Part shown: positions 1 through 64,000 of the stretch, piece by piece | Layout of the letters: each line of letters begins with the position of its first letter | Position numbering within the stretch: the first letter of the stretch is position 1 | Origin: Hyphomicrobiales bacterium | Lineage (GTDB): Bacteria; Pseudomonadota; Alphaproteobacteria; Rhizobiales; Rhizobiaceae | Direction of reading: 5' to 3' | DNA length: 64,000 bases | Assembly: GCA_021775495.1 (NCBI GenBank) | Contig: JAJFHT010000285.1 | Coordinates: 1 to 64,000 of the forward strand | Position numbers and translations under genes: made by a program | Notes under the pieces: generated by a model | Databases searched by the model: none | Told to the model about the DNA's origin: nothing | Seen by the model: only the letters and a program-made list of their open reading frames with translations

Positions 1-216
1 TTGATCGACGAGATATTGGAAGCCAGCCCGGATGCGTTGATCTGGGATACCGACACCAGGGGCAAACCCGACCTCTCGGCACTGGCGCTGCAGGCGGTGG
101 AGGAATTCGATGCGGAAGCCGTCATCTGTATCTCCAACCAGAAACTCACCCGGAAGGTCGTCCATGATGTCGAGAGCTTCGGCATTCCGGGTTACGGCGC
201 GATCTGGGACAGTTAG
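1..216 (+). CDS. 3' end of an unidentified gene (5' truncated by window edge)
   Basis: The frame is open from the first base of the window to the TAG at 214-216, giving at least 71 residues. The true start is probably upstream of the window. The fragment has an alternating hydrophobic/acidic pattern (ALIWDTD, AEAVICISN, FGIPGYGAIWDS) suggesting the C-terminal part of a cytosolic alpha/beta domain. I do not recognise the family. The stop codon lies 3 bases before the ATG of the enoyl-CoA hydratase, so the two genes are very likely co-transcribed and possibly translationally coupled. No function is proposed. Confidence 0.5.
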   Translation: MIDEILEASPDALIWDTDTRGKPDLSALALQAVEEFDAEAVICISNQKLTRKVVHDVESFGIPGYGAIWDS

Positions 217-219
217 AGC

Positions 220-996
220 ATGACTATGTATCAGACCATAGAGCTGGAGCGTTCCGATCGGGTCGCAACCATTCGCCTCAATCGTCCGTCGGCGCTGAAT
301 GCGCTCAACAACCAGGTGCTGGAGGAGGTTCTCGATGCGGCTGTTCCCCTGGACAGGGATCCCGATATTGGCTGTTTCATTGTCACCGGCAGTGAAAAGG
401 CCTTCGCCGCCGGCGCGGATATCGTCGAGCTGCAGTGTCGAAACCACATGGACATGTTCCAGGCGGATGTCTTTTCCGGCTGGGATCGGTTCGCGGCACT
501 GCGCACTCCCAAGATCGCCGCTGTATCAGGATACGCCCTTGGCGGCGGGTGCGAACTGGCGATGATGTGTGATCTGGTGTTCGCCGCAGACAACGCCAGG
601 TTCGGTCAGCCGGAGCTCAAGATCGGTCTGATTCCGGGCATAGGCGGTTCGCAGCGTTTGACGCGACTGGTTGGTCGCGCCCAGGCGATGGACATGGTCC
701 TGACCGGTCGCATGATCGACGCAGATGAAGCCCTTCGCGCCGGACTGGTGTCGCGCATCTTGCCTCTGGACCAGCTCATGCAGGAAGCCCGTGATGCGGC
801 CGAAACCATTGCAGGCTATTCCAAGCCATCGGTTATGATGGCACGCGAGTGCATTTCAATGGCCGAAGAAACCGGGCTCGCCGAGGGAATGAAGTTCGAG
901 CGGCGGGTCTACCATTCGATCTTCGATACCGCTGACAAGAATGAAGGCCTGTCGGCCTTTCTCGAAAAGCGGACGCCGCAATTTTCCGGCCGGTAA
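220..996 (+). CDS. enoyl-CoA hydratase/isomerase family protein
   Basis: A 258-residue crotonase-fold protein of the usual family length. It would hydrate 2-trans-enoyl-CoA to 3-hydroxyacyl-CoA in fatty-acid or aromatic-acid beta-oxidation in the cytosol. The oxyanion-hole segment is seen near residues 61-67 (AFAAGAD), and the second one at GYALGGG (104-110). The two catalytic glutamates are in place: Glu112 in GGGCELAMMCD and Glu132 in FGQPELKIG, 20 residues apart as in the classical hydratases. The following LIPGIGGSQRLTRLVG is typical of short-chain hydratases of the FadB1/PaaF type. The start at 220 lies 3 bases after the preceding stop; an alternative ATG is at 226. The exact acyl substrate cannot be read from sequence. 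Confidence 0.9.
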   Translation: MTMYQTIELERSDRVATIRLNRPSALNALNNQVLEEVLDAAVPLDRDPDIGCFIVTGSEKAFAAGADIVELQCRNHMDMFQADVFSGWDRFAALRTPKIAAVSGYALGGGCELAMMCDLVFAADNARFGQPELKIGLIPGIGGSQRLTRLVGRAQAMDMVLTGRMIDADEALRAGLVSRILPLDQLMQEARDAAETIAGYSKPSVMMARECISMAEETGLAEGMKFERRVYHSIFDTADKNEGLSAFLEKRTPQFSGR

Positions 997-1008
997 CCGG
1001 GAAATGCC

Positions 1009-1926
1009 CTATTTGACGGCGCCGGCTGTCATGCCCTTGATGATGTGCTTTTCAAGCAGCACGCCGATCATCACCAATGGCAGGATGCCGGCGGCCGACA
1101 GGGCCGCCATCGACCACCAGTTGATACCTTGACTGCCGGTCTGGCTGGCGATCATCACCGGTAATGTCTTGGCGTCTGTGCTGGTCAGCAGCGCGGCGAA
1201 AAAGTACTCGTTCCAGCACAGCACCAGCGCCAGGATGAAAGCTGCCACCATGCCCGGCAGGGCGAGCGGAAAGATGATTCGCAGAAAAGCCCCCCAGATC
1301 GACAGTCCGTCGACCAGTGCAGCCTCCTCCAGTTCGACGGGGATCGCGCTGAACTGGTCACGCATGATCCAGATGACGATCGGCAACACCATCAGCGTGT
1401 AGACAAAGATCATGCCGATGGCCGAATCCAGCAAAGCCAGTTGCCGGTAGAGCACCAGAAACGGCAATGCCAGAACCACCGGAGGCAGGATCAGCTGTGA
1501 CAGGAAAAAGAAGGAAATGTCGGAATTGCGCATGAAGCCGAAGCGGTAGGAGAACCGGCTGAGGCCGTAGGCGGCCAGCGATCCCAGCATCACCGCAAGT
1601 GCCGACGCCGACACCGAAATTAATACGCTGTTAAAAAATCGCTTGAGGAACTCCTCGCGTACCGTCGAGACGTTGAAAATCGTATCGGGCGACAGGCCCA
1701 GCGATTTCCAGCCCCGCCAGCGTGGGACATAATCCCACCACGGGATCAGATTGCCTTTCATCACATCCGGCGCCATCTTGAAGGAAGTGGTCAGCGTCCA
1801 GTAGATCGGAAAAATGCAGACGATCGCCCACAGAACCAGCAGTGAATAGATGACCAATCGGGACAGGATCCAGCGCGTGCGTTGGCTGCGGTCATAGTCA
1901 TCTTTGCTGTGAGGTGTTGCCGACAA
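1009..1926 (-). CDS. carbohydrate ABC transporter permease (MalG type)
   Basis: A 305-residue inner-membrane permease with about six hydrophobic segments, the length of MalG/UgpE-type subunits. The cytoplasmic coupling (EAA) loop is visible as EEAALVDGLSIWGAFLRI followed by IFPLALPG. It would form a heterodimer with the MalF-type permease encoded just upstream. The start chosen is a TTG at 1926, preceded by AGGA at suitable spacing; no better ATG exists before the first membrane segment. The gene follows the MalF-type gene by 10 bases and is the last of a leftward binding protein-permease-permease operon. Its 3' end faces the enoyl-CoA hydratase across 12 bases. Confidence 0.9.
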   Translation of the reverse strand: MSATPHSKDDYDRSQRTRWILSRLVIYSLLVLWAIVCIFPIYWTLTTSFKMAPDVMKGNLIPWWDYVPRWRGWKSLGLSPDTIFNVSTVREEFLKRFFNSVLISVSASALAVMLGSLAAYGLSRFSYRFGFMRNSDISFFFLSQLILPPVVLALPFLVLYRQLALLDSAIGMIFVYTLMVLPIVIWIMRDQFSAIPVELEEAALVDGLSIWGAFLRIIFPLALPGMVAAFILALVLCWNEYFFAALLTSTDAKTLPVMIASQTGSQGINWWSMAALSAAGILPLVMIGVLLEKHIIKGMTAGAVK

Positions 1927-1936
1927 TCGCTTTTTC

Positions 1937-3055
1937 CTAGTTCAATGTGGTTGGACGCCGCAACAAGCGGTCCGCCACTTTCAGCACAAGTGTCATGAAG
2001 ATCACGATCAGCACCAGATAGACCATCGCCAGCATGGTTCCATATCCGACATTGGAACGGTCGCGATATTCGCGGAAAATGAAACTGGTGACCGAATCCG
2101 TCGCCCCACCGGGACCACCTGATGTCACGTTTATAATGATGTCGGCGAGTTTCAGCTTGAAGATGATACGGATCATCACGGCGGTGATCGAAACCGGCAC
2201 CATAAGCGGGAAAGTCACCTCCCAGAAACTCTGCCAGGGTGTCGCGCCGTCCACCTTGGCGGCTTCCAGCACTTCCTTGGGCAGGGCCTGCAGGCCGGCC
2301 AGGATCATGATCATCATGAAAGGAATGAACGTCCAGGCATCCATCATCATGATGGTCAGTTTGGCGATTTCCGGCGAGCCGAAGAATGAAGGGTTTTCCC
2401 ACCCGAGCCAGCGGGCAAAACGGGCCAACGGTCCGAAACGGACCTCCATCATCGATTTGCCGATCATCCAGCTGACCGCAACCGGCGACAGCATCAGCGG
2501 CAGCAAAAACGCCACGCGCCAGAATTTACGGGCCCGGATTTCCGCATTCAGCAAAAGCGCCAGCCCGAAGGCGATGGCGTATTCGACCAGTATGGCCGCG
2601 ACATAGATGACCATATTGTACATCGCGTTCCAGTAGAACGGGTCGCTGATCATCTGCCTGATATTGTCGAGCCCGTTGAATTTCCGGCCCGTCAGCGAGG
2701 CCAGATTCCAGTCCGAAAACGAGATGTACACTCCGAACAGCAGCGGAAAGACGACCATCGAAACGACGAAAAGGACCGCTGGCAGGACAAAAAGCGCGCG
2801 CTTGCCATGTTCGCCGCGGACCAGGACCTGGCTGGCGCAGAGCGCAATGGCCCACAGGATGTAGCAGTAAAGAATCGGCCGCCAGTTGCTGAATCCGTAT
2901 TCGATGGCGCCTGCTTCGAACAGAGCCTGAATGCCGAACACTGCGAAAAGCAGCGCCGCGCTCGCCCATAGCAGGGTTTTGCCCAGCCGGACTCTGCCGG
3001 GAGACACATCATCGACGCTGACGGTGTGCAGAAGGTCTTCCTGGTGGGCAGCCAT
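1937..3055 (-). CDS. carbohydrate ABC transporter permease (MalF/UgpA type)
   Basis: A 372-residue permease, longer than the usual 290-310 residues because of extra hydrophobic segments near the N-terminus (ASAALLFAVFGIQALF and ILYCYILWAIALCASQ). The EAA coupling loop is LEAAKVDGATPWQSFWEV followed by TFPLMVP. Partner of the MalG-type permease downstream and the Tat-type binding protein upstream. The ATG at 3055 is 69 bases from the binding-protein stop. The substrate is presumably the sugar or polyol handled by the divergent kinase/dehydratase genes. Confidence 0.9.
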   Translation of the reverse strand: MAAHQEDLLHTVSVDDVSPGRVRLGKTLLWASAALLFAVFGIQALFEAGAIEYGFSNWRPILYCYILWAIALCASQVLVRGEHGKRALFVLPAVLFVVSMVVFPLLFGVYISFSDWNLASLTGRKFNGLDNIRQMISDPFYWNAMYNMVIYVAAILVEYAIAFGLALLLNAEIRARKFWRVAFLLPLMLSPVAVSWMIGKSMMEVRFGPLARFARWLGWENPSFFGSPEIAKLTIMMMDAWTFIPFMMIMILAGLQALPKEVLEAAKVDGATPWQSFWEVTFPLMVPVSITAVMIRIIFKLKLADIIINVTSGGPGGATDSVTSFIFREYRDRSNVGYGTMLAMVYLVLIVIFMTLVLKVADRLLRRPTTLN

Positions 3056-3124
3056 GTCTATTCGCTGATAAAAAAGGGAAGTTTGAATGGCGGCGGAGGT
3101 TCCGCCGCCATTTAATGTCAGGTG

Positions 3125-4786
3125 TTACAGCCCGATGCTGGCCTTGTAGAGTTTGATCTGGCTTTCGCGACCGATCTGGTCGGGGATCTTGTCCCAGGCG
3201 GCGGCGATGGCATCGGCGGTTTCCTGCGCCGATCCGTACTGGCCGGCAAAACCCTTGGCCAGTTCGTCTTCCGCTACCGAGTAGTATTGGAAAATACCTG
3301 GAATCCGTGGCTCGATCGCTGCATTCGCATGATTGTAGCTGTCGGCGTTGGAACCCAGATAATCCTCGACGTAGGCGCGGTCATATCCGGCGTTTTCCCA
3401 TTCATCGAACTTGAAGTGGGAGTGGCGGTAAGGCTGGAAGCCGGACGGATAGGCCGAGGCCCAGAGCGACAGATCCTTGCCGCCGAGATGTGCGGCTGCG
3501 GACCATGCTGCCTTTTTCTTCTTCTCGTCACCATCGACCCGGGCCATGACGTAAACGCCCCAGCCGATATAAGCCATGTTCGGCGCCTGGTTGGCCTGCT
3601 TGTCCCATTGTCCCGTCTTGGAATTGTAGACTTCGTCCGATCCGGGAATGATATCGAAGCCGACGACATCGCCGACCACGGATGTGTCGGAGGTGCGGGC
3701 GTTGGAGCCGACGTCGCCCCACCAGGTCAGTGCTGATCCGGTGCCGGCCAGGAACTGCTGGAAGGCTGTCGTGCCGGGATCGGCGTTGATCTGGTCGGCC
3801 GGATAGGTGTCCATGATGTCCATGACTTCCTGGATCGCCCTGACAAATGCCGGATTGTTGACCCGCGGTTTCATGGTGTCCGGGTCGAACAGCCATGCCG
3901 GATCATCGGGATGTTTGGCATAGGCGGTTGCCCGGTCTTCCAGGAAGTAGAAGCCGAAGCCGCCCCAACCTTTCAACGGATCAAGGAAGCCGTGTGCATC
4001 GAGACCGGTGAGTGGATCTTTCTTGCCCTTCAGGAACTTGGCGTGGGCATTGACCTGAGTCCAGGTCGTCGGTTGTGCCCACTCGCCTTCACCGCCAGCC
4101 TCTTTCCAGGCTGCTGCGAATTCTGCGTTCTCGTAATAATCCTTCCGATAAGCGAAGGTATGGCAGTCGCCGTCGATGGAGATACGGTAGGTCTTGCCGT
4201 CCCAGGTGCCTACAGGCGCCTTGAGGTAGTCGACATAATCGTCCATGTCGATCAGCTTTGCCACCCAGTCGGGCATCTCCGAGGCCAGTCCCTTGCCGCA
4301 GACGTCGCCCTCGAAGGGTGCACCCATCTCGATAATGTCGAAATCGACGGTTCCGGTCGCAATCGACTGCTGCAGGCGGGCATTGTAGTCAGCCTGGGCA
4401 AGATCGATCCAGTTGATCTTCGCTCCGGTATAAGCTTCCCAGGGTTTCAAAAAACCGCGGAACAGGAAGTTGTGGAGATTCTGATTGTTGAGCCCCATAA
4501 AGGTCAGCTCGACTCCCTTGAATTCACCTTCCTTGACCGTTTCCTTGGTGCCGCCGAGACAAAGCTCGCCGACCTTCTGCCAATCTGCATCCCCCGGTGA
4601 ACCCGCGCCAACCCCCGGAATCTTCAGAATCTCGGCACGCACATTGCCCTGTGCGAACGCTGTCGATGCAATACCGCCCAGACCGGTAGACGAACCCAGG
4701 ACTGCAGCCGCGCCGGCTGCCCCTTTTAGGACTGATCTCCTGCTGGCCTGACGTGCCATCAGCAATTCGTGAATCCCAACCTTCAT
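3125..4786 (-). CDS. ABC transporter extracellular substrate-binding protein with twin-arginine signal
   Basis: A 553-residue family-1-like solute-binding protein, clearly larger than the roughly 420 residues of typical MalE/UgpB proteins. The N-terminus carries a twin-arginine export motif (SRRSVLKGAAGAAA) and an AFAQ-type cleavage site, so the protein is probably exported folded. The start chosen is ATG 4786, which has GGAGGAG seven bases upstream; a TTG at 4801 would overlap that ribosome site. It is the first gene of the leftward operon with two permeases. The ATPase lies on the opposite strand across a 347-base divergent region. The ligand is unknown; the neighbouring mutarotase, PfkB kinase and UxaA-type dehydratase point to a sugar, polyol or sugar acid. 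Confidence 0.9.
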   Translation of the reverse strand: MKVGIHELLMARQASRRSVLKGAAGAAAVLGSSTGLGGIASTAFAQGNVRAEILKIPGVGAGSPGDADWQKVGELCLGGTKETVKEGEFKGVELTFMGLNNQNLHNFLFRGFLKPWEAYTGAKINWIDLAQADYNARLQQSIATGTVDFDIIEMGAPFEGDVCGKGLASEMPDWVAKLIDMDDYVDYLKAPVGTWDGKTYRISIDGDCHTFAYRKDYYENAEFAAAWKEAGGEGEWAQPTTWTQVNAHAKFLKGKKDPLTGLDAHGFLDPLKGWGGFGFYFLEDRATAYAKHPDDPAWLFDPDTMKPRVNNPAFVRAIQEVMDIMDTYPADQINADPGTTAFQQFLAGTGSALTWWGDVGSNARTSDTSVVGDVVGFDIIPGSDEVYNSKTGQWDKQANQAPNMAYIGWGVYVMARVDGDEKKKKAAWSAAAHLGGKDLSLWASAYPSGFQPYRHSHFKFDEWENAGYDRAYVEDYLGSNADSYNHANAAIEPRIPGIFQYYSVAEDELAKGFAGQYGSAQETADAIAAAWDKIPDQIGRESQIKLYKASIGL

Positions 4787-5133
4787 GAAATACTCCTCCA
4801 ATTATCCGGTCCACAATTGGCCGAACCAGGCGATCACTCAAGCGGACTTCAGAGATATTGTCGTCTCCCGGAAGCGCGCCATTCTGCCTCTCCGGCAGGA
4901 TCGCAACTCTCTTGATGCAATGGCATCGAAACCGATGAAATGCGGTTCCGATTTCAGTATGGACCAGATTTGATCGCTGTCAACAAATGTTGCAGATAAC
5001 GGCAACCGGCAATTCCTGCGGTCACGAGGCGGTTTTGGAAATTCCGGCCTCTGCCGATTCCAGTCAATGGACTTCGTCAAAAGCTGCCGCTAGTGTCCGC
5101 TTTTTTTGAGTGCGTTTCGACAGGCGGGAAGAC
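4787..5133. promoter_or_regulatory. divergent promoter region of the carbohydrate island
   Basis: This 347-base region separates the leftward transporter genes from the rightward ATPase/catabolic genes and must hold both promoters. The clearest symmetric element is an imperfect inverted repeat, ATCGAAACC at 4925-4933 and GGTTCCGAT at 4944-4952, with one mismatch and a 10-base spacer. It could be a regulator-binding site. No regulator gene is found inside the island. I could not assign convincing -35/-10 hexamers. Confidence 0.4.
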
Positions 5134-6195
5134 ATGGCAGAAGTTACGATCAGGGATATCCGCAAGTCGTATGGCGATGTTGAAGTTATCCACGGTGTCG
5201 ATATCGACATTGATGACGGCGCATTTGTCGTCCTCGTCGGGCCGTCGGGCTGTGGAAAATCGACACTGCTTCGCATGGTTGCCGGGTTGGAAAGCATCAC
5301 TGGCGGAACGATCGAGATCGGTGGACGCGTCGTCAACAATGTCGCCCCGAAGGACCGTGACATTGCCATGGTGTTTCAAAGTTACGCGCTCTATCCGCAC
5401 AAGACCGTCGCCGACAACATGGCGTTCGCTCTGAAGCTACGCAAAACCGATCCCAAGATCGTCGCGGAGCGCCTGGAAAACGCAGCTGAGATTCTCGGTC
5501 TCAAACCCTATCTGAAACGTTACCCAAGGCAATTGTCCGGTGGTCAGCGTCAGCGGGTCGCCATGGGTCGTGCCATTGTCCGCGACCCGCAGGTCTTCTT
5601 GTTTGATGAGCCGTTGTCAAATCTCGATGCGAAACTGCGCGTTCAGATGCGCACGGAAATCAAGGAACTGCATCAGCGGTTGAAAACGACGACTGTTTTT
5701 GTCACGCACGATCAGGTCGAGGCGATGACCATGGCCGACAAGATTGTCGTCATGAATGACGGCATTGTTGAACAGGTCGGCAGTCCGCTTGAACTCTACG
5801 ACACACCGGTCAACCGGTTTGTCGCCACATTCATCGGGTCGCCGGCAATGAACATGATCGAGGGAACGATCCGCAAGAACCGCAAAACCTTTATCGAGAC
5901 AGCGGCCGGAAAACTTCCGATCAAGCCGGGCAAGTTGAAATTGACGGACGGGCAGTCCGTAATCTATGGCATTCGGCCGGAGCATCTGGAGCTTGGCAGA
6001 TCGGGCCTTGAAGCAACCGTGGCAGTGGTCGAACCGACCGGTCCGGAAACCCTGGTGTTCCTTCGAAGCAGCGGAAAGGACCTAGTTGCGCTGTTCCGCG
6101 AACGCCACGCCTTCAAGCCGGGCCAGAAGGTTCACCTGAAACCGCGCGAGGACATGGTGCATCTTTTTGATCCGCAAAGCGGCGCCAGGCTCTGA
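5134..6195 (+). CDS. sugar ABC transporter ATP-binding protein (UgpC/MalK type)
   Basis: A 353-residue ATPase that would energise the MalF/MalG-type permease pair across the divergent promoter. Walker A is GPSGCGKST at residues 36-44, the ABC signature LSGGQRQRVAMGRA starts near residue 134, Walker B is VFLFDEPLSNLDAKL, and the H-loop is TVFVTHDQ. About 120 residues follow the ATPase domain and match the TOBE/OB-fold regulatory domain of MalK/UgpC. I chose ATG 5134 over a GTG at 5110: the protein then begins with the canonical MAEVTIRDIRKSYG, and AGGCGGGAAG precedes it. First gene of the rightward operon. Confidence 0.9.
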   Translation: MAEVTIRDIRKSYGDVEVIHGVDIDIDDGAFVVLVGPSGCGKSTLLRMVAGLESITGGTIEIGGRVVNNVAPKDRDIAMVFQSYALYPHKTVADNMAFALKLRKTDPKIVAERLENAAEILGLKPYLKRYPRQLSGGQRQRVAMGRAIVRDPQVFLFDEPLSNLDAKLRVQMRTEIKELHQRLKTTTVFVTHDQVEAMTMADKIVVMNDGIVEQVGSPLELYDTPVNRFVATFIGSPAMNMIEGTIRKNRKTFIETAAGKLPIKPGKLKLTDGQSVIYGIRPEHLELGRSGLEATVAVVEPTGPETLVFLRSSGKDLVALFRERHAFKPGQKVHLKPREDMVHLFDPQSGARL

Positions 6196-6247
6196 TATGC
6201 CAGCCCGCAACACGCCCGTCAGGGCCAAACACGGAGGAACCTGATCA

Positions 6248-6700
6248 ATGCTCAAGGGCATTAATCCACTGCTCAATGCCGACGTACTGCGCGCCCTGCG
6301 CGCAATGGGGCACGGTGACGACCTGATCATTGCCGATACCAATTTTCCCTCCGATTCAGTTGCCCGGCAAACCCAGATCGGCAAGGTTTTGCGGATCGAC
6401 CGGCCCGCAGCAGAAGTGGTCGAAGCCGTTTTGTCGGTGTATCCGCTCGACACCTTTGTCGATGATGCAGCCGCTCGGATGGAAATTGTCGATGCGCCGG
6501 ACGAGGTGCCGCCGGTTCAGCAGGAAGTGCAGCAGATGATCGATGCGGCTGAAGGCAAGTCATGGCCAATGATGCCGATTGAACGTTACGCATTCTATGA
6601 ACGTTCAAAACAGGCCTATTGTGTCATTCAAACCGGTGAGCGCCGGTTCTACGGGTGTTTTGCCTTTCGCAAAGGCGTCGTACCACCAGACGCAGAATGA
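6248..6700 (+). CDS. RbsD/FucU family sugar mutarotase
   Basis: A 150-residue protein with the start MLKGINPLLNADVLRALRAM followed by GHGDDLIIADTNFP, the hallmark of the RbsD/FucU family, which interconverts anomers of ribose, fucose or related sugars. The GHGD...D..FP segment contributes active-site residues in the family. The length fits FucU (about 140-150 residues) better than RbsD. GGAGG is just upstream of the ATG. It sits between the ATPase and a PfkB kinase, so it probably prepares the imported sugar for phosphorylation. The sugar cannot be named from sequence. Confidence 0.88.
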   Translation: MLKGINPLLNADVLRALRAMGHGDDLIIADTNFPSDSVARQTQIGKVLRIDRPAAEVVEAVLSVYPLDTFVDDAAARMEIVDAPDEVPPVQQEVQQMIDAAEGKSWPMMPIERYAFYERSKQAYCVIQTGERRFYGCFAFRKGVVPPDAE

Positions 6701-6734
6701 CCTGACGTGATTATCTGACAGCAAAGAAGAAACA

Positions 6735-7655
6735 ATGGCAAACTCTGTGACCATTCTCGGTGTCTTTGTCGCCGATACCGCCTATCGCGCCGACCGGCCG
6801 CCGCGCATGGGAGAAACCATTCTCGGTAACTCCTTTACCCTGGGACCCGGCGGCAAGGGATCCAATCAATCGGTTGCAGCTGCCCGTCTTGGCGCCGAGG
6901 TCAATTTCATCAGCAAGCTCGGCGATGATGATCTCGCCCAGATCGCCATCAAGACTTGGGCCGAGGCCGGCGTGCGGCCTGCCGTAACGCACGATCCGAG
7001 TTCCTACACCGGCGCCGCCTATATTTTCATCGAGGAAGCTACCGGTGACAATGCCATCATAGTCTGCCCCGGCGCTGCCATGACGCTGAGCGAAGCCGAC
7101 ATCGACGCCAATGCCGAACTGATCAAGTCATCCTCTGTGTTTGTCACGCAGTTGGAACAGCCGATCCCAACCGCAAAATACGCCCTGAAAATCGCCCGAG
7201 ATGCCGGTGTGGCGACGATCCTCAATCCGGCGCCGGCGGCGCCATTGGATTATGAGATCTTCGCGCTTTGCGACTATGTCACACCGAACGAAACGGAGAC
7301 CACCGAACTAACCGGTGCACCCGTTGAATCCGTCGATGAGGCGCGCGTTGCCGCAGACATTCTGCTTGATAAGGGCGTCGGTACTGCGGTTATCACGCTT
7401 GGCGAGAACGGGGTGCTGATACACAATCGCGATGTCTCGGAGCATGTTGCAGCGTTCAATGCCGGACCGGTGGTCGAAACAACCGGCGCCGGCGACGCCT
7501 TCAATGGCGGATTTGCAGTGGCGCTGACACGTGGTTTCGATCCTGTGGAAGCAGCCCGGTTCGGTTGCGCCGTTGCGGGCATCTCCGTCACCCGGCCGGG
7601 AACCGCGCCTTCCATGCCGACCCTCGACGAGGTCAACGCACTTCTCGCGGGCTGA
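6735..7655 (+). CDS. PfkB family carbohydrate kinase (ribokinase-like)
   Basis: A 306-residue cytosolic kinase of ribokinase length. The N-terminal substrate-binding motif GPGGKGSNQSVAAARLGAEV and the C-terminal ATP/catalytic motif TTGAGDAFNGGFAVAL near residue 250 are both intact, the latter carrying the catalytic aspartate. The close match to the ribokinase pattern GGKGSNQ...A suggests a pentose or related sugar, but PfkB kinases also act on nucleosides, 2-keto-3-deoxygluconate and others. The gene lies 34 bases after the mutarotase, which is usual for rbsD-rbsK pairs. The next gene encodes a sugar-acid dehydratase, which is not usual for ribose pathways. Confidence 0.88.
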   Translation: MANSVTILGVFVADTAYRADRPPRMGETILGNSFTLGPGGKGSNQSVAAARLGAEVNFISKLGDDDLAQIAIKTWAEAGVRPAVTHDPSSYTGAAYIFIEEATGDNAIIVCPGAAMTLSEADIDANAELIKSSSVFVTQLEQPIPTAKYALKIARDAGVATILNPAPAAPLDYEIFALCDYVTPNETETTELTGAPVESVDEARVAADILLDKGVGTAVITLGENGVLIHNRDVSEHVAAFNAGPVVETTGAGDAFNGGFAVALTRGFDPVEAARFGCAVAGISVTRPGTAPSMPTLDEVNALLAG

Positions 7656-7679
7656 CCCTGAAACTGGGAGCTACGTCAC

Positions 7680-9209
7680 TTGTCCATGAACCAGAACACC
7701 GCCTTGGCCATACGGCTCAACGAGACGGATAATGTTGTCGTTGCCGCCAGCCGGATAAGCCCCGGCGGGAGGGTCGAAGATGCAACTGTGCGGGACGAAA
7801 TCCCGACCGGCCACAAGATCTCGACACGAAACATTGCCGAAGGTGAGGCGGTCCGAAAATACGGCCAGATCATCGGATTTGCCGGGACGGAAATTGCTGC
7901 CGGAAGCCATGTCCACACGCATAATCTGGAGTATCGGCCGACCAGTCATGATTATGATTTTTCCTCCGATCTGAAGCCTGTTGCGGCCATGCCCGAGATT
8001 GAACGGGCTACGTTTGAGGGATTCCGCCGCAAGGATGGCAAGGTCGGCACCCGCAACTTCATTGCTGTCCTGACCAGCGTGAACTGCTCGGCCACCGCTG
8101 CCAAGCAGATTGCGGCGAGCTTCACACCGGAAGTTCTGGCATCCTATCCGAACGTCGATGGCGTCGTGGCTTTTGTCCACGGCACCGGATGCGGCATGGC
8201 CGACAACGGCGACGGTTATGCGAATTTGCAGCGCGTGCTTTGGGGTTACGCCCGCAATCCCAATGTCGGCGCCGTGCTGATGGTCGGGCTTGGATGCGAG
8301 GTCAATCAGATCGACTTTCTGCTGGAGGCCTACGGCATAGAGCGCAGTCCGTTGTTCCAGACCATGAACATCCAGACGACCGGTGGTTTGCGCAAGACCA
8401 TCGATGCCGGTGTCGATATCGTTCGCTCGATGCTGCCGTTGGTGGATGATGCCAGGCGCCAGACATGCCCGGCATCCGATCTGGTGCTGGCCCTGCAATG
8501 CGGTGGGTCCGACGGCTGGTCCGGAATCACCGCCAATCCCGCACTCGGATATGCGGCGGATCTGCTTGTTCGCCACGGCGGGACCGCCGTCCTCGCTGAA
8601 ACGCCGGAAATCTACGGAGCCGAACATTTGCTGACACGCCGGGCCCGGGACGAGAAGACCGGCCGGAAACTGGTCGATCGCATATTGTGGTGGGAGTCCT
8701 ATACTGAACGCAATTTCGGATCGATGGACAACAACCCGTCGCCTGGAAACAAACGCGGCGGCCTGACCACAATTCTGGAAAAGTCGCTCGGCGCTGTAGC
8801 CAAAGCCGGAACCAGTCCGCTCAATGGTGTCTATCAATATGGTGAACCGATCGACACCAACGGTTTCGTCTTCATGGACAGTCCTGGATATGATCCGTGC
8901 TCGGTCACCGGCCAGGTTGCCAGCGGGTGCAACATTGTCTGTTTTACCACCGGCCGTGGCTCCGCCTTTGGCTGCAAGCCGGCGCCGTCGATCAAGGTAT
9001 CGACCAACAACGCTCTTTATGAGCGGATGCCCGAAGATATGGACATCAATGCCGGTGACATCGCATCCGGCGTCGCTTCGCTGGAAAGTGTCGGCGCGGA
9101 GATCTTCCGGATGCTGCTTGTCGTTGCATCGGGTCAGCAAACCAAGTCGGAAGCGCAGGGACTTGGCGAGAACGAATTTGTCCCGTGGCAAGTCGGCGCG
9201 ACAATGTGA
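7680..9209 (+). CDS. UxaA family (altronate/galactarate-type) dehydratase
   Basis: A 509-residue full-length UxaA-type hydro-lyase. The N-terminal roughly 95 residues (LAIRLNETDNVVV to HTHNLEY) form the SAF-like domain. The large C-terminal catalytic domain begins at GFRRKDGKVGTRNF and contains GTGCGMADNGDG, VGLGCEVNQ and LQCGGSDGWSG, cysteine- and glycine-rich motifs linked in the family to an Fe(II)-dependent dehydration of aldonic or aldaric acids. TTG 7680 has GGGAG about ten bases upstream; ATG 7686 is an alternative that removes two residues. Last gene of the rightward operon. Substrates in the family include altronate, galactarate and sulfolactate, so the precise reaction is open. Confidence 0.87.
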   Translation: MSMNQNTALAIRLNETDNVVVAASRISPGGRVEDATVRDEIPTGHKISTRNIAEGEAVRKYGQIIGFAGTEIAAGSHVHTHNLEYRPTSHDYDFSSDLKPVAAMPEIERATFEGFRRKDGKVGTRNFIAVLTSVNCSATAAKQIAASFTPEVLASYPNVDGVVAFVHGTGCGMADNGDGYANLQRVLWGYARNPNVGAVLMVGLGCEVNQIDFLLEAYGIERSPLFQTMNIQTTGGLRKTIDAGVDIVRSMLPLVDDARRQTCPASDLVLALQCGGSDGWSGITANPALGYAADLLVRHGGTAVLAETPEIYGAEHLLTRRARDEKTGRKLVDRILWWESYTERNFGSMDNNPSPGNKRGGLTTILEKSLGAVAKAGTSPLNGVYQYGEPIDTNGFVFMDSPGYDPCSVTGQVASGCNIVCFTTGRGSAFGCKPAPSIKVSTNNALYERMPEDMDINAGDIASGVASLESVGAEIFRMLLVVASGQQTKSEAQGLGENEFVPWQVGATM

Positions 9210-9211
9210 AA

Positions 9212-9230
9212 CCGGGCCTGATCGGCCCGG
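9212..9230. terminator. hairpin between convergent genes
   Basis: A perfect 7-bp stem (CCGGGCC / GGCCCGG) with a 5-base loop (TGATC) lies just after the uxaA-type stop and before the 3' end of the leftward pilus-domain gene. No long T-run follows on the plus strand; TTTCAC follows on the minus strand. It may serve as a weak bidirectional terminator. Confidence 0.45.
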
Positions 9231-9267
9231 ACTGCAAATTACCTGGAATTTGAACGCATTCTGGCGA

Positions 9268-9711
9268 CTATCCGCCGGAACCGCCGATCGCAGAATCCGA
9301 AGCCTGTTCGGCTTCGCTCTTGAACGCGCCTTCGCAAAACGGCGTGCAGGATAATGTCTGAACGTCGGCCCGGCGATAGACACGCAGCGAGCTTGAGCTG
9401 TCCCGTTTGACGATGACTTCCTCGTCAACGATCGGATTGCCTTCCGCGTCGAGCACGACAAGGTTCGTTACGCCGAATCCCTTGCCGGTCAGCACGATTG
9501 TGGTTGCATCCTGGACAACCGCATCTGCGATTTCCGGATTCCCGACGACGATCGTGTCGGCGGAACGCGCCAGCTTGACGATCTTGGCCTTGTTCATCAC
9601 CACCTGGATACCAGTTTCGGCGAAAGCCGGAACAGACAGGCTCGTCGCCAGGCACAGGGCGAGCGTTGCGCCGATCTTGGTTGCAGCGGATGTCATGGGG
9701 TTGCGGTTCAT
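9268..9711 (-). CDS. exported protein with pilus-assembly N-terminal (CpaC N-domain-like) domain
   Basis: A 147-residue protein with a clear Sec signal peptide (ATLALCLATSLSVPAFAE). The following domain (GIQVVMNKAKIVKLARSADT, then VVGNPEIADAVV and LTGKGFGVTNLVVLD) is the same type of beta domain found at the N-terminus of the CpaC secretin in this window. The C-terminus has two cysteines in LSCTPFCEGAF and ends in a Gly/Ser-rich tail. I chose ATG 9711, which has GGAGGG six bases upstream, although the frame is open further. It is transcribed away from the pilin gene at the left edge of the tad locus and probably acts in the periplasm with the secretin. Confidence 0.82.
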   Translation of the reverse strand: MNRNPMTSAATKIGATLALCLATSLSVPAFAETGIQVVMNKAKIVKLARSADTIVVGNPEIADAVVQDATTIVLTGKGFGVTNLVVLDAEGNPIVDEEVIVKRDSSSSLRVYRRADVQTLSCTPFCEGAFKSEAEQASDSAIGGSGG

Positions 9712-10041
9712 GAGGTGCCCTCCGGGATTGCTCTGACGGACCATGGACCGGTTTGGTGAATGAACGGTTAAACCGGGGGCAGGGCACGCCCGTCTCTTGC
9801 CCAATGACATTTCGGGAAACGCCCCTCCATATAGAAGCATATGGAAGAATGAGTGCCGGGCGATGATGCTGCGTCGCGTTATGTAGTGATTAACCACATT
9901 GGCTTTTGCACGATGGCAAGGTTTCGGTAAGGCTGTTTGTTAAGTGGATTGCAAGAGCTTTTTTCTAGGGTTCCCCCATCGACCAACAAACAAAACAACG
10001 TTGGCGACTGTGCTGTAACAAAATGAGTAAGGAGCTCTGTC
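9712..10041. promoter_or_regulatory. divergent region upstream of the Flp pilin gene
   Basis: This 330-base gap holds no convincing gene. It separates the leftward pilus-domain gene from the pilin gene. A near-palindrome GTGATTAACCAC occurs at 9886-9897, and TTAA occurs several more times. TTAACC resembles the half-site bound by the cell-cycle regulator CtrA in alphaproteobacteria, which controls pilin in Caulobacter; this is inference only. The pilin ribosome site AAGGAGC lies at about 10029-10035. Confidence 0.3.
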
Positions 10042-10218
10042 ATGTCCAAACTGTTTGCACGCTTTGCAAAAGACGAATCCGGCGCAACGGCCATCGAATA
10101 CGGTCTTATTGCCGCCCTGATTTCGGTCGCAATCATCGCTGGCGCCGGCGCGCTCGGCAACGAACTGTCCAACAAGTTCACCGGCCTGGGCACAACGCTC
10201 AAGGGTGCTGGCGGCTAA
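10042..10218 (+). CDS. flp: Flp/Fap type IVb pilin
   Basis: A 58-residue prepilin, easily missed because of its size. Its start is supported by AAGGAGC just upstream. It has a short basic leader (MSKLFARFAKDESG), then the processing motif G-ATAIEYGLIAALISVAII. Cleavage is expected after Gly14; the mature protein would start ATAIEY with the conserved Glu-Tyr pair and a single hydrophobic assembly helix. This is the major subunit of the Tad (Flp) pilus. A strong hairpin follows, so pilin is probably expressed at a higher level than the assembly genes downstream. It corresponds in position to pilA of Caulobacter and ctpA of Agrobacterium. Confidence 0.93.
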   Translation: MSKLFARFAKDESGATAIEYGLIAALISVAIIAGAGALGNELSNKFTGLGTTLKGAGG

Positions 10219-10267
10219 TAATCTTAGCCGGTTCGGATCCGCAAGGTTCGAACAATCTGAATTTCAA

Positions 10268-10306
10268 GAACGGGCCGCTTCCTGGGAAGCGGCCCGTTCT
10301 GTTTTG
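10268..10306 (+). terminator. rho-independent terminator after the pilin gene
   Basis: GAACGGGCCGCTTCC at 10268-10282 pairs with GGAAGCGGCCCGTTC at 10285-10299, a stem of up to 15 bp, followed by TGTTTTGTG. It sits 50 bases after the pilin stop and would separate abundant pilin mRNA from the assembly genes. Confidence 0.8.
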
Positions 10307-10348
10307 TGTTCGATGTTTGGGCGTCGGTTTCATGATTGATTAAAACGG

Positions 10349-10362
10349 CGATGTTAACATCG
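10349..10362. promoter_or_regulatory. 14-bp perfect palindrome before cpaA
   Basis: CGATGTTAACATCG is a perfect 14-bp palindrome ending 28 bases before the prepilin peptidase ATG. It lies downstream of the pilin terminator, where a second promoter would be needed. It contains GTTAAC and may be an operator. Confidence 0.4.
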
Positions 10363-10390
10363 TCCTGAATCGATGCCGATGGAATGAACG

Positions 10391-10912
10391 ATGCCCGAAG
10401 CAATCATCCTTGTAGTGTTTCCCTTTTGCATGCTGTTTGCGGCGATATCCGACATCCTGTCGATGACGATCGCCAACCGGGTATCTATTGTTCTGATCGG
10501 CGCTTTTGCAGTCGCCGCACCACTGGCCGGGATGGACTGGTCGGTCTACGGCATGCATTTTCTGGCCGCCGGTCTGGTCCTGATGGCGACTTTCGCCATG
10601 TTTGCTTTGGGCGGCATGGGCGGCGGCGACGCAAAACTTCTGGCAGCCACATCCCTTTGGATGGGATTCGGCATTCACCTGATTGAATATTTGGTGATTT
10701 CCGCCTTTGTCGGCGGAATTTTGACGATATTGATTCTTCTATATCGCAATTCGCCCATTTCGGTATTTGCCGGCCGCGCGGAATTCATGCGGCGTATCGG
10801 TGATCAGAAAGAGGGTATCCCCTACGGTGTCGCGCTAGGCATTGGAGGGCTTGTTGTGTTTCCGGAGACATCGTTGATGTCCTGGGCGTTGGAACGCCTG
10901 ACGGCACTTTAG
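10391..10912 (+). CDS. cpaA: type IV prepilin peptidase CpaA/TadV (A24 family)
   Basis: A 173-residue polytopic inner-membrane aspartic protease that cleaves the Flp prepilin after its Gly. The two catalytic aspartates are visible: one in FAAISDILSMTIANRVS near residue 20 and one in the GxGD motif GGMGGGDAKLL near residue 79. About five to six hydrophobic segments cover the rest. The length fits the short TadV/CpaA class that lacks the N-methylation domain of PilD. It lies between the pilin terminator and cpaB, with its own upstream region containing a 14-bp palindrome. Confidence 0.9.
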   Translation: MPEAIILVVFPFCMLFAAISDILSMTIANRVSIVLIGAFAVAAPLAGMDWSVYGMHFLAAGLVLMATFAMFALGGMGGGDAKLLAATSLWMGFGIHLIEYLVISAFVGGILTILILLYRNSPISVFAGRAEFMRRIGDQKEGIPYGVALGIGGLVVFPETSLMSWALERLTAL

Positions 10913-10980
10913 AGCCGATCAAAAGCTTCCAATAGACAAGATGGGCTCGAATTTCCCCCGCCGAATTTGACTGTCCAAGG

Positions 10981-11007
10981 CGCCGCTGCGGCCGCTTTTC
11001 AGCGGCG
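10981..11007 (+). terminator. hairpin after cpaA (weak terminator candidate)
   Basis: CGCCGCTG at 10981-10988 can pair with CAGCGGCG at 11000-11007; alternatively GCCGCT/AGCGGC form a tight stem with a TTTC loop at 10991-11006. There is no U-tract, so this may be an attenuator or mRNA-stability element. Confidence 0.35.
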
Positions 11008-11140
11008 GCAGTGCTGTTGTGTCATTTGCACAATGTGACGATCGGCAGATTTGTAAGGAACCCGTTAACCATAATTACACGATTGCCGCTGCAAGGTACG
11101 GCTTGTTGAGGAAGTTTTTCCGATTGTGAGGATCGATTCT

Positions 11141-11956
11141 ATGCCAGCGTCCCGAGTCATAATTTTGGGTGTCGCCGCAGTTTCTGCTGTCGGCGCTGGA
11201 TACATCGCCAAGAACCTGTCGGTCACACCCGCTCCGGTTGTGATCCAGTCCGAGCCGGCAGCACCCCAAATAGAACTTTCCGAAGTTCTTGTTGCTTCTC
11301 AGACCCTGGACCTCGGGACAGAACTGCGCGACCAGATTCGCTGGCAGGCCTGGCCCCAGGACGCAATTGCCGAAGGGTTCATCACCCGTGCGGAAGCGCC
11401 CCAAGCGCTTGAGGAACTGCAAACATCCATTACGCGATTGGCGATTTTTGCGGGTGAACCGGTACGCCGATCCAAGCTGATTGGTGGCGGCCAGAGTTTC
11501 ATGTCGTCGATTCTTCCTTCTGGCAAGCGTGCCATCGCCACCCAGATTTCGGCCGATACATCGGCCGGCGGGTTCATCCTGCCAAATGATTTTGTCGACG
11601 TGATCATGACGCGGCGCTCAGCCGTTGAAACCGGTGGCAGCCAGGGATTTATCACTGAGACGATCCTGCAGAACATCCGGGTTCTGGCGATCGATCAGAC
11701 CATCCAGGAGGATGAGGAGGGCCGCAGGGTGAAGGTCGGCGAAACCGCGACGCTGGAACTCAGCCCGCAGCAAGCCGAAATCATCACGGTTGCCCAGCAG
11801 ATGGCCGATCGGCTGACGCTGTCGCTGAGGTCGGTTGCCGACGCGCAGGAAAAACCCACCAATGAAGCCGACTATCTCCTGTCCGGCAGTGGCCGCAGCG
11901 GAACGGTGCGGCTGATCAAGTCTGGCACCATTAGTGAAGTGGGGGCGAGGCAATGA
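11141..11956 (+). CDS. cpaB: Flp pilus assembly protein CpaB (RcpC)
   Basis: A 271-residue protein with one N-terminal membrane anchor (ASRVIILGVAAVSAVGAGYI) and a periplasmic SAF/CpaB domain (LVASQTLDLGTELRDQIRWQ, then a RAEAP segment). It associates with the outer-membrane secretin in the Tad pilus machine and may modulate its gate or bind peptidoglycan. I chose ATG 11141, with GAGGAT about nine bases upstream; a GTG at 11126 would add five residues. A TTAACCAT sequence, resembling a CtrA half-site, lies 69 bases upstream at 11065-11072. The stop overlaps the cpaC start (ATGA), so the two are translationally coupled. Confidence 0.9.
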   Translation: MPASRVIILGVAAVSAVGAGYIAKNLSVTPAPVVIQSEPAAPQIELSEVLVASQTLDLGTELRDQIRWQAWPQDAIAEGFITRAEAPQALEELQTSITRLAIFAGEPVRRSKLIGGGQSFMSSILPSGKRAIATQISADTSAGGFILPNDFVDVIMTRRSAVETGGSQGFITETILQNIRVLAIDQTIQEDEEGRRVKVGETATLELSPQQAEIITVAQQMADRLTLSLRSVADAQEKPTNEADYLLSGSGRSGTVRLIKSGTISEVGARQ

Positions 11957-13530
11957 CAATCCAGCATTTCGGGGCTTGTGAAATGAAACGCGCGATCACC
12001 AAAAGCAAAACAGTCCGGCTCGCGGCACTTGCCGCCGCCACATGCGCATTTGTTATTTCCGCGCCTGCCATAGATGGTCCGGCGGCCTTTGCCCAGAGCA
12101 AGAAGGTTCGGGTCAGTTCCAATTCTTCGAAAAGCGAACGGATCAAGCTTGGGCTGAACAAATCCCTTGTCATCGACCTGCCGCAGGATGCCTACGATAT
12201 TCTGGTTGCAAACCCGGCGGTGGCTGATGCGGTGACCCGCACTGCGCGCCGAATCTATCTTTTCGGAAAGCAGGTTGGCGAGACGAACATCTTTGTCTTC
12301 GGGCCCCGCGGCGAGCAGATCGCCAGCCTGGATCTCGTCATCGAGCGTGATGTCTCGGGGCTTCAGGAACACCTGAAACGGTTCATCCCGAATTCGGATA
12401 TCACCGTTGAACTGGTCAACGACAATGTCGTTTTGACCGGGACCGTCGATACGCCGCTGGATTCGGCCCGGGCGGCAACCTTGGCAAACCTGTTCGTCAG
12501 TGGCGGTGAGGCCACCACTGGTCAGTTCACCACAACTGCGAGTGCCGCGGGCGGTACGGGTTCCGTCGAGATCGACAATCCCGACAGCGAACGCCGGACC
12601 AGCCAGATCGTCAATCTCATCAAGATCATTGGTGAGGACCAGGTGACGCTGAAGGTGACTGTTGCCGAGGTCAGCCGCGCTGTGATGAAACAGCTCGGCG
12701 TCAACACCATCACCTCATCTTCGTCGGGCGGGATCACCTTTGGATCGCTGATCGACAATTTCGCCGGCCTTGGCAAACCATTGTCGGGCTCCCAGCTTTC
12801 TCTCGCCGGTGCAATCGGTTCGACAACGCTGAGCTCCTATCTCAATGCCATGGAACAGTCGGGGGTCATGAAAACCCTTGCGGAACCGACATTGACGGCC
12901 ATTTCCGGCAAGCAGGCGACGTTTCGTGTCGGCGGAGAGTTCAATCTGTTGACCGGACAGGACGTCGATCCGGATACCAACGCGCTAAGCTATGAATTCG
13001 AGCGCCTGGAATATGGCATCGGCCTTGAATTTCTGCCGATTGTATTATCACCTGGCCGCATCAGCCTGAAGATCCGGACGCAAGTCTCGGAGCCGACAAC
13101 CGAAGCCTCGCTCGCCCTTTCAGCTGGTGTCCGGCGCTCCGGTGCCAACATGATTTCGATCCGCAAGCGGCTTGCCGATACGACCGTCGAACTGCCGTCG
13201 GGTGGATCGATGATGATTGCCGGCCTGGTTCGCGACGATGTCCGTCAGGTGATCAATGGGTATCCCGGGCTGTCGAAACTGCCGGTTCTGGGATCACTGT
13301 TCCGCAGCCGCGACTTTGTCCGCAACGAATCGGAACTGGTGATCATCGTGACGCCCTATCTGTCACGGCCAGTCGCCCGCAACAAGCTGGCTCGTCCGGA
13401 CGACAATTTCAACGCACCGAGTGATGGCGCCGGAATTTTCCTCGGCCGCCTGAACCGTGTCTACGGAACGATGCAAACCAAACTTCCAAAAGGCCGATAC
13501 CACGGTGTCGTCGGCTATATTTACAAGTAA
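11953..13530 (+). CDS. cpaC: Tad pilus secretin CpaC (RcpA)
   Basis: A 525-residue outer-membrane secretin through which the Flp pilus leaves the cell. Order of parts: signal peptide to about residue 48 (ending FAQ), the pilus N-terminal domain (KSLVIDLPQDAYDILVANPA), a BON-like domain (SDITVELVNDNVVLTGTVDT), then the secretin beta-domain from about residue 240 to 460. That domain has the conserved VPVxG-like SGGSMMIAGLVRDD and PVLGSLFRSRDF signature near its end. Translation may begin at ATG 11953, overlapping the cpaB stop, or at ATG 11983 (MKRAITKSK), which gives a more standard signal peptide. Confidence 0.92.
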   Translation: MTIQHFGACEMKRAITKSKTVRLAALAAATCAFVISAPAIDGPAAFAQSKKVRVSSNSSKSERIKLGLNKSLVIDLPQDAYDILVANPAVADAVTRTARRIYLFGKQVGETNIFVFGPRGEQIASLDLVIERDVSGLQEHLKRFIPNSDITVELVNDNVVLTGTVDTPLDSARAATLANLFVSGGEATTGQFTTTASAAGGTGSVEIDNPDSERRTSQIVNLIKIIGEDQVTLKVTVAEVSRAVMKQLGVNTITSSSSGGITFGSLIDNFAGLGKPLSGSQLSLAGAIGSTTLSSYLNAMEQSGVMKTLAEPTLTAISGKQATFRVGGEFNLLTGQDVDPDTNALSYEFERLEYGIGLEFLPIVLSPGRISLKIRTQVSEPTTEASLALSAGVRRSGANMISIRKRLADTTVELPSGGSMMIAGLVRDDVRQVINGYPGLSKLPVLGSLFRSRDFVRNESELVIIVTPYLSRPVARNKLARPDDNFNAPSDGAGIFLGRLNRVYGTMQTKLPKGRYHGVVGYIYK

Positions 13531-13544
13531 TCGGGACGGGTAAG

Positions 13545-14279
13545 ATGTCAGATACACTTCATTTCGATCCTTCCGGCACCCATTCCACCGGGGTGACAGG
13601 ACGAACCAGACGGTCTCGTCTGATTGTGCCGGTTGGCACGGTGCTGGCGCTGTCATTGCTGTCCGGTTGTGCCCTTATGCCGAAGCATCATATTACAGTG
13701 GGTTCCGTCCCTGACGACTACCGGACCAATCATCCGATTGTCCTGTCTGAGCAGGAGGAGATTTTCGATGTGCCCGTTGCACGCAGCCATCGCAAGCTGA
13801 CGACAGCGCAACGTGGTCCGATCGAGGGATTCATGTCGGGATACACCAAAAACGGTTCCGGACCCGTGCGCATCGTCATGCCGATGGGATCAGCCAATGA
13901 AGCCGCTGCCTCTCGGATCGGCGGGCAGATCGGCCGGTTGCTGCGCAAAAGGGGCATCCCGCCGTCGAAAATATCGTTCAGCAATTATCAGGTGACGTCG
14001 GCCGATGCTGCCGCTCCGGTGCGTATAACCTATACGGCGTTGTCCGCCTCGACCGGCCAGTGTGGCCGTTGGCCTGATGATCTGCACAAGACCAGCGAGA
14101 ATAAGCACTACGCTAATTTCGGATGCTCGTACCAGAACAATCTGGCAGCCCAGATCGCCAACCCATCCGATCTTCTTGGGCCGCGCGAGCCCACCGGCAT
14201 AGATGCTGCCAACCGTGGTGTGGTGATCGACACCTATCAGAACGCCGAACCGGTTTTCGATCCGACCATCTCCTACTAG
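13545..14279 (+). CDS. cpaD: Tad pilus lipoprotein CpaD
   Basis: A 244-residue protein with a lipobox LLSGC near residue 44, preceded by a hydrophobic stretch (VPVGTVLALSLLSG). It would therefore be a lipoprotein, probably in the outer membrane, helping to place the CpaC secretin. The mature region contains the CpaD pattern DDYRTNHPIVLSEQEEIFDV and a C-terminal CGRWPDDLHKTSENKHYANF-GC segment with two cysteines. It starts 14 bases after cpaC and precedes cpaE, the standard order of rhizobial ctp and Caulobacter cpa loci. Confidence 0.9.
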   Translation: MSDTLHFDPSGTHSTGVTGRTRRSRLIVPVGTVLALSLLSGCALMPKHHITVGSVPDDYRTNHPIVLSEQEEIFDVPVARSHRKLTTAQRGPIEGFMSGYTKNGSGPVRIVMPMGSANEAAASRIGGQIGRLLRKRGIPPSKISFSNYQVTSADAAAPVRITYTALSASTGQCGRWPDDLHKTSENKHYANFGCSYQNNLAAQIANPSDLLGPREPTGIDAANRGVVIDTYQNAEPVFDPTISY

Positions 14280-14306
14280 TCGCATAAGCCAAAGGCGATA
14301 CGAAAA

Positions 14307-15590
14307 ATGAGTAACCTTGCTTACGAATCTGAAAACCTGATTACCTCGGCTATCGACGTCGATGACGGTGAAGATGTTCACGCATTGCGGCCGATCCCGC
14401 GTATTTCGGTCCAGGCGTTTTGTGAAACCGATGGCGTTGCCAAACCGATTGAGCGGGCCTCGGAAGACCGGCGCATGGCGAAAGCGCATGTCAAGGTTCA
14501 CATGGGTGGCCTGGAAACGGCGGTTGATTTCTACCAGTCGGCGCCGACGCCAAACCTCATCATTCTTGAATCAAAAGGCGAGCCGCGCGAACTTTTAGCC
14601 TCATTGGTCGGTCTTGCCGACGTCTGCGATCCGACTTCAAAAGTCGTTGTCGTTGGCCACTACAATGATGTCTGGCTTTACCGCGAACTCAAGAAAGCCG
14701 GCATATCGGAATATGTCGTGGCGCCGGTCTCGATGGTCGATGTCATTGCGACGATTGCTTCCATATTTGTTGATCCCGAAGCCGAACCGCTGGGCAAGAC
14801 CCTTGCGTTTGTAGGCGCAAAGGGTGGGGTCGGCTCCTCGACGATCGCCCACAATGTCGCCTGGGCAATGTCCACTCTTTTCCAGTCCGAAGTCGTCGTT
14901 GCCGACATGGATCTTGCTTTCGGCACTGCGAATATCAATTTCGATCAAGACCCGACCCAGGGCATAGCGGAAGCGGTCTTTGCTCCCGAGCGAGTCGATG
15001 AGGTCTATCTCGATCGCCTGCTGGCACAGTGTGCCGAACATCTGTCACTTCTGGCTGCGCCTTCGACGCTGGACAGGGTCTATGATTTTGATGAAAACGC
15101 GTTCAGTCAGATCGTGGAGGTCGCACAGCGGACCTCACCGATGGTGGTCCTTGATCTGCCGCACAGCTGGAACGGCTGGACGAGATCAACGCTCACACTG
15201 GCCGATGAAGTGATCATCACGGCGACGCCGGAACTGGCCAATCTGCGCAACACCAAGAATCTTGTCGACGCATTGGCAAAGCTGCGCCCCAATGACGATC
15301 CGCCAAAATTGATCATCAACCAGACGGGCGTTCCCAAGCGTCCTGAAATTACCGTCGATGATTTTGCCGAACCGCTCGATTTGACACCGTTGGCGGTTAT
15401 TCCCTTCGATCCGCAACTGTTCGGCAATGCCGCCAATAATGGACGCATGCTGGGGGAGACGGATCCGCAGAATCCGGTTGTACAGACGGTTTCCGACATG
15501 GCGCATGTTCTGACCGGCCGCAAGGAAATCAAGGTCAAGAAAAAGGCCGGGCTGGGCGACCTGCTGGAAAAGCTGAAGCTGAAAAAGTAA
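14307..15590 (+). CDS. cpaE: pilus localisation ATPase CpaE (TadZ-like)
   Basis: A 427-residue cytoplasmic protein with an N-terminal receiver-like domain (about residues 55-150, containing NLIILESKGEP and VVGHYNDVWLYREL) and a C-terminal MinD/ParA-type ATPase. The deviant Walker A is FVGAKGGVGSSTIAHN, with serine in place of the usual GKT lysine as is common for CpaE; the later motif VVADMDLAFGTANIN follows. CpaE/TadZ proteins position the Tad machine at the cell pole. The C-terminus is strongly basic (EIKVKKKAGLGDLLEKLKLKK). It lies between cpaD and cpaF. Confidence 0.9.
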   Translation: MSNLAYESENLITSAIDVDDGEDVHALRPIPRISVQAFCETDGVAKPIERASEDRRMAKAHVKVHMGGLETAVDFYQSAPTPNLIILESKGEPRELLASLVGLADVCDPTSKVVVVGHYNDVWLYRELKKAGISEYVVAPVSMVDVIATIASIFVDPEAEPLGKTLAFVGAKGGVGSSTIAHNVAWAMSTLFQSEVVVADMDLAFGTANINFDQDPTQGIAEAVFAPERVDEVYLDRLLAQCAEHLSLLAAPSTLDRVYDFDENAFSQIVEVAQRTSPMVVLDLPHSWNGWTRSTLTLADEVIITATPELANLRNTKNLVDALAKLRPNDDPPKLIINQTGVPKRPEITVDDFAEPLDLTPLAVIPFDPQLFGNAANNGRMLGETDPQNPVVQTVSDMAHVLTGRKEIKVKKKAGLGDLLEKLKLKK

Positions 15591-15618
15591 CTGTTCTGAA
15601 CCGGGGCTTGGATCAACA

Positions 15619-17127
15619 ATGTTTGGCAAAAGAGGTATGGACAGTGGTGACGCAGGTGTGCCGGAATTCCGGCCGGCCGCGGAAACGCCACAACAATCCG
15701 AACCGCCCGCACCGGTGGAAACCGCGGTTCGCGTGGAGCAGCGGCCGGAACCCGGCACTATGACGGAAGCGCCGCCGGCGCCCGCAAAGACCGTACAGGC
15801 ACCGCCACCGGCTCCGGCAGCTAAACCTGCGCACAAGGAGCGTGGCGAATCCTACTACGATACCAAATCCCAGGTCTTTGCCGCGCTGATCGACACGATT
15901 GATCTTTCGCAGCTTGCCAACCTTGATCCGGACACGGCGCGCGAGGAAATTCGCGACATCGTCAATGACATCATTGCGATCAAGAATTTTGCAATGTCGA
16001 TCTCCGAGCAGGAAGGTCTGCTTGAAGATATCTGCAACGACGTTCTCGGTTATGGCCCGCTTGAGCCATTGCTTGCCCGTGATGACATTGCCGATATCAT
16101 GGTCAATGGCGCCAAGGACATCTTTATCGAGGTCGACGGCAAGGTCGAGGAAACCGGCATCCGTTTCCGCGACAACCAGCAACTCCTCAACATCTGCCAG
16201 CGCATCGTCAGCCAGGTCGGACGCCGGGTGGACGAATCCAGCCCGATCTGCGATGCCCGGTTGCCGGACGGCTCGCGTGTCAACGTCATCGCTCCGCCGT
16301 TGGCCATTGACGGCGCCGCGCTCACCATCCGTAAGTTCAAGAAAGACAAACTCACCCTCGACCAGCTGGTCAAATTCGGTGCCATTTCGAAAGAGGGCGC
16401 CGACATCCTGCAGATCATCGGGCGGGTTCGTTGCAATATCGTCATCTCAGGCGGTACCGGCTCCGGCAAGACCACGCTTTTGAACTGCCTGACGCAATAT
16501 ATCGATAGCGACGAGCGCATTATTACCTGTGAGGACACCGCCGAACTGCAGCTGAAGCAGCCGCATGTCGTGCGCCTTGAAACCCGCCCGCCAAATATTG
16601 AGGGCGAAGGTGAGATCACCATGCGTGACCTCGTCAAGAACTGCTTGCGCATGCGTCCCGAACGCATCGTCGTCGGCGAGGTTCGCGGACCTGAAGTGTT
16701 CGATCTGCTGCAGGCAATGAACACCGGCCATGACGGGTCGATGGGCACGATCCACTCCAACAGCCCGCGTGAGTGTCTGAGCCGCATGGAATCGATGATT
16801 GCCATGGGCGGATTTTCCCTGCCGCAGAAGACGGTGCGTGAAATTATCGTCGGATCCGTGGATGTGGTGATTCAGGCCCAGCGTCTTCGCGACGGTTCGC
16901 GGCGCATCACCGAGATCACCGAGGTGATCGGCATGGAAGGCGATGTGGTCATCACCCAGGATCTGGTGAAGTATCACATGTCGGGTGAGGATTCTTCCGG
17001 GAAGATCATCGGCAAACATGTTTCAACCGGAATTGGCCGACCGAAATTCTGGGACCGGGCACGATATTTTGGCGAGGATCAGCGTCTTGCGGCAGCGCTT
17101 GACGCCATGGAAACGCAGGAAGACTGA
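15619..17127 (+). CDS. cpaF: Tad pilus assembly ATPase CpaF (TadA)
   Basis: A 502-residue hexameric secretion ATPase of the VirB11/GspE family that powers pilus extension and probably retraction. The first roughly 75 residues are Pro/Ala/Glu-rich and likely disordered. The catalytic core shows Walker A SGGTGSGKTTLLNCL near residue 278, an Asp box ITCEDTAELQLKQPHVVRLE, Walker B MRPERIVVGEVRGPE, and the His box GHDGSMGTIHSNSPRE. It starts 28 bases after cpaE and is followed at 13 bases by tadB. Energy source for the inner-membrane platform proteins TadB and TadC. Confidence 0.93.
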   Translation: MFGKRGMDSGDAGVPEFRPAAETPQQSEPPAPVETAVRVEQRPEPGTMTEAPPAPAKTVQAPPPAPAAKPAHKERGESYYDTKSQVFAALIDTIDLSQLANLDPDTAREEIRDIVNDIIAIKNFAMSISEQEGLLEDICNDVLGYGPLEPLLARDDIADIMVNGAKDIFIEVDGKVEETGIRFRDNQQLLNICQRIVSQVGRRVDESSPICDARLPDGSRVNVIAPPLAIDGAALTIRKFKKDKLTLDQLVKFGAISKEGADILQIIGRVRCNIVISGGTGSGKTTLLNCLTQYIDSDERIITCEDTAELQLKQPHVVRLETRPPNIEGEGEITMRDLVKNCLRMRPERIVVGEVRGPEVFDLLQAMNTGHDGSMGTIHSNSPRECLSRMESMIAMGGFSLPQKTVREIIVGSVDVVIQAQRLRDGSRRITEITEVIGMEGDVVITQDLVKYHMSGEDSSGKIIGKHVSTGIGRPKFWDRARYFGEDQRLAAALDAMETQED

Positions 17128-17140
17128 CGGATGATGGCCA

Positions 17141-18154
17141 ATGTTCGGGCTTGATACGACTGTTCTGGCGATGGTGGTGCTTGCCGGCCTGAGTGCCGGC
17201 GCTGTCGCCTATGCATTCATGTTCAATTCGATCGCCGACGAGAAGAAAGCCGATCGTCGACTCAGTGCCGTCAAATCCGCGGAAACCGACCAGTCGGTGG
17301 TCAGGGCCACCCGCGACCGGGTCGCGGAAGCCACCAAGCGGCGAAAATCGGTTCAGGATTCGCTAAACGACCTGGAAGCGAAACAGAAGGCCAAAGACAA
17401 GAACGTCAAGAAGCCGCCCCTGCGGATGCAGTTGAGACAGGCGGGTCTCAGCATTACAGTTAAGCAGTTCTACATATACTCAGCCATCGCCGGTGTCATC
17501 ATAGCCGTCCTGACGTTTTTCCTCGGTGCACCGCTCTATGCAGTGCCGGGGGCTTTGCTTGCGGGCTCCATCGGTCTCCCGCGCTGGATTCTCGTTTTGG
17601 CCCGCAATCGCCGCACGAAGGCCTTCCTTAACGAGTTTCCGAATGCAATCGACATCATCGTTCGTGCAGTCAAATCAGGTCTTCCGCTCAATGATGGTAT
17701 TCGTCTGATTGCAAACGAGGCACAGGAACCCGTCAAAAGCGAGTTCCGTCGCATCGTCGAATCCCAGCAACTTGGAATTTCAATTCCGGATGCAGCCCAG
17801 CGCATGTATCTGACGATGCCGTGCCAGGAAGCGAATTTCTTCGGCATTGTCATTCAGATCCAGTCGCAGGCCGGTGGTAATCTCTCCGAAGCGCTGGGTA
17901 ATCTGTCGCGCGTGCTGCGCGATCGAAAGAAAATGAAAGCCCGGGTGGATGCTCTGTCAATGGAAGCAAAGGCCTCCGCTGCGATAATTGGCGCGTTGCC
18001 CTTTATCATTGCGATCCTGGTCTATCTTTCAAGCCCGAGCTACATCATGCCGCTTTTCACGACCAGCACCGGTCACATCATCCTCGCCTTTTCCGGCATC
18101 TGGATGGCGATCGGCATCTTCGTCATGAAAAAAATGATCAATATCGACGTTTGA
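17141..18154 (+). CDS. tadB: Tad pilus inner-membrane platform protein TadB
   Basis: A 337-residue GspF-domain membrane protein. It has an N-terminal hydrophobic segment (LAMVVLAGLSAGAVAYAFMF), a charged linker, a central pair of membrane helices (YIYSAIAGVIIAVLTFFLGA), the cytoplasmic GspF domain (LNEFPNAIDIIVRAVKSGLP and QSQAGGNLSEALGNLSRVLR), and C-terminal membrane segments. With TadC it forms the platform on which CpaF acts. Closely packed between cpaF and tadC. Confidence 0.92.
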   Translation: MFGLDTTVLAMVVLAGLSAGAVAYAFMFNSIADEKKADRRLSAVKSAETDQSVVRATRDRVAEATKRRKSVQDSLNDLEAKQKAKDKNVKKPPLRMQLRQAGLSITVKQFYIYSAIAGVIIAVLTFFLGAPLYAVPGALLAGSIGLPRWILVLARNRRTKAFLNEFPNAIDIIVRAVKSGLPLNDGIRLIANEAQEPVKSEFRRIVESQQLGISIPDAAQRMYLTMPCQEANFFGIVIQIQSQAGGNLSEALGNLSRVLRDRKKMKARVDALSMEAKASAAIIGALPFIIAILVYLSSPSYIMPLFTTSTGHIILAFSGIWMAIGIFVMKKMINIDV

Positions 18155-18167
18155 GTGCTGAGGGATC

Positions 18168-19160
18168 ATGAGCGACCAAATCATCAAGGCACTGTTCGAG
18201 CCATCTTTCATCATTGCGCTGCTTGTGGCCGTTGCGGTTTTCGCAACGGTTTTCACCCTGCTACCGGCGCTTGGTGGAAACGAGCTCAAGGCGCGAATGA
18301 AGTCGGTTGCGATCGAGCGGGATGAATTGCGCGCGCGCGAACGTGCGCGGATGCTGGCGGAATCGAGTAGAGGCAACAAGGGGCTGCGCGAACAGCAGTC
18401 CACAGGCCTTCGGCAGATTGTTGAACGGCTCGATCTGCGCCGGGCACTGGTCGATGAAGGCACGGTGCGGAAACTCAGAATGGCCGGGTTTCGCGGCGAA
18501 AACCCGCTGACCAAGTTTCTGTTCTTGAGGTTTTCACTGCCCTTTGTCGGGCTGGTGATCGCCGGAGTCTACGTATTTCTGCTGGATGCACTGCCGGAAC
18601 AGCCGCCGCTGATGAAGGGGTTCGTTTGTATCCTCGTCGCCTATGCCGGCTTCTACGCACCGAATATGTACGTGTCCAATCTGGCTTCAAAGCGCAAGGC
18701 GTCGATACAAAGGGCCTGGCCGGACGGGCTGGACCTGCTGTTGATCTGCGTCGAGTCAGGCATGTCGATCGAAGCGGGCTTCAAGAAGGTTTCCGACGAA
18801 ATCGGCAGCCAGTCGGTAGAATTGGCCGAGGAACTGGTCCTGACGACCGCGGAACTGTCCTATCTCCAGGAACGACGGGCCGCCTATGAAAATCTGGCCG
18901 GACGAACCGGCCTGGATTCGGTCAAAAGCGTAACGCAGGCTTTGATCCAGGCGGAGCGTTACGGCACTCCCATCGCCCACGCGCTGCGCGTGCTGGCCAA
19001 TGAAAGCCGGGACATGCGCATGAATGAGGCGGAGAAAAAGGCCGCTGCCTTGCCGCCGAAGCTGACGGTTCCGATGATCCTGTTTTTCCTGCCGGTGCTG
19101 TTTGCGGTTATTCTCGGCCCTGCCGGCATCAGCATCAGCGAACGTGGCGGTATTTTCTAG
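18168..19160 (+). CDS. tadC: Tad pilus inner-membrane platform protein TadC
   Basis: A 330-residue second GspF-domain protein, paralogous to TadB. The N-terminal membrane helix is IIALLVAVAVFATVFTLLPA; the GspF region includes RAWPDGLDLLLICVESGMSI and LIQAERYGTPIAHALRVLAN; the C-terminal membrane segment is LTVPMILFFLPVLFAVILGP. It starts 14 bases after tadB and ends the recognisable pilus operon. No tadD, tadE/tadF or tadG follows, so minor pilin genes must be elsewhere, as in other rhizobial loci. Confidence 0.92.
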   Translation: MSDQIIKALFEPSFIIALLVAVAVFATVFTLLPALGGNELKARMKSVAIERDELRARERARMLAESSRGNKGLREQQSTGLRQIVERLDLRRALVDEGTVRKLRMAGFRGENPLTKFLFLRFSLPFVGLVIAGVYVFLLDALPEQPPLMKGFVCILVAYAGFYAPNMYVSNLASKRKASIQRAWPDGLDLLLICVESGMSIEAGFKKVSDEIGSQSVELAEELVLTTAELSYLQERRAAYENLAGRTGLDSVKSVTQALIQAERYGTPIAHALRVLANESRDMRMNEAEKKAAALPPKLTVPMILFFLPVLFAVILGPAGISISERGGIF

Positions 19161-19417
19161 ATCACTTCCTGGTTAGCTTGAATCGTTTGACCGGCTTTTC
19201 AGGTTTACCGGCAAGGCAGAATTTATGCCGTGGTCTTTACGACCACAAATGAAATCTAACGCTGTCCAGCCGGCCTTCGGTGGGGCAAATCGGCTCACCG
19301 GACGTCGTTGCAAAGCTTGCCCGATGCGCTGCATCGCCCTGCGCTTCGCGCCTAGCCGGTAAACCGATTTGGCTCCATCAAACGTTTCAATCCAACCAGG
19401 AAAGGATCTAGGCCGGC

Positions 19418-19837
19418 TTAGAGCGCCTTGCGCAGCTTGGCGGCGAACCGCCGTTTCTCGTCGCGCTCGTAGCGTTCTCTGACACCGTAACCCCAGATCG
19501 GGTCGGGCCAGTTTGGATCGGCCTCGAAACGCGCGATCACATGCAGGTGCAACTGCGGCACGATATTGCCGAGCGCACCGGTGTTTATCTTGAAACACCC
19601 GGTCACTTTTTTCAGCGCTTCCGACACCAGATTGCTCTCGAATGTCAGCATTGTCTGGTCGAGCGGGGTCAAGTCGTGGATTTCGGTGATGCCATGGCGT
19701 TGCGGAACAAGCATGACCCAGGGCCACCGTTTGTCGTCCGCTAGACGCAGTTCGCAAAGCCCCAGCCACATGATATTGTGGCTGTCGGCTTCAAGCCGTT
19801 CGTCGAGTTGAAACTTGCATATTCCGGCCGGCAGCAT
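19418..19837 (-). CDS. HIT family hydrolase
   Basis: A 139-residue histidine-triad protein that would hydrolyse nucleotide phosphates such as diadenosine polyphosphates or AMP conjugates. The active-site motif is PQLHLHVIARF, in which the first position of the HxHxH triad is Gln, a form common in this short bacterial subfamily. The N-terminal part has the usual LCELRLADDKRWPWVMLVPQ pattern. The C-terminus is strongly basic (RDEKRRFAAKLRKAL). It is convergent with tadC across 257 bases that contain no recognisable gene, only a small GTGGTC-TTTAC-GACCAC hairpin at 19230-19246. Confidence 0.85.
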   Translation of the reverse strand: MLPAGICKFQLDERLEADSHNIMWLGLCELRLADDKRWPWVMLVPQRHGITEIHDLTPLDQTMLTFESNLVSEALKKVTGCFKINTGALGNIVPQLHLHVIARFEADPNWPDPIWGYGVRERYERDEKRRFAAKLRKAL

Positions 19838-19983
19838 CCGTTTGCCTTTCCTGTATCAAAACAGCGTAGTGCAAGATTGGCCGTTAGGGAAATGGACAGT
19901 CGGTTCGGGTTGCTGGCGATACCTACAAACAGTTGCGGATAATATGGATAACGCCACCCAGTAGGCGCCTGCAGCCAAGACCG

Positions 19984-20223
19984 TCATTTTGAAATTACAT
20001 CATTGAGCCAAGCCACGGTCCTTCTTGCTTCGACCAGCGCTTCATCAAAGCTACTGAATTCTGTCGAGCCATAGTGTCCAATGCTATACCAACCTCGTCC
20101 ATCTTCTGGATCGCGACGAAATTCATCAAATCCGTAAGTGCCATCAGGGCGGACAAAAATATCGACACAAATGATTCCGCCATCCAGATTGATGGATCGG
20201 ACGACTTTGTTTGTGTGGGCCAT
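19984..20223 (-). CDS. small conserved-looking hypothetical protein
   Basis: A 79-residue acidic, soluble-looking protein (DIFVRPDGTYGFDEFRRDPE, then DGRGWYSIGHYGSTEFSSFD and EALVEARRTVAWLND). The regular mix of aromatic, glycine and charged residues, and an ending typical of a helix, suggest a genuine small domain rather than a chance frame. I do not recognise a named family with certainty. It stands alone between the HIT gene and the SRP RNA. No signal peptide or membrane segment is seen. Confidence 0.6.
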   Translation of the reverse strand: MAHTNKVVRSINLDGGIICVDIFVRPDGTYGFDEFRRDPEDGRGWYSIGHYGSTEFSSFDEALVEARRTVAWLNDVISK

Positions 20224-20364
20224 GAACTTATTCCAATCTCAAAAACATCTATCTCGTGCGGTACAGCAGGTCCGCCTGAGGGCTAATCGACTATTTGGGC
20301 TCTTTGCCGCCATCTGGCGCTTTTGGTCGGTTTGCGGATCCTGAACCTAAATCACCATTGATGC

Positions 20365-20393
20365 TTGCATTTTGCACCGCGATTTCCGATATC
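20365..20393 (+). promoter_or_regulatory. candidate promoter of the SRP RNA gene
   Basis: TTGCAT at 20365-20370 and GATATC at 20388-20393 are separated by 17 bases and end a few bases before the predicted RNA 5' end at about 20397. This fits a sigma-70 type promoter of alphaproteobacteria, with a non-ideal -10 box. Confidence 0.4.
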
Positions 20394-20396
20394 ACG

Positions 20397-20500
20397 GGTG
20401 GGAGGCTGGTGGTGGACGAACCACTCGCCAACCGGGTCAGATCCGGAAGGAAGCAGCCCTAACGAGATTTCGGTACGGGTCACCGTGCCGGCCTCCCACC
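20397..20500 (+). ncRNA. ffs: signal recognition particle RNA (small bacterial type, 4.5S)
   Basis: The conserved apical domain is explicit: GGTCAGATCCGGAAGGAAGC followed by AGCCC, which holds the GGAAG tetraloop-adjacent symmetric loop bound by Ffh. The ends pair as expected: GGTGGGAGGC at 20397-20406 with GCCTCCCACC at 20491-20500, giving a hairpin of about 104 nucleotides, the usual size. The RNA joins Ffh to target membrane proteins to FtsY. Its position directly before dnaX is a known arrangement in rhizobia. Confidence 0.95.
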
Positions 20501-20597
20501 TGGCCGTCATCCACCGGAGATTTGTACCGGCCATTGACGCCGCCGCCCGCGGGCGGTGAAACTGCTGTCGCACAGCGGCACAAGGACATGCCAGGCG

Positions 20598-22370
20598 ATG
20601 AGTGAAGCCAAACCGGAGACCACAGAAAAGCCGTCGACGGGCTATCGGGTTTTGGCGCGCAAATACCGTCCTCAGGATTTTTCCGATCTGATCGGCCAGG
20701 AGCCGATGGTGCGAACGCTGACCAACGCATTCGAGGCTGATCGCATCGCGCAGGCCTGGATGCTGACCGGCGTGCGCGGTGTCGGCAAGACCACGACCGC
20801 GCGCATCCTCGCGCGGGCCTTGAACTACAAGACGGACGATATCGATCAGCCTTCAATCTCGCTGGCGGCACCCGGCGAGCACTGCATTGCGATCATGGAA
20901 GGCCGGCATGTCGACGTGCTGGAGATGGATGCGGCATCGCACACCGGCATTGACGACATCCGCGAGATTATCGAGCAGGTCCGTTATGCGCCGGTTTCGG
21001 CGCGCTACAAGGTCTACATCATCGATGAAGTTCACATGCTGTCCAATCAGGCATTCAACGGCCTGCTGAAGACGCTTGAGGAACCTCCGCCGCACGTCAA
21101 GTTCATTTTCGCCACCACTGAAATCCGCAAAGTTCCGATCACCGTGTTGTCACGCTGCCAGCGCTTCGATCTGCGTCGCATCGACGCCGGTGTCATGACC
21201 GCGCATTTGAAAAAGATCGCCGGCCTTGAGGACATTGCCATTGAGGACGAAGCCCTGGCGGCAATTGCCCGCGCGGGTGAAGGGTCTGTACGCGACTCCC
21301 TGTCGATCCTTGATCAGGCCATCGCACATGGCGGCGGCAAGGTCACCAGCGGAGATTTGCGCGATATGCTTGGCCTTGCCGATCGGGCGCGCGTCATCGA
21401 TCTGTTCGAGTGGCTGATGCAGGGCGATGTCGCAGCAGCGCTGAAGGAATTCCGTGCGCAATATGACGGCGGCGCCGATCCGGGCGTCATCCTGACCGGT
21501 CTTGCCGAGTTCAATCATTTGGTCACCCGCCTGCGTTTTGTCCCGGAAGCCGCCGGCGATGCCTCGCTGTCACAGGATGAGCGTACCCGCGGTCTGGAGC
21601 TTTCTGGCAAGCTCTCCGTTCGCGTCCTGTCCCGATGCTGGCAGATGCTGCTAAAGGGTTCGAGCGAGGTCCAGATGGCAGGACGTCCGGTTGACGCGGC
21701 CGAAATGGTGTTGATCCGGATTGCCCATGCGGCCAATCTGCCGACGCTGGATGAGGCGTTGAAAACGCTTGAAACCGGGGCCGCACCAAATATTCCGGCT
21801 CCATCGGGTGGTAACAATTCGGCAAGCGCGCCGGTGCCGTCCGGCGGCGGCGGTCAGGCGATGCGGCTTGTCCGCAGCGAGCCGGAACCGGCTCCTGTCG
21901 ATGCGCCGCCAAGGGTGGAAACCAGCCCGCAGCCGGCGGTGACGATCGCTTCGCTTGAGGATATTGCGGCATTGGCCGAGGCGCAGCGGGACATCGCCTT
22001 CAAGGTGACGCTCAGACGCTGTGTTCGGCTGGTCAAACTGGAACCGGGCCGGTTGGATGTCAGCCTGACCGGGGAAGCACCCAAAACCTTTCTTGGAGAT
22101 TTGTCGGCCAAACTGCTGGCCTGGACCGGTACGCGCTGGATTGTCTCGCTGTCGCGCGAGGAGGGCGGTGCAACCCTGGCGGAAGAAGAGGCCGGACGGC
22201 GGGAACTTGTGCTGATGGACGCCCGCGCCGACCCGGCCGTTGCGGCGATCCTTGATCGTTTCCCGGGCGCGCGGATCACCGACGTACGCATCCAGCGCGA
22301 TGAAATTCCGGATACGGATACAGATTTTGATGCGGTGCCCGACATGGACGCCGAAGCCCCCGACGATTGA
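20598..22370 (+). CDS. dnaX: DNA polymerase III subunits gamma and tau
   Basis: A 590-residue clamp-loader ATPase. The N-terminal AAA+ module has Walker [15 protein letters not shown] near residue 58, Walker [21 protein letters not shown], sensor 1 ([20 protein letters not shown]) and the arginine-bearing SRC motif. The four-cysteine zinc module of E. coli DnaX is reduced to one Cys ([20 protein letters not shown]), as in other rhizobial DnaX proteins. A proline-rich linker precedes a tau-type C-terminal domain. I chose ATG 20598 (MSEAKPE) because the upstream in-frame codons overlap the leader after ffs. Followed by ybaB and recR. Confidence 0.93.
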
Positions 22371-22386
22371 TGCAAAGGAGATATTC

Positions 22387-22710
22387 ATGCGCGACATGAT
22401 GGGCATGATGAAGCAGGCCAAGGAAATGCAGGCCAAGTTTCAGGCCATGCAGGAGGAAATGGCAGACCTGGAAGCCCAGGGCGAGGCCGGCGCAGGCCTG
22501 GTCAAGGTCACCATGAGCGGTAAAGGCGAAATGAAATCGCTTGAGATCGATCCGTCCCTGCTCAAGGACGACGAGTGTGAAATACTCGAAGACCTGATCC
22601 TTGCGGCCCACAACGATGCCAAGACCAAGGTCGAAGCGGCGGTGGCCGAAAAAACCAAGGAAGTCACCGCTGGGTTGCCGATTCCACCTGGATTCAAGCT
22701 TCCGTTTTGA
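22387..22710 (+). CDS. YbaB/EbfC family nucleoid-associated protein
   Basis: A 107-residue DNA-binding protein with the family start [20 protein letters not shown], the central strand [20 protein letters not shown], and the C-terminal [20 protein letters not shown]. It forms a dimeric tweezer-like structure that binds DNA. The start at 22387 is fixed by AAAGGAGA seven bases upstream; earlier in-frame starts lie inside dnaX. The order dnaX-ybaB-recR is widely conserved and suggests co-expression with replication and repair. Confidence 0.93.
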
Positions 22711-22775
22711 TGCCGGTGTCAGCTGTCTGCCAGTTCAGGATTCAATCCGGCGCCGACATCGGGTAAACCCGGGCG

Positions 22776-23381
22776 ATGTCGAAACGAATCGCCGGGCCGG
22801 AAATAGAACGCATGATCCAGTTGCTGGCCAAAGTGCCGGGGCTGGGACCGCGTTCGGCACGCCGCGCCGCGCTGCATCTGATCAAGAAAAAGGAACAGTT
22901 GCTGATCCCGCTGGCTGCCGCCCTTGACGATGCGGTGGACAAGGTCGGCGTTTGCACCACTTGCGGCAATGTTGACAGCAGCGACCCGTGCACAGTTTGC
23001 ACGGATCCGCGGCGGGACGGAAAGACCATTATTGTCGTCGAGGACGTCGCCGATCTTTGGGCACTCGAGCGTGCCGGTACCATGAGTGCGTTGTATCATG
23101 TCCTTGGGGGAACCCTGTCGCCGCTGGATGGCATCGGTCCCGATGATCTGACAATCGATCAACTGGTCAATCGGGTCGCCGATGGAGGGATCAAGGAATT
23201 GATCATCGCGGTGAACGCCACCGTCGAAGGACAGACGACCGCCCACTACATCACCGACAGACTTGAAGGTCTGGACGTGCGGATCACCCGGCTTGCCCAT
23301 GGTGTACCGGTTGGCGGTGAACTGGATTATCTCGATGAAGGGACACTGGCGGCCGCTTTGAAGGCGCGTACGGACTTTTGA
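22776..23381 (+). CDS. recR: recombination mediator RecR
   Basis: A 201-residue protein of the usual length. It has an N-terminal helix-hairpin-helix ([20 protein letters not shown]), a four-cysteine zinc finger ([16 protein letters not shown]) and a Toprim domain with [13 protein letters not shown] and the later acidic residues. With RecO and RecF it loads RecA at gaps and ends. Its TGA overlaps a TTG that would open the next reading frame. Confidence 0.95.
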
Positions 23382-23410
23382 ACCGGCAACCGGACGATGG
23401 AGACCATGCT

Positions 23411-24676
23411 TTGAAAAATTTGCCAGAACAGTTGTTTCGGGGCATCGGGCCTTTGGCCCTGTTACTGGTCGTGCTTGCCTTCACTGTGTCGGCCGAGGCC
23501 GCATCAAGGCAGGCGGTCGAGACGCAATTCCGGAACTGGCTGAAACAGGATCTTTGGCCCGAGGCCAGAAGCAAAGGTGTCTCATCGGCAACGTTCAATG
23601 CGGCGCTTGGCCGGGTTGTGTTGAACTGGAAACTCCCAGATCTCGTGCCGCCCGGCACCAAGGCGAAAACCCCGAAACGCCAGGTACAGGCCGAATTCGG
23701 ATCGCCGGGGCGCTATTTTTCGCAAAAGACGATCGGCAATCTTGTCGCCGGCGGACGTTCGCGTGCCGCCAAATGGGCCAAGACGCTGGCTGCGATCGAG
23801 CGGCAATATGGCGTCCCCGGACGTATCGTTCTGGCCATATGGGGGCGCGAATCCGGTTTCGGACGGGTGAAAATTCCGCACAATGCCTTCCGCGTGCTTG
23901 CCACCAAGGCGTTCATGTCAACCCGCAAGGAACTGTTTCGCAAGGAACTGGTCGCGGCCTTGAAAATCGTCGAGAGCGGTGATGTCGGTGCCGGCGCGAT
24001 GAAATCGTCCTGGGCCGGGGCACTTGGCCAGCCGCAGTTTCTGCCGGCATCCTATCTTGCCCATGCGGTTGATTTCGATGGTGACGGCCGCCGCGACATC
24101 TGGAAGTCGGTTCCGGACACCTTGGCTTCGGTCGCCAACTATCTTGCCCATTTCGGTTGGCGGAAGGGCCGCGACTGGGGTTTCGAGGTGACGGTGCCGA
24201 AATCCGTCAGTTGCGCGCTGGAGGGACCGGATCAGGGCCGGCCGATATCGAAATGGGCGGCAGCGGGCATCAAACGTGTGTCGGGCAAACCCTTTCCCGA
24301 GCACGAATTGCGTAAAACCGGATTTCTGCTGATGCCGGCCGGCCGGTATGGACCGGCCTTCATCGTCACGCCGAACTTCTATGTGCTGAAGGAATATAAT
24401 GAGAGCGATCTCTACGCTCTTTTCATCGGCCATGTCGGAGACCGCATTCAGTGGAGCAACAAGACCTTTTCCGGCACCTGGGGCAAGGTTGGCGGTCTCT
24501 ATCGGTCCGATATTGCGAAAATGCAGCGGCGGTTGGAAAAGAAGGGTTATGACGTTGGCGGAGCTGACGGCCTTCCTGGATTCAAGACCCGGCGGTCGAT
24601 CGGCGACTGGCAGGGCAAGAATGGCCGCAACCCGACTTGTTTTCCCAATGGGAAACTGGTGAAGGCACTGCGCTGA
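23411..24676 (+). CDS. lytic murein transglycosylase (MltB-type) with peptidoglycan-binding domain
   Basis: About 421 residues. An N-terminal signal peptide (IGPLALLLVVLAFTVSAEA) is followed by the slt-like catalytic domain, with the catalytic Glu in AIWGRESGFGRVKIPHNAF and the supporting MKSSWAGALGQPQFLPASYL segment. A C-terminal peptidoglycan-binding domain has IAKMQRRLEKKGYDVGGADG. It would cleave the MurNAc-GlcNAc bond in the periplasm, leaving 1,6-anhydroMurNAc. No lipobox is seen, so it is probably soluble. I chose TTG 23411, with GGAG eight bases upstream; another TTG at 23378 overlaps the recR stop. Confidence 0.9.
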   Translation: MKNLPEQLFRGIGPLALLLVVLAFTVSAEAASRQAVETQFRNWLKQDLWPEARSKGVSSATFNAALGRVVLNWKLPDLVPPGTKAKTPKRQVQAEFGSPGRYFSQKTIGNLVAGGRSRAAKWAKTLAAIERQYGVPGRIVLAIWGRESGFGRVKIPHNAFRVLATKAFMSTRKELFRKELVAALKIVESGDVGAGAMKSSWAGALGQPQFLPASYLAHAVDFDGDGRRDIWKSVPDTLASVANYLAHFGWRKGRDWGFEVTVPKSVSCALEGPDQGRPISKWAAAGIKRVSGKPFPEHELRKTGFLLMPAGRYGPAFIVTPNFYVLKEYNESDLYALFIGHVGDRIQWSNKTFSGTWGKVGGLYRSDIAKMQRRLEKKGYDVGGADGLPGFKTRRSIGDWQGKNGRNPTCFPNGKLVKALR

Positions 24677-24740
24677 GAACGGATACTTCAGTTCATGCCG
24701 GGCTTCGCCAGACAATGGCGTTCGAATGTGAGGTACTGGA

Positions 24741-25094
24741 ATGGCTGAGGCAGGAAAGCGGTTTTTAGCGGCGCTTGAAGCCTATGAGGCGATGGTATCT
24801 ACCCTGCATGGTATCGATAGGAAGGGCAAGAAAATCCCCTACACTTCGATGAACGGAAACATGTTCAGTTTCCTCGATGGTGACGGAACAATCTGCCTGC
24901 GGCTTTCCGGCGATGATCAGGCGAATTTCATCAAGACGTTCAAGACGCCACCCGTCGAACAATACGGCAAACGCATGAAGGAATATGTCGGTATTCCCGA
25001 TGCAATGCTGTCGGATGCCGGAACACTGGCGATCTGGTTTGAACGGAGCATTGCCTGCGCGCGGTCTCTGAAACCAAAGCCGACGAAACGCTGA
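24741..25094 (+). CDS. TfoX N-terminal-domain-like small protein
   Basis: A 117-residue cytosolic protein. The pattern of a helix, then MNGNMFSFLDGDGTICLRLS, then EYVGIPDAMLSDAGTLAIWF resembles the TfoX/YjbR-like N-terminal domain fold, in which a small sheet is packed on helices. Members that stand alone have no established role. The C-terminal tail is basic (RSLKPKPTKR). It starts about 65 bases after the transglycosylase and converges with the thioredoxin-fold gene. Confidence 0.6.
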   Translation: MAEAGKRFLAALEAYEAMVSTLHGIDRKGKKIPYTSMNGNMFSFLDGDGTICLRLSGDDQANFIKTFKTPPVEQYGKRMKEYVGIPDAMLSDAGTLAIWFERSIACARSLKPKPTKR

Positions 25095-25114
25095 TGACCG
25101 ACTATGCCATCGGG

Positions 25115-26401
25115 TCAGGCTCCTGGTGTTGCGCCCAGAGCTTTCCGCCGGATCAGCCAGAATCTGTCCTGCCCCCAGGTGGCAAGGTCTCCGTAACGCA
25201 GGCTGGGCACGCCCCACAATCCGTCCGACGTCATTTCATCACGATGTTGCTGAACCCAGTCGCGCCATTCTGATTGATTGAGGGCTTGCTGCGCACCGCT
25301 CCAGTCAAGGCCGGCGCGTTCGACCAATATTTTCAAACCCCGGTCGGTGGCCGCATCGATGGCTTCAACCGCCACCCCGCGCAGCAGCGAATCGAAAAAC
25401 GGCTCCAGCCGGCCCTCACCCTGTGCCCAATAGGCAACCGCGTAGGCCCGCTCAATCCCGGAGCCAAGCGGATCGGCAATGTTGCCAAAGGGCAGACCGG
25501 CGCGTTCCGCCTCACGTTTTGCATCTGTCAGGATGTAGAGCCTCTTGGCCAGCGGCACTTTCATGCCGCGCATCATCATCGGCAGAACCGGTTTCAAAAC
25601 AACCGGAACACCCAGTGCAGAGGCGAAGGTTTTTGCGCGAAAATAGGCGATATAGCTATAGGGGCTGCGCGCCGAGAAAAACAACTCAAGCGGTTGCGGA
25701 TCAGGCAGCGGCGCGGCTTTCGGATCGAAAATACCGCGCCAGGTCCGGTCGAACCGAAGCGCCCGGTCGCCCGGGTCACCCAGGCCTTGTGCCAACAGCC
25801 GTTCTTCTAGATGTCCAAGCCGGTCGAGCCCCCAATACCATTCGCCCTCATGATAGAGTGTCGCGGTGAAATAATGCCCCAATCTGGACAGCAATGCCTC
25901 GTCCCGGCGCAGCCACTCATTGGCGCCGCTGTGATTTTCATCGGCAAGAGTTTGGCCGGACCAATAGGCCTTTCCCAATTCGATCGCGCGCTTGAAAAAA
26001 TCCGGACTGCGCGATGCGGCGGCCAGTGCCGCCATGAAGTGGTCCGATATGTCCCGGCCCGGCCGGCGTCCCCCGGTGGGAAATTGCAGCTCGTACAGTT
26101 CCGACAAAGCAGTGGCATCGCCGATATCGTAGGCGTCGAGCATCTCCGGCTCGGGATACATGTCGGGATCGAGCCTGCCGATGACATGCGGAACGAGCGT
26201 TACACCAAACCGCGTCGCAAATTCCGGCAACACCTGAATCATCAAATGGCAATAGGGATCGCCTACCCGGTGAAAATAGTGAAGCTCCCGCGCCGCGCCG
26301 GTGAGCTTGCGGCGTGCTGCGTAAAAATGCCGTTTCAGTGATCGTCTGGTCGGGCTGGTGATGAACCGTGTCACCGACGAGGTGACCTGGGGTTTTTGCA
26401 T
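25115..26401 (-). CDS. tandem DsbA/2-hydroxychromene-2-carboxylate isomerase-like protein
   Basis: About 428 residues holding two thioredoxin-fold units of the DsbA/HCCA isomerase type. The first (from about residue 40) starts LHYFHRVGDPYCHLMIQVLP; the second (about 215-420) starts LELFFSARSPYSYIAYFRAK and ends with the HCCA-like WGVPSLRYGDLATWGQDRFW. No CxxC redox motif is visible in either, which favours a glutathione-S-transferase kappa/isomerase-like role over disulfide exchange. I chose ATG 26401; a TTG at 26422 is possible. The gene follows a dienelactone-hydrolase homologue on the same strand. Substrate unknown. Confidence 0.72.
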   Translation of the reverse strand: MQKPQVTSSVTRFITSPTRRSLKRHFYAARRKLTGAARELHYFHRVGDPYCHLMIQVLPEFATRFGVTLVPHVIGRLDPDMYPEPEMLDAYDIGDATALSELYELQFPTGGRRPGRDISDHFMAALAAASRSPDFFKRAIELGKAYWSGQTLADENHSGANEWLRRDEALLSRLGHYFTATLYHEGEWYWGLDRLGHLEERLLAQGLGDPGDRALRFDRTWRGIFDPKAAPLPDPQPLELFFSARSPYSYIAYFRAKTFASALGVPVVLKPVLPMMMRGMKVPLAKRLYILTDAKREAERAGLPFGNIADPLGSGIERAYAVAYWAQGEGRLEPFFDSLLRGVAVEAIDAATDRGLKILVERAGLDWSGAQQALNQSEWRDWVQQHRDEMTSDGLWGVPSLRYGDLATWGQDRFWLIRRKALGATPGA

Positions 26402-26437
26402 ATTGCGCGCCTGTCGCTCCAAAGAGTCCCGGGTGGA

Positions 26438-27190
26438 TCAGGCCGCCAGTTTTTTGCCGAAATAGTCGATGATCTCGTTCAGTGCCTTGACCGTCGGCGA
26501 ACCATCCCCGTCGATGAAATGGGCCGTGAGAATGGCGTGTTTGTTGCCTGGAATCGTGTTCAGCCTGATACGCTCCGCATCGTCATTGAAGGCCTTGTCG
26601 AGTGCTTCGAACTTGCTTGCCGTACACAGCACGTCTCCGGCGAAGCGATAGGCAAGCATGGGGCCGTGTTCATCGAGGCGGGCTCGGATATCGCTGACAT
26701 CCTGATCCGACATGTGCAGGGATTTTTGGCTGAACAGCGGCATTGATGGCTGCGATCCGACAGCGGCAAGAACGGATTCGTCGGCCATCAGCGAAATGGC
26801 GAAATTGCCGGTCAGGCACATGCCGATTACGCCGATGCCAGGGACGTCATGATCCTGTCTCAGTTGCCGGCACAGCGCCTTCAGCCAGTTGATGACTGGG
26901 CTGGTTTTGTTTCTGGCAAACATCGAAAATTCTCGGCGCATGCAGAACAGCCGCGTCAGATTGCCGACAAATGCAAATTCTTTCAGGGGTCCGAAGAGGT
27001 GTGGAATAACAACACGGTAGCCGGCGTTCACCAGCTTGTCGGCAAGCACCAGCATTTCCTTGGTGATGCCTGGGAGCTCCTGTAACAGCAGCAGAACCGG
27101 GCCGTCCCCTTTGGCATAGACATCATGCTGCAACGGTTTGCCATCGACGGCATCCGTTGAAAACACCGACTTGTCGTATCCCTCCAGCAT
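26438..27190 (-). CDS. dienelactone hydrolase family protein
   Basis: A 250-residue alpha/beta hydrolase. The nucleophile motif is GVIGMCLTGNFAIS, with Cys in place of Ser as in dienelactone hydrolases. The N-terminal strand PVLLLLQELPGITKEMLVLA and the late GNKHAILTAHFID, with the likely catalytic His, complete the fold. It may open lactone rings or cleave esters in aromatic catabolism. ATG 27190 is fixed by GGGAG eight bases upstream. Followed at 36 bases by the tandem DsbA-like gene, so they may form a catabolic pair. Confidence 0.82.
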   Translation of the reverse strand: MLEGYDKSVFSTDAVDGKPLQHDVYAKGDGPVLLLLQELPGITKEMLVLADKLVNAGYRVVIPHLFGPLKEFAFVGNLTRLFCMRREFSMFARNKTSPVINWLKALCRQLRQDHDVPGIGVIGMCLTGNFAISLMADESVLAAVGSQPSMPLFSQKSLHMSDQDVSDIRARLDEHGPMLAYRFAGDVLCTASKFEALDKAFNDDAERIRLNTIPGNKHAILTAHFIDGDGSPTVKALNEIIDYFGKKLAA

Positions 27191-27283
27191 GTCTTGGCTC
27201 CCTTTGCGGTTCGATAGATCGCTCTGGGATTGATGGCACGCGGTTTGGCGCCGAGTCAAAAATCGTAATTGCCGACCTGCCAG

Positions 27284-28339
27284 TCAGCCCTGTCTGGACA
27301 CCATCTCCTTCTTGTTGTCGTGCAGGTGCCAGACCGCCTGATCGTCGAATCCGCGAATGGCTTTTGTGCCGAGGTCTTCCATGTCGAACTGATCGCGCAG
27401 GGTTTTTGCCATCACGTCCTGCACGGTGATCTGCATGGGGTCTGAAAATTCCTGTAATCGCGAGGCCAGGTTCACCGCAGGACCGAAAATGTCATAGACA
27501 TATTTCTGGATGCCGACGACCGACCCGACCACGGCCCCGGTGGCGAGGCCGATGCGGCAGCGCCATTGATGCGGATGGCTGGCATTGCGGCGCGTCAGAT
27601 AGCGGATATAGCGGATCGCCGCATTGGCCACCGCCTTGGCATGGTCCGGCGTCGGATCGGGCAGGCCCGCAACGGTGATATAGGCATCGCCGATGGACTT
27701 GATACGCTCGCAACCGAACTGCTCGCCAATGCGATCAAAGGCGCTGTAGATGTCGTTGAGCTCGGTCACCGTGACACTCGGCTCGACCGAAGTGACCATG
27801 TCTGTGAAACCGACAAAATCCAGCATCAGTACCGATACCGGATCGTAGAGCTGCGGGGTGACCACGCCAAACGTCTTGAATTCCTCATAGACCGAACGCG
27901 GCATCAGGTTGAGCAGCAGCTTTTCGACCTGCTCCTTTTCCCGCTTGATTTCGCGTGTGTTGCGCTCGACCATCATCGAATAGGAATCGATCATCGACTC
28001 CAACTCGCGAATGCGGGTGATGTTCTGGCAGACCAGGACGACAATCTGCTTGCCGCCATCATTGGCGGCGGTGAAGTCGACAGCGATCACCCGCGTCCGC
28101 CGCTTTTTCTTGTGTTTGATCTCTGCCGTGTAACGGCCCTGCTCGGAAAGGGCGGTTTCCAGTGTGGCAGAATCGAGATCCTCGAAAATCTCGTGCAGCG
28201 CCCCGGTCTCACCCGGCGCACCGAACCATTCTTCAAACGTGTCATTGTGAAAATGAAATTTCATGCTCTGGCGATCAAGCAGCGCGACTCCGACGCCGAT
28301 CGCACGCAAAAGCTGTTCATTGATGGCTTCAATCGACAT
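27284..28339 (-). CDS. soluble class III adenylate cyclase with PAS and coiled-coil
   Basis: A 351-residue cytosolic enzyme without membrane segments. Residues 1-130 form a PAS-like domain (LLRAIGVGVALLDRQSMKFH). A helical linker follows (SMIDSYSMMVERNTREIKRE), then LLLNLMPRSVYEEFKTFGVV and the catalytic domain from about residue 165. Metal-binding aspartates are in LMLDFVGFTDM and SIGDAYITVAGLP. Lys in ERIKSIGD favours ATP over GTP, since guanylate cyclases have Glu there. The linker-cyclase arrangement resembles the haem-NO-binding-associated region of soluble guanylate cyclases. The start lies 4 bases after the truncated haemoglobin stop. Confidence 0.88.
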   Translation of the reverse strand: MSIEAINEQLLRAIGVGVALLDRQSMKFHFHNDTFEEWFGAPGETGALHEIFEDLDSATLETALSEQGRYTAEIKHKKKRRTRVIAVDFTAANDGGKQIVVLVCQNITRIRELESMIDSYSMMVERNTREIKREKEQVEKLLLNLMPRSVYEEFKTFGVVTPQLYDPVSVLMLDFVGFTDMVTSVEPSVTVTELNDIYSAFDRIGEQFGCERIKSIGDAYITVAGLPDPTPDHAKAVANAAIRYIRYLTRRNASHPHQWRCRIGLATGAVVGSVVGIQKYVYDIFGPAVNLASRLQEFSDPMQITVQDVMAKTLRDQFDMEDLGTKAIRGFDDQAVWHLHDNKKEMVSRQG

Positions 28340-28343
28340 GCAT

Positions 28344-28703
28344 TCAACTCACGATCAGATTTCTGCGGGTCTCAAAGGCGCCAAGGACGGCTTCGATATC
28401 ATTGGGTGCAAATCCGTGATCCTGAAGTGTCCCTGACAGAACCACCTTCAACTCGTCGAAATGCAGATCGCTGATGTCCAGATGCGCATGCAATTGACGC
28501 AGCTGATTATCGGTGTAGGCGGCCGGCCCACCCAGCAGCGATGCAATGAATTTTGTCTGGTGATCGACCATCTTCGACATGTCGACATCGTCAAAAAACG
28601 GGCCGATTTCGTCGCTGTCGAGCAGTGCATCGTAAAATGCCAGAACAACCTTGCTGACTTTGGAAAAGCCGCCATATTTTTCAAACAGTGTTTGTTCAGT
28701 CAT
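28344..28703 (-). CDS. truncated haemoglobin (group I-like)
   Basis: A 119-residue 2-on-2 globin. The N-terminal MTEQTLFEKYGGFSKVSKVV matches the group I pattern (LFEKYGG). The distal Tyr is in VVLAFYDALL (B10 region), the E-helix has KFIASLLGGP, and the proximal His lies in LRQLHAHLDISDLHFDEL. It would bind haem with O2, NO or CO. ATG 28703 is supported by AGAGGA upstream; the longer open frame overlaps metA. The stop is 4 bases before the class III cyclase start, so globin and cyclase are almost certainly one transcript, suggesting that haem-gas binding regulates the cyclase. Confidence 0.88.
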   Translation of the reverse strand: MTEQTLFEKYGGFSKVSKVVLAFYDALLDSDEIGPFFDDVDMSKMVDHQTKFIASLLGGPAAYTDNQLRQLHAHLDISDLHFDELKVVLSGTLQDHGFAPNDIEAVLGAFETRRNLIVS

Positions 28704-28824
28704 GACCGGTGAATGTCCTCTAGGTCTGAAAAGCGCATTACGTGCGAATGCTTGCCGCCACGTTAGCCGATCAGGTTTCGCGGGAAAAGCGCGCCGGCAA
28801 AGCTTTCTGGGCATGCGCGGCACA

Positions 28825-29730
28825 TCATGCTGCAATGCCAATTGAATTTTTTGCCACCGAAAACTTGGTGCGCATTGACGACAGGCCGGAAATCCAGTTT
28901 CCGAAAAAGCGTTGTCCATGTGTACTCCAATGGTTCAAGGGGTCGCCGTTGCAATAGTAATTCTTTGGACGGTCGGCCTTCCGGTTTGTCCGGCGGTCAC
29001 GCAGATATTCCTCGTGCAATGTCGTGGTTTCGTATTCCAGATGATTGAACATGAACGCCTGACGCGCCGACGGATCTGTCACCAGGGCCGGACCGGTGGC
29101 GTCGCAGCCGGCGATCAGTTGCAGGTCTGTTCGGGTCAGGACATCCAGAGCGTGGACTGAGGTATGGCGCGAGACCGGCGTAGCGAAACAGTCTCCGAAC
29201 CTCTCGGTCAGCGAAGAGGATGGATCGAGCACCCATTGCGGGTAAACGCCAAAGGCTTTGCTGTCGAGCGTGTGTTTGCAAATTCCATGATTGTGATAAA
29301 GCGCTGCCTGGGCTGACCAGCAGATGAATAGTGTATTGGTCCGATTCCGCGTCAGATGATCGAGCACTTCGGTGAATTCGGCCCAGTAGTCGACGCTTTC
29401 AAACGGCAATTGCTCGACCGGAGCTCCGGTAACGACCAGCCCGTCGAGCGTATCGAGCAATTGCGGCGACACGATATCGTAGACCCGGTCAAGATAGGCC
29501 TGTTCGCAATGGGTCGGCGTATGCGTTGCCATGCGCATGGGCACCAGTGCGATATCGTTACCCGTCTGGCTGAAGACCCGCGCGAACTGCCGCTCGGTTG
29601 CCTTTTTGTTGGGCATCAGATTGAGCAGCCCGATGCGCAGGGCCGGTTGTGACCCGTGTTCGGCTATCATCAGGTCTTCGCTCGCCAAAGTGGCCGCTGC
29701 TGCAAAATGCTTCGGGACGAAAACGGCCAT
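28825..29730 (-). CDS. metAA: homoserine O-acyltransferase, MetA family (predicted acetyltransferase)
   Basis: A 301-residue enzyme for the first committed step of methionine synthesis. MetA features: RIGLLNLMPNKKATERQFAR near the N-terminus, the catalytic Cys137 in LFICWSAQAALYHNHGI, the His of PVSRHTSVHALD, and Glu in FNHLEYE. In TGAPVEQLPF the position that distinguishes acyl donors is Glu106 rather than the Gly of E. coli succinyltransferase, so acetyl-CoA is the expected donor. It follows the methyltransferase gene on the same strand with a strong hairpin between them. No SAM-II riboswitch is seen in the short upstream gap. Confidence 0.88.
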   Translation of the reverse strand: MAVFVPKHFAAAATLASEDLMIAEHGSQPALRIGLLNLMPNKKATERQFARVFSQTGNDIALVPMRMATHTPTHCEQAYLDRVYDIVSPQLLDTLDGLVVTGAPVEQLPFESVDYWAEFTEVLDHLTRNRTNTLFICWSAQAALYHNHGICKHTLDSKAFGVYPQWVLDPSSSLTERFGDCFATPVSRHTSVHALDVLTRTDLQLIAGCDATGPALVTDPSARQAFMFNHLEYETTTLHEEYLRDRRTNRKADRPKNYYCNGDPLNHWSTHGQRFFGNWISGLSSMRTKFSVAKNSIGIAA

Positions 29731-29752
29731 GATCTGGTTTCCATTGTCGAAG

Positions 29753-29777
29753 TCGGCCCGACGGGATGCCGGGCCGA
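29753..29777 (-). terminator. intergenic hairpin between methyltransferase and metA
   Basis: TCGGCCCG and CGGGCCGA (8 bp, perfect) are separated by 9 bases inside the 53-base gap. On the minus strand it follows the methyltransferase stop. There is no U-tract, so it may be a weak terminator or a processing/stability hairpin. Confidence 0.45.
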
Positions 29778-29783
29778 GAATGT

Positions 29784-30614
29784 TCAGGATCTTGCAATGA
29801 TGATTTCGGAATATTCGGACGGCACGTTCATGCTTCCGTCAATGGCGACATCAAACCTTTCGATCGTCGCCAGAATATCGCGTTCAAGGGTTTTCTGACC
29901 TTCCGCATCAAACGCGAGAAACGCCTTGTGAACGGGTCCGTAGAATGTCCGGAAATATTCCACGAAATGCGCCGGCGAGCGATAACGGAAGTTGAACATC
30001 TTGGTCGTGACCGAGATGACCTCGGCATCGGAACCGAATGTCTCGCCGAGCCATTCCCGGGTGCCCCAGACTGCCGGCGAAGTGACGCCGGGAGGTGGGG
30101 CAATGTGTTTGCCGAGCGTCTTGAAAAGTTGGCCGATGAAGCCTTCCGGTGTCCAGTTTGCCATGGCGATCGTTCCGCCGCTGCGGCAAACCCGGGCCAT
30201 CTCGCTGGCAGCCTGTTTCTGATTGGGAGTGAACATGACACCGAAGGTCGAGACCACGGCATCGAAGCTGCCGTCTTCGAATGGCAGCGCTTCGGCATCG
30301 GCGGTCTGGAATGTCACATCGAGCCCTTCCGCCTCAGCTCTGGTACGACCGGCGTCCAGCAATTTTCCGACATAGTCGGTGGAAGTGACATCGCACCAGC
30401 GCCGGGCGAAAGCCAAGGTCGCGTTACCATTGCCGGCGGCGACATCGAGGACACGGGTATCGGGAGCCAGGTCGGCTGCTTCGGCGAGTTCCTCGCCGAC
30501 AATGTTCAGGGTTACCCCGACCTTTGCGTAATCTCCCGACGACCAGGCGGCGTTTTGTTTCGACTTGATCGCCGAATAATCGGGCTTCGTCGTATCGAGC
30601 GTTGCAATGTTCAT
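29784..30614 (-). CDS. class I SAM-dependent methyltransferase
   Basis: A 276-residue methyltransferase. Motif I is TRVLDVAAGNGNATLAFARR, motif II the acidic end of the next strand (VTSTDYVGKLLDAGRTRAEA), then TADAEALPFEDGSFDAVVST as the post-II region, typical of the UbiE/type-11 group acting on small molecules. The start at 30614 has GGAG six bases upstream; a longer ATG start at 30626 is less well placed. It lies 43 bases downstream of an alpha/beta hydrolase gene on the same strand. Substrate unknown. Confidence 0.82.
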   Translation of the reverse strand: MNIATLDTTKPDYSAIKSKQNAAWSSGDYAKVGVTLNIVGEELAEAADLAPDTRVLDVAAGNGNATLAFARRWCDVTSTDYVGKLLDAGRTRAEAEGLDVTFQTADAEALPFEDGSFDAVVSTFGVMFTPNQKQAASEMARVCRSGGTIAMANWTPEGFIGQLFKTLGKHIAPPPGVTSPAVWGTREWLGETFGSDAEVISVTTKMFNFRYRSPAHFVEYFRTFYGPVHKAFLAFDAEGQKTLERDILATIERFDVAIDGSMNVPSEYSEIIIARS

Positions 30615-30657
30615 AGTGATCTCCATTGTTGAGGAAGGAAAGGACGTTCGGTGCGGA

Positions 30658-31497
30658 TCAGGCTGCGGTCAAAACAGGCCAGCGGATCGGATTTGCATGG
30701 CGTTCGACGGTTGCGATGTGGCCGATTATTCTGGGATTGACCCATTTCGGCGCCGACAGCGGCGCCATGTGTCCAAGACCCGGCAGCATGGCAAGTCTGG
30801 CTCCGGGGATCGCATCGGCGATCCGCATCGCGACGCGCTGGGCAAGGGCGGGAGAATCCATGCCCATCATCACCAATGTCGGCATTTCAAGGCGAACCAG
30901 TTCGCCCGGTGTCCAGCTTTCGGCAAACCCGCGGGCAAAATCAGTCATCACGGAATTGGCCTGCGCCGCCAGGTGCTGCTGTGCATAGGCCGGCATCCGG
31001 TGCCAGGCGTCGGCGCCGTTCCAGAAATCGATGAAACGTTTCATGCCTTTTTCCGGATCGCCGGCCCGGGCATTTCTGCTCAGGGTCTCGGAGACATCGG
31101 CAATGCCGGAATAAAGGTCCCGATCCGTCTGATCTCCGTCACGCAGGAAATGAAAGCAGGCCGGTTCATAAAGGCAGAGACTCTTGATCAGGTCAGGCCG
31201 CATCATTGCGATCTTCAGTGCGATGGCCGCTCCGAAGGAATGCCCGACCAAGTGGACTGGTGTGCCGAGTGTTTCAATCCGGCGGATTATCGGCCGGGCC
31301 GCGGCGGCAACGCCCTGTTGTCCGTCATCGGCAGACAGGTGGCCGTTGCCGTATCCCGGCAAATCCGGCGCAATCACATCATAACGGCCTTCCATGTCCT
31401 CCAGCAGCTTCTTCCATTGTGAACCGGTGGATGCGGAAGAGTGCAATGCGACGACCGGTGCTCTGCCGGAGTTGCGGGTAATCGGGTATACGTTCAT
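30658..31497 (-). CDS. alpha/beta hydrolase
   Basis: A 279-residue hydrolase of the general esterase/lipase fold. The oxyanion segment follows VVALHSSASTGSQW, the nucleophile elbow is HLVGHSFGAAIALKIA with Ser, and the C-terminal His is in LPGLGHMAPLSAPKWV. The absence of a signal peptide suggests a cytosolic enzyme. It is divergent from the first hybrid kinase across 250 bases that carry repeated TGAAAC hexamers, and probably heads the operon with the methyltransferase and perhaps metA. No substrate can be assigned. Confidence 0.82.
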   Translation of the reverse strand: MNVYPITRNSGRAPVVALHSSASTGSQWKKLLEDMEGRYDVIAPDLPGYGNGHLSADDGQQGVAAAARPIIRRIETLGTPVHLVGHSFGAAIALKIAMMRPDLIKSLCLYEPACFHFLRDGDQTDRDLYSGIADVSETLSRNARAGDPEKGMKRFIDFWNGADAWHRMPAYAQQHLAAQANSVMTDFARGFAESWTPGELVRLEMPTLVMMGMDSPALAQRVAMRIADAIPGARLAMLPGLGHMAPLSAPKWVNPRIIGHIATVERHANPIRWPVLTAA

Positions 31498-31574
31498 GTG
31501 ACTGGTTCCGTCGTTTCGTTCGATGGCTCATTTCTGATGGCCGGATGTTTCAACGGATTGTCAGATCAACCGCT

Positions 31575-31730
31575 TTCATGTTTCATTTGTAAACAGCGAT
31601 GCAAAACCGCCTGAAACTGAAAATATGAAAAAAATACAGAGGCTTGCGCGCGATCGGACAGAATTCTCAAGCGGATTCTGAAACAATTGAAACATTCGGG
31701 CGGCAGGCTGAAAAGCAACTGAAACACGCC
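31575..31730. promoter_or_regulatory. array of TGAAAC hexamers before kinase 1
   Basis: TGAAAC occurs on the plus strand at 31612-31617, 31679-31684, 31688-31693 and 31720-31725, and on the minus strand at 31580-31585. The pair at 31679/31688 has the form TGAAAC-AAT-TGAAAC. This is likely a binding array for the OmpR-type regulator encoded downstream. It may control both the kinase operon and the divergent hydrolase operon. Confidence 0.5.
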
Positions 31731-31747
31731 GCATATAGGAATTTGCC

Positions 31748-34669
31748 ATGGCAACGCATGCGCAACCCGCGGAGAGCTCCGCAGACGAACAGACCACCTC
31801 GATGATCCGGGCCGATTCCGACGGTCATGTCATTGAAGTAAATGGTGAATTTGCCGATCTCACGGTGTCCTGTTCGGAACCTGCCTGTGACGTATTGCGG
31901 AACTATCTGTCGCGTTTTGGATCAATCGAAGGAATGGATCTGACCGTCGACGCTGCTGCGGCCGCGAATTTTCTGGACATATGGCAACGGCCCGATAGCG
32001 ATGCGCTGGAAGCGCGAACCGGTCACGGCAACTGGCGTTTGCTGTCTTCCTGTCCTGAACCGTCGGGGGGAATGCTGTTTCTCAGCGTCAACATTGATCG
32101 CAAGAAACAGAAGACCGAACTTGCCGATTTCATCCTCGAAAATCATCCGTTGCCGCTTTGGACCAATGAGGCCGACACCGGCAATGTGGTCTACGCCAAT
32201 CCCGCCGCCAACCGGCTTTACAAGGTCAAGGTCGACCAGGGCCGGCGAATCGGTGAGTTCTTTTCCGATCGCGATGCAAATCGCGAGATGCTGCGAAAAC
32301 TGCAAAAACGCGGAACCGTCAATCAGTATGCCGTCCGCACCAAGGCGGAGGATGGCCGCGAAATCTGGGTTAATGGCAGCGCGACACTGGCGAATTTCGA
32401 GGGTCGCCAGCTCGTCATCAGCGCGATCCAGGATGTCACCGACCGCAAGGAGATCGAAGACGACAACCGCCGTGCCCGCGATCTGTTGCGTGATGCGATC
32501 GAGTCGCTTTCAGAGGGTTTCGCGCTTTACGACGATGATCGACGTCTGATCATGTGCAACACCCGCTACAAGGAAATGAACCATGCGGTGGCTGACCTGC
32601 TTGAACCGGGTCTCGACTGGGAAATCCTGATGCGCGAAACCGCGAGACGCGGCATCTATGCCGAAGCCATCGGACGCGAGGAGGAATGGGTCGCTGACCG
32701 GCTGGTCAATGGCGTCGAATATATCCAGGATTTCGAACTGGCGCATACGGACGGCACCTGCTCCCTGGTGTCCGTGCATCCGACCAATCTCGGCGGCTTC
32801 GTCGTGACGCGGACCGACATCACGGCCAAGAAACAGGCTGAATCGGTCGAACGCGATGGCGACCTTCTTGTCCGCCGGGTTCTCGATTCCGGCCCTGCGG
32901 CTGTTGTCATGGCGCGGCTCGGCGATGGCGAGATCATCTACCGTTCTCCGGCGGCAGTTGAACTGTTCGGCAAGGCCAAATCAGCCAAGGAGTTTTACAT
33001 CTCGCCGCTCGACCGGGCCGACTACGTCACCACCATCCTGTCCGACGGGCGCGCCGATGATTTCAAGCTCACCCTGTTCAATGCCAAGGGTGAACATTTT
33101 CCCGGTGCGCTCTACGGCCGCCTTGCCGAATACAAGGGTGATGAGGTGGTCGTCACCACCACCATCGACCTGACCGAACAAAACGAAGCCGACGCGCTGA
33201 TCCGCCGGGTGCTTGAGGCCTGTCCGGTTCCGATCCAGATGACCAATGCCGACACCGGTCGCCTGCTGTTCAGGAGCCCTGAAACGACGGCGCTTTTCGG
33301 ACCGGTCGACAGTTCAAAATCCTACTACGCCGATGCTGGCGAACGCGATGCCTATCTCATCAAATTGCGCAAAAACGGTTGGGTCAACGATCACAGGGTT
33401 CAGCTGATAAACGGCAAGGGAAAGACATTCTGGGGGTCGGTTTCCGCTCGCCTGATCGATTTCAAGGGGGAAGACGTCATCGTCTCCAACACCCGTGACA
33501 TGACCGGTGAACTGGCACTCCAGGAAGAACTTTCAAGCCAGCGCGAGATGCTGTTCCAGAATGAAAAAATGTCGGCATTGGGCGAGCTTCTTGCAGGAGT
33601 TGCCCACGAACTCAACAATCCGCTGTCGATTGTCGTCGGTCACGCCCTGATGTTGCGCGAGGAAGCAAGCGATCCTGACACTTTGCGGCGCATCGAAAAA
33701 ATCAGCAATGCGGCCGAACGCAGCGCCAAGATTGTCAAGACGTTCCTGGCAATGGCGCGCCAACAGCCTGCCCGCATGGAAAAGATCGATATCCAATCCG
33801 TGATAGCGACCGCCGTGGACGTTGCCGGATATGGCCGACAGGGTGAAAAGCTGGAAATCAACCGGACCCTGCCCGAAGACTTGCCCGAAATCGTCGCTGA
33901 CGCCGACCAGATCACCCAGGTGATCATCAATCTCGTCATCAATGCGGAACAGGCAATCGGCGGTTCGGGTATCGGAGACAGGATAGGTGTTTCGGCGCGG
34001 CTTGGAAGGTCGGATGACAGTGTCGAAATAATCGTTGAAGACAATGGACCGGGTGTTCCCGACAAGATCAAGGGACGGGTTTTTGAACCCTTTTTCACTA
34101 CCAAGGAAGTTGGAGACGGCACGGGCATCGGCCTGGCATTCTGTCATCGGATCATCCACTCGCACGGTGGTCATATCTGGCTCGATCCTGACCATGCGCC
34201 AGGTTGCCGTTTCATCATCGCCCTGCCGCTCGCCACAGCGGCGGATGGCGATGACGAGGAAGCAGATATCCCGTCCCGCACCGCAAGCGCCCGCCGGGTG
34301 CTGGTCGTCGATGACGAGCCGGATGTTGCGGAGCTCGTTGCCGAGATCCTGAAAAAAGAAGGCTTTGCGGTGGATCTCGCCGCATCGGGTGCCGAAGCGC
34401 TGCAACAGCTTGAGGGACAGTCATACGACGTTGTTTTGAGCGATCTCAACATGCCGGGCGTCGACGGCAGGGGACTATTTGAAGGGATGAAAAACGCGTA
34501 TCCGGATATGGCGAAACGGGTTGCTTTCATCACAGGAGACACAATGGGCGCGGCTTCGCAGAAGCTGCTGAAGGAAACCAACAGGCCGCATCTTGAAAAA
34601 CCGGTATCGCCGGCGGAACTCCGTGAACTTGTATACGGGATCCTCAATGGCGGGGAGCGTGGGAAGTAG
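31748..34669 (+). CDS. multi-PAS hybrid histidine kinase
   Basis: A 973-residue cytosolic-looking sensor kinase without clear membrane segments. Order: a variable N-terminal region (1-120), four PAS-like domains (about 120-235, 240-365, 372-480 and 481-590), the dimerisation/phosphoacceptor domain with LGELLAGVAHELNNPLSIVV, the HATPase with NAEQAI, EDNGPGVP and GTGIGLAFCH, and a C-terminal receiver (VLVVDDEPDVAELVAEIL, phospho-Asp in VLSDLNMPGVDG). It ends one base before the response-regulator ATG. The last two PAS domains are similar to each other, suggesting internal duplication. A paralogue with a different N-terminus is at 37301-40129. Confidence 0.9.
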   Translation: MATHAQPAESSADEQTTSMIRADSDGHVIEVNGEFADLTVSCSEPACDVLRNYLSRFGSIEGMDLTVDAAAAANFLDIWQRPDSDALEARTGHGNWRLLSSCPEPSGGMLFLSVNIDRKKQKTELADFILENHPLPLWTNEADTGNVVYANPAANRLYKVKVDQGRRIGEFFSDRDANREMLRKLQKRGTVNQYAVRTKAEDGREIWVNGSATLANFEGRQLVISAIQDVTDRKEIEDDNRRARDLLRDAIESLSEGFALYDDDRRLIMCNTRYKEMNHAVADLLEPGLDWEILMRETARRGIYAEAIGREEEWVADRLVNGVEYIQDFELAHTDGTCSLVSVHPTNLGGFVVTRTDITAKKQAESVERDGDLLVRRVLDSGPAAVVMARLGDGEIIYRSPAAVELFGKAKSAKEFYISPLDRADYVTTILSDGRADDFKLTLFNAKGEHFPGALYGRLAEYKGDEVVVTTTIDLTEQNEADALIRRVLEACPVPIQMTNADTGRLLFRSPETTALFGPVDSSKSYYADAGERDAYLIKLRKNGWVNDHRVQLINGKGKTFWGSVSARLIDFKGEDVIVSNTRDMTGELALQEELSSQREMLFQNEKMSALGELLAGVAHELNNPLSIVVGHALMLREEASDPDTLRRIEKISNAAERSAKIVKTFLAMARQQPARMEKIDIQSVIATAVDVAGYGRQGEKLEINRTLPEDLPEIVADADQITQVIINLVINAEQAIGGSGIGDRIGVSARLGRSDDSVEIIVEDNGPGVPDKIKGRVFEPFFTTKEVGDGTGIGLAFCHRIIHSHGGHIWLDPDHAPGCRFIIALPLATAADGDDEEADIPSRTASARRVLVVDDEPDVAELVAEILKKEGFAVDLAASGAEALQQLEGQSYDVVLSDLNMPGVDGRGLFEGMKNAYPDMAKRVAFITGDTMGAASQKLLKETNRPHLEKPVSPAELRELVYGILNGGERGK

Positions 34670-35389
34670 ATGGACAACGAAAACGTCAGAATTCTGGTAT
34701 GCGATGATGAGGTCGATGTACGTGAGATGCTGCAGGAATACCTCGGCAAGCGCGGTTTCAAGGTATCCACGGCCAGCAACGGCAAGGAATTGCGGGCTGT
34801 CTTTGCATCCGGTGGTTTCGAGTTGATAGTCCTGGACATCAACATGCCAGGCGAGGACGGGCTGTCGGTTTTGCGGTCCCTGCGGGCTGAAAACGATGTT
34901 GCAGTTGTCATGTTGACTGCGGCTGGAGAGGTCGTCGACCGAATTGTCGGCTTGGAAATGGGTGCCGATGACTATCTCGGCAAACCGGTGGACCTGCGGG
35001 AGCTGGAGGCCCGCATCAAGGCGGTTCTGCGCCGACGTGATGGTTCCGGTGCAAAGCCGAAAACCGCGGCGAAATCCGGTACGGCGCAATTCGGCGCCTA
35101 CACGCTCAACATCGAGGCAGCCAAGATGCATGGCGAAGACGGCAGCGAACTACCGTTGACCGCCATGGAATTCAGCCTTTTGAAGGTGTTTGCCGAGAAC
35201 CGCGGGCGCGTGCTCAACCGTGACCAGATCCTGGAGCAGGCGCATGATCGGTCGTGGGATCCTTTCGACCGCAGCATCGATATCCGCATCTCGAGACTTC
35301 GCCGCAAGATCGAAACAAATCCCGAAAAACCGACGATCATCCGCACCGTGCGCGGCATCGGCTATCTCTATGACCCTGAAGACGCCTGA
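34670..35389 (+). CDS. OmpR/PhoB-type response regulator (system 1)
   Basis: A 239-residue transcription factor. The receiver has RILVCDDEVDVREMLQEYL with phospho-Asp in LIVLDINMPGEDGLSVL and the conserved Lys in DDYLGKPVDLRELEARIKAV. The C-terminal winged helix ends with SIDIRISRLRRKIETNPEKP and IIRTVRGIGYLYD. It immediately follows kinase 1, so the pair is one unit. The DNA-binding helix is nearly identical to that of the second regulator (40126-40851), in line with the related hexamers TGAAAC and TGATAC upstream of the two systems. Confidence 0.92.
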   Translation: MDNENVRILVCDDEVDVREMLQEYLGKRGFKVSTASNGKELRAVFASGGFELIVLDINMPGEDGLSVLRSLRAENDVAVVMLTAAGEVVDRIVGLEMGADDYLGKPVDLRELEARIKAVLRRRDGSGAKPKTAAKSGTAQFGAYTLNIEAAKMHGEDGSELPLTAMEFSLLKVFAENRGRVLNRDQILEQAHDRSWDPFDRSIDIRISRLRRKIETNPEKPTIIRTVRGIGYLYDPEDA

Positions 35390-35407
35390 CCTGTGAAGCA
35401 CCCGTGA

Positions 35408-36616
35408 TCAGACTTCAACGCCGTCATCGGGTAGATTGGGTTGCTCGAAATCGCTTGCCGTCCCACGGCGTTTGAACACTGAACTGTGAATCGCCGCACC
35501 GGATGGTACCGTTCTGCCTTCAAAGCGCGGAACATACCATCCCATGAAGGTCCGCCGTGTAGTTGTTGCGCCGGCCGGCAGGCGTCGCGGCAGGAACTCG
35601 ATGGCCGACCAGGCAGCGTTCATGGATTCGTTTCGCCGAGCCAGCGGATCGGGTTCTACATAGTCTTTGTCCGGATTTTTGCCGAGAACAATCTCGTTCA
35701 CCGTCCGGGTCTTGAATGACAGACCCAGCTTCTTCGTTTCAGCAATCATCCATTCGAGCGGGATCTTGGCCAGATGGCTGCGGCGTTCGGGATAACCGCC
35801 ACCGATGTCGCAATGAACGCCCGAAAACCAGACTTCCCTGACGTCCTGCGATTTGGCCTTCTTCGTCTTGAACGGACCACCCCAGAAATCCTGGCCAGCC
35901 GGCCATAATTGCGGTTGGAACATGGTGCGTCTCTCGTCGATCGCCACCGCATGGCGAACCGATTCAACGCTCCGGTTTGTCTTGGTGAAGGCGTGCGAGC
36001 GAAGGCGCGGTGAAAACCGTCCCCATTCAATCACCGATCCGACTGTGTCGAACAGCCCGATGCAACGGATTGCCGGCCGCCGCGGTTCGAGGATGCGCTC
36101 ATACAACCGTACCTCGGCAAACGGATTTACTTTGGGATTGCGTTCGTCGCCTTGCGCCCCGGAACGGTTGTTGTCGCTGACACCCTTATAGGCGCGATAG
36201 GCATAGGCAAGCAGGTTGAGATTGACAGGGCGGATCAGACCGATCGCATGAATGAACCCGGCCAGGACGCGTGCGGTATAGGCGCCGCGGCTGAAGCCGA
36301 ACAGGAATATCTGATCCGGTTCCACGTGTTCGCCATCGGCGCGTTTGCCGTCATCATAGTTCTCGACCAGAAAGCGATAGGCCTCCTTGACGTTCTGATC
36401 GAGCCCCCAGCCGGTTGCCAGACCCCAGATTTCATGTGCCTTGCGATAGTAATAAGACCACGCATTGGCCGCACCGAACGTGCCGACGCCCGGATCGTAA
36501 TACACCAGTTGGTCGTCATTTTTGCCGAGTGCGCCATAGAGCCGAAGGATATTGGTCCTGTCTTCGGAAATCTCGTTCGATGTTCCATCGCAAAGAATGA
36601 CGATCCTCTTGGGCAT
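35408..36616 (-). CDS. DUF2235 domain alpha/beta hydrolase
   Basis: A 402-residue protein with the DUF2235 hallmarks: RIVILCDGTSNEISEDRTNI near the start, YYDPGVGTFGA, the nucleophile motif FLFGFSRGAYTARVLAGFIH, and SGVHCDIGGGYPERR with the likely catalytic Asp/His. DUF2235 includes type VI secretion phospholipase effectors of the Tle1 kind as well as uncharacterised cytosolic hydrolases. No secretion-related gene, immunity gene or signal peptide lies beside it, so an effector role is not supported here. It sits between two paralogous two-component systems and converges with the first regulator across 18 bases. Confidence 0.82.
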   Translation of the reverse strand: MPKRIVILCDGTSNEISEDRTNILRLYGALGKNDDQLVYYDPGVGTFGAANAWSYYYRKAHEIWGLATGWGLDQNVKEAYRFLVENYDDGKRADGEHVEPDQIFLFGFSRGAYTARVLAGFIHAIGLIRPVNLNLLAYAYRAYKGVSDNNRSGAQGDERNPKVNPFAEVRLYERILEPRRPAIRCIGLFDTVGSVIEWGRFSPRLRSHAFTKTNRSVESVRHAVAIDERRTMFQPQLWPAGQDFWGGPFKTKKAKSQDVREVWFSGVHCDIGGGYPERRSHLAKIPLEWMIAETKKLGLSFKTRTVNEIVLGKNPDKDYVEPDPLARRNESMNAAWSAIEFLPRRLPAGATTTRRTFMGWYVPRFEGRTVPSGAAIHSSVFKRRGTASDFEQPNLPDDGVEV

Positions 36617-36720
36617 GATGTCCTCTCATCGGGATGGTGGCCTGCAGTCTATCATTTGAAGCCGGGCCTGCCGAGTTCCGATTGAGTCAGCAATTGATCG
36701 CGAACGATTGTGTGCTTTAG

Positions 36721-37059
36721 TCACAGATAGGCCAGTCCGGTCAGAAGGCTTAGACCGCCACCCGTGGCTACCAAAGGCCAGTGCCGGTAGCCGCTATAGC
36801 TTCTGGCTCTGGCCCAGCCGCGAATGGCTTGAACACAGCCGGCCGTGAGCCACAAAGTGAAAAAGAAATACAGCAGTGCCTGATCGATAAGAGCAGCAAG
36901 GCTGTCCTGTGGTTGCCGGTAGAAGCCGGGGGCCAGCCAGGCAGCGATCAAGAGAAGCGCCAGCACTGCCCAGGCGATCAGAAATGGCCGCCAGATCGGC
37001 AGCAAAGCGGGTATGAGATAAAATGCCATCGGAATGGCCACGGCAATAAATACAGTCAT
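36721..37059 (-). CDS. small polytopic membrane protein, function unknown
   Basis: About 112 residues with three to four hydrophobic segments (AVAIPMAFYLIPALL, FLIAWAVLALLLIAAW, ALLYFFFTLWLTAGCVQ, WPLVATGGGLSLLTGLAYL). No family was recognised. ATG 37059 is chosen because the first membrane helix follows directly; the frame is open to 37101. It is read leftward from the region holding the TGATAC hexamers, so it may share regulation with the second kinase operon. Confidence 0.55.
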   Translation of the reverse strand: MTVFIAVAIPMAFYLIPALLPIWRPFLIAWAVLALLLIAAWLAPGFYRQPQDSLAALIDQALLYFFFTLWLTAGCVQAIRGWARARSYSGYRHWPLVATGGGLSLLTGLAYL

Positions 37060-37104
37060 TCTTTGCAGACCTTCGAGATTCAGTAAAACCATTACCTGCA
37101 ATTG

Positions 37105-37194
37105 GTATCAGGCTGAATTCACGGACTGTTTCGATTGTGCCCTTTGCTGCGCTGCCTGATACAATTGATACAATTGCGAACGTCAGACTGATAC
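37105..37194. promoter_or_regulatory. array of TGATAC hexamers before kinase 2
   Basis: TGATAC occurs on the plus strand at 37157-37162, 37166-37171 and 37189-37194, and as GTATCA (minus strand) at 37105-37110. The first two form TGATAC-AAT-TGATAC, the same spacing and spacer as the TGAAAC pair before kinase 1. Likely binding array for the regulator of system 2, placed between the small membrane protein gene and the kinase gene. Confidence 0.5.
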
Positions 37195-37300
37195 GTCGGG
37201 ATTCCAGACACTATTCATGGGCTCGGGGTATTGCTGGATGTCGTTGGATGGCACCATCCAGCGGAGCGAGTGAGAAAACAGAAGATCTGGAGCGCTGCGA

Positions 37301-40129
37301 TTGTCCAAGGACACTGAGAAAAAGACGCGCAAACCATCCCGGAATGAACATTCCGCGGAGGAAAAAGCACGCCTTGTCCTTGAGGCTCTGGCCGGAAAGC
37401 AGGACATCGCTGAGCTGTGCCGGCGGGAAGGCATTTCAAGATCGACGTTTGACAACTGGTCAAAGGCATTTGTCGAAGCGGGAACAGAACGGTTGTCCGA
37501 CCCTGATGCCGGCGTGCCAGCCGCCGCAAATGATGACACCGAACCATTGCGCAGCCTGGTTGAAGCGTTCCCGGGAAATTTGCTGATTTCCCGGCTGAAA
37601 GACGGCAAGGTGCTGTATCGCTCGCCAAGTTCGCAGGTGCTGTTCGGCAATCCGAAATACACAAGCAGCCACTGGATGAACCAGCACGAGCGGGCGCGTT
37701 TTATCGAACGGCTGAAACGCGACGGGCGGGTCGACAACTTCAAAATGACCGGGCGCAGCGTCGACGGAACGGCTTTCCCGACACAGTTCTCCTCGAGCGT
37801 TGTCGACTATGGCGGTGAGAAGCTTGTCCTGTCGTCTTCAATCGACCTGACCGAAATCCAGGCAATGCAGGCCGAAAGCGATATCGCCAACGCCCGGCTG
37901 CGCGATGCGATCAATGCGCTTGGCGAGGGATTTGTCCTTTATGACAAGGACGAGAAATTCGTCATGGCGAACGAACGGTACCGCGAGACACTCGCGCCCT
38001 ATCGGCATGTGATGACGCCAGGGACCCCGATGTCGGAAATATCCGGTCGGGCAATCCGTGATGGATTCATAAAGATCGTCACTCCGGTGGATGGCGATCT
38101 GGCTGGTCTGCTCAATGACGCCAAGGTAAACGATCCGTCGCAATCGGAGATACAGCTTGCCGACGGCACACAGAAGATTGTCACGCTGTCACGACTTGGT
38201 GACGGCGGACTTGCCGCCACGATGACTGACATTTCCGACCGGCGAAAAGTCGAGGTTCGCGCCCGCGAAATGATGAACGATATCATCCAGTCGCTGGACG
38301 AGGGCATCTCTCTTTACGATTCGGAACTGAAGTTCGTGATGCGGAACAGCCGGCGATACGAGATGCTGTCTGAGCATGAAGACAAGATTGAGGTCGGTAC
38401 GAGTTTGGGCGAGGTAACGCGCCGGCTTGCCGAAACCGGCAAGATTGCGCTGAATGATGGCGAGACGCCCGAGCAATGGTCCGATCGCATTGTTGAGCTG
38501 ACGAAGGCCTATCGGCGCGACATTGAGATTCCCGGTACGGACGGCCGCCTGTATGTGCTGTCGGTGCACAAGACCGAACTCGGCGGCTATCTGCTGCTGT
38601 TCAAGGACATAACCGAACAACGGCGCGCCAAGAAGGCGGAACGCGACGCCAATATGCTTCTCAAGGTCATAGTGGAAGCCTGCCCGACAACCTTTCTTGT
38701 CTCCCGTGTCGACGACGGCGAGATCATTTACTATCCGCCGGCCTCTCGCGACCGGTTTGGCGATATCGAATCGACCCTTGAGTTTTTTCTCAAGCCGGAG
38801 GACAGGGTCACCTATCTGAATGCCCTGTTGCCCTCGGGTTCCCTGGATGACTATCCGGTTAGTTTCCGCCGGCGTGATGGCAGCATCATGCAGGGTCTGA
38901 CCTCGGCACGCGTAACGGACTACAAGGGCGAGGACGTGATTGTCTCCTCGACTCGCGATATATCCGATCAGCTTGCCATGCAGGCCGAACTGGAACGCCA
39001 GCGAAACAAGGCGCACCAGAATGAAAAACTTTCCGCGCTGGGTGAACTGCTTGCCGGGGTCGCTCATGAACTGAACAACCCGCTTTCGATCGTCGTCGGA
39101 TATTCCCTTATGCTTCAGGACAAGATCAATGATCCGACACAGAAGCAGCGGATCGAGCGGATCGGCCAGGCGGCGGAACGGTGTGCCAAGATCGTGAAGA
39201 TGTTTCTTGCGATGGCCCGCCAGGGTCCCTCGCAAATAGAAATCTGTTCACTCAACGAAATCCTTGAAACCGTACTGGATGTGGTGGGATCCGGTCTCAA
39301 GACGGCTGGAGTGAGGATCAAGCGCGACCTGGATCCCGACATCCCACCCGTTGCGGCCGATCCCGACCAGATCGCCCAGGTCCTCACAAACCTTGTTTTG
39401 AATGCCGAACACGCTCTGGCCCAGAAGGACGGTGAGAGCGTTCTCAAGTTGATATCCCGCTATGACCGAAGGTCCGGCGAAGTTGTCATCAAGGTGCGTG
39501 ACAATGGGGCCGGTGTTCCCAAGCAACTTCAGCCGCGAATCTTCGAGCCGTTCTTCACCACGAAGGAGGCCGGTGTGGGAACAGGTGTCGGGCTCGCGTT
39601 CAGCCACCGGATCATCAGCTCCCATGGCGGCACATTGTCGTTGCATTCCTCTCCGGGAAAGGGGGCAACCTTCATCGTGCGTCTGAACGCCGTCGAGAAT
39701 GCCGATGAAACGGGCGACAGCAGAACTATCGACACCTGTGCCACGAAAAACTGCCGGGTCCTTGTTGTTGATGACGAACCCGGAGTGACCGAGCTGGTAA
39801 AGGATGTTCTGAATGAGAGCGGATATGAAGTCGAGATCTGCAACGATCCGGTAGCCGCTCTTGAGATGCTTGCAGCGCAGCGATTCGACGCCGTCCTCAG
39901 TGATATGCGGATGCCGGGATTGGACGGTCGGCGTTTCCGCGAAAAAGCGGTGGCAGCCGACGCACAATATTCCAACAGGATTGCCTTCGTCACCGGGGAT
40001 ACAATGAGCCCGGAAGTAATCAAATTGTTCAAATCGACATCAACGCCTTATCTGGAAAAACCGATTGTACCGTCGGATCTGATCAGGCTTGTCGAACAAC
40101 TGTGTAGCGGGAACGGAACACTGTCATGA
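37301..40129 (+). CDS. hybrid histidine kinase with N-terminal transposase-like helix-turn-helix
   Basis: A 942-residue protein. Residues 18-67 (HSAEEKARLVLEALAGKQDI, then AELCRREGISRSTFDNWSKA) are a homeodomain-like helix-turn-helix of the kind at the start of IS3-family transposase OrfA proteins. Four PAS-like domains follow (about 79-185, 195-310, 320-440, 448-560), then the phosphoacceptor LGELLAGVAHELNNPLSIVV, an HATPase (DNGAGVPKQLQ, GTGVGLAFSH) and a receiver (VLVVDDEPGVTELVKDVL, VLSDMRMPGLDG). Start is a TTG at 37301 with GGAG eight bases upstream. No transposase catalytic domain or IS ends are present, so the helix-turn-helix is part of the kinase. It overlaps its regulator by ATGA. 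Confidence 0.88.
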   Translation: MSKDTEKKTRKPSRNEHSAEEKARLVLEALAGKQDIAELCRREGISRSTFDNWSKAFVEAGTERLSDPDAGVPAAANDDTEPLRSLVEAFPGNLLISRLKDGKVLYRSPSSQVLFGNPKYTSSHWMNQHERARFIERLKRDGRVDNFKMTGRSVDGTAFPTQFSSSVVDYGGEKLVLSSSIDLTEIQAMQAESDIANARLRDAINALGEGFVLYDKDEKFVMANERYRETLAPYRHVMTPGTPMSEISGRAIRDGFIKIVTPVDGDLAGLLNDAKVNDPSQSEIQLADGTQKIVTLSRLGDGGLAATMTDISDRRKVEVRAREMMNDIIQSLDEGISLYDSELKFVMRNSRRYEMLSEHEDKIEVGTSLGEVTRRLAETGKIALNDGETPEQWSDRIVELTKAYRRDIEIPGTDGRLYVLSVHKTELGGYLLLFKDITEQRRAKKAERDANMLLKVIVEACPTTFLVSRVDDGEIIYYPPASRDRFGDIESTLEFFLKPEDRVTYLNALLPSGSLDDYPVSFRRRDGSIMQGLTSARVTDYKGEDVIVSSTRDISDQLAMQAELERQRNKAHQNEKLSALGELLAGVAHELNNPLSIVVGYSLMLQDKINDPTQKQRIERIGQAAERCAKIVKMFLAMARQGPSQIEICSLNEILETVLDVVGSGLKTAGVRIKRDLDPDIPPVAADPDQIAQVLTNLVLNAEHALAQKDGESVLKLISRYDRRSGEVVIKVRDNGAGVPKQLQPRIFEPFFTTKEAGVGTGVGLAFSHRIISSHGGTLSLHSSPGKGATFIVRLNAVENADETGDSRTIDTCATKNCRVLVVDDEPGVTELVKDVLNESGYEVEICNDPVAALEMLAAQRFDAVLSDMRMPGLDGRRFREKAVAADAQYSNRIAFVTGDTMSPEVIKLFKSTSTPYLEKPIVPSDLIRLVEQLCSGNGTLS

Positions 40130-40851
40130 CGCAGACCCACAAAGCCCAAATTCTTGTCTGTGACGACGAACCCCACCTGCGAGAAATGGTCGGGGAATAT
40201 CTTACCGAGCGGGGATACAACGTCATCGAGGCTGCTGATGCGGAGACGATGCATGCGTTTATGGACAGCTCCGCTGCTGATCTGGTCATTCTCGATATCA
40301 ACATGCCGGGGCAGGATGGGTTGGCCGCGCTGAAGACCCTGCGGGAAAAATCAAATGTGCCGGTGATCATGCTGACTGCCGCTGCGGAAGTCATCGACCG
40401 GGTTGTCGGTCTTGAATTCGGTGCTGATGACTATCTCGGAAAACCGGTGGATCTTCGCGAGCTAGAAGCAAGAATAAAGGCTGCATTGCGCCGTTATCTG
40501 GAAATGAATGGTGATGCCGGCAGCTCACCCCAAGCGAAAACACGCAGCGGTGAAACAGTCGATTTCGGCAAGTGCCGGCTGGATCTGGGCGGAGCAAGAC
40601 TGTTCGGGGCCGATGGTCAGGAAATTCCACTGACAGCGATGGAATTCAATCTGCTGCGAGTGTTTGCCCTCAATCGTGGCAGGGCGCTCAACCGTGACCA
40701 GTTGCTGGAGCAGGCGCATGACCGGGGCTGGGAGCCTTTCGACCGATCGATCGATCTGCGCATCTCAAGGCTTCGCCGGAAAATCGAGACCAATCCGCAA
40801 AAACCGGAAGTCATTCGTACGGTACGCGGCATCGGTTACATCTTCGATTGA
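40126..40851 (+). CDS. OmpR/PhoB-type response regulator (system 2)
   Basis: A 241-residue paralogue of the regulator at 34670-35389. The receiver has QILVCDDEPHLREMVGEYLT, phospho-Asp in LVILDINMPGQDGLAAL, and Lys in DDYLGKPVDLRELEARIKAA. The winged-helix domain ends SIDLRISRLRRKIETNPQKP and VIRTVRGIGYIFD. Its ATG overlaps the kinase stop, showing translational coupling. Main differences from system 1 lie in the receiver helices and linker, which would help keep the two pathways insulated. Confidence 0.92.
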   Translation: MTQTHKAQILVCDDEPHLREMVGEYLTERGYNVIEAADAETMHAFMDSSAADLVILDINMPGQDGLAALKTLREKSNVPVIMLTAAAEVIDRVVGLEFGADDYLGKPVDLRELEARIKAALRRYLEMNGDAGSSPQAKTRSGETVDFGKCRLDLGGARLFGADGQEIPLTAMEFNLLRVFALNRGRALNRDQLLEQAHDRGWEPFDRSIDLRISRLRRKIETNPQKPEVIRTVRGIGYIFD

Positions 40852-40894
40852 GAAGCTGCCGGCCGCGTCCGGGTAATGCGCCACTGGTGCGAAC

Positions 40895-41515
40895 TCACTC
40901 CCGATCAACACCGAAGACATCTTTTGCAAGCAGCAGTGCATCTCCGTCGGCATAGTGCAGGCTTGGATGCGGCACGAGCGGGCGGCGGGCGATTTCGCGA
41001 TAGCCGCGCCGGTGATAGAAGTTCAGCGCGCTCACATTGCGCTCAAAGCAGATCAGCGACACCTTGGGCAGGCCGCTGGCGCGGGCCAGGGTTTCGACAT
41101 GATCCATCAATTGCGATCCGACACCTGAACCACGCCTGCTTTCAACGACGGCGAGCCCCGACAAATAGAGCGACCCTGGATCTTCAAGTTCCGCATAGGG
41201 TCGCAGGACCGGGTCTTCTTCCTTGGTCGGTGGATCGTCTTCGGTCATTTCAAAGGCATGCGCCATGCCGATCACCCTGGCGCCCTCAGTGACGACAAGA
41301 CAGTTTTCGAAGGAAAATGCCGTTCCTGAGCGGGCATAGCGGGCGGTCCCGATGTCTTCCAACGATCCTGACGCATCGCCGATGCGGCTCCAGATATAGG
41401 CGGCAAGCCCGTCCGAGGAGATCAGAAAGAGACGCGCGATCTCGCGCGCCTCTTCCATTCGTGCCCACCTGATATCGGTGTTGTCATCGTCCATTGAAGT
41501 TGCCGGAGCGTTCAT
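40895..41515 (-). CDS. GNAT family N-acetyltransferase
   Basis: A 206-residue acetyltransferase. The acetyl-CoA binding core is LYLSGLAVVESRRGSGVGSQ followed by LMDHVETLARASG, with the R-x-x-G-x-G/S loop, and the C-terminal part has VSLICFERNVSALNFYHRRG, the usual end strand of the family. ATG 41515 has GGGGA seven bases upstream and sits 14 bases after the stop of the homocysteine methyltransferase gene, so they are co-transcribed. The acceptor is unknown; a short Asp/Glu-rich loop (MTEDDPPTKEEDP) is unusual but not diagnostic. Confidence 0.85.
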   Translation of the reverse strand: MNAPATSMDDDNTDIRWARMEEAREIARLFLISSDGLAAYIWSRIGDASGSLEDIGTARYARSGTAFSFENCLVVTEGARVIGMAHAFEMTEDDPPTKEEDPVLRPYAELEDPGSLYLSGLAVVESRRGSGVGSQLMDHVETLARASGLPKVSLICFERNVSALNFYHRRGYREIARRPLVPHPSLHYADGDALLLAKDVFGVDRE

Positions 41516-41529
41516 TGGTGGGTCCCCGG

Positions 41530-42477
41530 TCATGCCGCCTGTCGATAGGCCGAACAGATGTGTTCGACATGACGATGGTCGGTGCCGCAACAGCCGCCGA
41601 CGACCGACAGATTGGGCAGCAGCCGACGCAATTCGCCGTAGAGCCCGGCAAGTTCGATCGGGTCGCCGTCGTCCAGTTCCTCGGCCTGATCGAGTTCGGC
41701 ATGACTCATGCGCGAGGCATTAGCCCGCAGCCCGCCAATTCGCCGCGTCCATGCCGCCCCGCCGTCCAGTTCCTGGCGGAAATGGTCGGGATGAGCGCAA
41801 TTGATCATGTAATAGACCGGTGCAACGGATGAGGCATCATCGGTTTCCTCGATCGCCTCGCACAGTTTCTGGCCGCTCGGCAGATATCCGTCGGTTTCGA
41901 CCGTGAAGCTGATGACACAGGGAATGTCCCTGCTGGCGGCTGCCCGGGCAATGCCAATGGCTTCCGGCGTATTGGTCATGGTGACGGCGGAAACCAGGTC
42001 GGCGTCGGAGCTCTTGAACGCTTCGACCTGCAGGCCGTGAAATTTTTCCGCTTCCTGGATGCTCATGACTTCGCCGGCGTCGTAGCCGTCGCCGCGCGGG
42101 CCCATATTGCCGCTCAGCAGAACCTTGCCATTGCGCCCGTGTTGCTCGCGCAATTCAGCCATGAACGCCACCGCACAACGATTGATGACGGCGATCTGGT
42201 CAAGGTCGTATCCGAGTTTGGAACCCCATTCGGGGCTGGCGCGCCAGGTTGGCGTTTCCAGCACGAAGCCGCAGGATTCGCGTTGCGCCATCTGCAGGAA
42301 CGGCACGTAATATTCGCGCAACAGGGCCTGCCCGTCATCCGAACACAGCAGTTCGAAGGCGGCAAACTCACGCAGGGCGCAATTGCGGTGGAAAATCAGC
42401 CAGGTTTCGAGCCCGGCATCGGTCAGAAACAACTCGCCGTTCAGTTGCGGCAGCCGGTTGTGATGGTTCTTGATCAT
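41530..42477 (-). CDS. homocysteine S-methyltransferase family protein
   Basis: A 315-residue TIM-barrel enzyme of the BHMT/MmuM type. The zinc-binding cysteines are visible: one in YMINCAHPDHF and the pair in VVGGCCGTDHRHVEHI. The N-terminal LFLTDAGLETWLIFH is typical for the family. It would transfer a methyl group from betaine, S-methylmethionine or a similar donor to homocysteine or another thiol. It is first in a leftward pair with a GNAT gene. The methyl donor cannot be inferred, though metA in the same window shows the cell also makes methionine de novo. Confidence 0.87.
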   Translation of the reverse strand: MIKNHHNRLPQLNGELFLTDAGLETWLIFHRNCALREFAAFELLCSDDGQALLREYYVPFLQMAQRESCGFVLETPTWRASPEWGSKLGYDLDQIAVINRCAVAFMAELREQHGRNGKVLLSGNMGPRGDGYDAGEVMSIQEAEKFHGLQVEAFKSSDADLVSAVTMTNTPEAIGIARAAASRDIPCVISFTVETDGYLPSGQKLCEAIEETDDASSVAPVYYMINCAHPDHFRQELDGGAAWTRRIGGLRANASRMSHAELDQAEELDDGDPIELAGLYGELRRLLPNLSVVGGCCGTDHRHVEHICSAYRQAA

Positions 42478-42694
42478 CTGTTTGCCTTTCTGTCGGAGCG
42501 ATCACCAACATCGCCCGCTTGCCGAAGCTCACGGGCGATGCTGATTTGAAGGGTCGCATGTTTTGTTTTTGCCGGCAGTGAAGCGTTTCACAATCGACAG
42601 CTTCTATTTGCGCACCCGGCGTTGCATCGACCGTTGTAACCAGCGTGGTAATTCCGTAGCGTAACGTTTTATTTTGAGCGCAGGCGGCACGAAT

Positions 42695-44293
42695 ATGCGT
42701 GATCAGACAATCATCAGATTGCTTGGTGAGCCGGCGGTGATTGACGGCACTGAACATGCTGTTCTGCCCTCGTCGAAGAAGGCACGCGCGCTGCTCGCCT
42801 ACCTTGCGCTGACCGGCCGGCCGCACCGGCGTGAGCGATTGTGCGAGCTTTTCTGGGACCTGCCGGATGATCCGCGTGGCTCGCTGCGCTGGGCACTCAG
42901 CAAGCTGCGGCCGGTCGTCAACAGCAATGACCGCGAACGCATTGTTGCCGACCGCGAGCGGGTGCTGCTCGATGCCAGCGATGCACATGTCGATTTCGTC
43001 GTCATACGCAAACGTCTGCTTGATGATCCGCCGCTGATTCCGCTTCCCGAATTGCGCCAGATGGCCGAAGCCCTCGCCAATCCGCTGCTGGATGGCCTCG
43101 ACATGCCGCAGCTTGAGGCTTTCAACGGCTGGCTGGTGGCTGAACGGGAAGATGCCGCTATGCTGTATGTGAACGTGCTGCGGCGGCTGGCGTTGCACCC
43201 GGACATCGTCGCGAAGGAAGCCGTGAAATGGGCCAGGCTGTGGTTCGATGCCGATCCGCTCAACCGGAACGCGGCCGCGGCCCTTGTGCAGATCCTGCGC
43301 CAGTCGGGCCGCGGCCCGGAAGCCGAGATCATTGCGCAGGAATTCAGATCGGCAGCCGATGCCGTAGGGATTACGGTCGATGATGTCATCGAACAGCCGG
43401 ATTCATCGGATGACCGTCCTGTCGACGAGCCGCGCCGGCGCATGTTGCGTCACCAGGTCATCAATTTCTGCACTGCAGAAGACGGTGTTCGCATCGCCTA
43501 TGCGACGGTTGGCGACGGCCCGCCGCTGGTCAAGGCGGCAAACTGGCTGAATCATCTCGAACTCGACTGGGATAGTTCGATCTGGGGAAAGACCTTCCAG
43601 AAGCTGGCGGAAGAGCGAAGGTTCATCCGCTACGATGAGCGGGGAAACGGGTTGTCCGACTGGGAAGTCGACGACATCAGTTTCGAGGCTTTTGTTCGCG
43701 ACCTGGAATCCGTTGCCGATGCGCTCGGTCTGGAAAAATTTCCCCTTCTCGGCATGTCGCAGGGCTGCGCCGTGTCGATCGAATATGCCGTACGCCATCC
43801 CGAACGCGTGACCGGCCTGATCCTGATCGGCGGTTACGCGTCAGGCTGGCGCATCGGCGCTACGGCAGACGAGCGCGAGCGCCGCGATGCGGTGATGACA
43901 TTGACACGGCTCGGGTGGGGCACCAGCAATCCGGCCTACCGCCATATCTTTTCCCAGACCTTCATGCCCAATTCCGAGCCGGGCGATCTGGAATGGTTTG
44001 ATGAATTTCAGCGCCAGACCACATCACCGGAAAATGCCGTGCGTTTTCAGGATGCCTTCGGCGAGATCGATGTGCGCGACCGGTTGGGCGAAGTCAGCGT
44101 TCCAACATTGGTGCTGCACGCCCGCGACGACCGGCGGATCAGTCTGAAACAGGGCCGCGAACTGGCCATCGGCATTCCGGACGCTCGATTTGTCGCCCTC
44201 GACAGCGCCAACCACATCATCCTCGGCCACGAGCCGGCCTGGCAGACCTGCATGGACGAGATCGAGCGGTTCCTGACAGAGAAGGGTTTGTAG
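42695..44293 (+). CDS. SARP/BTAD regulator domain fused to alpha/beta hydrolase
   Basis: A 532-residue fusion. Residues 1-95 (IRLLGEPAVIDGTEHAVLPS, RALLAYLALTGRPHRRERLC) form an OmpR-like winged helix of SARP type. About 95-240 is the bacterial transcriptional activation (BTAD) helical repeat region (LQILRQSGRGPEAEIIAQEF). The C-terminal 270 residues are a hydrolase: VRIAYATVGDGPPLVKAANW, nucleophile LLGMSQGCAVSIEYAVRHPE, an Asp in VLHARDDRRISLKQG, and His in DSANHIILGHEPAW. ATG 42695 is preceded by AGGCGG. The hydrolase may sense or convert a small ligand. Its last 91 bases are duplicated at 46032-46122. Confidence 0.85.
   Translation: MRDQTIIRLLGEPAVIDGTEHAVLPSSKKARALLAYLALTGRPHRRERLCELFWDLPDDPRGSLRWALSKLRPVVNSNDRERIVADRERVLLDASDAHVDFVVIRKRLLDDPPLIPLPELRQMAEALANPLLDGLDMPQLEAFNGWLVAEREDAAMLYVNVLRRLALHPDIVAKEAVKWARLWFDADPLNRNAAAALVQILRQSGRGPEAEIIAQEFRSAADAVGITVDDVIEQPDSSDDRPVDEPRRRMLRHQVINFCTAEDGVRIAYATVGDGPPLVKAANWLNHLELDWDSSIWGKTFQKLAEERRFIRYDERGNGLSDWEVDDISFEAFVRDLESVADALGLEKFPLLGMSQGCAVSIEYAVRHPERVTGLILIGGYASGWRIGATADERERRDAVMTLTRLGWGTSNPAYRHIFSQTFMPNSEPGDLEWFDEFQRQTTSPENAVRFQDAFGEIDVRDRLGEVSVPTLVLHARDDRRISLKQGRELAIGIPDARFVALDSANHIILGHEPAWQTCMDEIERFLTEKGL
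44203..44293 (+). repeat. 3' end of the BTAD-hydrolase gene, duplicated downstream (copy 1)
   Basis: These 91 bases, ending at the stop codon, match 46032-46122 with nine differences by my count. Most differences are at third codon positions. Copy 1 belongs to the intact gene. Confidence 0.85.
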
Positions 44294-44402
44294 AGCAGGG
44301 CATATTAATCGGACAATTGCTCGATGCTCTCTACGGCAGCAAATGGTACGAGTTGTTGTGGGTAGCATGGCGTTTGCCGCCAAGCAGCGTTATCGTAGTC
44401 CT

Positions 44403-45710
44403 ATGACAAAAACGCGCCGAGCAACTCGGTCCGAAGATTTGCTCTTTGAGCGCGAACGTCGAGGTATTCAAACTCTGACAATCGTACGCGGCTTGTTTCT
44501 GCTGGTCGTGGTAGTATCGGTTTGGATTGTTGGAGCCAGTCTATTCGAGAAGGTAGCTACGACAGCAATCGCCGCGCTCGGGTTAGTTGTGATAGCTGTT
44601 TCCCTTCTTTTTTTAGCCCGTCGAACTGGACTGAGTGCAATCGGGCTCACGGGGTGCATGATCGATATTGCGGTTTTGTGTACGCTCCCGGTCATCTGGT
44701 ACCTTTCAGTCGGCGGCAGCAGTGTGCCACCCGCCTATATGCTGAAAACACAGATTACGGTGGTCACCCTCGGGATCATTGCCCTAAACGCGTTGGCAAT
44801 TCGCCCTCTATTTCCGCTTGTCGTTACCGCCGGCGGCGTTTGTGTTCACGTTGCCCTTCTGGTGTATGTGCTGAACCAACCTGGAACCATTGTCTCTTCG
44901 AATTTTGTCGATTCAGCGATGGGGCCGGCGCTCAGCCCGGAATTGGTGCTGGTCAGCATTTTGATCATCGCCATTGTCGGCATAGCAATGGGCTATCTCA
45001 CTTTAATCGCACGCCGGACCGTTATCCAGGGCGTCCGGCTCGAAGTCGCCAATACCCAGTTCGGCAGGTACTTCTCGCCGGGCGTCGTATCTCGGATTTC
45101 CAGCGAAGCCGAGACATTGCTCGGTGTCGGCGGTCGTACTCAAGAGGTGGCTGTTCTCTTCTGCGACATTCGAGACTTCACCACCATCACGGAAAAATTG
45201 CCGCCAACTGAGGTGGTTGAATTTCTATCCCAGTATCATACCCGCATGGTCGAGGTGATCTTCGCTTTTGGCGGTACGATCGACAAATTCATCGGTGACG
45301 CCATCATGGTTACGTTCGGCACGCCAGACCCGAGCGATGACGACGCTGAACGCTCGGTCCGTGCGGGCTTGGCCATGAACACAGCCTTGGACGAGCTCAA
45401 CGTCGAACGTGAGCGCGATAATTTGGTAAAAATTCGACATGGAATCGGTATTCACTTCGGTTCCGTGATCGCGGGCAACATCGGAACTGAAGATCGGCTT
45501 GAGTACACAGTGATAGGCGATACGGTGAATGTCGCCAGCCGTATTCAGGACACGTGCAAATCCGTCGGTGAAGCTTTTTTGATATCTGACGCCGTGCGGA
45601 AACGCTTGCCCGCGGAACTTCTGGTACAGGCTCTGCCAGAACAACACGTAAAAGGACGCCAGGCGCCCGTACAAATTTACGCTGTCAGGAAGCATCAAAG
45701 TGCTCATTAG
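44403..45710 (+). CDS. membrane-bound class III adenylate cyclase
   Basis: About 435 residues. The N-terminal half has roughly six hydrophobic segments (LTIVRGLFLLVVVVSVWIVG, AIAALGLVVIAVSLLFLA and others). The catalytic domain from about residue 225 has metal Asp residues in VAVLFCDIRDFTTITE and DKFIGDAIMVTFGTPDP; the Lys in IDKFIGD favours ATP. The transition-state region IVGDTVNVASRIQ is present as VIGDTVNVASRIQDTCKS. Starts at 44343 and 44367 are also possible; none has a clear ribosome site. Codon use looks less GC-biased than its neighbours, and the gene lies between two copies of a hydrolase 3' end, which suggests acquisition or rearrangement. Confidence 0.85.
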   Translation: MTKTRRATRSEDLLFERERRGIQTLTIVRGLFLLVVVVSVWIVGASLFEKVATTAIAALGLVVIAVSLLFLARRTGLSAIGLTGCMIDIAVLCTLPVIWYLSVGGSSVPPAYMLKTQITVVTLGIIALNALAIRPLFPLVVTAGGVCVHVALLVYVLNQPGTIVSSNFVDSAMGPALSPELVLVSILIIAIVGIAMGYLTLIARRTVIQGVRLEVANTQFGRYFSPGVVSRISSEAETLLGVGGRTQEVAVLFCDIRDFTTITEKLPPTEVVEFLSQYHTRMVEVIFAFGGTIDKFIGDAIMVTFGTPDPSDDDAERSVRAGLAMNTALDELNVERERDNLVKIRHGIGIHFGSVIAGNIGTEDRLEYTVIGDTVNVASRIQDTCKSVGEAFLISDAVRKRLPAELLVQALPEQHVKGRQAPVQIYAVRKHQSAH

Positions 45711-46031
45711 CCAAATGGCCGGTTCTGGCACGTTCTATCAATTCCAACCATGTTGCAGATTGGATATCGGCCTCGAATTATGATGACTGTTTTGTCCGCA
45801 TCTCGGCTGTTCTTACGCCCACTTTTCAATCCCTGTATTGCTCGTGTTTCAAGTCGGAAGGAAGGACCTGCCCCGTCAGATAATTTCTGACTCAGCAAAG
45901 CCCAACCCGGACACTGATTTGCATATCGCCGATAGGGGCAACGGCAGCAATGCGTTTTTAATGCGCTGCAATGTCGGCGCACAGGTTCCTCATTACAGTG
46001 ATGGGGGTGTCCATCCCATCACCGAAATAGG
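45711..46031. other. gene-free rearranged segment
   Basis: No convincing gene. It runs from the cyclase stop to the hydrolase remnant. The last 37 bases (45992-46028) are a copy of a hairpin repeat also found at 49474-49510. An open frame from 45838 enters the remnant but its upstream part resembles no protein I know. Confidence 0.4.
45992..46028. repeat. 37-bp hairpin repeat, copy 1
   Basis: Matches 49474-49510 at 35 of 37 positions. It contains the inverted repeat GTGATGGG (45998-46005) and CCCATCAC (46015-46022) around a 9-base loop GGTGTCCAT. It directly abuts the hydrolase remnant, marking a rearrangement junction. Confidence 0.75.
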
Positions 46032-46122
46032 CAGCGCCAATCATATCATCCTCGGCCACGAACCGGCCTGGCAGACCTGCATGGATGAAATCGAGTGGTT
46101 TCTGGCGGAGAAGGGTTTGTAG
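46032..46122 (+). pseudogene. 3' remnant of a second BTAD-hydrolase-like gene
   Basis: The segment encodes SANHIILGHEPAWQTCMDEI plus EWFLAEKGL and a stop, matching the last 30 codons of the hydrolase at 42695-44293 at about nine in ten bases by my count. The changes are mostly synonymous (only two amino-acid changes, Arg to Trp and Thr to Ala), so the copy was probably part of a functional paralogue before the rest was lost. Upstream it is replaced at once by the hairpin repeat. No start codon or ribosome site suits it. Confidence 0.75.
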
Positions 46123-46374
46123 GGCGAGGCGTGTTGGCGTGACAGGCGAAACGGCCGATTTGAACTCGTCCGGGTATTTCAAGGAGAATTGCCGGAATGG
46201 TAGTTTCGGCCTTTTGCTGCCGCTCGCGGTTCATCTGAATGCCGCAACACAACACACCTGCGCGGTCTATCGAACAAATCGAGATACGCTCTAATATGAA
46301 AATGGCACAGTTTGCTGTTCCCGCCGGACATGCGTAATTGTATTGCATGCCCCAAATCCATCGATGGAATGAAG

Positions 46375-46911
46375 TCAGGAGTTTCCTGTCACGAAGTTGT
46401 ATGACCGCAAAACAAGCTGAACTACTAAATCCAGTTCATCGTCGGAACCGGGTGTGTAAATCATGACAAAACCCTCCCAACCTGGTCTTTGGTCCGCCCA
46501 GGGATGATAGGTTGCCCAACCCAATTCTACAGCTTCTTTCGCGAGTTCAGGTGACAAGGATGCGTGCAAACTGCCATCCGGGTGCATATGGGCAAACTCC
46601 CGACCCCCTACGATTACATGTGGGCGAGTTATAGTCACGCTCTCATCGATCCAAAAACCTTTTGCACCGGGCAGTGAAATCACCGTTTCGCGAATTTCGA
46701 CACCAGGGATTTTCGAGACCTGATGCAGCAATTTTGCGGAAATTTCAGGGTCCGGGTTAACGCCGATTTGCACATGCGGTACGCTGTCAGTGGTCGAGGG
46801 AATCGGGCTGTTTCGGGACGGAAGTTTTGCAGAATCTCCGATTGCGGGAGCCGCAAGAACCAAAATCGCAACAGCAATCATGAGGGACTTTAGCTTGGTG
46901 GAAAAATTCAT
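46375..46911 (-). CDS. exported DUF5519 (luciferase-like fold) protein
   Basis: A 178-residue protein with a signal peptide (LKSLMIAVAILVLAAPAIG, cleavage after about residue 25). The mature part has VSKIPGVEIRETVISLPGAK, then REFAHMHPDGSLHASLSPEL and AVELGWATYHPWADQRPGWE, the His/Asp-rich pattern I associate with the DUF5519 family. Biochemical role unknown; the fold is sometimes annotated luciferase-like without evidence of light emission. The codon usage and lower GC fit the accessory character of the region. It stands alone on the minus strand. Confidence 0.6.
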   Translation of the reverse strand: MNFSTKLKSLMIAVAILVLAAPAIGDSAKLPSRNSPIPSTTDSVPHVQIGVNPDPEISAKLLHQVSKIPGVEIRETVISLPGAKGFWIDESVTITRPHVIVGGREFAHMHPDGSLHASLSPELAKEAVELGWATYHPWADQRPGWEGFVMIYTPGSDDELDLVVQLVLRSYNFVTGNS

Positions 46912-47362
46912 GCTTTTGATCTTTTCAGTTGGGTTTTGCGGCGCCGGTTAGTTTGATCGGGAGAGCAGCCTCATCTTACCGGTCCAGTTTGGAAGTCAGT
47001 ACATTATCGAGCTTTGTTGTAACGGTATGATGTTTCGGTTGCCAATGAGCAGTTGAGAAGTCCAAATGGAAATACGGTCTCGCGGTCGCCGTTCGCAGTT
47101 CTCAGTGAGCCGGCAAACATGGCCGACCTTCTCGGCCCTTTTCTGCCGTTGGTACAGACTGCCGCGAACGGCCGAATAAAGCCCATTTAGGGCATTGGAT
47201 TTGTGTCGCAAACGGGGCACCTGTCGACAATTGGGGCTTGCGCCAATGTACTAAAACAAACACGCCAGCCTTATGCAGGCATGTTTGGTTATCGAAGGTG
47301 GCAGGCCCGGTCGCCATCAACAAACCGTAGTTCCAGCTTGCGCTTGTAAATCCTCAAACTGC
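46912..47362. other. intergenic region without recognised genes
   Basis: A 451-base stretch between the DUF5519-like gene and the 3' end of the acyl-CoA synthetase. Short open frames on the minus strand (46996-47220, 47102-47323) lack ribosome sites and family resemblance. I see no tRNA, hairpin with U-tract or clear repeat. It should contain the promoter of the DUF5519-like gene near 46912-46980. Confidence 0.4.
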
Positions 47363-49228
47363 TTACTGCACTTGCACCCTGGCCTCGAACAAGTAGGCGG
47401 CAAGCTCCTTCTCGAGGGCAGGAACAGATGCCCGGTCGTCTTCAGCAATTGTCACGGTTACACGCATTCCGCGGGCACCGCCGTCAACGACGTCAATGTC
47501 GGCGCCGAACAGACCCATGTCATTGTGAACCAGATCCGTGATCTTCAACTTAGCGGCGTCGCAGCGTAGGCTTGGCTTGTAGATCTTGCCAACCATGGTC
47601 AAGGGGATCGTTTCGACAACGTAAATCTGTTTTGGCCAGGCGGGGCGCTCATCAATGCTGCTATGGGCATGCGCCTGCAGATCTTCACCGGTCACCTCAA
47701 TACCGGGATGCAGTTCGACAAAACAAACCGGCAGCTCTCCGGCATAAGCGTCAGGTTGGCCGACGGCGGCTGCGAGGGTGACCGCCGGATGCGTGCTCAT
47801 GGCATTTTCGATCATTGTCGGATCTATGTTGTGACCGCTGCGAATAATCAAATCCTTGGAGCGGCCAGCAATGTAGACCCGGCCTTGCTCGTCCTTGTAT
47901 CCAAGATCACCGGAATTCAACACGCCATCATTGAATACACCGTCATTGTGATCTGGGTCGCGATATCCCGGCGAGATATGGTCACCGCTTATCGCAATGA
48001 CGCCAATCTCATGGACAGCGCAAACCTCACCCAGGCTGCCATCGGCGTTCAGTCGCAAGACATCAACCTGTGTGTAAGGCAAAGGCCAACCGACGGAACC
48101 AACACCACCGGGTCCGCACAGCGGATCAATGCTGATCAATCCCGAAGCCTCTGTCATTCCGAGTATCTCATAGAGATTGTGTCCGGTCACTTCCTTGAAA
48201 CGTTTGCCAACCGCCGGTGGCAGCAGTGCCGCGCCGGTCAGGCCAGCGCGCAGGGCACCAATGTCATGGTCACCCACGGGAACCTGCAAAACGGCACCAA
48301 TTGCTGTTGGAACGCCGCCAACCAGTGTGGCCTTGTACTGCGCCACGAGACGCCAGAAGCCTTCCACGATGGCCGGATTGCGCAAACCTCCCGGCGACAT
48401 GATGAGTAGTTCCACGCCTGCCATAAAGGCGCTCAAGCCCGCGACAATAGTCCCGGCAACATGAAACAGCGGCAGCGTCGCAGTGAGAACGTCGTCGACT
48501 GTGTAGCCACACATTGACGCACCGCCGAACGCGGCGACCAACTGGCCACGATGGGTGTGCGCCACCAGTTTGGGGACGCCGGTCGTACCTCCTGTATGAA
48601 AATAGGCCGCCACATCATCACCACCTCGCGGTTCTCCAAAGATTAGGTGATCATTGGGCTGAGCCATCAAGGCGGTGCCGAAGTCGACCACGCCGTCTTC
48701 GACCGGGGTGCCGGGAGGCGAAACGCGAACCAGGATCAGACCGGGTACCTTGTCTCGCAATTGCAAAGCCTTTTGCCAGATATCAAGCTGGGGATGCGGG
48801 CCGAGAGCCACCAGAATTTCTGCCCCGGAGGCCCTGAGCAATTCGGCGACGCTGTCGGGCTGCAATAGAAAGTTGATTGGCACAGCATAGCCTGATGTCT
48901 CAGCGCCCCACAGGGTGACATGGGTTTCGACAAGAGACGGCAGCATATAGGCCACCCCCGGTGCCGGGCCACCCAGGTCGGAAAACAGATTGGCCGCACC
49001 GCGGATCAGTCCCAGCAACTGATCGTAAGTAATGCGGCGAGGTTGCTCATCCAAAGCACCAGTCATCAGCATGGTGATCGCAGTTGCGTCGGGTTGCCGC
49101 GCGGCGCTTGAAATGAACACATCCAGAATGCTGCGTTCCGGCAAGCGTTGCTCAAGAGTAATTTCCGCTTCGAACCGTTCAAGGTCGTCAAGGGTGCGAA
49201 TAGGTTCATTACCTAGAATAGCCATCAA
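47363..49228 (-). CDS. acyl-CoA synthetase (AMP-forming)
   Basis: A 621-residue ANL-superfamily enzyme. The phosphate-binding loop is YFHTGGTTGVPKLVAHTHRG, followed by the A5 motif YEILGMTEASGLISIDPLCG and the hinge segment SGDLGYKDEQGRVYIAGRSK with DLIIRSGHNIDP. The C-terminal catalytic Lys is expected in TMVGKIYKPSLR. It would activate a fatty or carboxylic acid to its CoA thioester. The N-terminal 60 residues (EAEITLEQRLPERSILDVFI) and about 50 extra C-terminal residues make it a little longer than common versions. Divergent from the LuxR regulator gene; substrate unknown. Confidence 0.88.
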   Translation of the reverse strand: MMAILGNEPIRTLDDLERFEAEITLEQRLPERSILDVFISSAARQPDATAITMLMTGALDEQPRRITYDQLLGLIRGAANLFSDLGGPAPGVAYMLPSLVETHVTLWGAETSGYAVPINFLLQPDSVAELLRASGAEILVALGPHPQLDIWQKALQLRDKVPGLILVRVSPPGTPVEDGVVDFGTALMAQPNDHLIFGEPRGGDDVAAYFHTGGTTGVPKLVAHTHRGQLVAAFGGASMCGYTVDDVLTATLPLFHVAGTIVAGLSAFMAGVELLIMSPGGLRNPAIVEGFWRLVAQYKATLVGGVPTAIGAVLQVPVGDHDIGALRAGLTGAALLPPAVGKRFKEVTGHNLYEILGMTEASGLISIDPLCGPGGVGSVGWPLPYTQVDVLRLNADGSLGEVCAVHEIGVIAISGDHISPGYRDPDHNDGVFNDGVLNSGDLGYKDEQGRVYIAGRSKDLIIRSGHNIDPTMIENAMSTHPAVTLAAAVGQPDAYAGELPVCFVELHPGIEVTGEDLQAHAHSSIDERPAWPKQIYVVETIPLTMVGKIYKPSLRCDAAKLKITDLVHNDMGLFGADIDVVDGGARGMRVTVTIAEDDRASVPALEKELAAYLFEARVQVQ

Positions 49229-49973
49229 ATTCTCTCATGTTCAGACGTAGTGTTTCAAACCACTCTTGCCGAGCAAGCCGTATCGAGCAATCCATTGCAC
49301 TTTAAAAAGCGGCGTTCAAAGGCAAAACGCAAACAAGGCACAATGCGTGGAGGAGAGACCTGTCGTGCACAGGACATCGAAACCTCACAATCTTAGTCGG
49401 TTTATCCGCAGCTCGGAATTCTGACAAAGGTGTAGCAAATGTCCGCTCACCGCCCGATCAAGCTGTTCTGATAATTACGGTGATTGGGGTGTCCATCCCA
49501 TCACCGAAATCTGCTACACCAGACGAAGAGACAGGTCATTCGGGCGCAGCAGTTGAGTCAACTGGAACGTCCTTGCTGCTATCTCGCTCTTGCATCGTCG
49601 ACCACTTTTTCTGCCGCAAGTTTACCGGGTCAATCGATCGCATGACATGCGGCCGTTGTCATTGGTGGTAGCCATCGTCAACGCAGCTATTCACGCGGAC
49701 GAACGATGGACAAAACGGCTGTCATCGCCACCAGTTTTTCTGCTCGCAACACCGCCTCTGTTCACGATGCGCAAGCAGAAGACGCCTTCTACAACAGGTT
49801 GGGCAAAAATCATCTGCCTGACTTGAAATCCGCATTGTCGAGAGCGTGCGAGGTTCTGAAAGAAGCGAAAATCTATTTGCGTATAGCCGCGCCGACTCAC
49901 AGGCAACGGGCTTGACGTCATGACGATCGCCCACAATGCTGACAAGATCAGGTCGGTCGAGGAAGAGCACTTT
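49229..49973. promoter_or_regulatory. long divergent region between acyl-CoA synthetase and LuxR regulator
   Basis: A 745-base region with no secure gene. It holds the second copy of the hairpin repeat (49474-49510) and the promoters of the two divergent genes. A frame at 49706-49915 could encode 69 residues but has no good ribosome site or recognisable motif. GAGGAAG at about 49959 is the ribosome site of the regulator. Confidence 0.4.
49474..49510. repeat. 37-bp hairpin repeat, copy 2
   Basis: Matches 45992-46028 with two substitutions. Its inverted repeat is CGGTGAT-T-GGG against CCCATCACCG. The last bases (TCACCGAAATCT) recur once more at about 51000, after the LuxR gene, which may be chance. 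Confidence 0.75.
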
Positions 49974-50963
49974 ATGAGTGATGAAGCGGTCGAGCGCCAG
50001 GCTATCATGGACATAATCGAGCGCGAGTGTACTGCCTATCTCAACCGCGACTTCATTGCCTGGGAAATGTGCATTCTGAAAGACGACCGGCTTCGCAGGC
50101 TTGGTGCACTCATGGGAGGTATCATGCACTACGTTGAAGGCTTTTCGGCGCAAGAGCATATGATTAAAGAAATGTTTGCCCGCCACCCAATGCCAAACCC
50201 TGAAGCTGCCGCTGAATTTAGACGGTCCAACTGGTCTATTCGCATTGGTGGCGAACTCGCTTGGGTCAGTTTTGACCAATACGGGCCCCGCTCACCCGAT
50301 CCTTTCGTAACTGCCGGCCTCAGCCATCAAGTCCGGGTCCTGGAAAAACAGGGCAGCGATTGGAAGATTGCAATGCTTGGGCACGGTGACACGTCGCTTG
50401 AATACTTTGATTATCCCGTAATCCGTATTGATGAGCGTTTGGACATCCTGTGGATGAACGACAGCGCGAAGTTCGAGTTACCGACGCATCCGGCACTTAA
50501 GAAAACCGGGGCGAGGCTCCATTCCGCCCGTCAAAACGACACCGAAAGGCTTCGTGCGGTTGCCACTGAGATTGGCCAGTTGAACATCATGGACTACCGG
50601 CCATCTCTGACCAGACCGCGGGGTATGGGGATGCGACCGGTTCTTCTGGAAGGCGACGAGAGCGAGAAGGAACACATCGTATGGGTGTCAAAGCGAGACG
50701 AAATGCTGTTCGTTCGATTCAACGACGCCCAGGCGACAGAGCATCAGGTAGAGGACGCGCAGGCTCTCTTCGCCTTGTCGCCAGCGCAATCCCGTCTGGC
50801 ATTACTTGTCCTTGAAGGCCTCGATATGCCTGCTTCAGCCTCGCGACTGGGCATCAGCTTGAACACCGCAAAAACGCACCTTCAACGTCTGTTCGACAAG
50901 ACCGGAACCCGCAGCCAATCTGCGCTGGTCGCCAAATTGTTGGGAATTGCGCCGCCGGTCTGA
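49974..50963 (+). CDS. LuxR-type regulator with NTF2-like and PAS-like sensor regions
   Basis: A 329-residue protein. The first 130 residues (AIMDIIERECTAYLNRDFIA, then SNWSIRIGGELAWVSFDQYG) look like an NTF2/SnoaL-type ligand pocket. A middle region includes PVIRIDERLDILWMNDSAKF, which resembles a PAS start. The C-terminal 65 residues are a LuxR helix-turn-helix: FALSPAQSRLALLVLEGLDM, then ASASRLGISLNTAKTHLQRL and FDKTGTRSQSALVAKLL. ATG 49974 has GAGGAAG upstream; ATG 49920 is the longer alternative. It lies between the acyl-CoA synthetase and quinone oxidoreductase genes, so either may be a target. Confidence 0.78.
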   Translation: MSDEAVERQAIMDIIERECTAYLNRDFIAWEMCILKDDRLRRLGALMGGIMHYVEGFSAQEHMIKEMFARHPMPNPEAAAEFRRSNWSIRIGGELAWVSFDQYGPRSPDPFVTAGLSHQVRVLEKQGSDWKIAMLGHGDTSLEYFDYPVIRIDERLDILWMNDSAKFELPTHPALKKTGARLHSARQNDTERLRAVATEIGQLNIMDYRPSLTRPRGMGMRPVLLEGDESEKEHIVWVSKRDEMLFVRFNDAQATEHQVEDAQALFALSPAQSRLALLVLEGLDMPASASRLGISLNTAKTHLQRLFDKTGTRSQSALVAKLLGIAPPV

Positions 50964-51213
50964 GGTCTGTCTCAATCGCTCGTTGCATGGACACGCGTCA
51001 CCGAAATCTATTCGTGGGATCGGTCCGTAAAATTGGGGTTCCGGCCTTTGCTCCGACGGCGGATCGCGCTAGATTTACGCAGGCAATTCAGACCGCTCAT
51101 GCGCGCAATGACCCGGGGTGAAATGCGAACATGGCACCAGGGAACAAGCCGAGGCAACGAGACGTGGTGAACAGCCCGATACGTGTCGACAGGTGTTCAG
51201 GGGAGTGATTCAA

Positions 51214-52188
51214 ATGAAAGCAATTCGCGTTCACGAGTTTGGCGGGCCGGAAGTACTGACCCTTGAGGACATGGATGATCCAGAACCTGGGCCAAACCAG
51301 GTCGTCGTTCGCATTCGTGCAGCGGGTGTAAATCCGGCCGATACCTATGTGCGCAGCGGGGAATACAGGTTGTCTCCGCCTTTGCCTTTCATCCCTGGTG
51401 GAGATGCAGGGGGAGAGATAGACGCAATTGGTGAGGCAGTGACGGGCTTTTCCGTTGGTGACAGGGTTTGTGTCGGCACGGCACTCGGGTTTGGGTTTTT
51501 CGGTTGTTATGCCGAAAGGGTGGTTCGGGATGCAGAGCATGTGCTTCCGATTCCGGACAATGTTTCCTTCTCGCAGGCGGCAACACTGGGCGTGTCGTAC
51601 CCGACGGCACATTATGCCTTGTTTTACCGTGGTGGCGCGACCGCCGGAGAGACCGTGTTCATTCATGGTGCCAGCGGGTCGGTCGGTACATCCGCGATAC
51701 AGCTCGCCAAACGAGCTGGATTGCGGGTGATCGGCAGCGCCGGGTCGTCCGACGGGCTGGATCTCATCAAACGCGAAGGTGCGGACCTTGCCGTCAACCA
51801 CTCGACGTCGGACTATCTCGACGACGTGAAAAAATCGATACAAGGGACCGGACCTGACTTGATTTTGGAAATGCTCGCAAACAAGAACCTTGCTGTCGAC
51901 ATGGACCTAGCTGCGCCGCATGGGCGCATTGTCATTATCGGTAACCGCGGCGACATCACGATCAATCCGCGTGTGGCCATGACGAAGGAGCTGGATATCC
52001 GCGGGATTCAATTGTGGAACGCCGACAAGGAGACCATCGGCGAGATAATGTCCGATATTCTCTCCGGCGTTTCGGATGGCACTCTGAACCCGGTCGTTGG
52101 TCGCGAAATGAAGCTTGAAGACGCAGCGACCGCTCATGTGGATGTACTGGGATCAGGAAACGGCGGGAAACTCGTTTTGGTGCCCTAA
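51214..52188 (+). CDS. NADPH:quinone oxidoreductase family protein (zinc-free MDR)
   Basis: A 324-residue medium-chain reductase. The start MKAIRVHEFGGPEVLTLEDM is canonical. Other features are VRIRAAGVNPADTYVRSGEY, PGGDAGGEIDAIGEAV, and the nucleotide-binding segment GETVFIHGASGSVGTSAIQL. The catalytic and structural zinc cysteines of alcohol dehydrogenases are absent, as in the quinone oxidoreductase branch. ATG 51214 is fixed by GGGGAG nine bases upstream. It follows the LuxR regulator by 250 bases that hold no recognised gene. Confidence 0.88.
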   Translation: MKAIRVHEFGGPEVLTLEDMDDPEPGPNQVVVRIRAAGVNPADTYVRSGEYRLSPPLPFIPGGDAGGEIDAIGEAVTGFSVGDRVCVGTALGFGFFGCYAERVVRDAEHVLPIPDNVSFSQAATLGVSYPTAHYALFYRGGATAGETVFIHGASGSVGTSAIQLAKRAGLRVIGSAGSSDGLDLIKREGADLAVNHSTSDYLDDVKKSIQGTGPDLILEMLANKNLAVDMDLAAPHGRIVIIGNRGDITINPRVAMTKELDIRGIQLWNADKETIGEIMSDILSGVSDGTLNPVVGREMKLEDAATAHVDVLGSGNGGKLVLVP

Positions 52189-52452
52189 TGCCGGCTGCAG
52201 CAGGATTGCAGGAAGAAATGCATGGGTGCCGTGTTCTGATCATTTCCAGTTTTGGAAAGTCGGTTCCGGACAACTGATTGATGTGTTGCAATAAAATCCA
52301 GAGGCAAACATGCGTCCTCGATGAACGGCGACGTTGCAACACTTGGGTTCTTCGGCACAGCTTGGTTGACCGCTGCGGTTTGCCCCGGTGCCAGTCAACC
52401 GATCCTGACTCCCGACCGATTAGGTGTATGCTTGTGCCGGGAGGCTCTGGCC

Positions 52453-53244
52453 ATGCGCCAATATCTCGGCAATGAGACGCAGGTTCGGTTGCAGCGCAAG
52501 GCGGAAGAGTGGTCCGATTGGCTCTACGACACAAAGGGCGCCTGTCATCCCGGCCGTTTTCTCGGCACGGATGATCCCGAAACACTCGGCTGGGACATCA
52601 TCAAACGCCATTTGCGGGAAGACCGTGTTTTCGGTTTCCGCATGATCGCGGTGGAAGACATCGAAACGCTGACCGACAAGCTCGACGATCTCGGATTCCG
52701 CATTGATTTCTGGGATGTGTTTTCCGGAAGCTCCGAACAGATCCTTGCAGCGACCGAGCCACTTATGAACCGGGCCCTGCCGGAAGGTTTACATCTGCTT
52801 GATACGGCGGACCTGAAAGACGCCGAGACGGTCAGGCATATCCAGGAATGCATGTTGCGCAACGGTGTGGCGCCTTTTTCCGGCAAGCTGTTGTCCGGTT
52901 CGTCCATCCCGTGTCGCACCATTGCGGTTCGCAATGAGCATGGAAGTGTCGTTGCGGCTGCCTACGGATATCTGCCGTATAACCGCTACAGCCCACATGA
53001 AAAAACGGCCTGGGGCGGGCTTGTATCCGTCGACAAGAGCCAGCGCGGTAAGGGGCTCGGCAATCTGGTCAACGCGCTGATGGTGCGGGGATGCGTTACC
53101 GGCCTTGGTGCTGAACGGGTTCAGGAGTTCGTCTCCGCCACCAATGAGCCTTCAAGACGGATGGTCAAGCGCTGCGGCCTGCAACATGATCCATCGGTAA
53201 GATGTGGAATTGCCACTTCTGCAGGTGAGCGTTTCACCAGCTGA
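52453..53244 (+). CDS. GNAT-fold acetyltransferase
   Basis: A 263-residue protein. The N-terminal part (MRQYLGNETQVRLQRKAEEW) is helical and unassigned. The C-terminal half has the GNAT core AWGGLVSVDKSQRGKGLGNL with the R-G-K-G-L-G acetyl-CoA loop, and the end VSATNEPSRRMVKRCGLQHD. ATG 52453 is fixed by GGGAGG eight bases upstream; the longer open frame begins in poor context. It stands 146 bases upstream of the amidohydrolase on the same strand and might be transcribed with it. Acceptor unknown. Confidence 0.75.
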   Translation: MRQYLGNETQVRLQRKAEEWSDWLYDTKGACHPGRFLGTDDPETLGWDIIKRHLREDRVFGFRMIAVEDIETLTDKLDDLGFRIDFWDVFSGSSEQILAATEPLMNRALPEGLHLLDTADLKDAETVRHIQECMLRNGVAPFSGKLLSGSSIPCRTIAVRNEHGSVVAAAYGYLPYNRYSPHEKTAWGGLVSVDKSQRGKGLGNLVNALMVRGCVTGLGAERVQEFVSATNEPSRRMVKRCGLQHDPSVRCGIATSAGERFTS

Positions 53245-53390
53245 AAAAAGACTGGTATTTCTGCAACTTAATCCTGATTTTCGAAGAGAAGCCACATGGA
53301 ATCCGGCGTCCAGGCGGCTGAAAGAATCGAGCGCCGTGATAGGGTTTGTGCCAGCGCCACTGTGTGGCGAACCTCTGCACGAGGAATGCC

Positions 53391-54626
53391 ATGACCGTTA
53401 CCTTGATCAGCAATGCCCGTCTGTTCGATGGTGTCTCCGACACCATATTCGAGCGCCGCGATATTCTGGTTGAAGACGGCGAAATCCGCGAGGTTGCCGA
53501 GGAAATCGATTTTCCCGCGGCAGATCGGATTGATGTTGAAGGCCGGTTTGTCATGCCCGGTTTGATCGATGCGCATTTTCACGCCAATACGCCCGGATAT
53601 GATTTCTACGGCACCGACCGCATGCCGCCGGCCTTGTTGGCGGCGCATGCGGCCCGGCTGCTAACCGGTGCTCTGGATCGCGGCTATACGACCATTCGCG
53701 ACGCGGGTGGCGGCGACATCGGATTGAAACTGGCGCTGGACGAGGGGTTGATCGACGGCCCGCGTTTTTTCTATCCCGGCAAAGGTCTCACCCAGACAGG
53801 CGGGCATGGCGACATGCGCCGCCGGAACTATGTCGAGCCCTGCGGCTGTGCCTATTCCGGCATTGTCACCCAGGCGGTGGATGGCCCTGACGAAATCAGG
53901 AAAGCCGCGCGGGAGGAATTCCGCAAGGGCGCGACACATCTCAAACTGTTTCTGTCCGGAGGTGTTTCCACTGACCTGGCGCCACTTTCCATGCCGCATT
54001 TTTCCGATGTCGAGATTTCGGTTGCAGTTGAGGAAGCGGCCCGGCGCGGCGCCTATGTCATGGCCCATTGCCACACCGATGACGGAGCCCGCCGCTGTGC
54101 TGAACTGGGTGTCCGCACTGTCGAGCATGGCAGCTTGATCACCCCGAAAACGGCGGCATTCCTTGCCGGCAAGGATGTTTTCGTCGTGCCCACCCTGTCA
54201 GCGGGGGAGTTGATCGCGGCCAACGCCAGGTCGCTGGGGCTTCCGGCTTCTGCGGAAGAGCGCATTCGCGATGTCAATGCGCGCACTCTGGAAGCCATCG
54301 ATGCCTGCGTGTCCGCTGGAGTGAAGCTCGGGCTTGGCTGCGACCTGCACGGCCATGAGTTCCTGAGGACGCAGGGTCGCGAACTTGCCCTGCGGGGCCG
54401 GGTGCAGCCGGCCATCGACGTGCTGCGGTCGGCCACCTCAATCAATGCCGAAATCATCCAGTGTGCCGGCAAACTCGGCGTGATAACGCCGGGCGCCCAT
54501 GCCGACATGATCGTCATTGACGGCGACCCGGTCGAGGATCTCTCGATATTCACCAACTCGGCGGAAACCATCGCACTGGTCATGAAAGCCGGACGCGTTG
54601 TCCGAAGCCGGCTTCATTCATCATAG
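53391..54626 (+). CDS. metal-dependent amidohydrolase (Xaa-Pro dipeptidase/imidazolonepropionase-like)
   Basis: A 411-residue amidohydrolase. The first metal site is VMPGLIDAHFHANTPGYDF (HxH), the bridging residue is likely the Lys in THLKLFLSGGVSTDLAPLS, later His residues are in YVMAHCHTDDGAR and VRTVEHGSLIT, and the Asp is in LGLGCDLHGHEFL. The C-terminal strand IVIDGDPVEDLSIF closes the small beta domain. ATG 53391 has GAGGAA six bases upstream. It is convergent with the dipeptide transporter ATPase and overlaps its 3' end by 13 bases. The context suggests it cleaves a peptide- or amide-like compound brought in by that transporter. Confidence 0.87.
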   Translation: MTVTLISNARLFDGVSDTIFERRDILVEDGEIREVAEEIDFPAADRIDVEGRFVMPGLIDAHFHANTPGYDFYGTDRMPPALLAAHAARLLTGALDRGYTTIRDAGGGDIGLKLALDEGLIDGPRFFYPGKGLTQTGGHGDMRRRNYVEPCGCAYSGIVTQAVDGPDEIRKAAREEFRKGATHLKLFLSGGVSTDLAPLSMPHFSDVEISVAVEEAARRGAYVMAHCHTDDGARRCAELGVRTVEHGSLITPKTAAFLAGKDVFVVPTLSAGELIAANARSLGLPASAEERIRDVNARTLEAIDACVSAGVKLGLGCDLHGHEFLRTQGRELALRGRVQPAIDVLRSATSINAEIIQCAGKLGVITPGAHADMIVIDGDPVEDLSIFTNSAETIALVMKAGRVVRSRLHSS

Positions 54627-55639
54627 ATATGACAATGAACCAGGCGTTCGCCGACACGGGTAGGCGCCGGCATCTCGATGGCGCAGCGCTCATGCGCCAG
54701 CGGGCATCGATCGCGGAAGCTGCAGCCAGATGGTGGATTGCGCGCGTCGGGGGCGCCCCGTCCGATCGGCAAGGGCTCATGCGACTGGTCCGGCCGCGGA
54801 ATCGGAACGGCAGCAACAAGCGCCTTTGTATAGGGGTGCAGCGGCTCCCGTACGATCTCCTCGGTTGGCCCGTCCTCGACGATGCGCCCGAGATACATGA
54901 CGATCGTGCGCTGGCAGACATATCGCACCAGCGCAAGGTCGTGGCTGATATAGATTGCCGTCAGGCCCAGTTTCTCGCGTACATCGCGAAACACATTCAG
55001 CACCCCGGCCCGAACGGAAACGTCGAGCATCGAAACCGGTTCATCGGCAACGATGAAACTCGGTTCAAGAATGAGCGCCCGGGCCATGACGATACGCTGT
55101 AGCTGACCGCCGGACAGCTGGTGCGGGTAGCGGTCGAGATATTGTTCCGGATCAGACAGGCGCACCAGTTCCATCGCCCGGATAATCAACTCTTTTCGTT
55201 CGCCGATCGGTACCTTCGCATTGGCGATTGGTTCGTTCAGCGCCCTGGCAATGGTGAAGCGCGGATTGAGCGCCTCGAACGGGTTTTGAAAGATGAGTTG
55301 CGCTTTTCGCCGGAATGCCGATAACGCGGCGCCGCTGAGGTCAGCAAGGTTCTGGTTGTCAAATCCGATGCGTCCCGCCGTTGGCTCCATCAGTTTCAGC
55401 AGCAGCCGGCCGGTCGTGGTTTTTCCGCAGCCCGATTCTCCCAGCAGGCCGACACTTTCTCCCTGGCGCAGCTGGAAATCGATGCCGTCGACGGCCTTCA
55501 CCACGCTTGCTCCGCCGCCAACCAGTGCCGCCAGCGGGCTGCCGACGCGAAAATGCATCCGCACATTCTCGACGGTCACCAGCGCCTTTTCGGCGGAGGC
55601 GTCCGACGCGGTAACGTCTGTGGGAACGGTGTCGTTCAC
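54614..55639 (-). CDS. dipeptide/oligopeptide ABC transporter ATPase (DppF/OppF type)
   Basis: A 341-residue ATPase. Walker A is GLLGESGCGKTTTGRLLLKL, the signature LSGGQLQRIVMARALI, Walker B SFIVADEPVSMLDVSVRAGV, and the C-terminal oligopeptide-transporter motif with cysteines is NPPSGCSFRDRCPLAHERC. Start ATG 55639 overlaps the stop of the DppD-type gene (ATGA). Last gene of a leftward operon running from the racemase. It acts with the DppD-type ATPase on the DppB/DppC permease pair. Confidence 0.92.
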   Translation of the reverse strand: MNDTVPTDVTASDASAEKALVTVENVRMHFRVGSPLAALVGGGASVVKAVDGIDFQLRQGESVGLLGESGCGKTTTGRLLLKLMEPTAGRIGFDNQNLADLSGAALSAFRRKAQLIFQNPFEALNPRFTIARALNEPIANAKVPIGERKELIIRAMELVRLSDPEQYLDRYPHQLSGGQLQRIVMARALILEPSFIVADEPVSMLDVSVRAGVLNVFRDVREKLGLTAIYISHDLALVRYVCQRTIVMYLGRIVEDGPTEEIVREPLHPYTKALVAAVPIPRPDQSHEPLPIGRGAPDARNPPSGCSFRDRCPLAHERCAIEMPAPTRVGERLVHCHIYDE

Positions 55640-56667
55640 GCGTTGGCCTCCCAGGTTTCGGTCGCGGCGGCTTTGACACGCAAATCAGCGGCCTCGGCGA
55701 CGCGGTGGCAGGCGGTGTTGTGGCCTTCAGAAACCTCGATGAGTGCCGGCACTACGGTACGGCAGGCCGCTTGGCAGAATGGACAACGCTCGGCGAATCG
55801 GCATCCCGGCGGCGGCGAGATCAGGCTTGGTGGCGCACCCTGGATCGGAGTCAGCACACCGCCCGCGGCGGCGAGATCCGGAAAAGCGTTGTAGAGCCCC
55901 ATCGTATAGGGATGGAAAGGCGCCGTCAGTACGGTTGCCGTGTCCCCGGATTCGGTTACCCGGCCGGCATACATCACCACCATCTTGTCGCATGTATAGG
56001 CAACGACGGAGATGTCGTGTGTCACCAGGATGACCGATATGCCAAGCCGTTGCTGCAACTCCTTCAATTGATCGAGAATCTGTCTCTGCACGATGACGTC
56101 GAGCGCGGTCACCGGCTCGTCGGCGATGATCAGTTTCGGCTCCAGCGTCAGGGCGAGGGCAATGGCCACGCGTTGGCGCATTCCGCCGGAAAACTGATGC
56201 GGATAATCGCGCAGACGCTGGGGTTCGATTCCGACCATTTCGAATAGTTCGGCCGATCGCTGCCGAGCTTCTTTCCGGTTCATGCCACCGCGCTGCATCA
56301 GCACTTCGTGCAGTTGCGCCTCGACGGTGTAGACCGGGTCAAGCGAGTTCATCGCGCTCTGCGGAATGAACGCGATATCGCGCCAGCGCAGCTTGTTCAT
56401 ATCCGGTTCAGAAAGGCCGAAAAGCTCAGTCCCCTCAAAGAACGCCTCGCCTCCGGCGATCCGGGCGCTGCGGGCCAGAACCCGGGTCAAAGCACGGACC
56501 AATGTGCTCTTGCCGCAACCAGATTCACCGACGACACCGACGATTGCTCCAGCTGGCACGTCAAAGCTGGCGCCATCGACTGCCATGACGTCTTTCGAAC
56601 CGACCCGATAGGCAACTTTCAGGTCGCGGACAGACAGCAGGATATTGTTGTCTTGAAGCTCGGACAT
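55636..56667 (-). CDS. dipeptide/oligopeptide ABC transporter ATPase (DppD/OppD type)
   Basis: A 343-residue ATPase. Walker A is GVVGESGCGKSTLVRALTRV, the signature FSGGMRQRVAIALALTL, Walker B KLIIADEPVTALDVIVQRQI, and the C-terminal cysteine motif SPPPGCRFAERCPFCQAAC, which in this family can hold an iron-sulfur cluster. It begins 7 bases after the DppC-type gene and is coupled to the DppF-type gene. Confidence 0.92.
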   Translation of the reverse strand: MSELQDNNILLSVRDLKVAYRVGSKDVMAVDGASFDVPAGAIVGVVGESGCGKSTLVRALTRVLARSARIAGGEAFFEGTELFGLSEPDMNKLRWRDIAFIPQSAMNSLDPVYTVEAQLHEVLMQRGGMNRKEARQRSAELFEMVGIEPQRLRDYPHQFSGGMRQRVAIALALTLEPKLIIADEPVTALDVIVQRQILDQLKELQQRLGISVILVTHDISVVAYTCDKMVVMYAGRVTESGDTATVLTAPFHPYTMGLYNAFPDLAAAGGVLTPIQGAPPSLISPPPGCRFAERCPFCQAACRTVVPALIEVSEGHNTACHRVAEAADLRVKAAATETWEANA

Positions 56668-56674
56668 CGTCTCC

Positions 56675-57580
56675 TCAATCCTTCAGCTTCGGGAACAGGA
56701 TTTCCTCATATCCGCGCGAGATGAAGAAGCCCGCCACGACGACGAGAATGATGCACAGCCCCGGCGGCACGAACCAGTAATAGGCCCGTTGCGACAGCGC
56801 CTGGCTCGCATAAGCGTCCTGAAGCATGTAGCCCCATGAGATGGTCTCGGGGTCGCCGAAGCCGAGGAAACTGATTGAGGCTTCGGTCAGGATGGCCCAG
56901 CCGATTGCAATCGTTCCGTACAGGAAACTCAGCGGCAACACGTTCGGCGCGATGTGGGTGAAGACGATTTTCAGATCGGAGGATCCCGATACCCGCGCTG
57001 CCTCGACATAGGCGCGGGTGCGCAATGTCAGCACCTGCGCCCGGATGACCCGCCCGGTGTCGCGCCAAAGCACCAGCGCCATGGCCAGCACGACGTTCCA
57101 GATTGAGGGTTCGAGAAAGGCCGCCAGTACGATGACGAACGGCAGGAACGGAATGCCGAAGGCAACATCGGCAAGGCGCATCAGGATCGTATCGATCAAA
57201 CCACCAAAATATCCAGCCAGAAGCCCGACCAGCGTACCGATGAGTGCGACCATGACCGCCGCGGTCAAACCGATCAGAAGCGCGGAGCGGGAGCCATAAA
57301 CCAGCTGGCTGAAAATATCGCGGCCAAGACTGGTGGTGCCGAGAATATAACCCTCCTGTCCCGGACTGCGGTCAGCGGCAAGCTCGTAGGCGGGCGTGTA
57401 GAGGATTTCCGTAGGATCATGGGTTGCGATGACATCGGCGGACAGCGCGACGGCAACAAAGGCTGCGTAGATGATCAGTCCCGCAACGGCGAAAGGGTCG
57501 CCGGTCGGCAGATGCAGACTGTCGAAGAACTGTTTGATGAGAGATCGGCTCTCAATTTGTGTATCCAGGGATTCATGCAT
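56675..57580 (-). CDS. dipeptide-type ABC transporter permease (DppC type)
   Basis: A 301-residue permease with about six membrane segments. The N-terminal cytoplasmic stretch leads to GLIIYAAFVAVALSADVIAT; the LGTTSLGRDIFSQLVYGSRS motif is typical of DppC/OppC; the coupling loop is YVEAARVSGSSDLKIVFTHI. Start overlaps the DppB-type stop by 8 bases. Confidence 0.9.
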   Translation of the reverse strand: MHESLDTQIESRSLIKQFFDSLHLPTGDPFAVAGLIIYAAFVAVALSADVIATHDPTEILYTPAYELAADRSPGQEGYILGTTSLGRDIFSQLVYGSRSALLIGLTAAVMVALIGTLVGLLAGYFGGLIDTILMRLADVAFGIPFLPFVIVLAAFLEPSIWNVVLAMALVLWRDTGRVIRAQVLTLRTRAYVEAARVSGSSDLKIVFTHIAPNVLPLSFLYGTIAIGWAILTEASISFLGFGDPETISWGYMLQDAYASQALSQRAYYWFVPPGLCIILVVVAGFFISRGYEEILFPKLKD

Positions 57581-58550
57581 GGGAAATCCTCGGATCGAGC
57601 AGGCTGTAGAGCAGATCGGCCAGCAGATTCATCAAAACCACCACAATGGCGATCATCAAAAAGGCGCCTTGTGCGAGCGGGTAGTCGGATGCCGATACGG
57701 CGTTGACCAGTTCACGGCCAAGACCGGGCCATGAAAACACGGTTTCGACTACGACGTTCCCCTGTATCTGGTAGCCCACGGCAATTGCGAAGGACGTCAC
57801 CACTGGAAGCAAGGCATTGCGCGCGGCATGCCGGACCACGACCGTCCATGATGACAGGCCCTTGATACGGGCCATCGTGACAAAGTCCTCGCCCATGACG
57901 TCCAGCATGTTCGATCGCATCAGCAGCAATGGCAGGCCCTGACTGTAAATGGCCAGTGTCGCGGCCGGCAGAACCAGATGGGCTAGAAAGTCAGTTGAAC
58001 TGTAGAGCGCGAACAGGCTGGAATACTCTTCGCCGGGGCTGCGCGTTCCACCGGCCGGAAACCACCCCAGCGAAAAACTGAATATCGCAAGCAGGAGCAT
58101 TCCCAGCCAGAATTCGGGCAGCGCCCGCGTTGTCAGCACGATCGGAATGGCAACCCGTTCAGCCAGACCTCCGCGCCGCCATGCCAACCAGGCACCGGCG
58201 ATGATGCCGAAAGCATACGCGACAATCAAAGATGAGAACGTCAGGATCAGCGTATTGGGTAGTAGCTCGAGCACCCGGTCGAAAACCGGTTGCCGGTAGA
58301 AGAAACTGTCTCCCAGTTCCCCCTGCAGCAGGTTCCAAAGATAGATGAAATACTGTTCCCAAAGCGGCCGGTCGAGACCAAACTTCGCCATCAGGATGAG
58401 TTGCTGTTCCTCGGTGAAGGTCGGGTCGATATAGGCCGCCAGTGGATTGCCTGGCATCAACCGGAAAATCAGGAACAAAATGGTGGCGACCGCCCACAGC
58501 ACGAATATGAGTTGTGCGAGGCGGCCGCCAATCTGTTTCAGACCGAGCAC
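57573..58550 (-). CDS. dipeptide-type ABC transporter permease (DppB type)
   Basis: A 325-residue permease of the DppB/OppB class. It has the N-terminal helix AQLIFVLWAVATILFLIFRL, then MPGNPLAAYIDPTFTEEQQL and the coupling loop EDFVTMARIKGLSSWTVVVR. It precedes the DppC-type gene with an 8-base overlap and follows the binding-protein gene by 21 bases. Confidence 0.9.
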   Translation of the reverse strand: MLGLKQIGGRLAQLIFVLWAVATILFLIFRLMPGNPLAAYIDPTFTEEQQLILMAKFGLDRPLWEQYFIYLWNLLQGELGDSFFYRQPVFDRVLELLPNTLILTFSSLIVAYAFGIIAGAWLAWRRGGLAERVAIPIVLTTRALPEFWLGMLLLAIFSFSLGWFPAGGTRSPGEEYSSLFALYSSTDFLAHLVLPAATLAIYSQGLPLLLMRSNMLDVMGEDFVTMARIKGLSSWTVVVRHAARNALLPVVTSFAIAVGYQIQGNVVVETVFSWPGLGRELVNAVSASDYPLAQGAFLMIAIVVVLMNLLADLLYSLLDPRISHA

Positions 58551-58571
58551 GGTCTTGTCCCGGGACTCTGA

Positions 58572-60221
58572 TTATTCGGCGAGGGACTCCTTGACGCCGT
58601 CGGGATAATGCAGCTTGCCGCCAACCAGTTCAAATCCGGACTCCTTCAGGATCGACTTGGCCAGATCGGCGCCGGTTTTCATATCGACCACCTCGGCATT
58701 GTGCCAGAAGGGCAGGGCCGGCGAAATCACCGAGTTCGATTTGACCGCAAATCCCTTGAACGCGGCTCCGACGATCAGGTCTCGGTTGATCGCCGCGCTG
58801 AGTGCCCGGCGGAATCCGGCGCTGTCGAAAGGCGGGCGGCGATTGTTGAAGGCAACATAGCGAAAGCCCATGTCGATGGTCGACACGACTTCAAGGTCGC
58901 CATCTTCCTTCGCGGCGTTCAACAGGATTTTCGGGTCACCGCTGAAGTCAGACAGGAAATTGACCTCGCCTGAGCGCAGCATGCCGAGCGCGGCTTCCGT
59001 ATTGGAAACGATGCGCAGGATCCAGCGGTCCGCCTTGGGCCGTGCCCAATGCCCGTCATTGGCCGCAAGAACGACTTCCTCATTTGTCGTCCAGCTGGTG
59101 AATTTGTAGGGGCCGGATCCGATCGGCATTTTTTCCTGGTGGCTCTCTGCATTGTCGTCCTTGACGCCAAGGTCAGTCAGGATCGGTTCCCAGATATGTT
59201 TGGGAATGATGTTGATCTTCGACAGGCTTCCGGTGGTGAAGGCGGCAGCCGGTTTTTTCAGTTTGAAAGTGACGGAATTGCCATCCGCCTCGATGCTGGC
59301 AATGTTGCCGACAAACGGCTTGTACATCGGCGCTTCTTCGCCGGCCGGCGCTTCGAAGGAGAATTTGACATCTTCCGCGGTAACCGGCTTGCCATCGTGC
59401 CATTTCATGCCGTCACGCAGTTTCAGCTTGATGGTGGTGGCATCGACCCATTCGAAACTTTCCGCGGCCCAGGGTTTCGGCAATCCGTCCGGGCCGATGC
59501 GCAGCAGCCGGTCCCAGATCAGTTCGGTGATCCAGCTGTCTGTGCCTCCGGAAATCCACAAGGGGTTGATGCCCTGGATGTTGTCGGCGGAATTCAGCAC
59601 GATGTCCTTCTTGTCGCCGAGCGGTTCCATTTCGATGAACGTCCAGGTGTTCTTGATGCCGATGCCGCCCTGATCGACAACCGTGCTTGCGTTCCAGACC
59701 GTCTTGTCGAATGCGAAGGTTGATTTCGGATGCACCAGCATCAGCGCCGGCTGATCTTCCGCTAGCATCGCCTGCGCCTGTTTCAGCAGCGTTTGCCGCT
59801 TGTTCGCGTCAGTTTCAACTCGCTGCGCTTCAACCACCTTGTCATAATCGGGATTGTTGTAACCGAGGAAATTGTATCCTTTGGGCGCTGTTGACGAATG
59901 GTAGAGATTATAGATCAGTTCATCGGGATCGGATCGCTCGGGCCGGCCGACCATCTGCCAGCCGGTGACATCCCATTTGTCGCGATTATACCAGACAAGA
60001 TCGGCCATCTGCTCCCACGGCATGACCTGAATTTTGACGTCGAGTCCCAGTTTGCGCCATTCCTGAGCTATGATGTTGACGAACTGGAATTCCGACGGTT
60101 GCGCCGCCTGAGGACGGGTCAGAATCGATATCTCCCGGATCTTGTCGCCTTCCGCGAGCGCGGGCGCGGCCACCAGGGTGGCAAGCGCCGCCGCAGCGAT
60201 GGTCTTTAAGATACGTGTCAT
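58572..60221 (-). CDS. dipeptide-type ABC transporter substrate-binding protein (family 5)
   Basis: A 549-residue periplasmic protein, the usual size for DppA/OppA-type proteins. The signal peptide is MTRILKTIAAAALATLVAAP ending ALA. The body has QAMLAEDQPALMLVHPKSTF and the later LRDGMKWHDGKPVTAEDVKF, a family signature. An unusual feature is the order: a segment resembling the usual C-terminal lobe (EWRKLGLDVKIQVMPWEQMA, VEAQRVETDANKRQTLLKQA) comes before the lobe with the WHDGKPVTAEDV motif, as if the two halves were permuted. ATG 60221 has AGGAGA upstream. The ligand is unknown; the racemase, amidohydrolase and M28 genes suggest a peptide or amide. Confidence 0.87.
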   Translation of the reverse strand: MTRILKTIAAAALATLVAAPALAEGDKIREISILTRPQAAQPSEFQFVNIIAQEWRKLGLDVKIQVMPWEQMADLVWYNRDKWDVTGWQMVGRPERSDPDELIYNLYHSSTAPKGYNFLGYNNPDYDKVVEAQRVETDANKRQTLLKQAQAMLAEDQPALMLVHPKSTFAFDKTVWNASTVVDQGGIGIKNTWTFIEMEPLGDKKDIVLNSADNIQGINPLWISGGTDSWITELIWDRLLRIGPDGLPKPWAAESFEWVDATTIKLKLRDGMKWHDGKPVTAEDVKFSFEAPAGEEAPMYKPFVGNIASIEADGNSVTFKLKKPAAAFTTGSLSKINIIPKHIWEPILTDLGVKDDNAESHQEKMPIGSGPYKFTSWTTNEEVVLAANDGHWARPKADRWILRIVSNTEAALGMLRSGEVNFLSDFSGDPKILLNAAKEDGDLEVVSTIDMGFRYVAFNNRRPPFDSAGFRRALSAAINRDLIVGAAFKGFAVKSNSVISPALPFWHNAEVVDMKTGADLAKSILKESGFELVGGKLHYPDGVKESLAE

Positions 60222-60282
60222 GTGCGTCTCTCCTGTCGGTACTATTGATTTTTGCTGGTTCCGGCGCGCTGCCAAGGCATTG

Positions 60283-61038
60283 TCATGCCACGCGCATGTC
60301 TTTCACATCTGTTCCGGACGCCATCTTGGCTGGCAGTGGCCAAGCTGTCTTCGAATGCGCAAGGCCCATCGAAACAAGGCTTTCCGCATGTTTGAGTGCT
60401 GCCTTGGCGGCATTGACCGCAGGGGCTCCGACGGCCGCTGAAACGGCATCACCCATGTCGAGAAAGGACATGGTCATACAGCCAAACAGGAAAGCGTCGG
60501 CGCGGTCCTGCTCGACGCAGGCACGTGCGACCTCTGTCAGCCGTTTGAGTGTGGCGGGAGGGTCGTTCATCAACTCAAGTACCGGAATTCCGGTGGCCCG
60601 AACCGAGGCGAGTTTGTCACGCACTCCGACACGGGAAGCCAAGTGCTCCTGGCCGGCAATCAGACTGTCGAAAATAGTCAGGACGGAAAACTTGTGCCCC
60701 AATGAAGCGGCCACAAGCATTGAACTTTCGCACGGACCCAACACCGGAATGGAGACGAGTTCACGCGCCGCCTCGAGCCCAGGATCGCCGAAACAGCCGA
60801 TGATGACGGCATCGAAACCGTCCTTTTCGCAGGCCATGATCAAGTCGAGCGTCGCCGGGATGGCCAGCATTTCCTCATAGGCACTCTCAATCGAGGCCGG
60901 CCCGGTGGGAACGTCAAGAACCCGGACTTCTGTGCCCGGAAATCCCCAAGAATTGAGCAGTCCCTCCCGGCGCTTGACTTCCGCTGATCCCATCGGCCCC
61001 TTCGACATCGGGCCAGGCACAACATAGGCTATGCGCAT
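60283..61038 (-). CDS. Asp/Glu/hydantoin racemase family protein
   Basis: A 251-residue racemase. The two catalytic cysteines are placed as in hydantoin racemases: one in FDAVIIGCFGDPGLEAAREL near residue 80 and one in ADAFLFGCMTMSFLDMGDAV near residue 185. VLGPCESSMLVAASLGHKFS completes the first half. It would invert the alpha-carbon of an amino acid or hydantoin without cofactor. ATG 61038 is fixed by GGGAGA upstream. It is the first gene of the leftward operon with the dipeptide transporter and divergent from the IclR regulator. Confidence 0.85.
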   Translation of the reverse strand: MRIAYVVPGPMSKGPMGSAEVKRREGLLNSWGFPGTEVRVLDVPTGPASIESAYEEMLAIPATLDLIMACEKDGFDAVIIGCFGDPGLEAARELVSIPVLGPCESSMLVAASLGHKFSVLTIFDSLIAGQEHLASRVGVRDKLASVRATGIPVLELMNDPPATLKRLTEVARACVEQDRADAFLFGCMTMSFLDMGDAVSAAVGAPAVNAAKAALKHAESLVSMGLAHSKTAWPLPAKMASGTDVKDMRVA

Positions 61039-61085
61039 TTTCTTCTCCCTGTAGCGTCTCGCTTTTGATCTTCTTGACGCCACGC

Positions 61086-61104
61086 TGTTTCATACAGTAA
61101 AACA
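61086..61104. promoter_or_regulatory. IclR-type operator candidate 1
   Basis: TGTTTCATACAGTAAAACA lies in the 141-base divergent region between racemase and iclR-type genes. It is a partly symmetric sequence that agrees at 15 of 19 positions with the perfect inverted repeat at 62047-62065. Confidence 0.6.
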
Positions 61105-61179
61105 GTGTTCCAGAAAATTTGACCGATGCTAGATCAGAACAACCTGCCTTGGCAAGGCCCATGAGGATTTGAAAGCTGA

Positions 61180-61980
61180 ATGCCCATGACCGCTCAACCT
61201 GATTATCGCATCGCGGCCGTTGATCGCACACTCGTTGTCATGGAGTCGCTCGCAGAGCACCCTGATCAGGGTGTAACGGAGATTTCCGAGCGGTTGGGCA
61301 TGACCAAAAGCCTGGTTTTTCGCATTCTCCAGACATTGGAAGGTCGGGGGTTTGCCGCTCGTGAGGCCAGCCGGAGCACATGGTCGCTTGGCTATCGACT
61401 GACGGTGCTCGGCGAACGGGCCGGCCATAGCGCCGGCTTGTCCCAGGCAGCCCGTCCGATCATGGATGTGCTGCGTGACGCCACCAGTGAGAGCGTCAAC
61501 CTCATCGTGCGCGACGGCAAGAAATCGCTGGCGGTGGCAACCAGGGACGGGCGGCATTCCATGCGATTGTTCGCCGTAGCCGGCCGTTACGGGCCTTTGC
61601 ACGCCGGCGGAGGCTCTGTTTTGCTGCTGGCCTATGCCCCAAGGGACATGCAGGAAAAGATCCTCGGCGGGACTTTGCGTGTCTATACCGATCGCACCAT
61701 GACCGATCCGGATCAATTGCGCGAGCGGCTCGAGCGGATCAGGCAGCGGGGCTGGCACATTGCACAGAGTGATCTCGACGAGGGTGCATTTTCAGTCGCC
61801 GCGCCGATCCGCGATGCCAGCGGCGAGGTTGTCGCGGCGATCTCTGTGGCAGGCGCCGTGGCGCGTTTTGACGAGGAGCGCCGCGACCTGCATCTGACGG
61901 CTGTTCTCAAGGCTGCCGAGCAGATTTCAAACCGGCTTGGGCTCGGTCCCTCGGCAGCGTCCGAGTATGACCAAGCCTGA
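61180..61980 (+). CDS. IclR family transcriptional regulator
   Basis: A 266-residue regulator. The winged helix-turn-helix occupies residues 10-75 (AVDRTLVVMESLAEHPDQGV, then EISERLGMTKSLVFRILQTL and EGRGFAAREASRSTWSLGYR). The effector-binding domain follows (VMDVLRDATSESVNLIVRDG, later ISDLDEGAFSVAAPIRDASG in the form QSDLDEGAFSVAAP). It is divergent from the racemase-transporter operon and upstream of the M28 peptidase gene. Both flanking promoter regions carry a related 19-bp inverted repeat. ATG 61180 and ATG 61186 are equally possible. Confidence 0.9.
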   Translation: MPMTAQPDYRIAAVDRTLVVMESLAEHPDQGVTEISERLGMTKSLVFRILQTLEGRGFAAREASRSTWSLGYRLTVLGERAGHSAGLSQAARPIMDVLRDATSESVNLIVRDGKKSLAVATRDGRHSMRLFAVAGRYGPLHAGGGSVLLLAYAPRDMQEKILGGTLRVYTDRTMTDPDQLRERLERIRQRGWHIAQSDLDEGAFSVAAPIRDASGEVVAAISVAGAVARFDEERRDLHLTAVLKAAEQISNRLGLGPSAASEYDQA

Positions 61981-62046
61981 AAAATCGTCAGCATGACTTG
62001 AGGCTCTTTGAAAGGACTGCTATCCATAATTCGGTAAACAAAACCC

Positions 62047-62065
62047 TGTTTCATTGAATGAAACA
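62047..62065. promoter_or_regulatory. IclR-type operator candidate 2
   Basis: TGTTTCATTGAATGAAACA is a perfect inverted repeat with 9-bp arms and a single central base. It ends 43 bases before the M28 peptidase ATG, a good position for control of that gene. A related copy is at 61086-61104. Confidence 0.7.
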
Positions 62066-62108
62066 AGAATTGTTTTGTTGTTTTGGTCGTCCGACAAGGA
62101 GAGTCCCC

Positions 62109-63836
62109 ATGAATGAGATCGAATCCGCTGTTCTCGCAGAAGCAAGTCTTGATGAACCCTGGGCGCTTGTCGAAAGCTTTGCCACCTACAAGCGCGAACA
62201 TCCCGATGATGTGAATCGCGGCATGGACGAATTGGTTGGTCGGCTGAAAAAACACGGGGTCGAGGTCACGGTGCATGAACCGGAACTGTTCCTTTCCCTG
62301 CCGGGACTTGCCCGGGTTGAGGCCGATGGGGTCACGTTCCGTGCCAAGCCTCCCGCCTTCAGCGCCGATGCGCGCAACGGACTGTCCGGTGAGCTTGTCT
62401 ACATCGGTGCCAACCATGCCGACGATATCGACACGATTTTCGACAAGAAACTCGATGACACCGGCAAGGTGGCCGAACGCGTGCGCGGCCGGATTGTCAT
62501 TTCGGAGGGTTTCGCCAGTCCCGGGCTTGTCAGCCAGTTCGAGGAACTGGGGGCGATCGGTGTCATTGGCATCAATCCCGGCGTCGACGTTCACTGGGGC
62601 ATCTGCACGACAATCTGGGGCACGCCGGATCTGGATGATCTGCCACGGAAACCCACGGTGGTTTCGGTTGCCGTCAACAATCCGGATGGCCAGAAGCTCA
62701 TCGAAATTGCCAATGCCGGCGGTTCGGTGACACTGTTTGCGGAGATGGAAGAGGGCTGGTTCAAGTCCAAGCTGCCGGAAGTGTTCATCCGTGGCACAGA
62801 AGAGCCGGACAAATATGTCTTCCTGCACGGGCATCTCGATTCCTGGGATGTCGGCGTTGGCGACAATGCAACCGGCGATGCGACGATGATGGAAGTTGCC
62901 CGCATGTTGTGGGCCCACCGGGGCAAACTAAAGCGCTCGATCCGCATTGCCTGGTGGCCCGGCCATTCGACCGGCCGCTATGGCGGCTCCACCTGGTTTG
63001 CCGATGCTTTCGCCATTGACCTGGAAGAAAACTGCGTGGCGCAGGTCAATTGCGACAGCCCGGGCTGCCGCTGGGCGACCGAGTTCCTCAACCTGTCGCG
63101 CATGTCGGAAACCGACAGCTTCATTGCCGGTGTCATTCGCGACGTTGCCGGTAAGGACACTTTTGGAGAGCGCCCGCACAGGGCCGGTGACTACTCCTTT
63201 AACAATATCGGCATTTCCAGCTACTTCATGCTGTCTTCGACCATGCCGGTCGCCGAACGCGAAGAGAAGGGCTACTACGCCGTCGGTGGCTGTGGCGGCA
63301 ACATTGCATGGCATACCGAGAATGACATTCTGGAAATCGCCGACCCGGATTCACTCATTCGCGATATCAAGATCTATGCCCTTGCGGTGCTGCGCAATGC
63401 CAATGCCGAAGTCCTGCCGTTTGACTGGCGCGCCACTGCCGATGAGTTTCTTGAGACCATAGCGGATTACCAGAAAAAAGCCGGAGATCGGTTCGATCTC
63501 TCGCGGTCGAAGGCGGCGGCGCAAGCGTTGAAAAGCGCGTTGGATGGATTCTATTCCGGCATTGATTCCGGATCGGTTTCGGCTCCGGCCGCAAACGGCG
63601 TGATACAGGAACTGGCCCGCATTCTGGTTCCGATCAATTTTACCCGCGAGGTCCGGTTCCGGCATGATCCGGCATTGACCGTACCGGCGTTACCGGCGAT
63701 CGCGACGGTGACGGAACTTGATCTGCTGCCCAAGGAACACATGGGCTTTGCGCAAACCCAACTGGTCCGGGGGCAGAATCGTCTGGTTTCGGCACTCAAC
63801 CAGGCCAGGCGGCTGGTGGAGCGCGTAGCGGCCTGA
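62109..63836 (+). CDS. M28-family metallopeptidase-like protein with altered active site
   Basis: A 575-residue protein with a PA-like insert (GRIVISEGFASPGLVSQFEE, GVIGINPGVDVHWG) followed by an M28 aminopeptidase fold. Zinc-type residues are seen in FLHGHLDSWDVGVGDNATGD (His, Asp and Asp), VNCDSPGCRW (Asp) and GNIAWHTENDILE (His). The usual catalytic Glu-Glu of M28 enzymes appears replaced by GHSTGRYGGSTWFADAF, so the mechanism or substrate may differ. No signal peptide, hence cytosolic. ATG 62109 has AAGGAGAG upstream. It is preceded by a perfect 19-bp inverted repeat, the likely IclR operator, and is part of the peptide/amide catabolic island. Confidence 0.83.
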   Translation: MNEIESAVLAEASLDEPWALVESFATYKREHPDDVNRGMDELVGRLKKHGVEVTVHEPELFLSLPGLARVEADGVTFRAKPPAFSADARNGLSGELVYIGANHADDIDTIFDKKLDDTGKVAERVRGRIVISEGFASPGLVSQFEELGAIGVIGINPGVDVHWGICTTIWGTPDLDDLPRKPTVVSVAVNNPDGQKLIEIANAGGSVTLFAEMEEGWFKSKLPEVFIRGTEEPDKYVFLHGHLDSWDVGVGDNATGDATMMEVARMLWAHRGKLKRSIRIAWWPGHSTGRYGGSTWFADAFAIDLEENCVAQVNCDSPGCRWATEFLNLSRMSETDSFIAGVIRDVAGKDTFGERPHRAGDYSFNNIGISSYFMLSSTMPVAEREEKGYYAVGGCGGNIAWHTENDILEIADPDSLIRDIKIYALAVLRNANAEVLPFDWRATADEFLETIADYQKKAGDRFDLSRSKAAAQALKSALDGFYSGIDSGSVSAPAANGVIQELARILVPINFTREVRFRHDPALTVPALPAIATVTELDLLPKEHMGFAQTQLVRGQNRLVSALNQARRLVERVAA

Positions 63837-63842
63837 CCGGCC

Positions 63843-64000
63843 ATGCGCGCGGCCTTTTACCGGCGAACGGGTCCGGCGGCCGATGTGCTGGAAGTCGGGC
63901 AATTGCCCGATCCGGTGCCGGGTCCCGGCGAGGTGCTGGTGCGGGTTGGCGCCTCCGGTATCAATCCGGCCGATGTCAAACGCCGGTCGGGCTGGGGCGG
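63843..64000 (+). CDS. quinone oxidoreductase-like protein (3' truncated by window edge)
   Basis: The ATG at 63843, 6 bases after the M28 stop, opens a frame that stays open to the end of the window. It encodes MRAAFYRRTGPAADVLEVGQ, LPDPVPGPGEVLVRVGASGI and NPADVKRRSGWG, the start of a medium-chain NADPH:quinone reductase of the same branch as the gene at 51214. The tight spacing suggests co-transcription with the peptidase gene. The nucleotide-binding domain lies beyond the window. Confidence 0.8.
   Translation, partial: MRAAFYRRTGPAADVLEVGQLPDPVPGPGEVLVRVGASGINPADVKRRSGWG

Follow-up and report, generated by a model that had tools for sequence, protein, structure and literature searches.

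To our knowledge, a domain of the DNA-binding type is rare in sensor kinases. In the hybrid two-component systems of Bacteroides, a kinase and a DNA-binding domain share one polypeptide, and the output domain, which is of the AraC type, is the regulator's own. A DNA-binding hybrid kinase is also known from Vibrio cholerae: ChiS, which likewise has a DNA-binding-type domain in the kinase chain. DNA binding has been shown for ChiS, and the domain is a C-terminal helix-turn-helix (HTH) variant unrelated to the one described below (PMC8092284). ChiS is, in addition, anchored in the membrane. DNA-binding hybrid kinases are already known; what is new is a hybrid kinase that bears a captured N-terminal HTH of the insertion-sequence type. 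Among the papers listed for the open PMC library, judged by title and the opening of the abstract, none is on such a fusion, and we found none on the two-component family to which the kinase belongs or on the promoter box of that family.

The kinase lies in a window of 64,000 nt, the whole stretch of DNA that was analysed, and is encoded on the forward strand, as are the features of the window below unless stated otherwise. The open reading frame (37301–40129, 942 aa, TTG start) encodes a hybrid histidine kinase with an N-terminal transposase-type HTH. The HTH_Tnp_1 module, residues 16–65 (37346–37495), is followed in the same frame, as the original prediction had it, by PAS domains at residues ~83–562 (37547–38986), HisKA (580–641) and HATPase_c (687–796; together 39038–39688), and a receiver domain (820–931; 39758–40093). 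The HisKA domain with its HELNN box (VAHELNNP), the HATPase_c domain, and the receiver identify the protein as a hybrid histidine kinase. The Pfam matches beyond the HTH are PAS_7 (two stretches), PAS_8, HisKA, HATPase_c, and Response_reg. The predicted number of PAS domains, four, is a fair count in that the first (~83–190) resembles the last (38639–38989) with 32% identity; these two are weak in Pfam and evident mainly by their mutual similarity. The kinase is probably cytoplasmic, because its largest 19-residue hydropathy mean is only 1.37, and there is no strongly hydrophobic segment. Judged by this layout rather than by a ChiS-domain profile, the protein is not of the ChiS family: its C terminus is a receiver. 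It differs from the Bacteroides hybrids, as partially described, in having its HTH at the N terminus and a separate OmpR-type regulator.

The proposed transposase-type HTH depended on a match to transposase HTH profiles, and that match was found. In the whole kinase, HTH_Tnp_1 (PF01527) reaches 30.2 bits (E 5.4e-7), above its Pfam gathering threshold of 24.1; for HTH_28 the score is 28.3 bits and the threshold 25. Residues 1–82 alone match HTH_Tnp_1 and HTH_28 with E values of 8.8e-8 and 1.1e-7. A single-sequence AlphaFold2 model of residues 1–76 has three helices, at 19–30, 36–43, and 47–65, with a pLDDT of about 86 across residues 21–60; a longer model, residues 1–195, reaches a pLDDT of 44.9. 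Foldseek gave no match to the HTH model at E ≤ 0.001, VIA-align 2 (best Z 5.8) aligned it with HTH folds of a generic kind and, by chance, with helical structures, and a sequence search of solved structures returned chance matches only. It had also been claimed that a DDE catalytic domain and insertion-sequence terminal repeats are absent. Pfam finds no DDE domain in the kinase, nor in seven further open reading frames between 29784 and 44290, one of which matched nothing. Three inverted-repeat pairs of at least 14 nt occur in 36600–40600, and none flanks the module or the kinase gene.

A ribosome starting downstream of the module would have refuted the fusion, and this reading was rejected. 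A TGA at 37271 closes the frame on its upstream side, so that it is open from 37274, 9 codons before the start; the TTG at 37301 is the first ATG, GTG, or TTG in it, and is preceded at 8 nt by a GGAG Shine–Dalgarno sequence (37289–37292). The next in-frame starts, at residues 65, 72, and 83, all lie beyond the HTH, and the two of these that were checked, at residues 65 and 83, have no Shine–Dalgarno-like signal before them. The fused kinase of genome G679, one of the relatives described below, also starts at a TTG with a GGAG at 8 nt, and those of G019, G120, and G084 have a TTG just upstream of the HTH with a GGAG 7 or 8 nt before it. No clear GGAG start signal was found for the sixth fused kinase, on contig C382. 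Between G019 and G120, the HTH shows a dN of 0.061 and a dS of 0.24 (from 7 and 8 changes in 53 codons), which indicates purifying selection between these two relatives. The start codon, the Shine–Dalgarno sequence, and the dN/dS evidence together show that the HTH module is read.

A survey for further kinases with this fusion yielded five more genes. One is in the same genome (G000), on contig C382 (L046, 4701–6857, 718 aa); it has the same kind of start and two PAS_7 stretches in Pfam. By profile search, the six fused genes come from 5 of 394 genomes of the family (G000, G019, G120, G084, and G679); a single-sequence search of 297 family genomes found fused genes in 4. These counts are lower bounds, as only part of the candidates were scored in many genomes, and the genome samples overlap between searches. 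The fusion spans three genera: that of the source genome (one genome), that of G019 (2 of 3 genomes), and that of G084 (2 of 8). No match spanning both the HTH and PAS was found outside the family in overlapping order and phylum samples of 397, 249, and 398 genomes. Three of the six fused genes pass the HTH_Tnp_1 cut-off of 24.1, namely the 37301 kinase, G084 (29.1), and G679 (27.3); G019 (21.5) and C382 (19.3) fall under it, and Pfam lists no match for G120. At E ≤ 10, the HTH profile matched only the six fused genes among 28 kinases of the subfamily, a set from which the kinase L010 was left out, its motif differing. The HTH–kinase fusion is thereby confirmed as a real observation, and the arrangement is more than chance because it recurs in five other genes. 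A search of viral contigs with the HTH confirmed no related locus, and among 210 plasmid records none covered 80% of the query. The two longest plasmid matches (query 7–138 and 7–150) were considered as fused kinases and rejected, as both adjoin IS110 transposase genes instead; the PLSDB gene table, itself incomplete, places no kinase beside them.

The window contains a second kinase of the subfamily at 31748–34669, with its own regulator at 34670–35389. Its body is similar to that of the 37301 kinase and, as had been noted, it has no HTH according to Pfam. From this kinase the original prediction had argued that the module was gained or lost after a duplication, taking 31748 as the relevant copy. 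That argument does not stand. The nearest paralogue in the genome is C382, with 63% core identity against 45% for 31748, and it keeps the module; 31748 is an old paralogue and was rejected as the closest copy. In a kinase-core tree of 29 rows with a midpoint root, 31748 is set apart by a branch with 100/99 support, and its side includes kinases from G019 and G084, two genomes whose fused kinases fall across that branch. Most likely, the two kinases of the source locus separated before the HTH was captured, because 31748 groups with kinases from these genomes that also have a fused one. All six fused kinases lie on one side of a supported branch, where unfused kinases are found too: G163, G114, L117, and L118, and at a greater distance L009 and L010. 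On this tree, the HTH requires 2 label changes, and 34% of bootstraps require 1, so that a single origin of the fusion is compatible with the kinase-core tree but not shown by the tree itself.

The nearest free-standing relatives of the HTH are OrfA-like proteins, with 48–55% identity (six rows of alignment A2) and up to 60% across shorter stretches. The module shares the HTH_Tnp_1 fold with IS3-type, ISMex16-like OrfA; one matching plasmid open reading frame is annotated as ISMex16, IS3. One such OrfA, L030, is 124 aa long, has by eye a leucine-rich C-terminal stretch, and adjoins an open reading frame with an rve domain, whereas the HTH at 37301 precedes PAS and kinase domains. The IS3-type OrfA/OrfB layout is absent from the locus: no rve domain was found by Pfam in the seven further open reading frames scanned. 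The IS66 TnpA accessory protein (NF047595) gave the best NCBIfam name, at 36.9 bits against a cut-off of 74, and IS66 TnpA was considered as the nearest source. It was rejected, as L030 scores best as IS3, the rve open reading frame that follows it passes the IS3 cut-off, and the matching plasmid frame is annotated as IS3. On NF047595, an IS3-type OrfA itself scores just 38.8 bits. The assembly comprises 6.03 Mb in 444 contigs and is 94.9% complete; in it, an OrfA profile matches only the two fused kinases and no free OrfA of this type. The capture is probably old because there is no free OrfA in the assembly and no transposase in the scanned neighbouring open reading frames. In an HTH tree of 26 rows, which has long branches, the six fused domains lie on one side of a branch supported at 84/74, a split recovered in 81% of bootstraps.

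What has been conserved in the captured domain bears on its present role. All six fused kinases have the same residue at eleven positions (18, 19, 26, 27, 30, 40, 44, 53, 57, 61, and 65), of which eight are likewise fixed in 20/20 OrfA rows. Five other residues, polar or aromatic and fixed in the same 20 rows, have mostly been replaced: Y51 is retained in 0/6 fused kinases, K55 in 1/6, and S54, K62, and R64 in 2/6 each. Residues 46–52, where the recognition helix begins, are in its first half and belong to the least conserved parts: pairwise identity there is 0.25 among the fused kinases versus 0.62 among OrfA proteins, and over the turn, 31–35, it is 0.23 in the fused kinases. These figures mean that the HTH fold is wanted and that the original OrfA DNA target probably no longer is, if the residues presumed to touch DNA in OrfA do so.

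The replacement of most OrfA-invariant surface residues speaks against the view that DNA binding by the HTH persists, its target having moved from lineage to lineage, and that a kinase dimer on DNA near promoters phosphorylates or competes with the regulator there. We regard this explanation as possible but rather unlikely. Changing recognition residues are also seen in retargeted DNA binders, and the sister copies of G019 and G120 differ in the HTH only at 46–49, the start of the recognition helix, and at 64. Position 62 is basic (K or R) in 5/6 fused kinases, and a basic N-terminal arm is kept, by eye, in the 37301 and G679 copies. Further points in its favour are the predicted and profile-matched HTH fold, the absence of a strongly hydrophobic segment from the 37301 kinase, and the precedent of ChiS (PMC8092284). 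A loss of positive charge was considered as a sign of lost DNA binding and weakened on closer view: the shift is clear when flanks are included (0 to +4 in 20 OrfA rows, −4 to +2 in 6 fused rows) and slight in the bare core (−2 to +1 in OrfA, 0 to −2 in fused), where rank tests are not independent evidence, the rows being related.

The conservation figures also bear on the idea that the HTH merely came along in the capture, as a passenger that does little itself. Between G019 and G084, 26/53 HTH residues are identical as against 210/238 in the kinase core, with synonymous change saturated, so the HTH diverges more than the core; unfused kinases of the same clade, moreover, manage without it. 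However, eleven positions are invariant in six genes that otherwise share little HTH identity, dN is below dS between G019 and G120, and both paralogues of the source genome, 37301 and C382, keep the domain. We consider a mere passenger improbable.

Upstream of the kinase, a direct-repeat promoter box, TGATACAATTGATACAAT, lies at 37157–37174, 126 bp before the start codon and without mismatch; 0.02 matches at up to 3 mismatches are expected in the 64,000-nt window. A variant, TGAAACAATTGAAACATT, lies before the 31748 kinase (31679–31696). The box, at 14/18 positions or better, is near the start of 6/6 fused and 16/22 unfused kinases; 1 of 560 shuffled stretches reaches 14. Six of the unfused kinases (G163, G114, G175, G084, G019, and G113) had been fetched because the box was already known there, and without them it precedes 10/16. 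C382 has a diverged form, TGATACAATCGATACAGT, matching at 16/18, and L010, outside the 28-kinase set, also has a box upstream. The exact pattern occurs at 19 sites in 17 of 247 family genomes, and the reversed pattern at none; 11 of the 19 sites precede a kinase of this subfamily, one of the 11 being fused. Directly behind the 37301 kinase is an OmpR-type response regulator (40126–40851; Response_reg and Trans_reg_C), whose start overlaps the kinase stop (ATGA). A narrow first look had suggested that many unfused relatives have no adjacent regulator; this was set aside, as tblastn found a relative of the window's two OmpR-type regulators directly or closely behind 26/28 kinases. The exceptions are C382, with none within 1.5 kb downstream, and C304, at a contig edge. 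The regulators directly behind the fused kinases of G019, G120, G084, and G679 are 71–73% identical to that at 40126. On the 31748 side of the tree, the box is mostly in its TGAAAC form, and the regulators are in most cases nearer to 31748's.

The unfused kinases of the subfamily (31748 type, G163, G114, Heliomarina L009, and L010) thus share with the fused ones the kinase core and receiver, the adjacent OmpR-type regulator (21/22), and the box (16/22), and differ in having no HTH. On these counts, the box tracks the kinase–regulator pair and not the HTH, because it also precedes unfused kinases with regulators. We suggest that TGATACAATTGATACAAT is probably the site of the cognate OmpR-type regulator, and autoregulation by that regulator would be the simplest reading. 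Two observations speak against it: the box of C382 has no regulator next to its kinase, and for several kinases that do have a regulator no clear box is evident. The box was rejected as evidence that the HTH binds the kinase's own promoter, an idea raised with the original prediction: the only conserved element found there (37157–37174) is common to kinases without the HTH. With the box masked, no word common to five fused promoters beat the shuffles, in a comparison of low power (six shuffles per word length) that excluded G019 as a near copy of G120. The promoter evidence therefore offers the DNA-binding explanation no element specific to the fused genes.

A further explanation is that the cognate OmpR-type regulator is docked by the HTH, which would either channel phosphotransfer or keep the kinase at promoters to which the regulator is bound. 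SciP, a small HTH protein, reportedly docks CtrA in this way, and a Rhodobacter sphaeroides HTH protein of the SciP family, 2jrt, is one of the better structural matches to the HTH model (Z 5.4 for 61 residues, a score that many others share). A regulator lies directly behind 5/6 fused kinases. However, a similar regulator also comes right after 21/22 kinases that have no module, the remaining one being at a contig end, and residues 1–82 score far below the SciP (DUF1153) cut-offs (12.7 against 100 for NF051866 and 14.2 against 23.5 for PF06627). A role tied to the adjacent regulator is not general, because C382 has no regulator within 1.5 kb downstream. We think regulator docking quite improbable.

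Several other observations concern the boxes and their surroundings. Exact TGAAACAATTGAAACAA boxes lie 45–71 bp before open reading frames with, by eye, RTX-like glycine–aspartate or similar repeats at 4/19 sites (L099, G102:C3:172696; L101, G223:C8:148; L103, G162:C12:69258; L104, G201:C68:203018), and this regulator family may have RTX-type surface proteins among its targets. Another box is 42 bp before a small open reading frame that by eye is globin-like (L102, G201:C68:197230). Several 31748-type promoters (31679–31727 and relatives) have a second pair, TGAAAA...CTGAAACA, about 30 bp after the TGAAAC box. Between the two kinase–regulator pairs of the window, on the reverse strand, is an open reading frame that matches the catalytic domain of Tle1-like T6SS phospholipases (35408–36616; PF09994, 271 bits). 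In G019, G120, G084, and G679 (upstream DNA L043, L044, L045, and L081), a gene for a small cysteine-containing, secreted-looking protein seems, by eye, to end ahead of the fused kinase; it is listed as an open reading frame for G120 and was not seen at the 37301 locus.

Our preferred proposal, made tentatively and at somewhat less than even odds, is that the HTH serves the kinase as a contact or dimer module rather than as a reader of one DNA site. Dimerisation, which the original prediction had offered as its alternative, fits slightly better than binding to the kinase's own promoter. This contact role is supported by a fold that is held while OrfA surface residues are replaced, by a promoter box independent of the HTH, by the signs that the domain is translated and selected, and by an HTH tree that splits fused domains from OrfA. 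Against it stand the basic residue at position 62, the small core charge shift, the basic arm of two copies, and the resemblance to a retargeted DNA binder. The two label changes of the kinase-core tree and the long branches of the HTH tree count against the single-origin part of the proposal.

We propose the following. The common ancestor of a few genera within one family would have had a PAS-rich hybrid kinase that took up the HTH half of an OrfA of the IS3 type; here we infer both the direction and the number of captures. The module would have lost the C-terminal part of OrfA and been kept as a fold, its surface now largely unlike that of OrfA and differing between orthologues. In its contact role, the HTH may pair two kinase subunits or dock a protein partner, and this contact may tune signal passing along the PAS chain. 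To judge from the domains, signal, phosphotransfer, and output would otherwise take the usual two-component route, and the OmpR-type regulator presumably paired with the kinase probably controls the operon through the TGATACAAT direct repeat.

ChiS shows that a sensor kinase with a DNA-binding-type domain can rewrite the two-component scheme. The HTH–kinase fusion is independent of that case, and its domain, conserved in six genes, is of the insertion-sequence type. The module is small (80 residues) and so suited to study in isolation, and close relatives with and without it have the same box and regulator, which makes its part separable from that of the regulator. The shared box is in turn a usable lead to the regulon of this two-component family. 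It is tempting, if unlikely to prove right, to see here a domesticated mobile-element HTH that still binds DNA, its recognition helix changing between sisters, and that targets the kinase beside its own regulator. If that were true, a sensor kinase would be targeted to promoters at chosen chromosomal sites.
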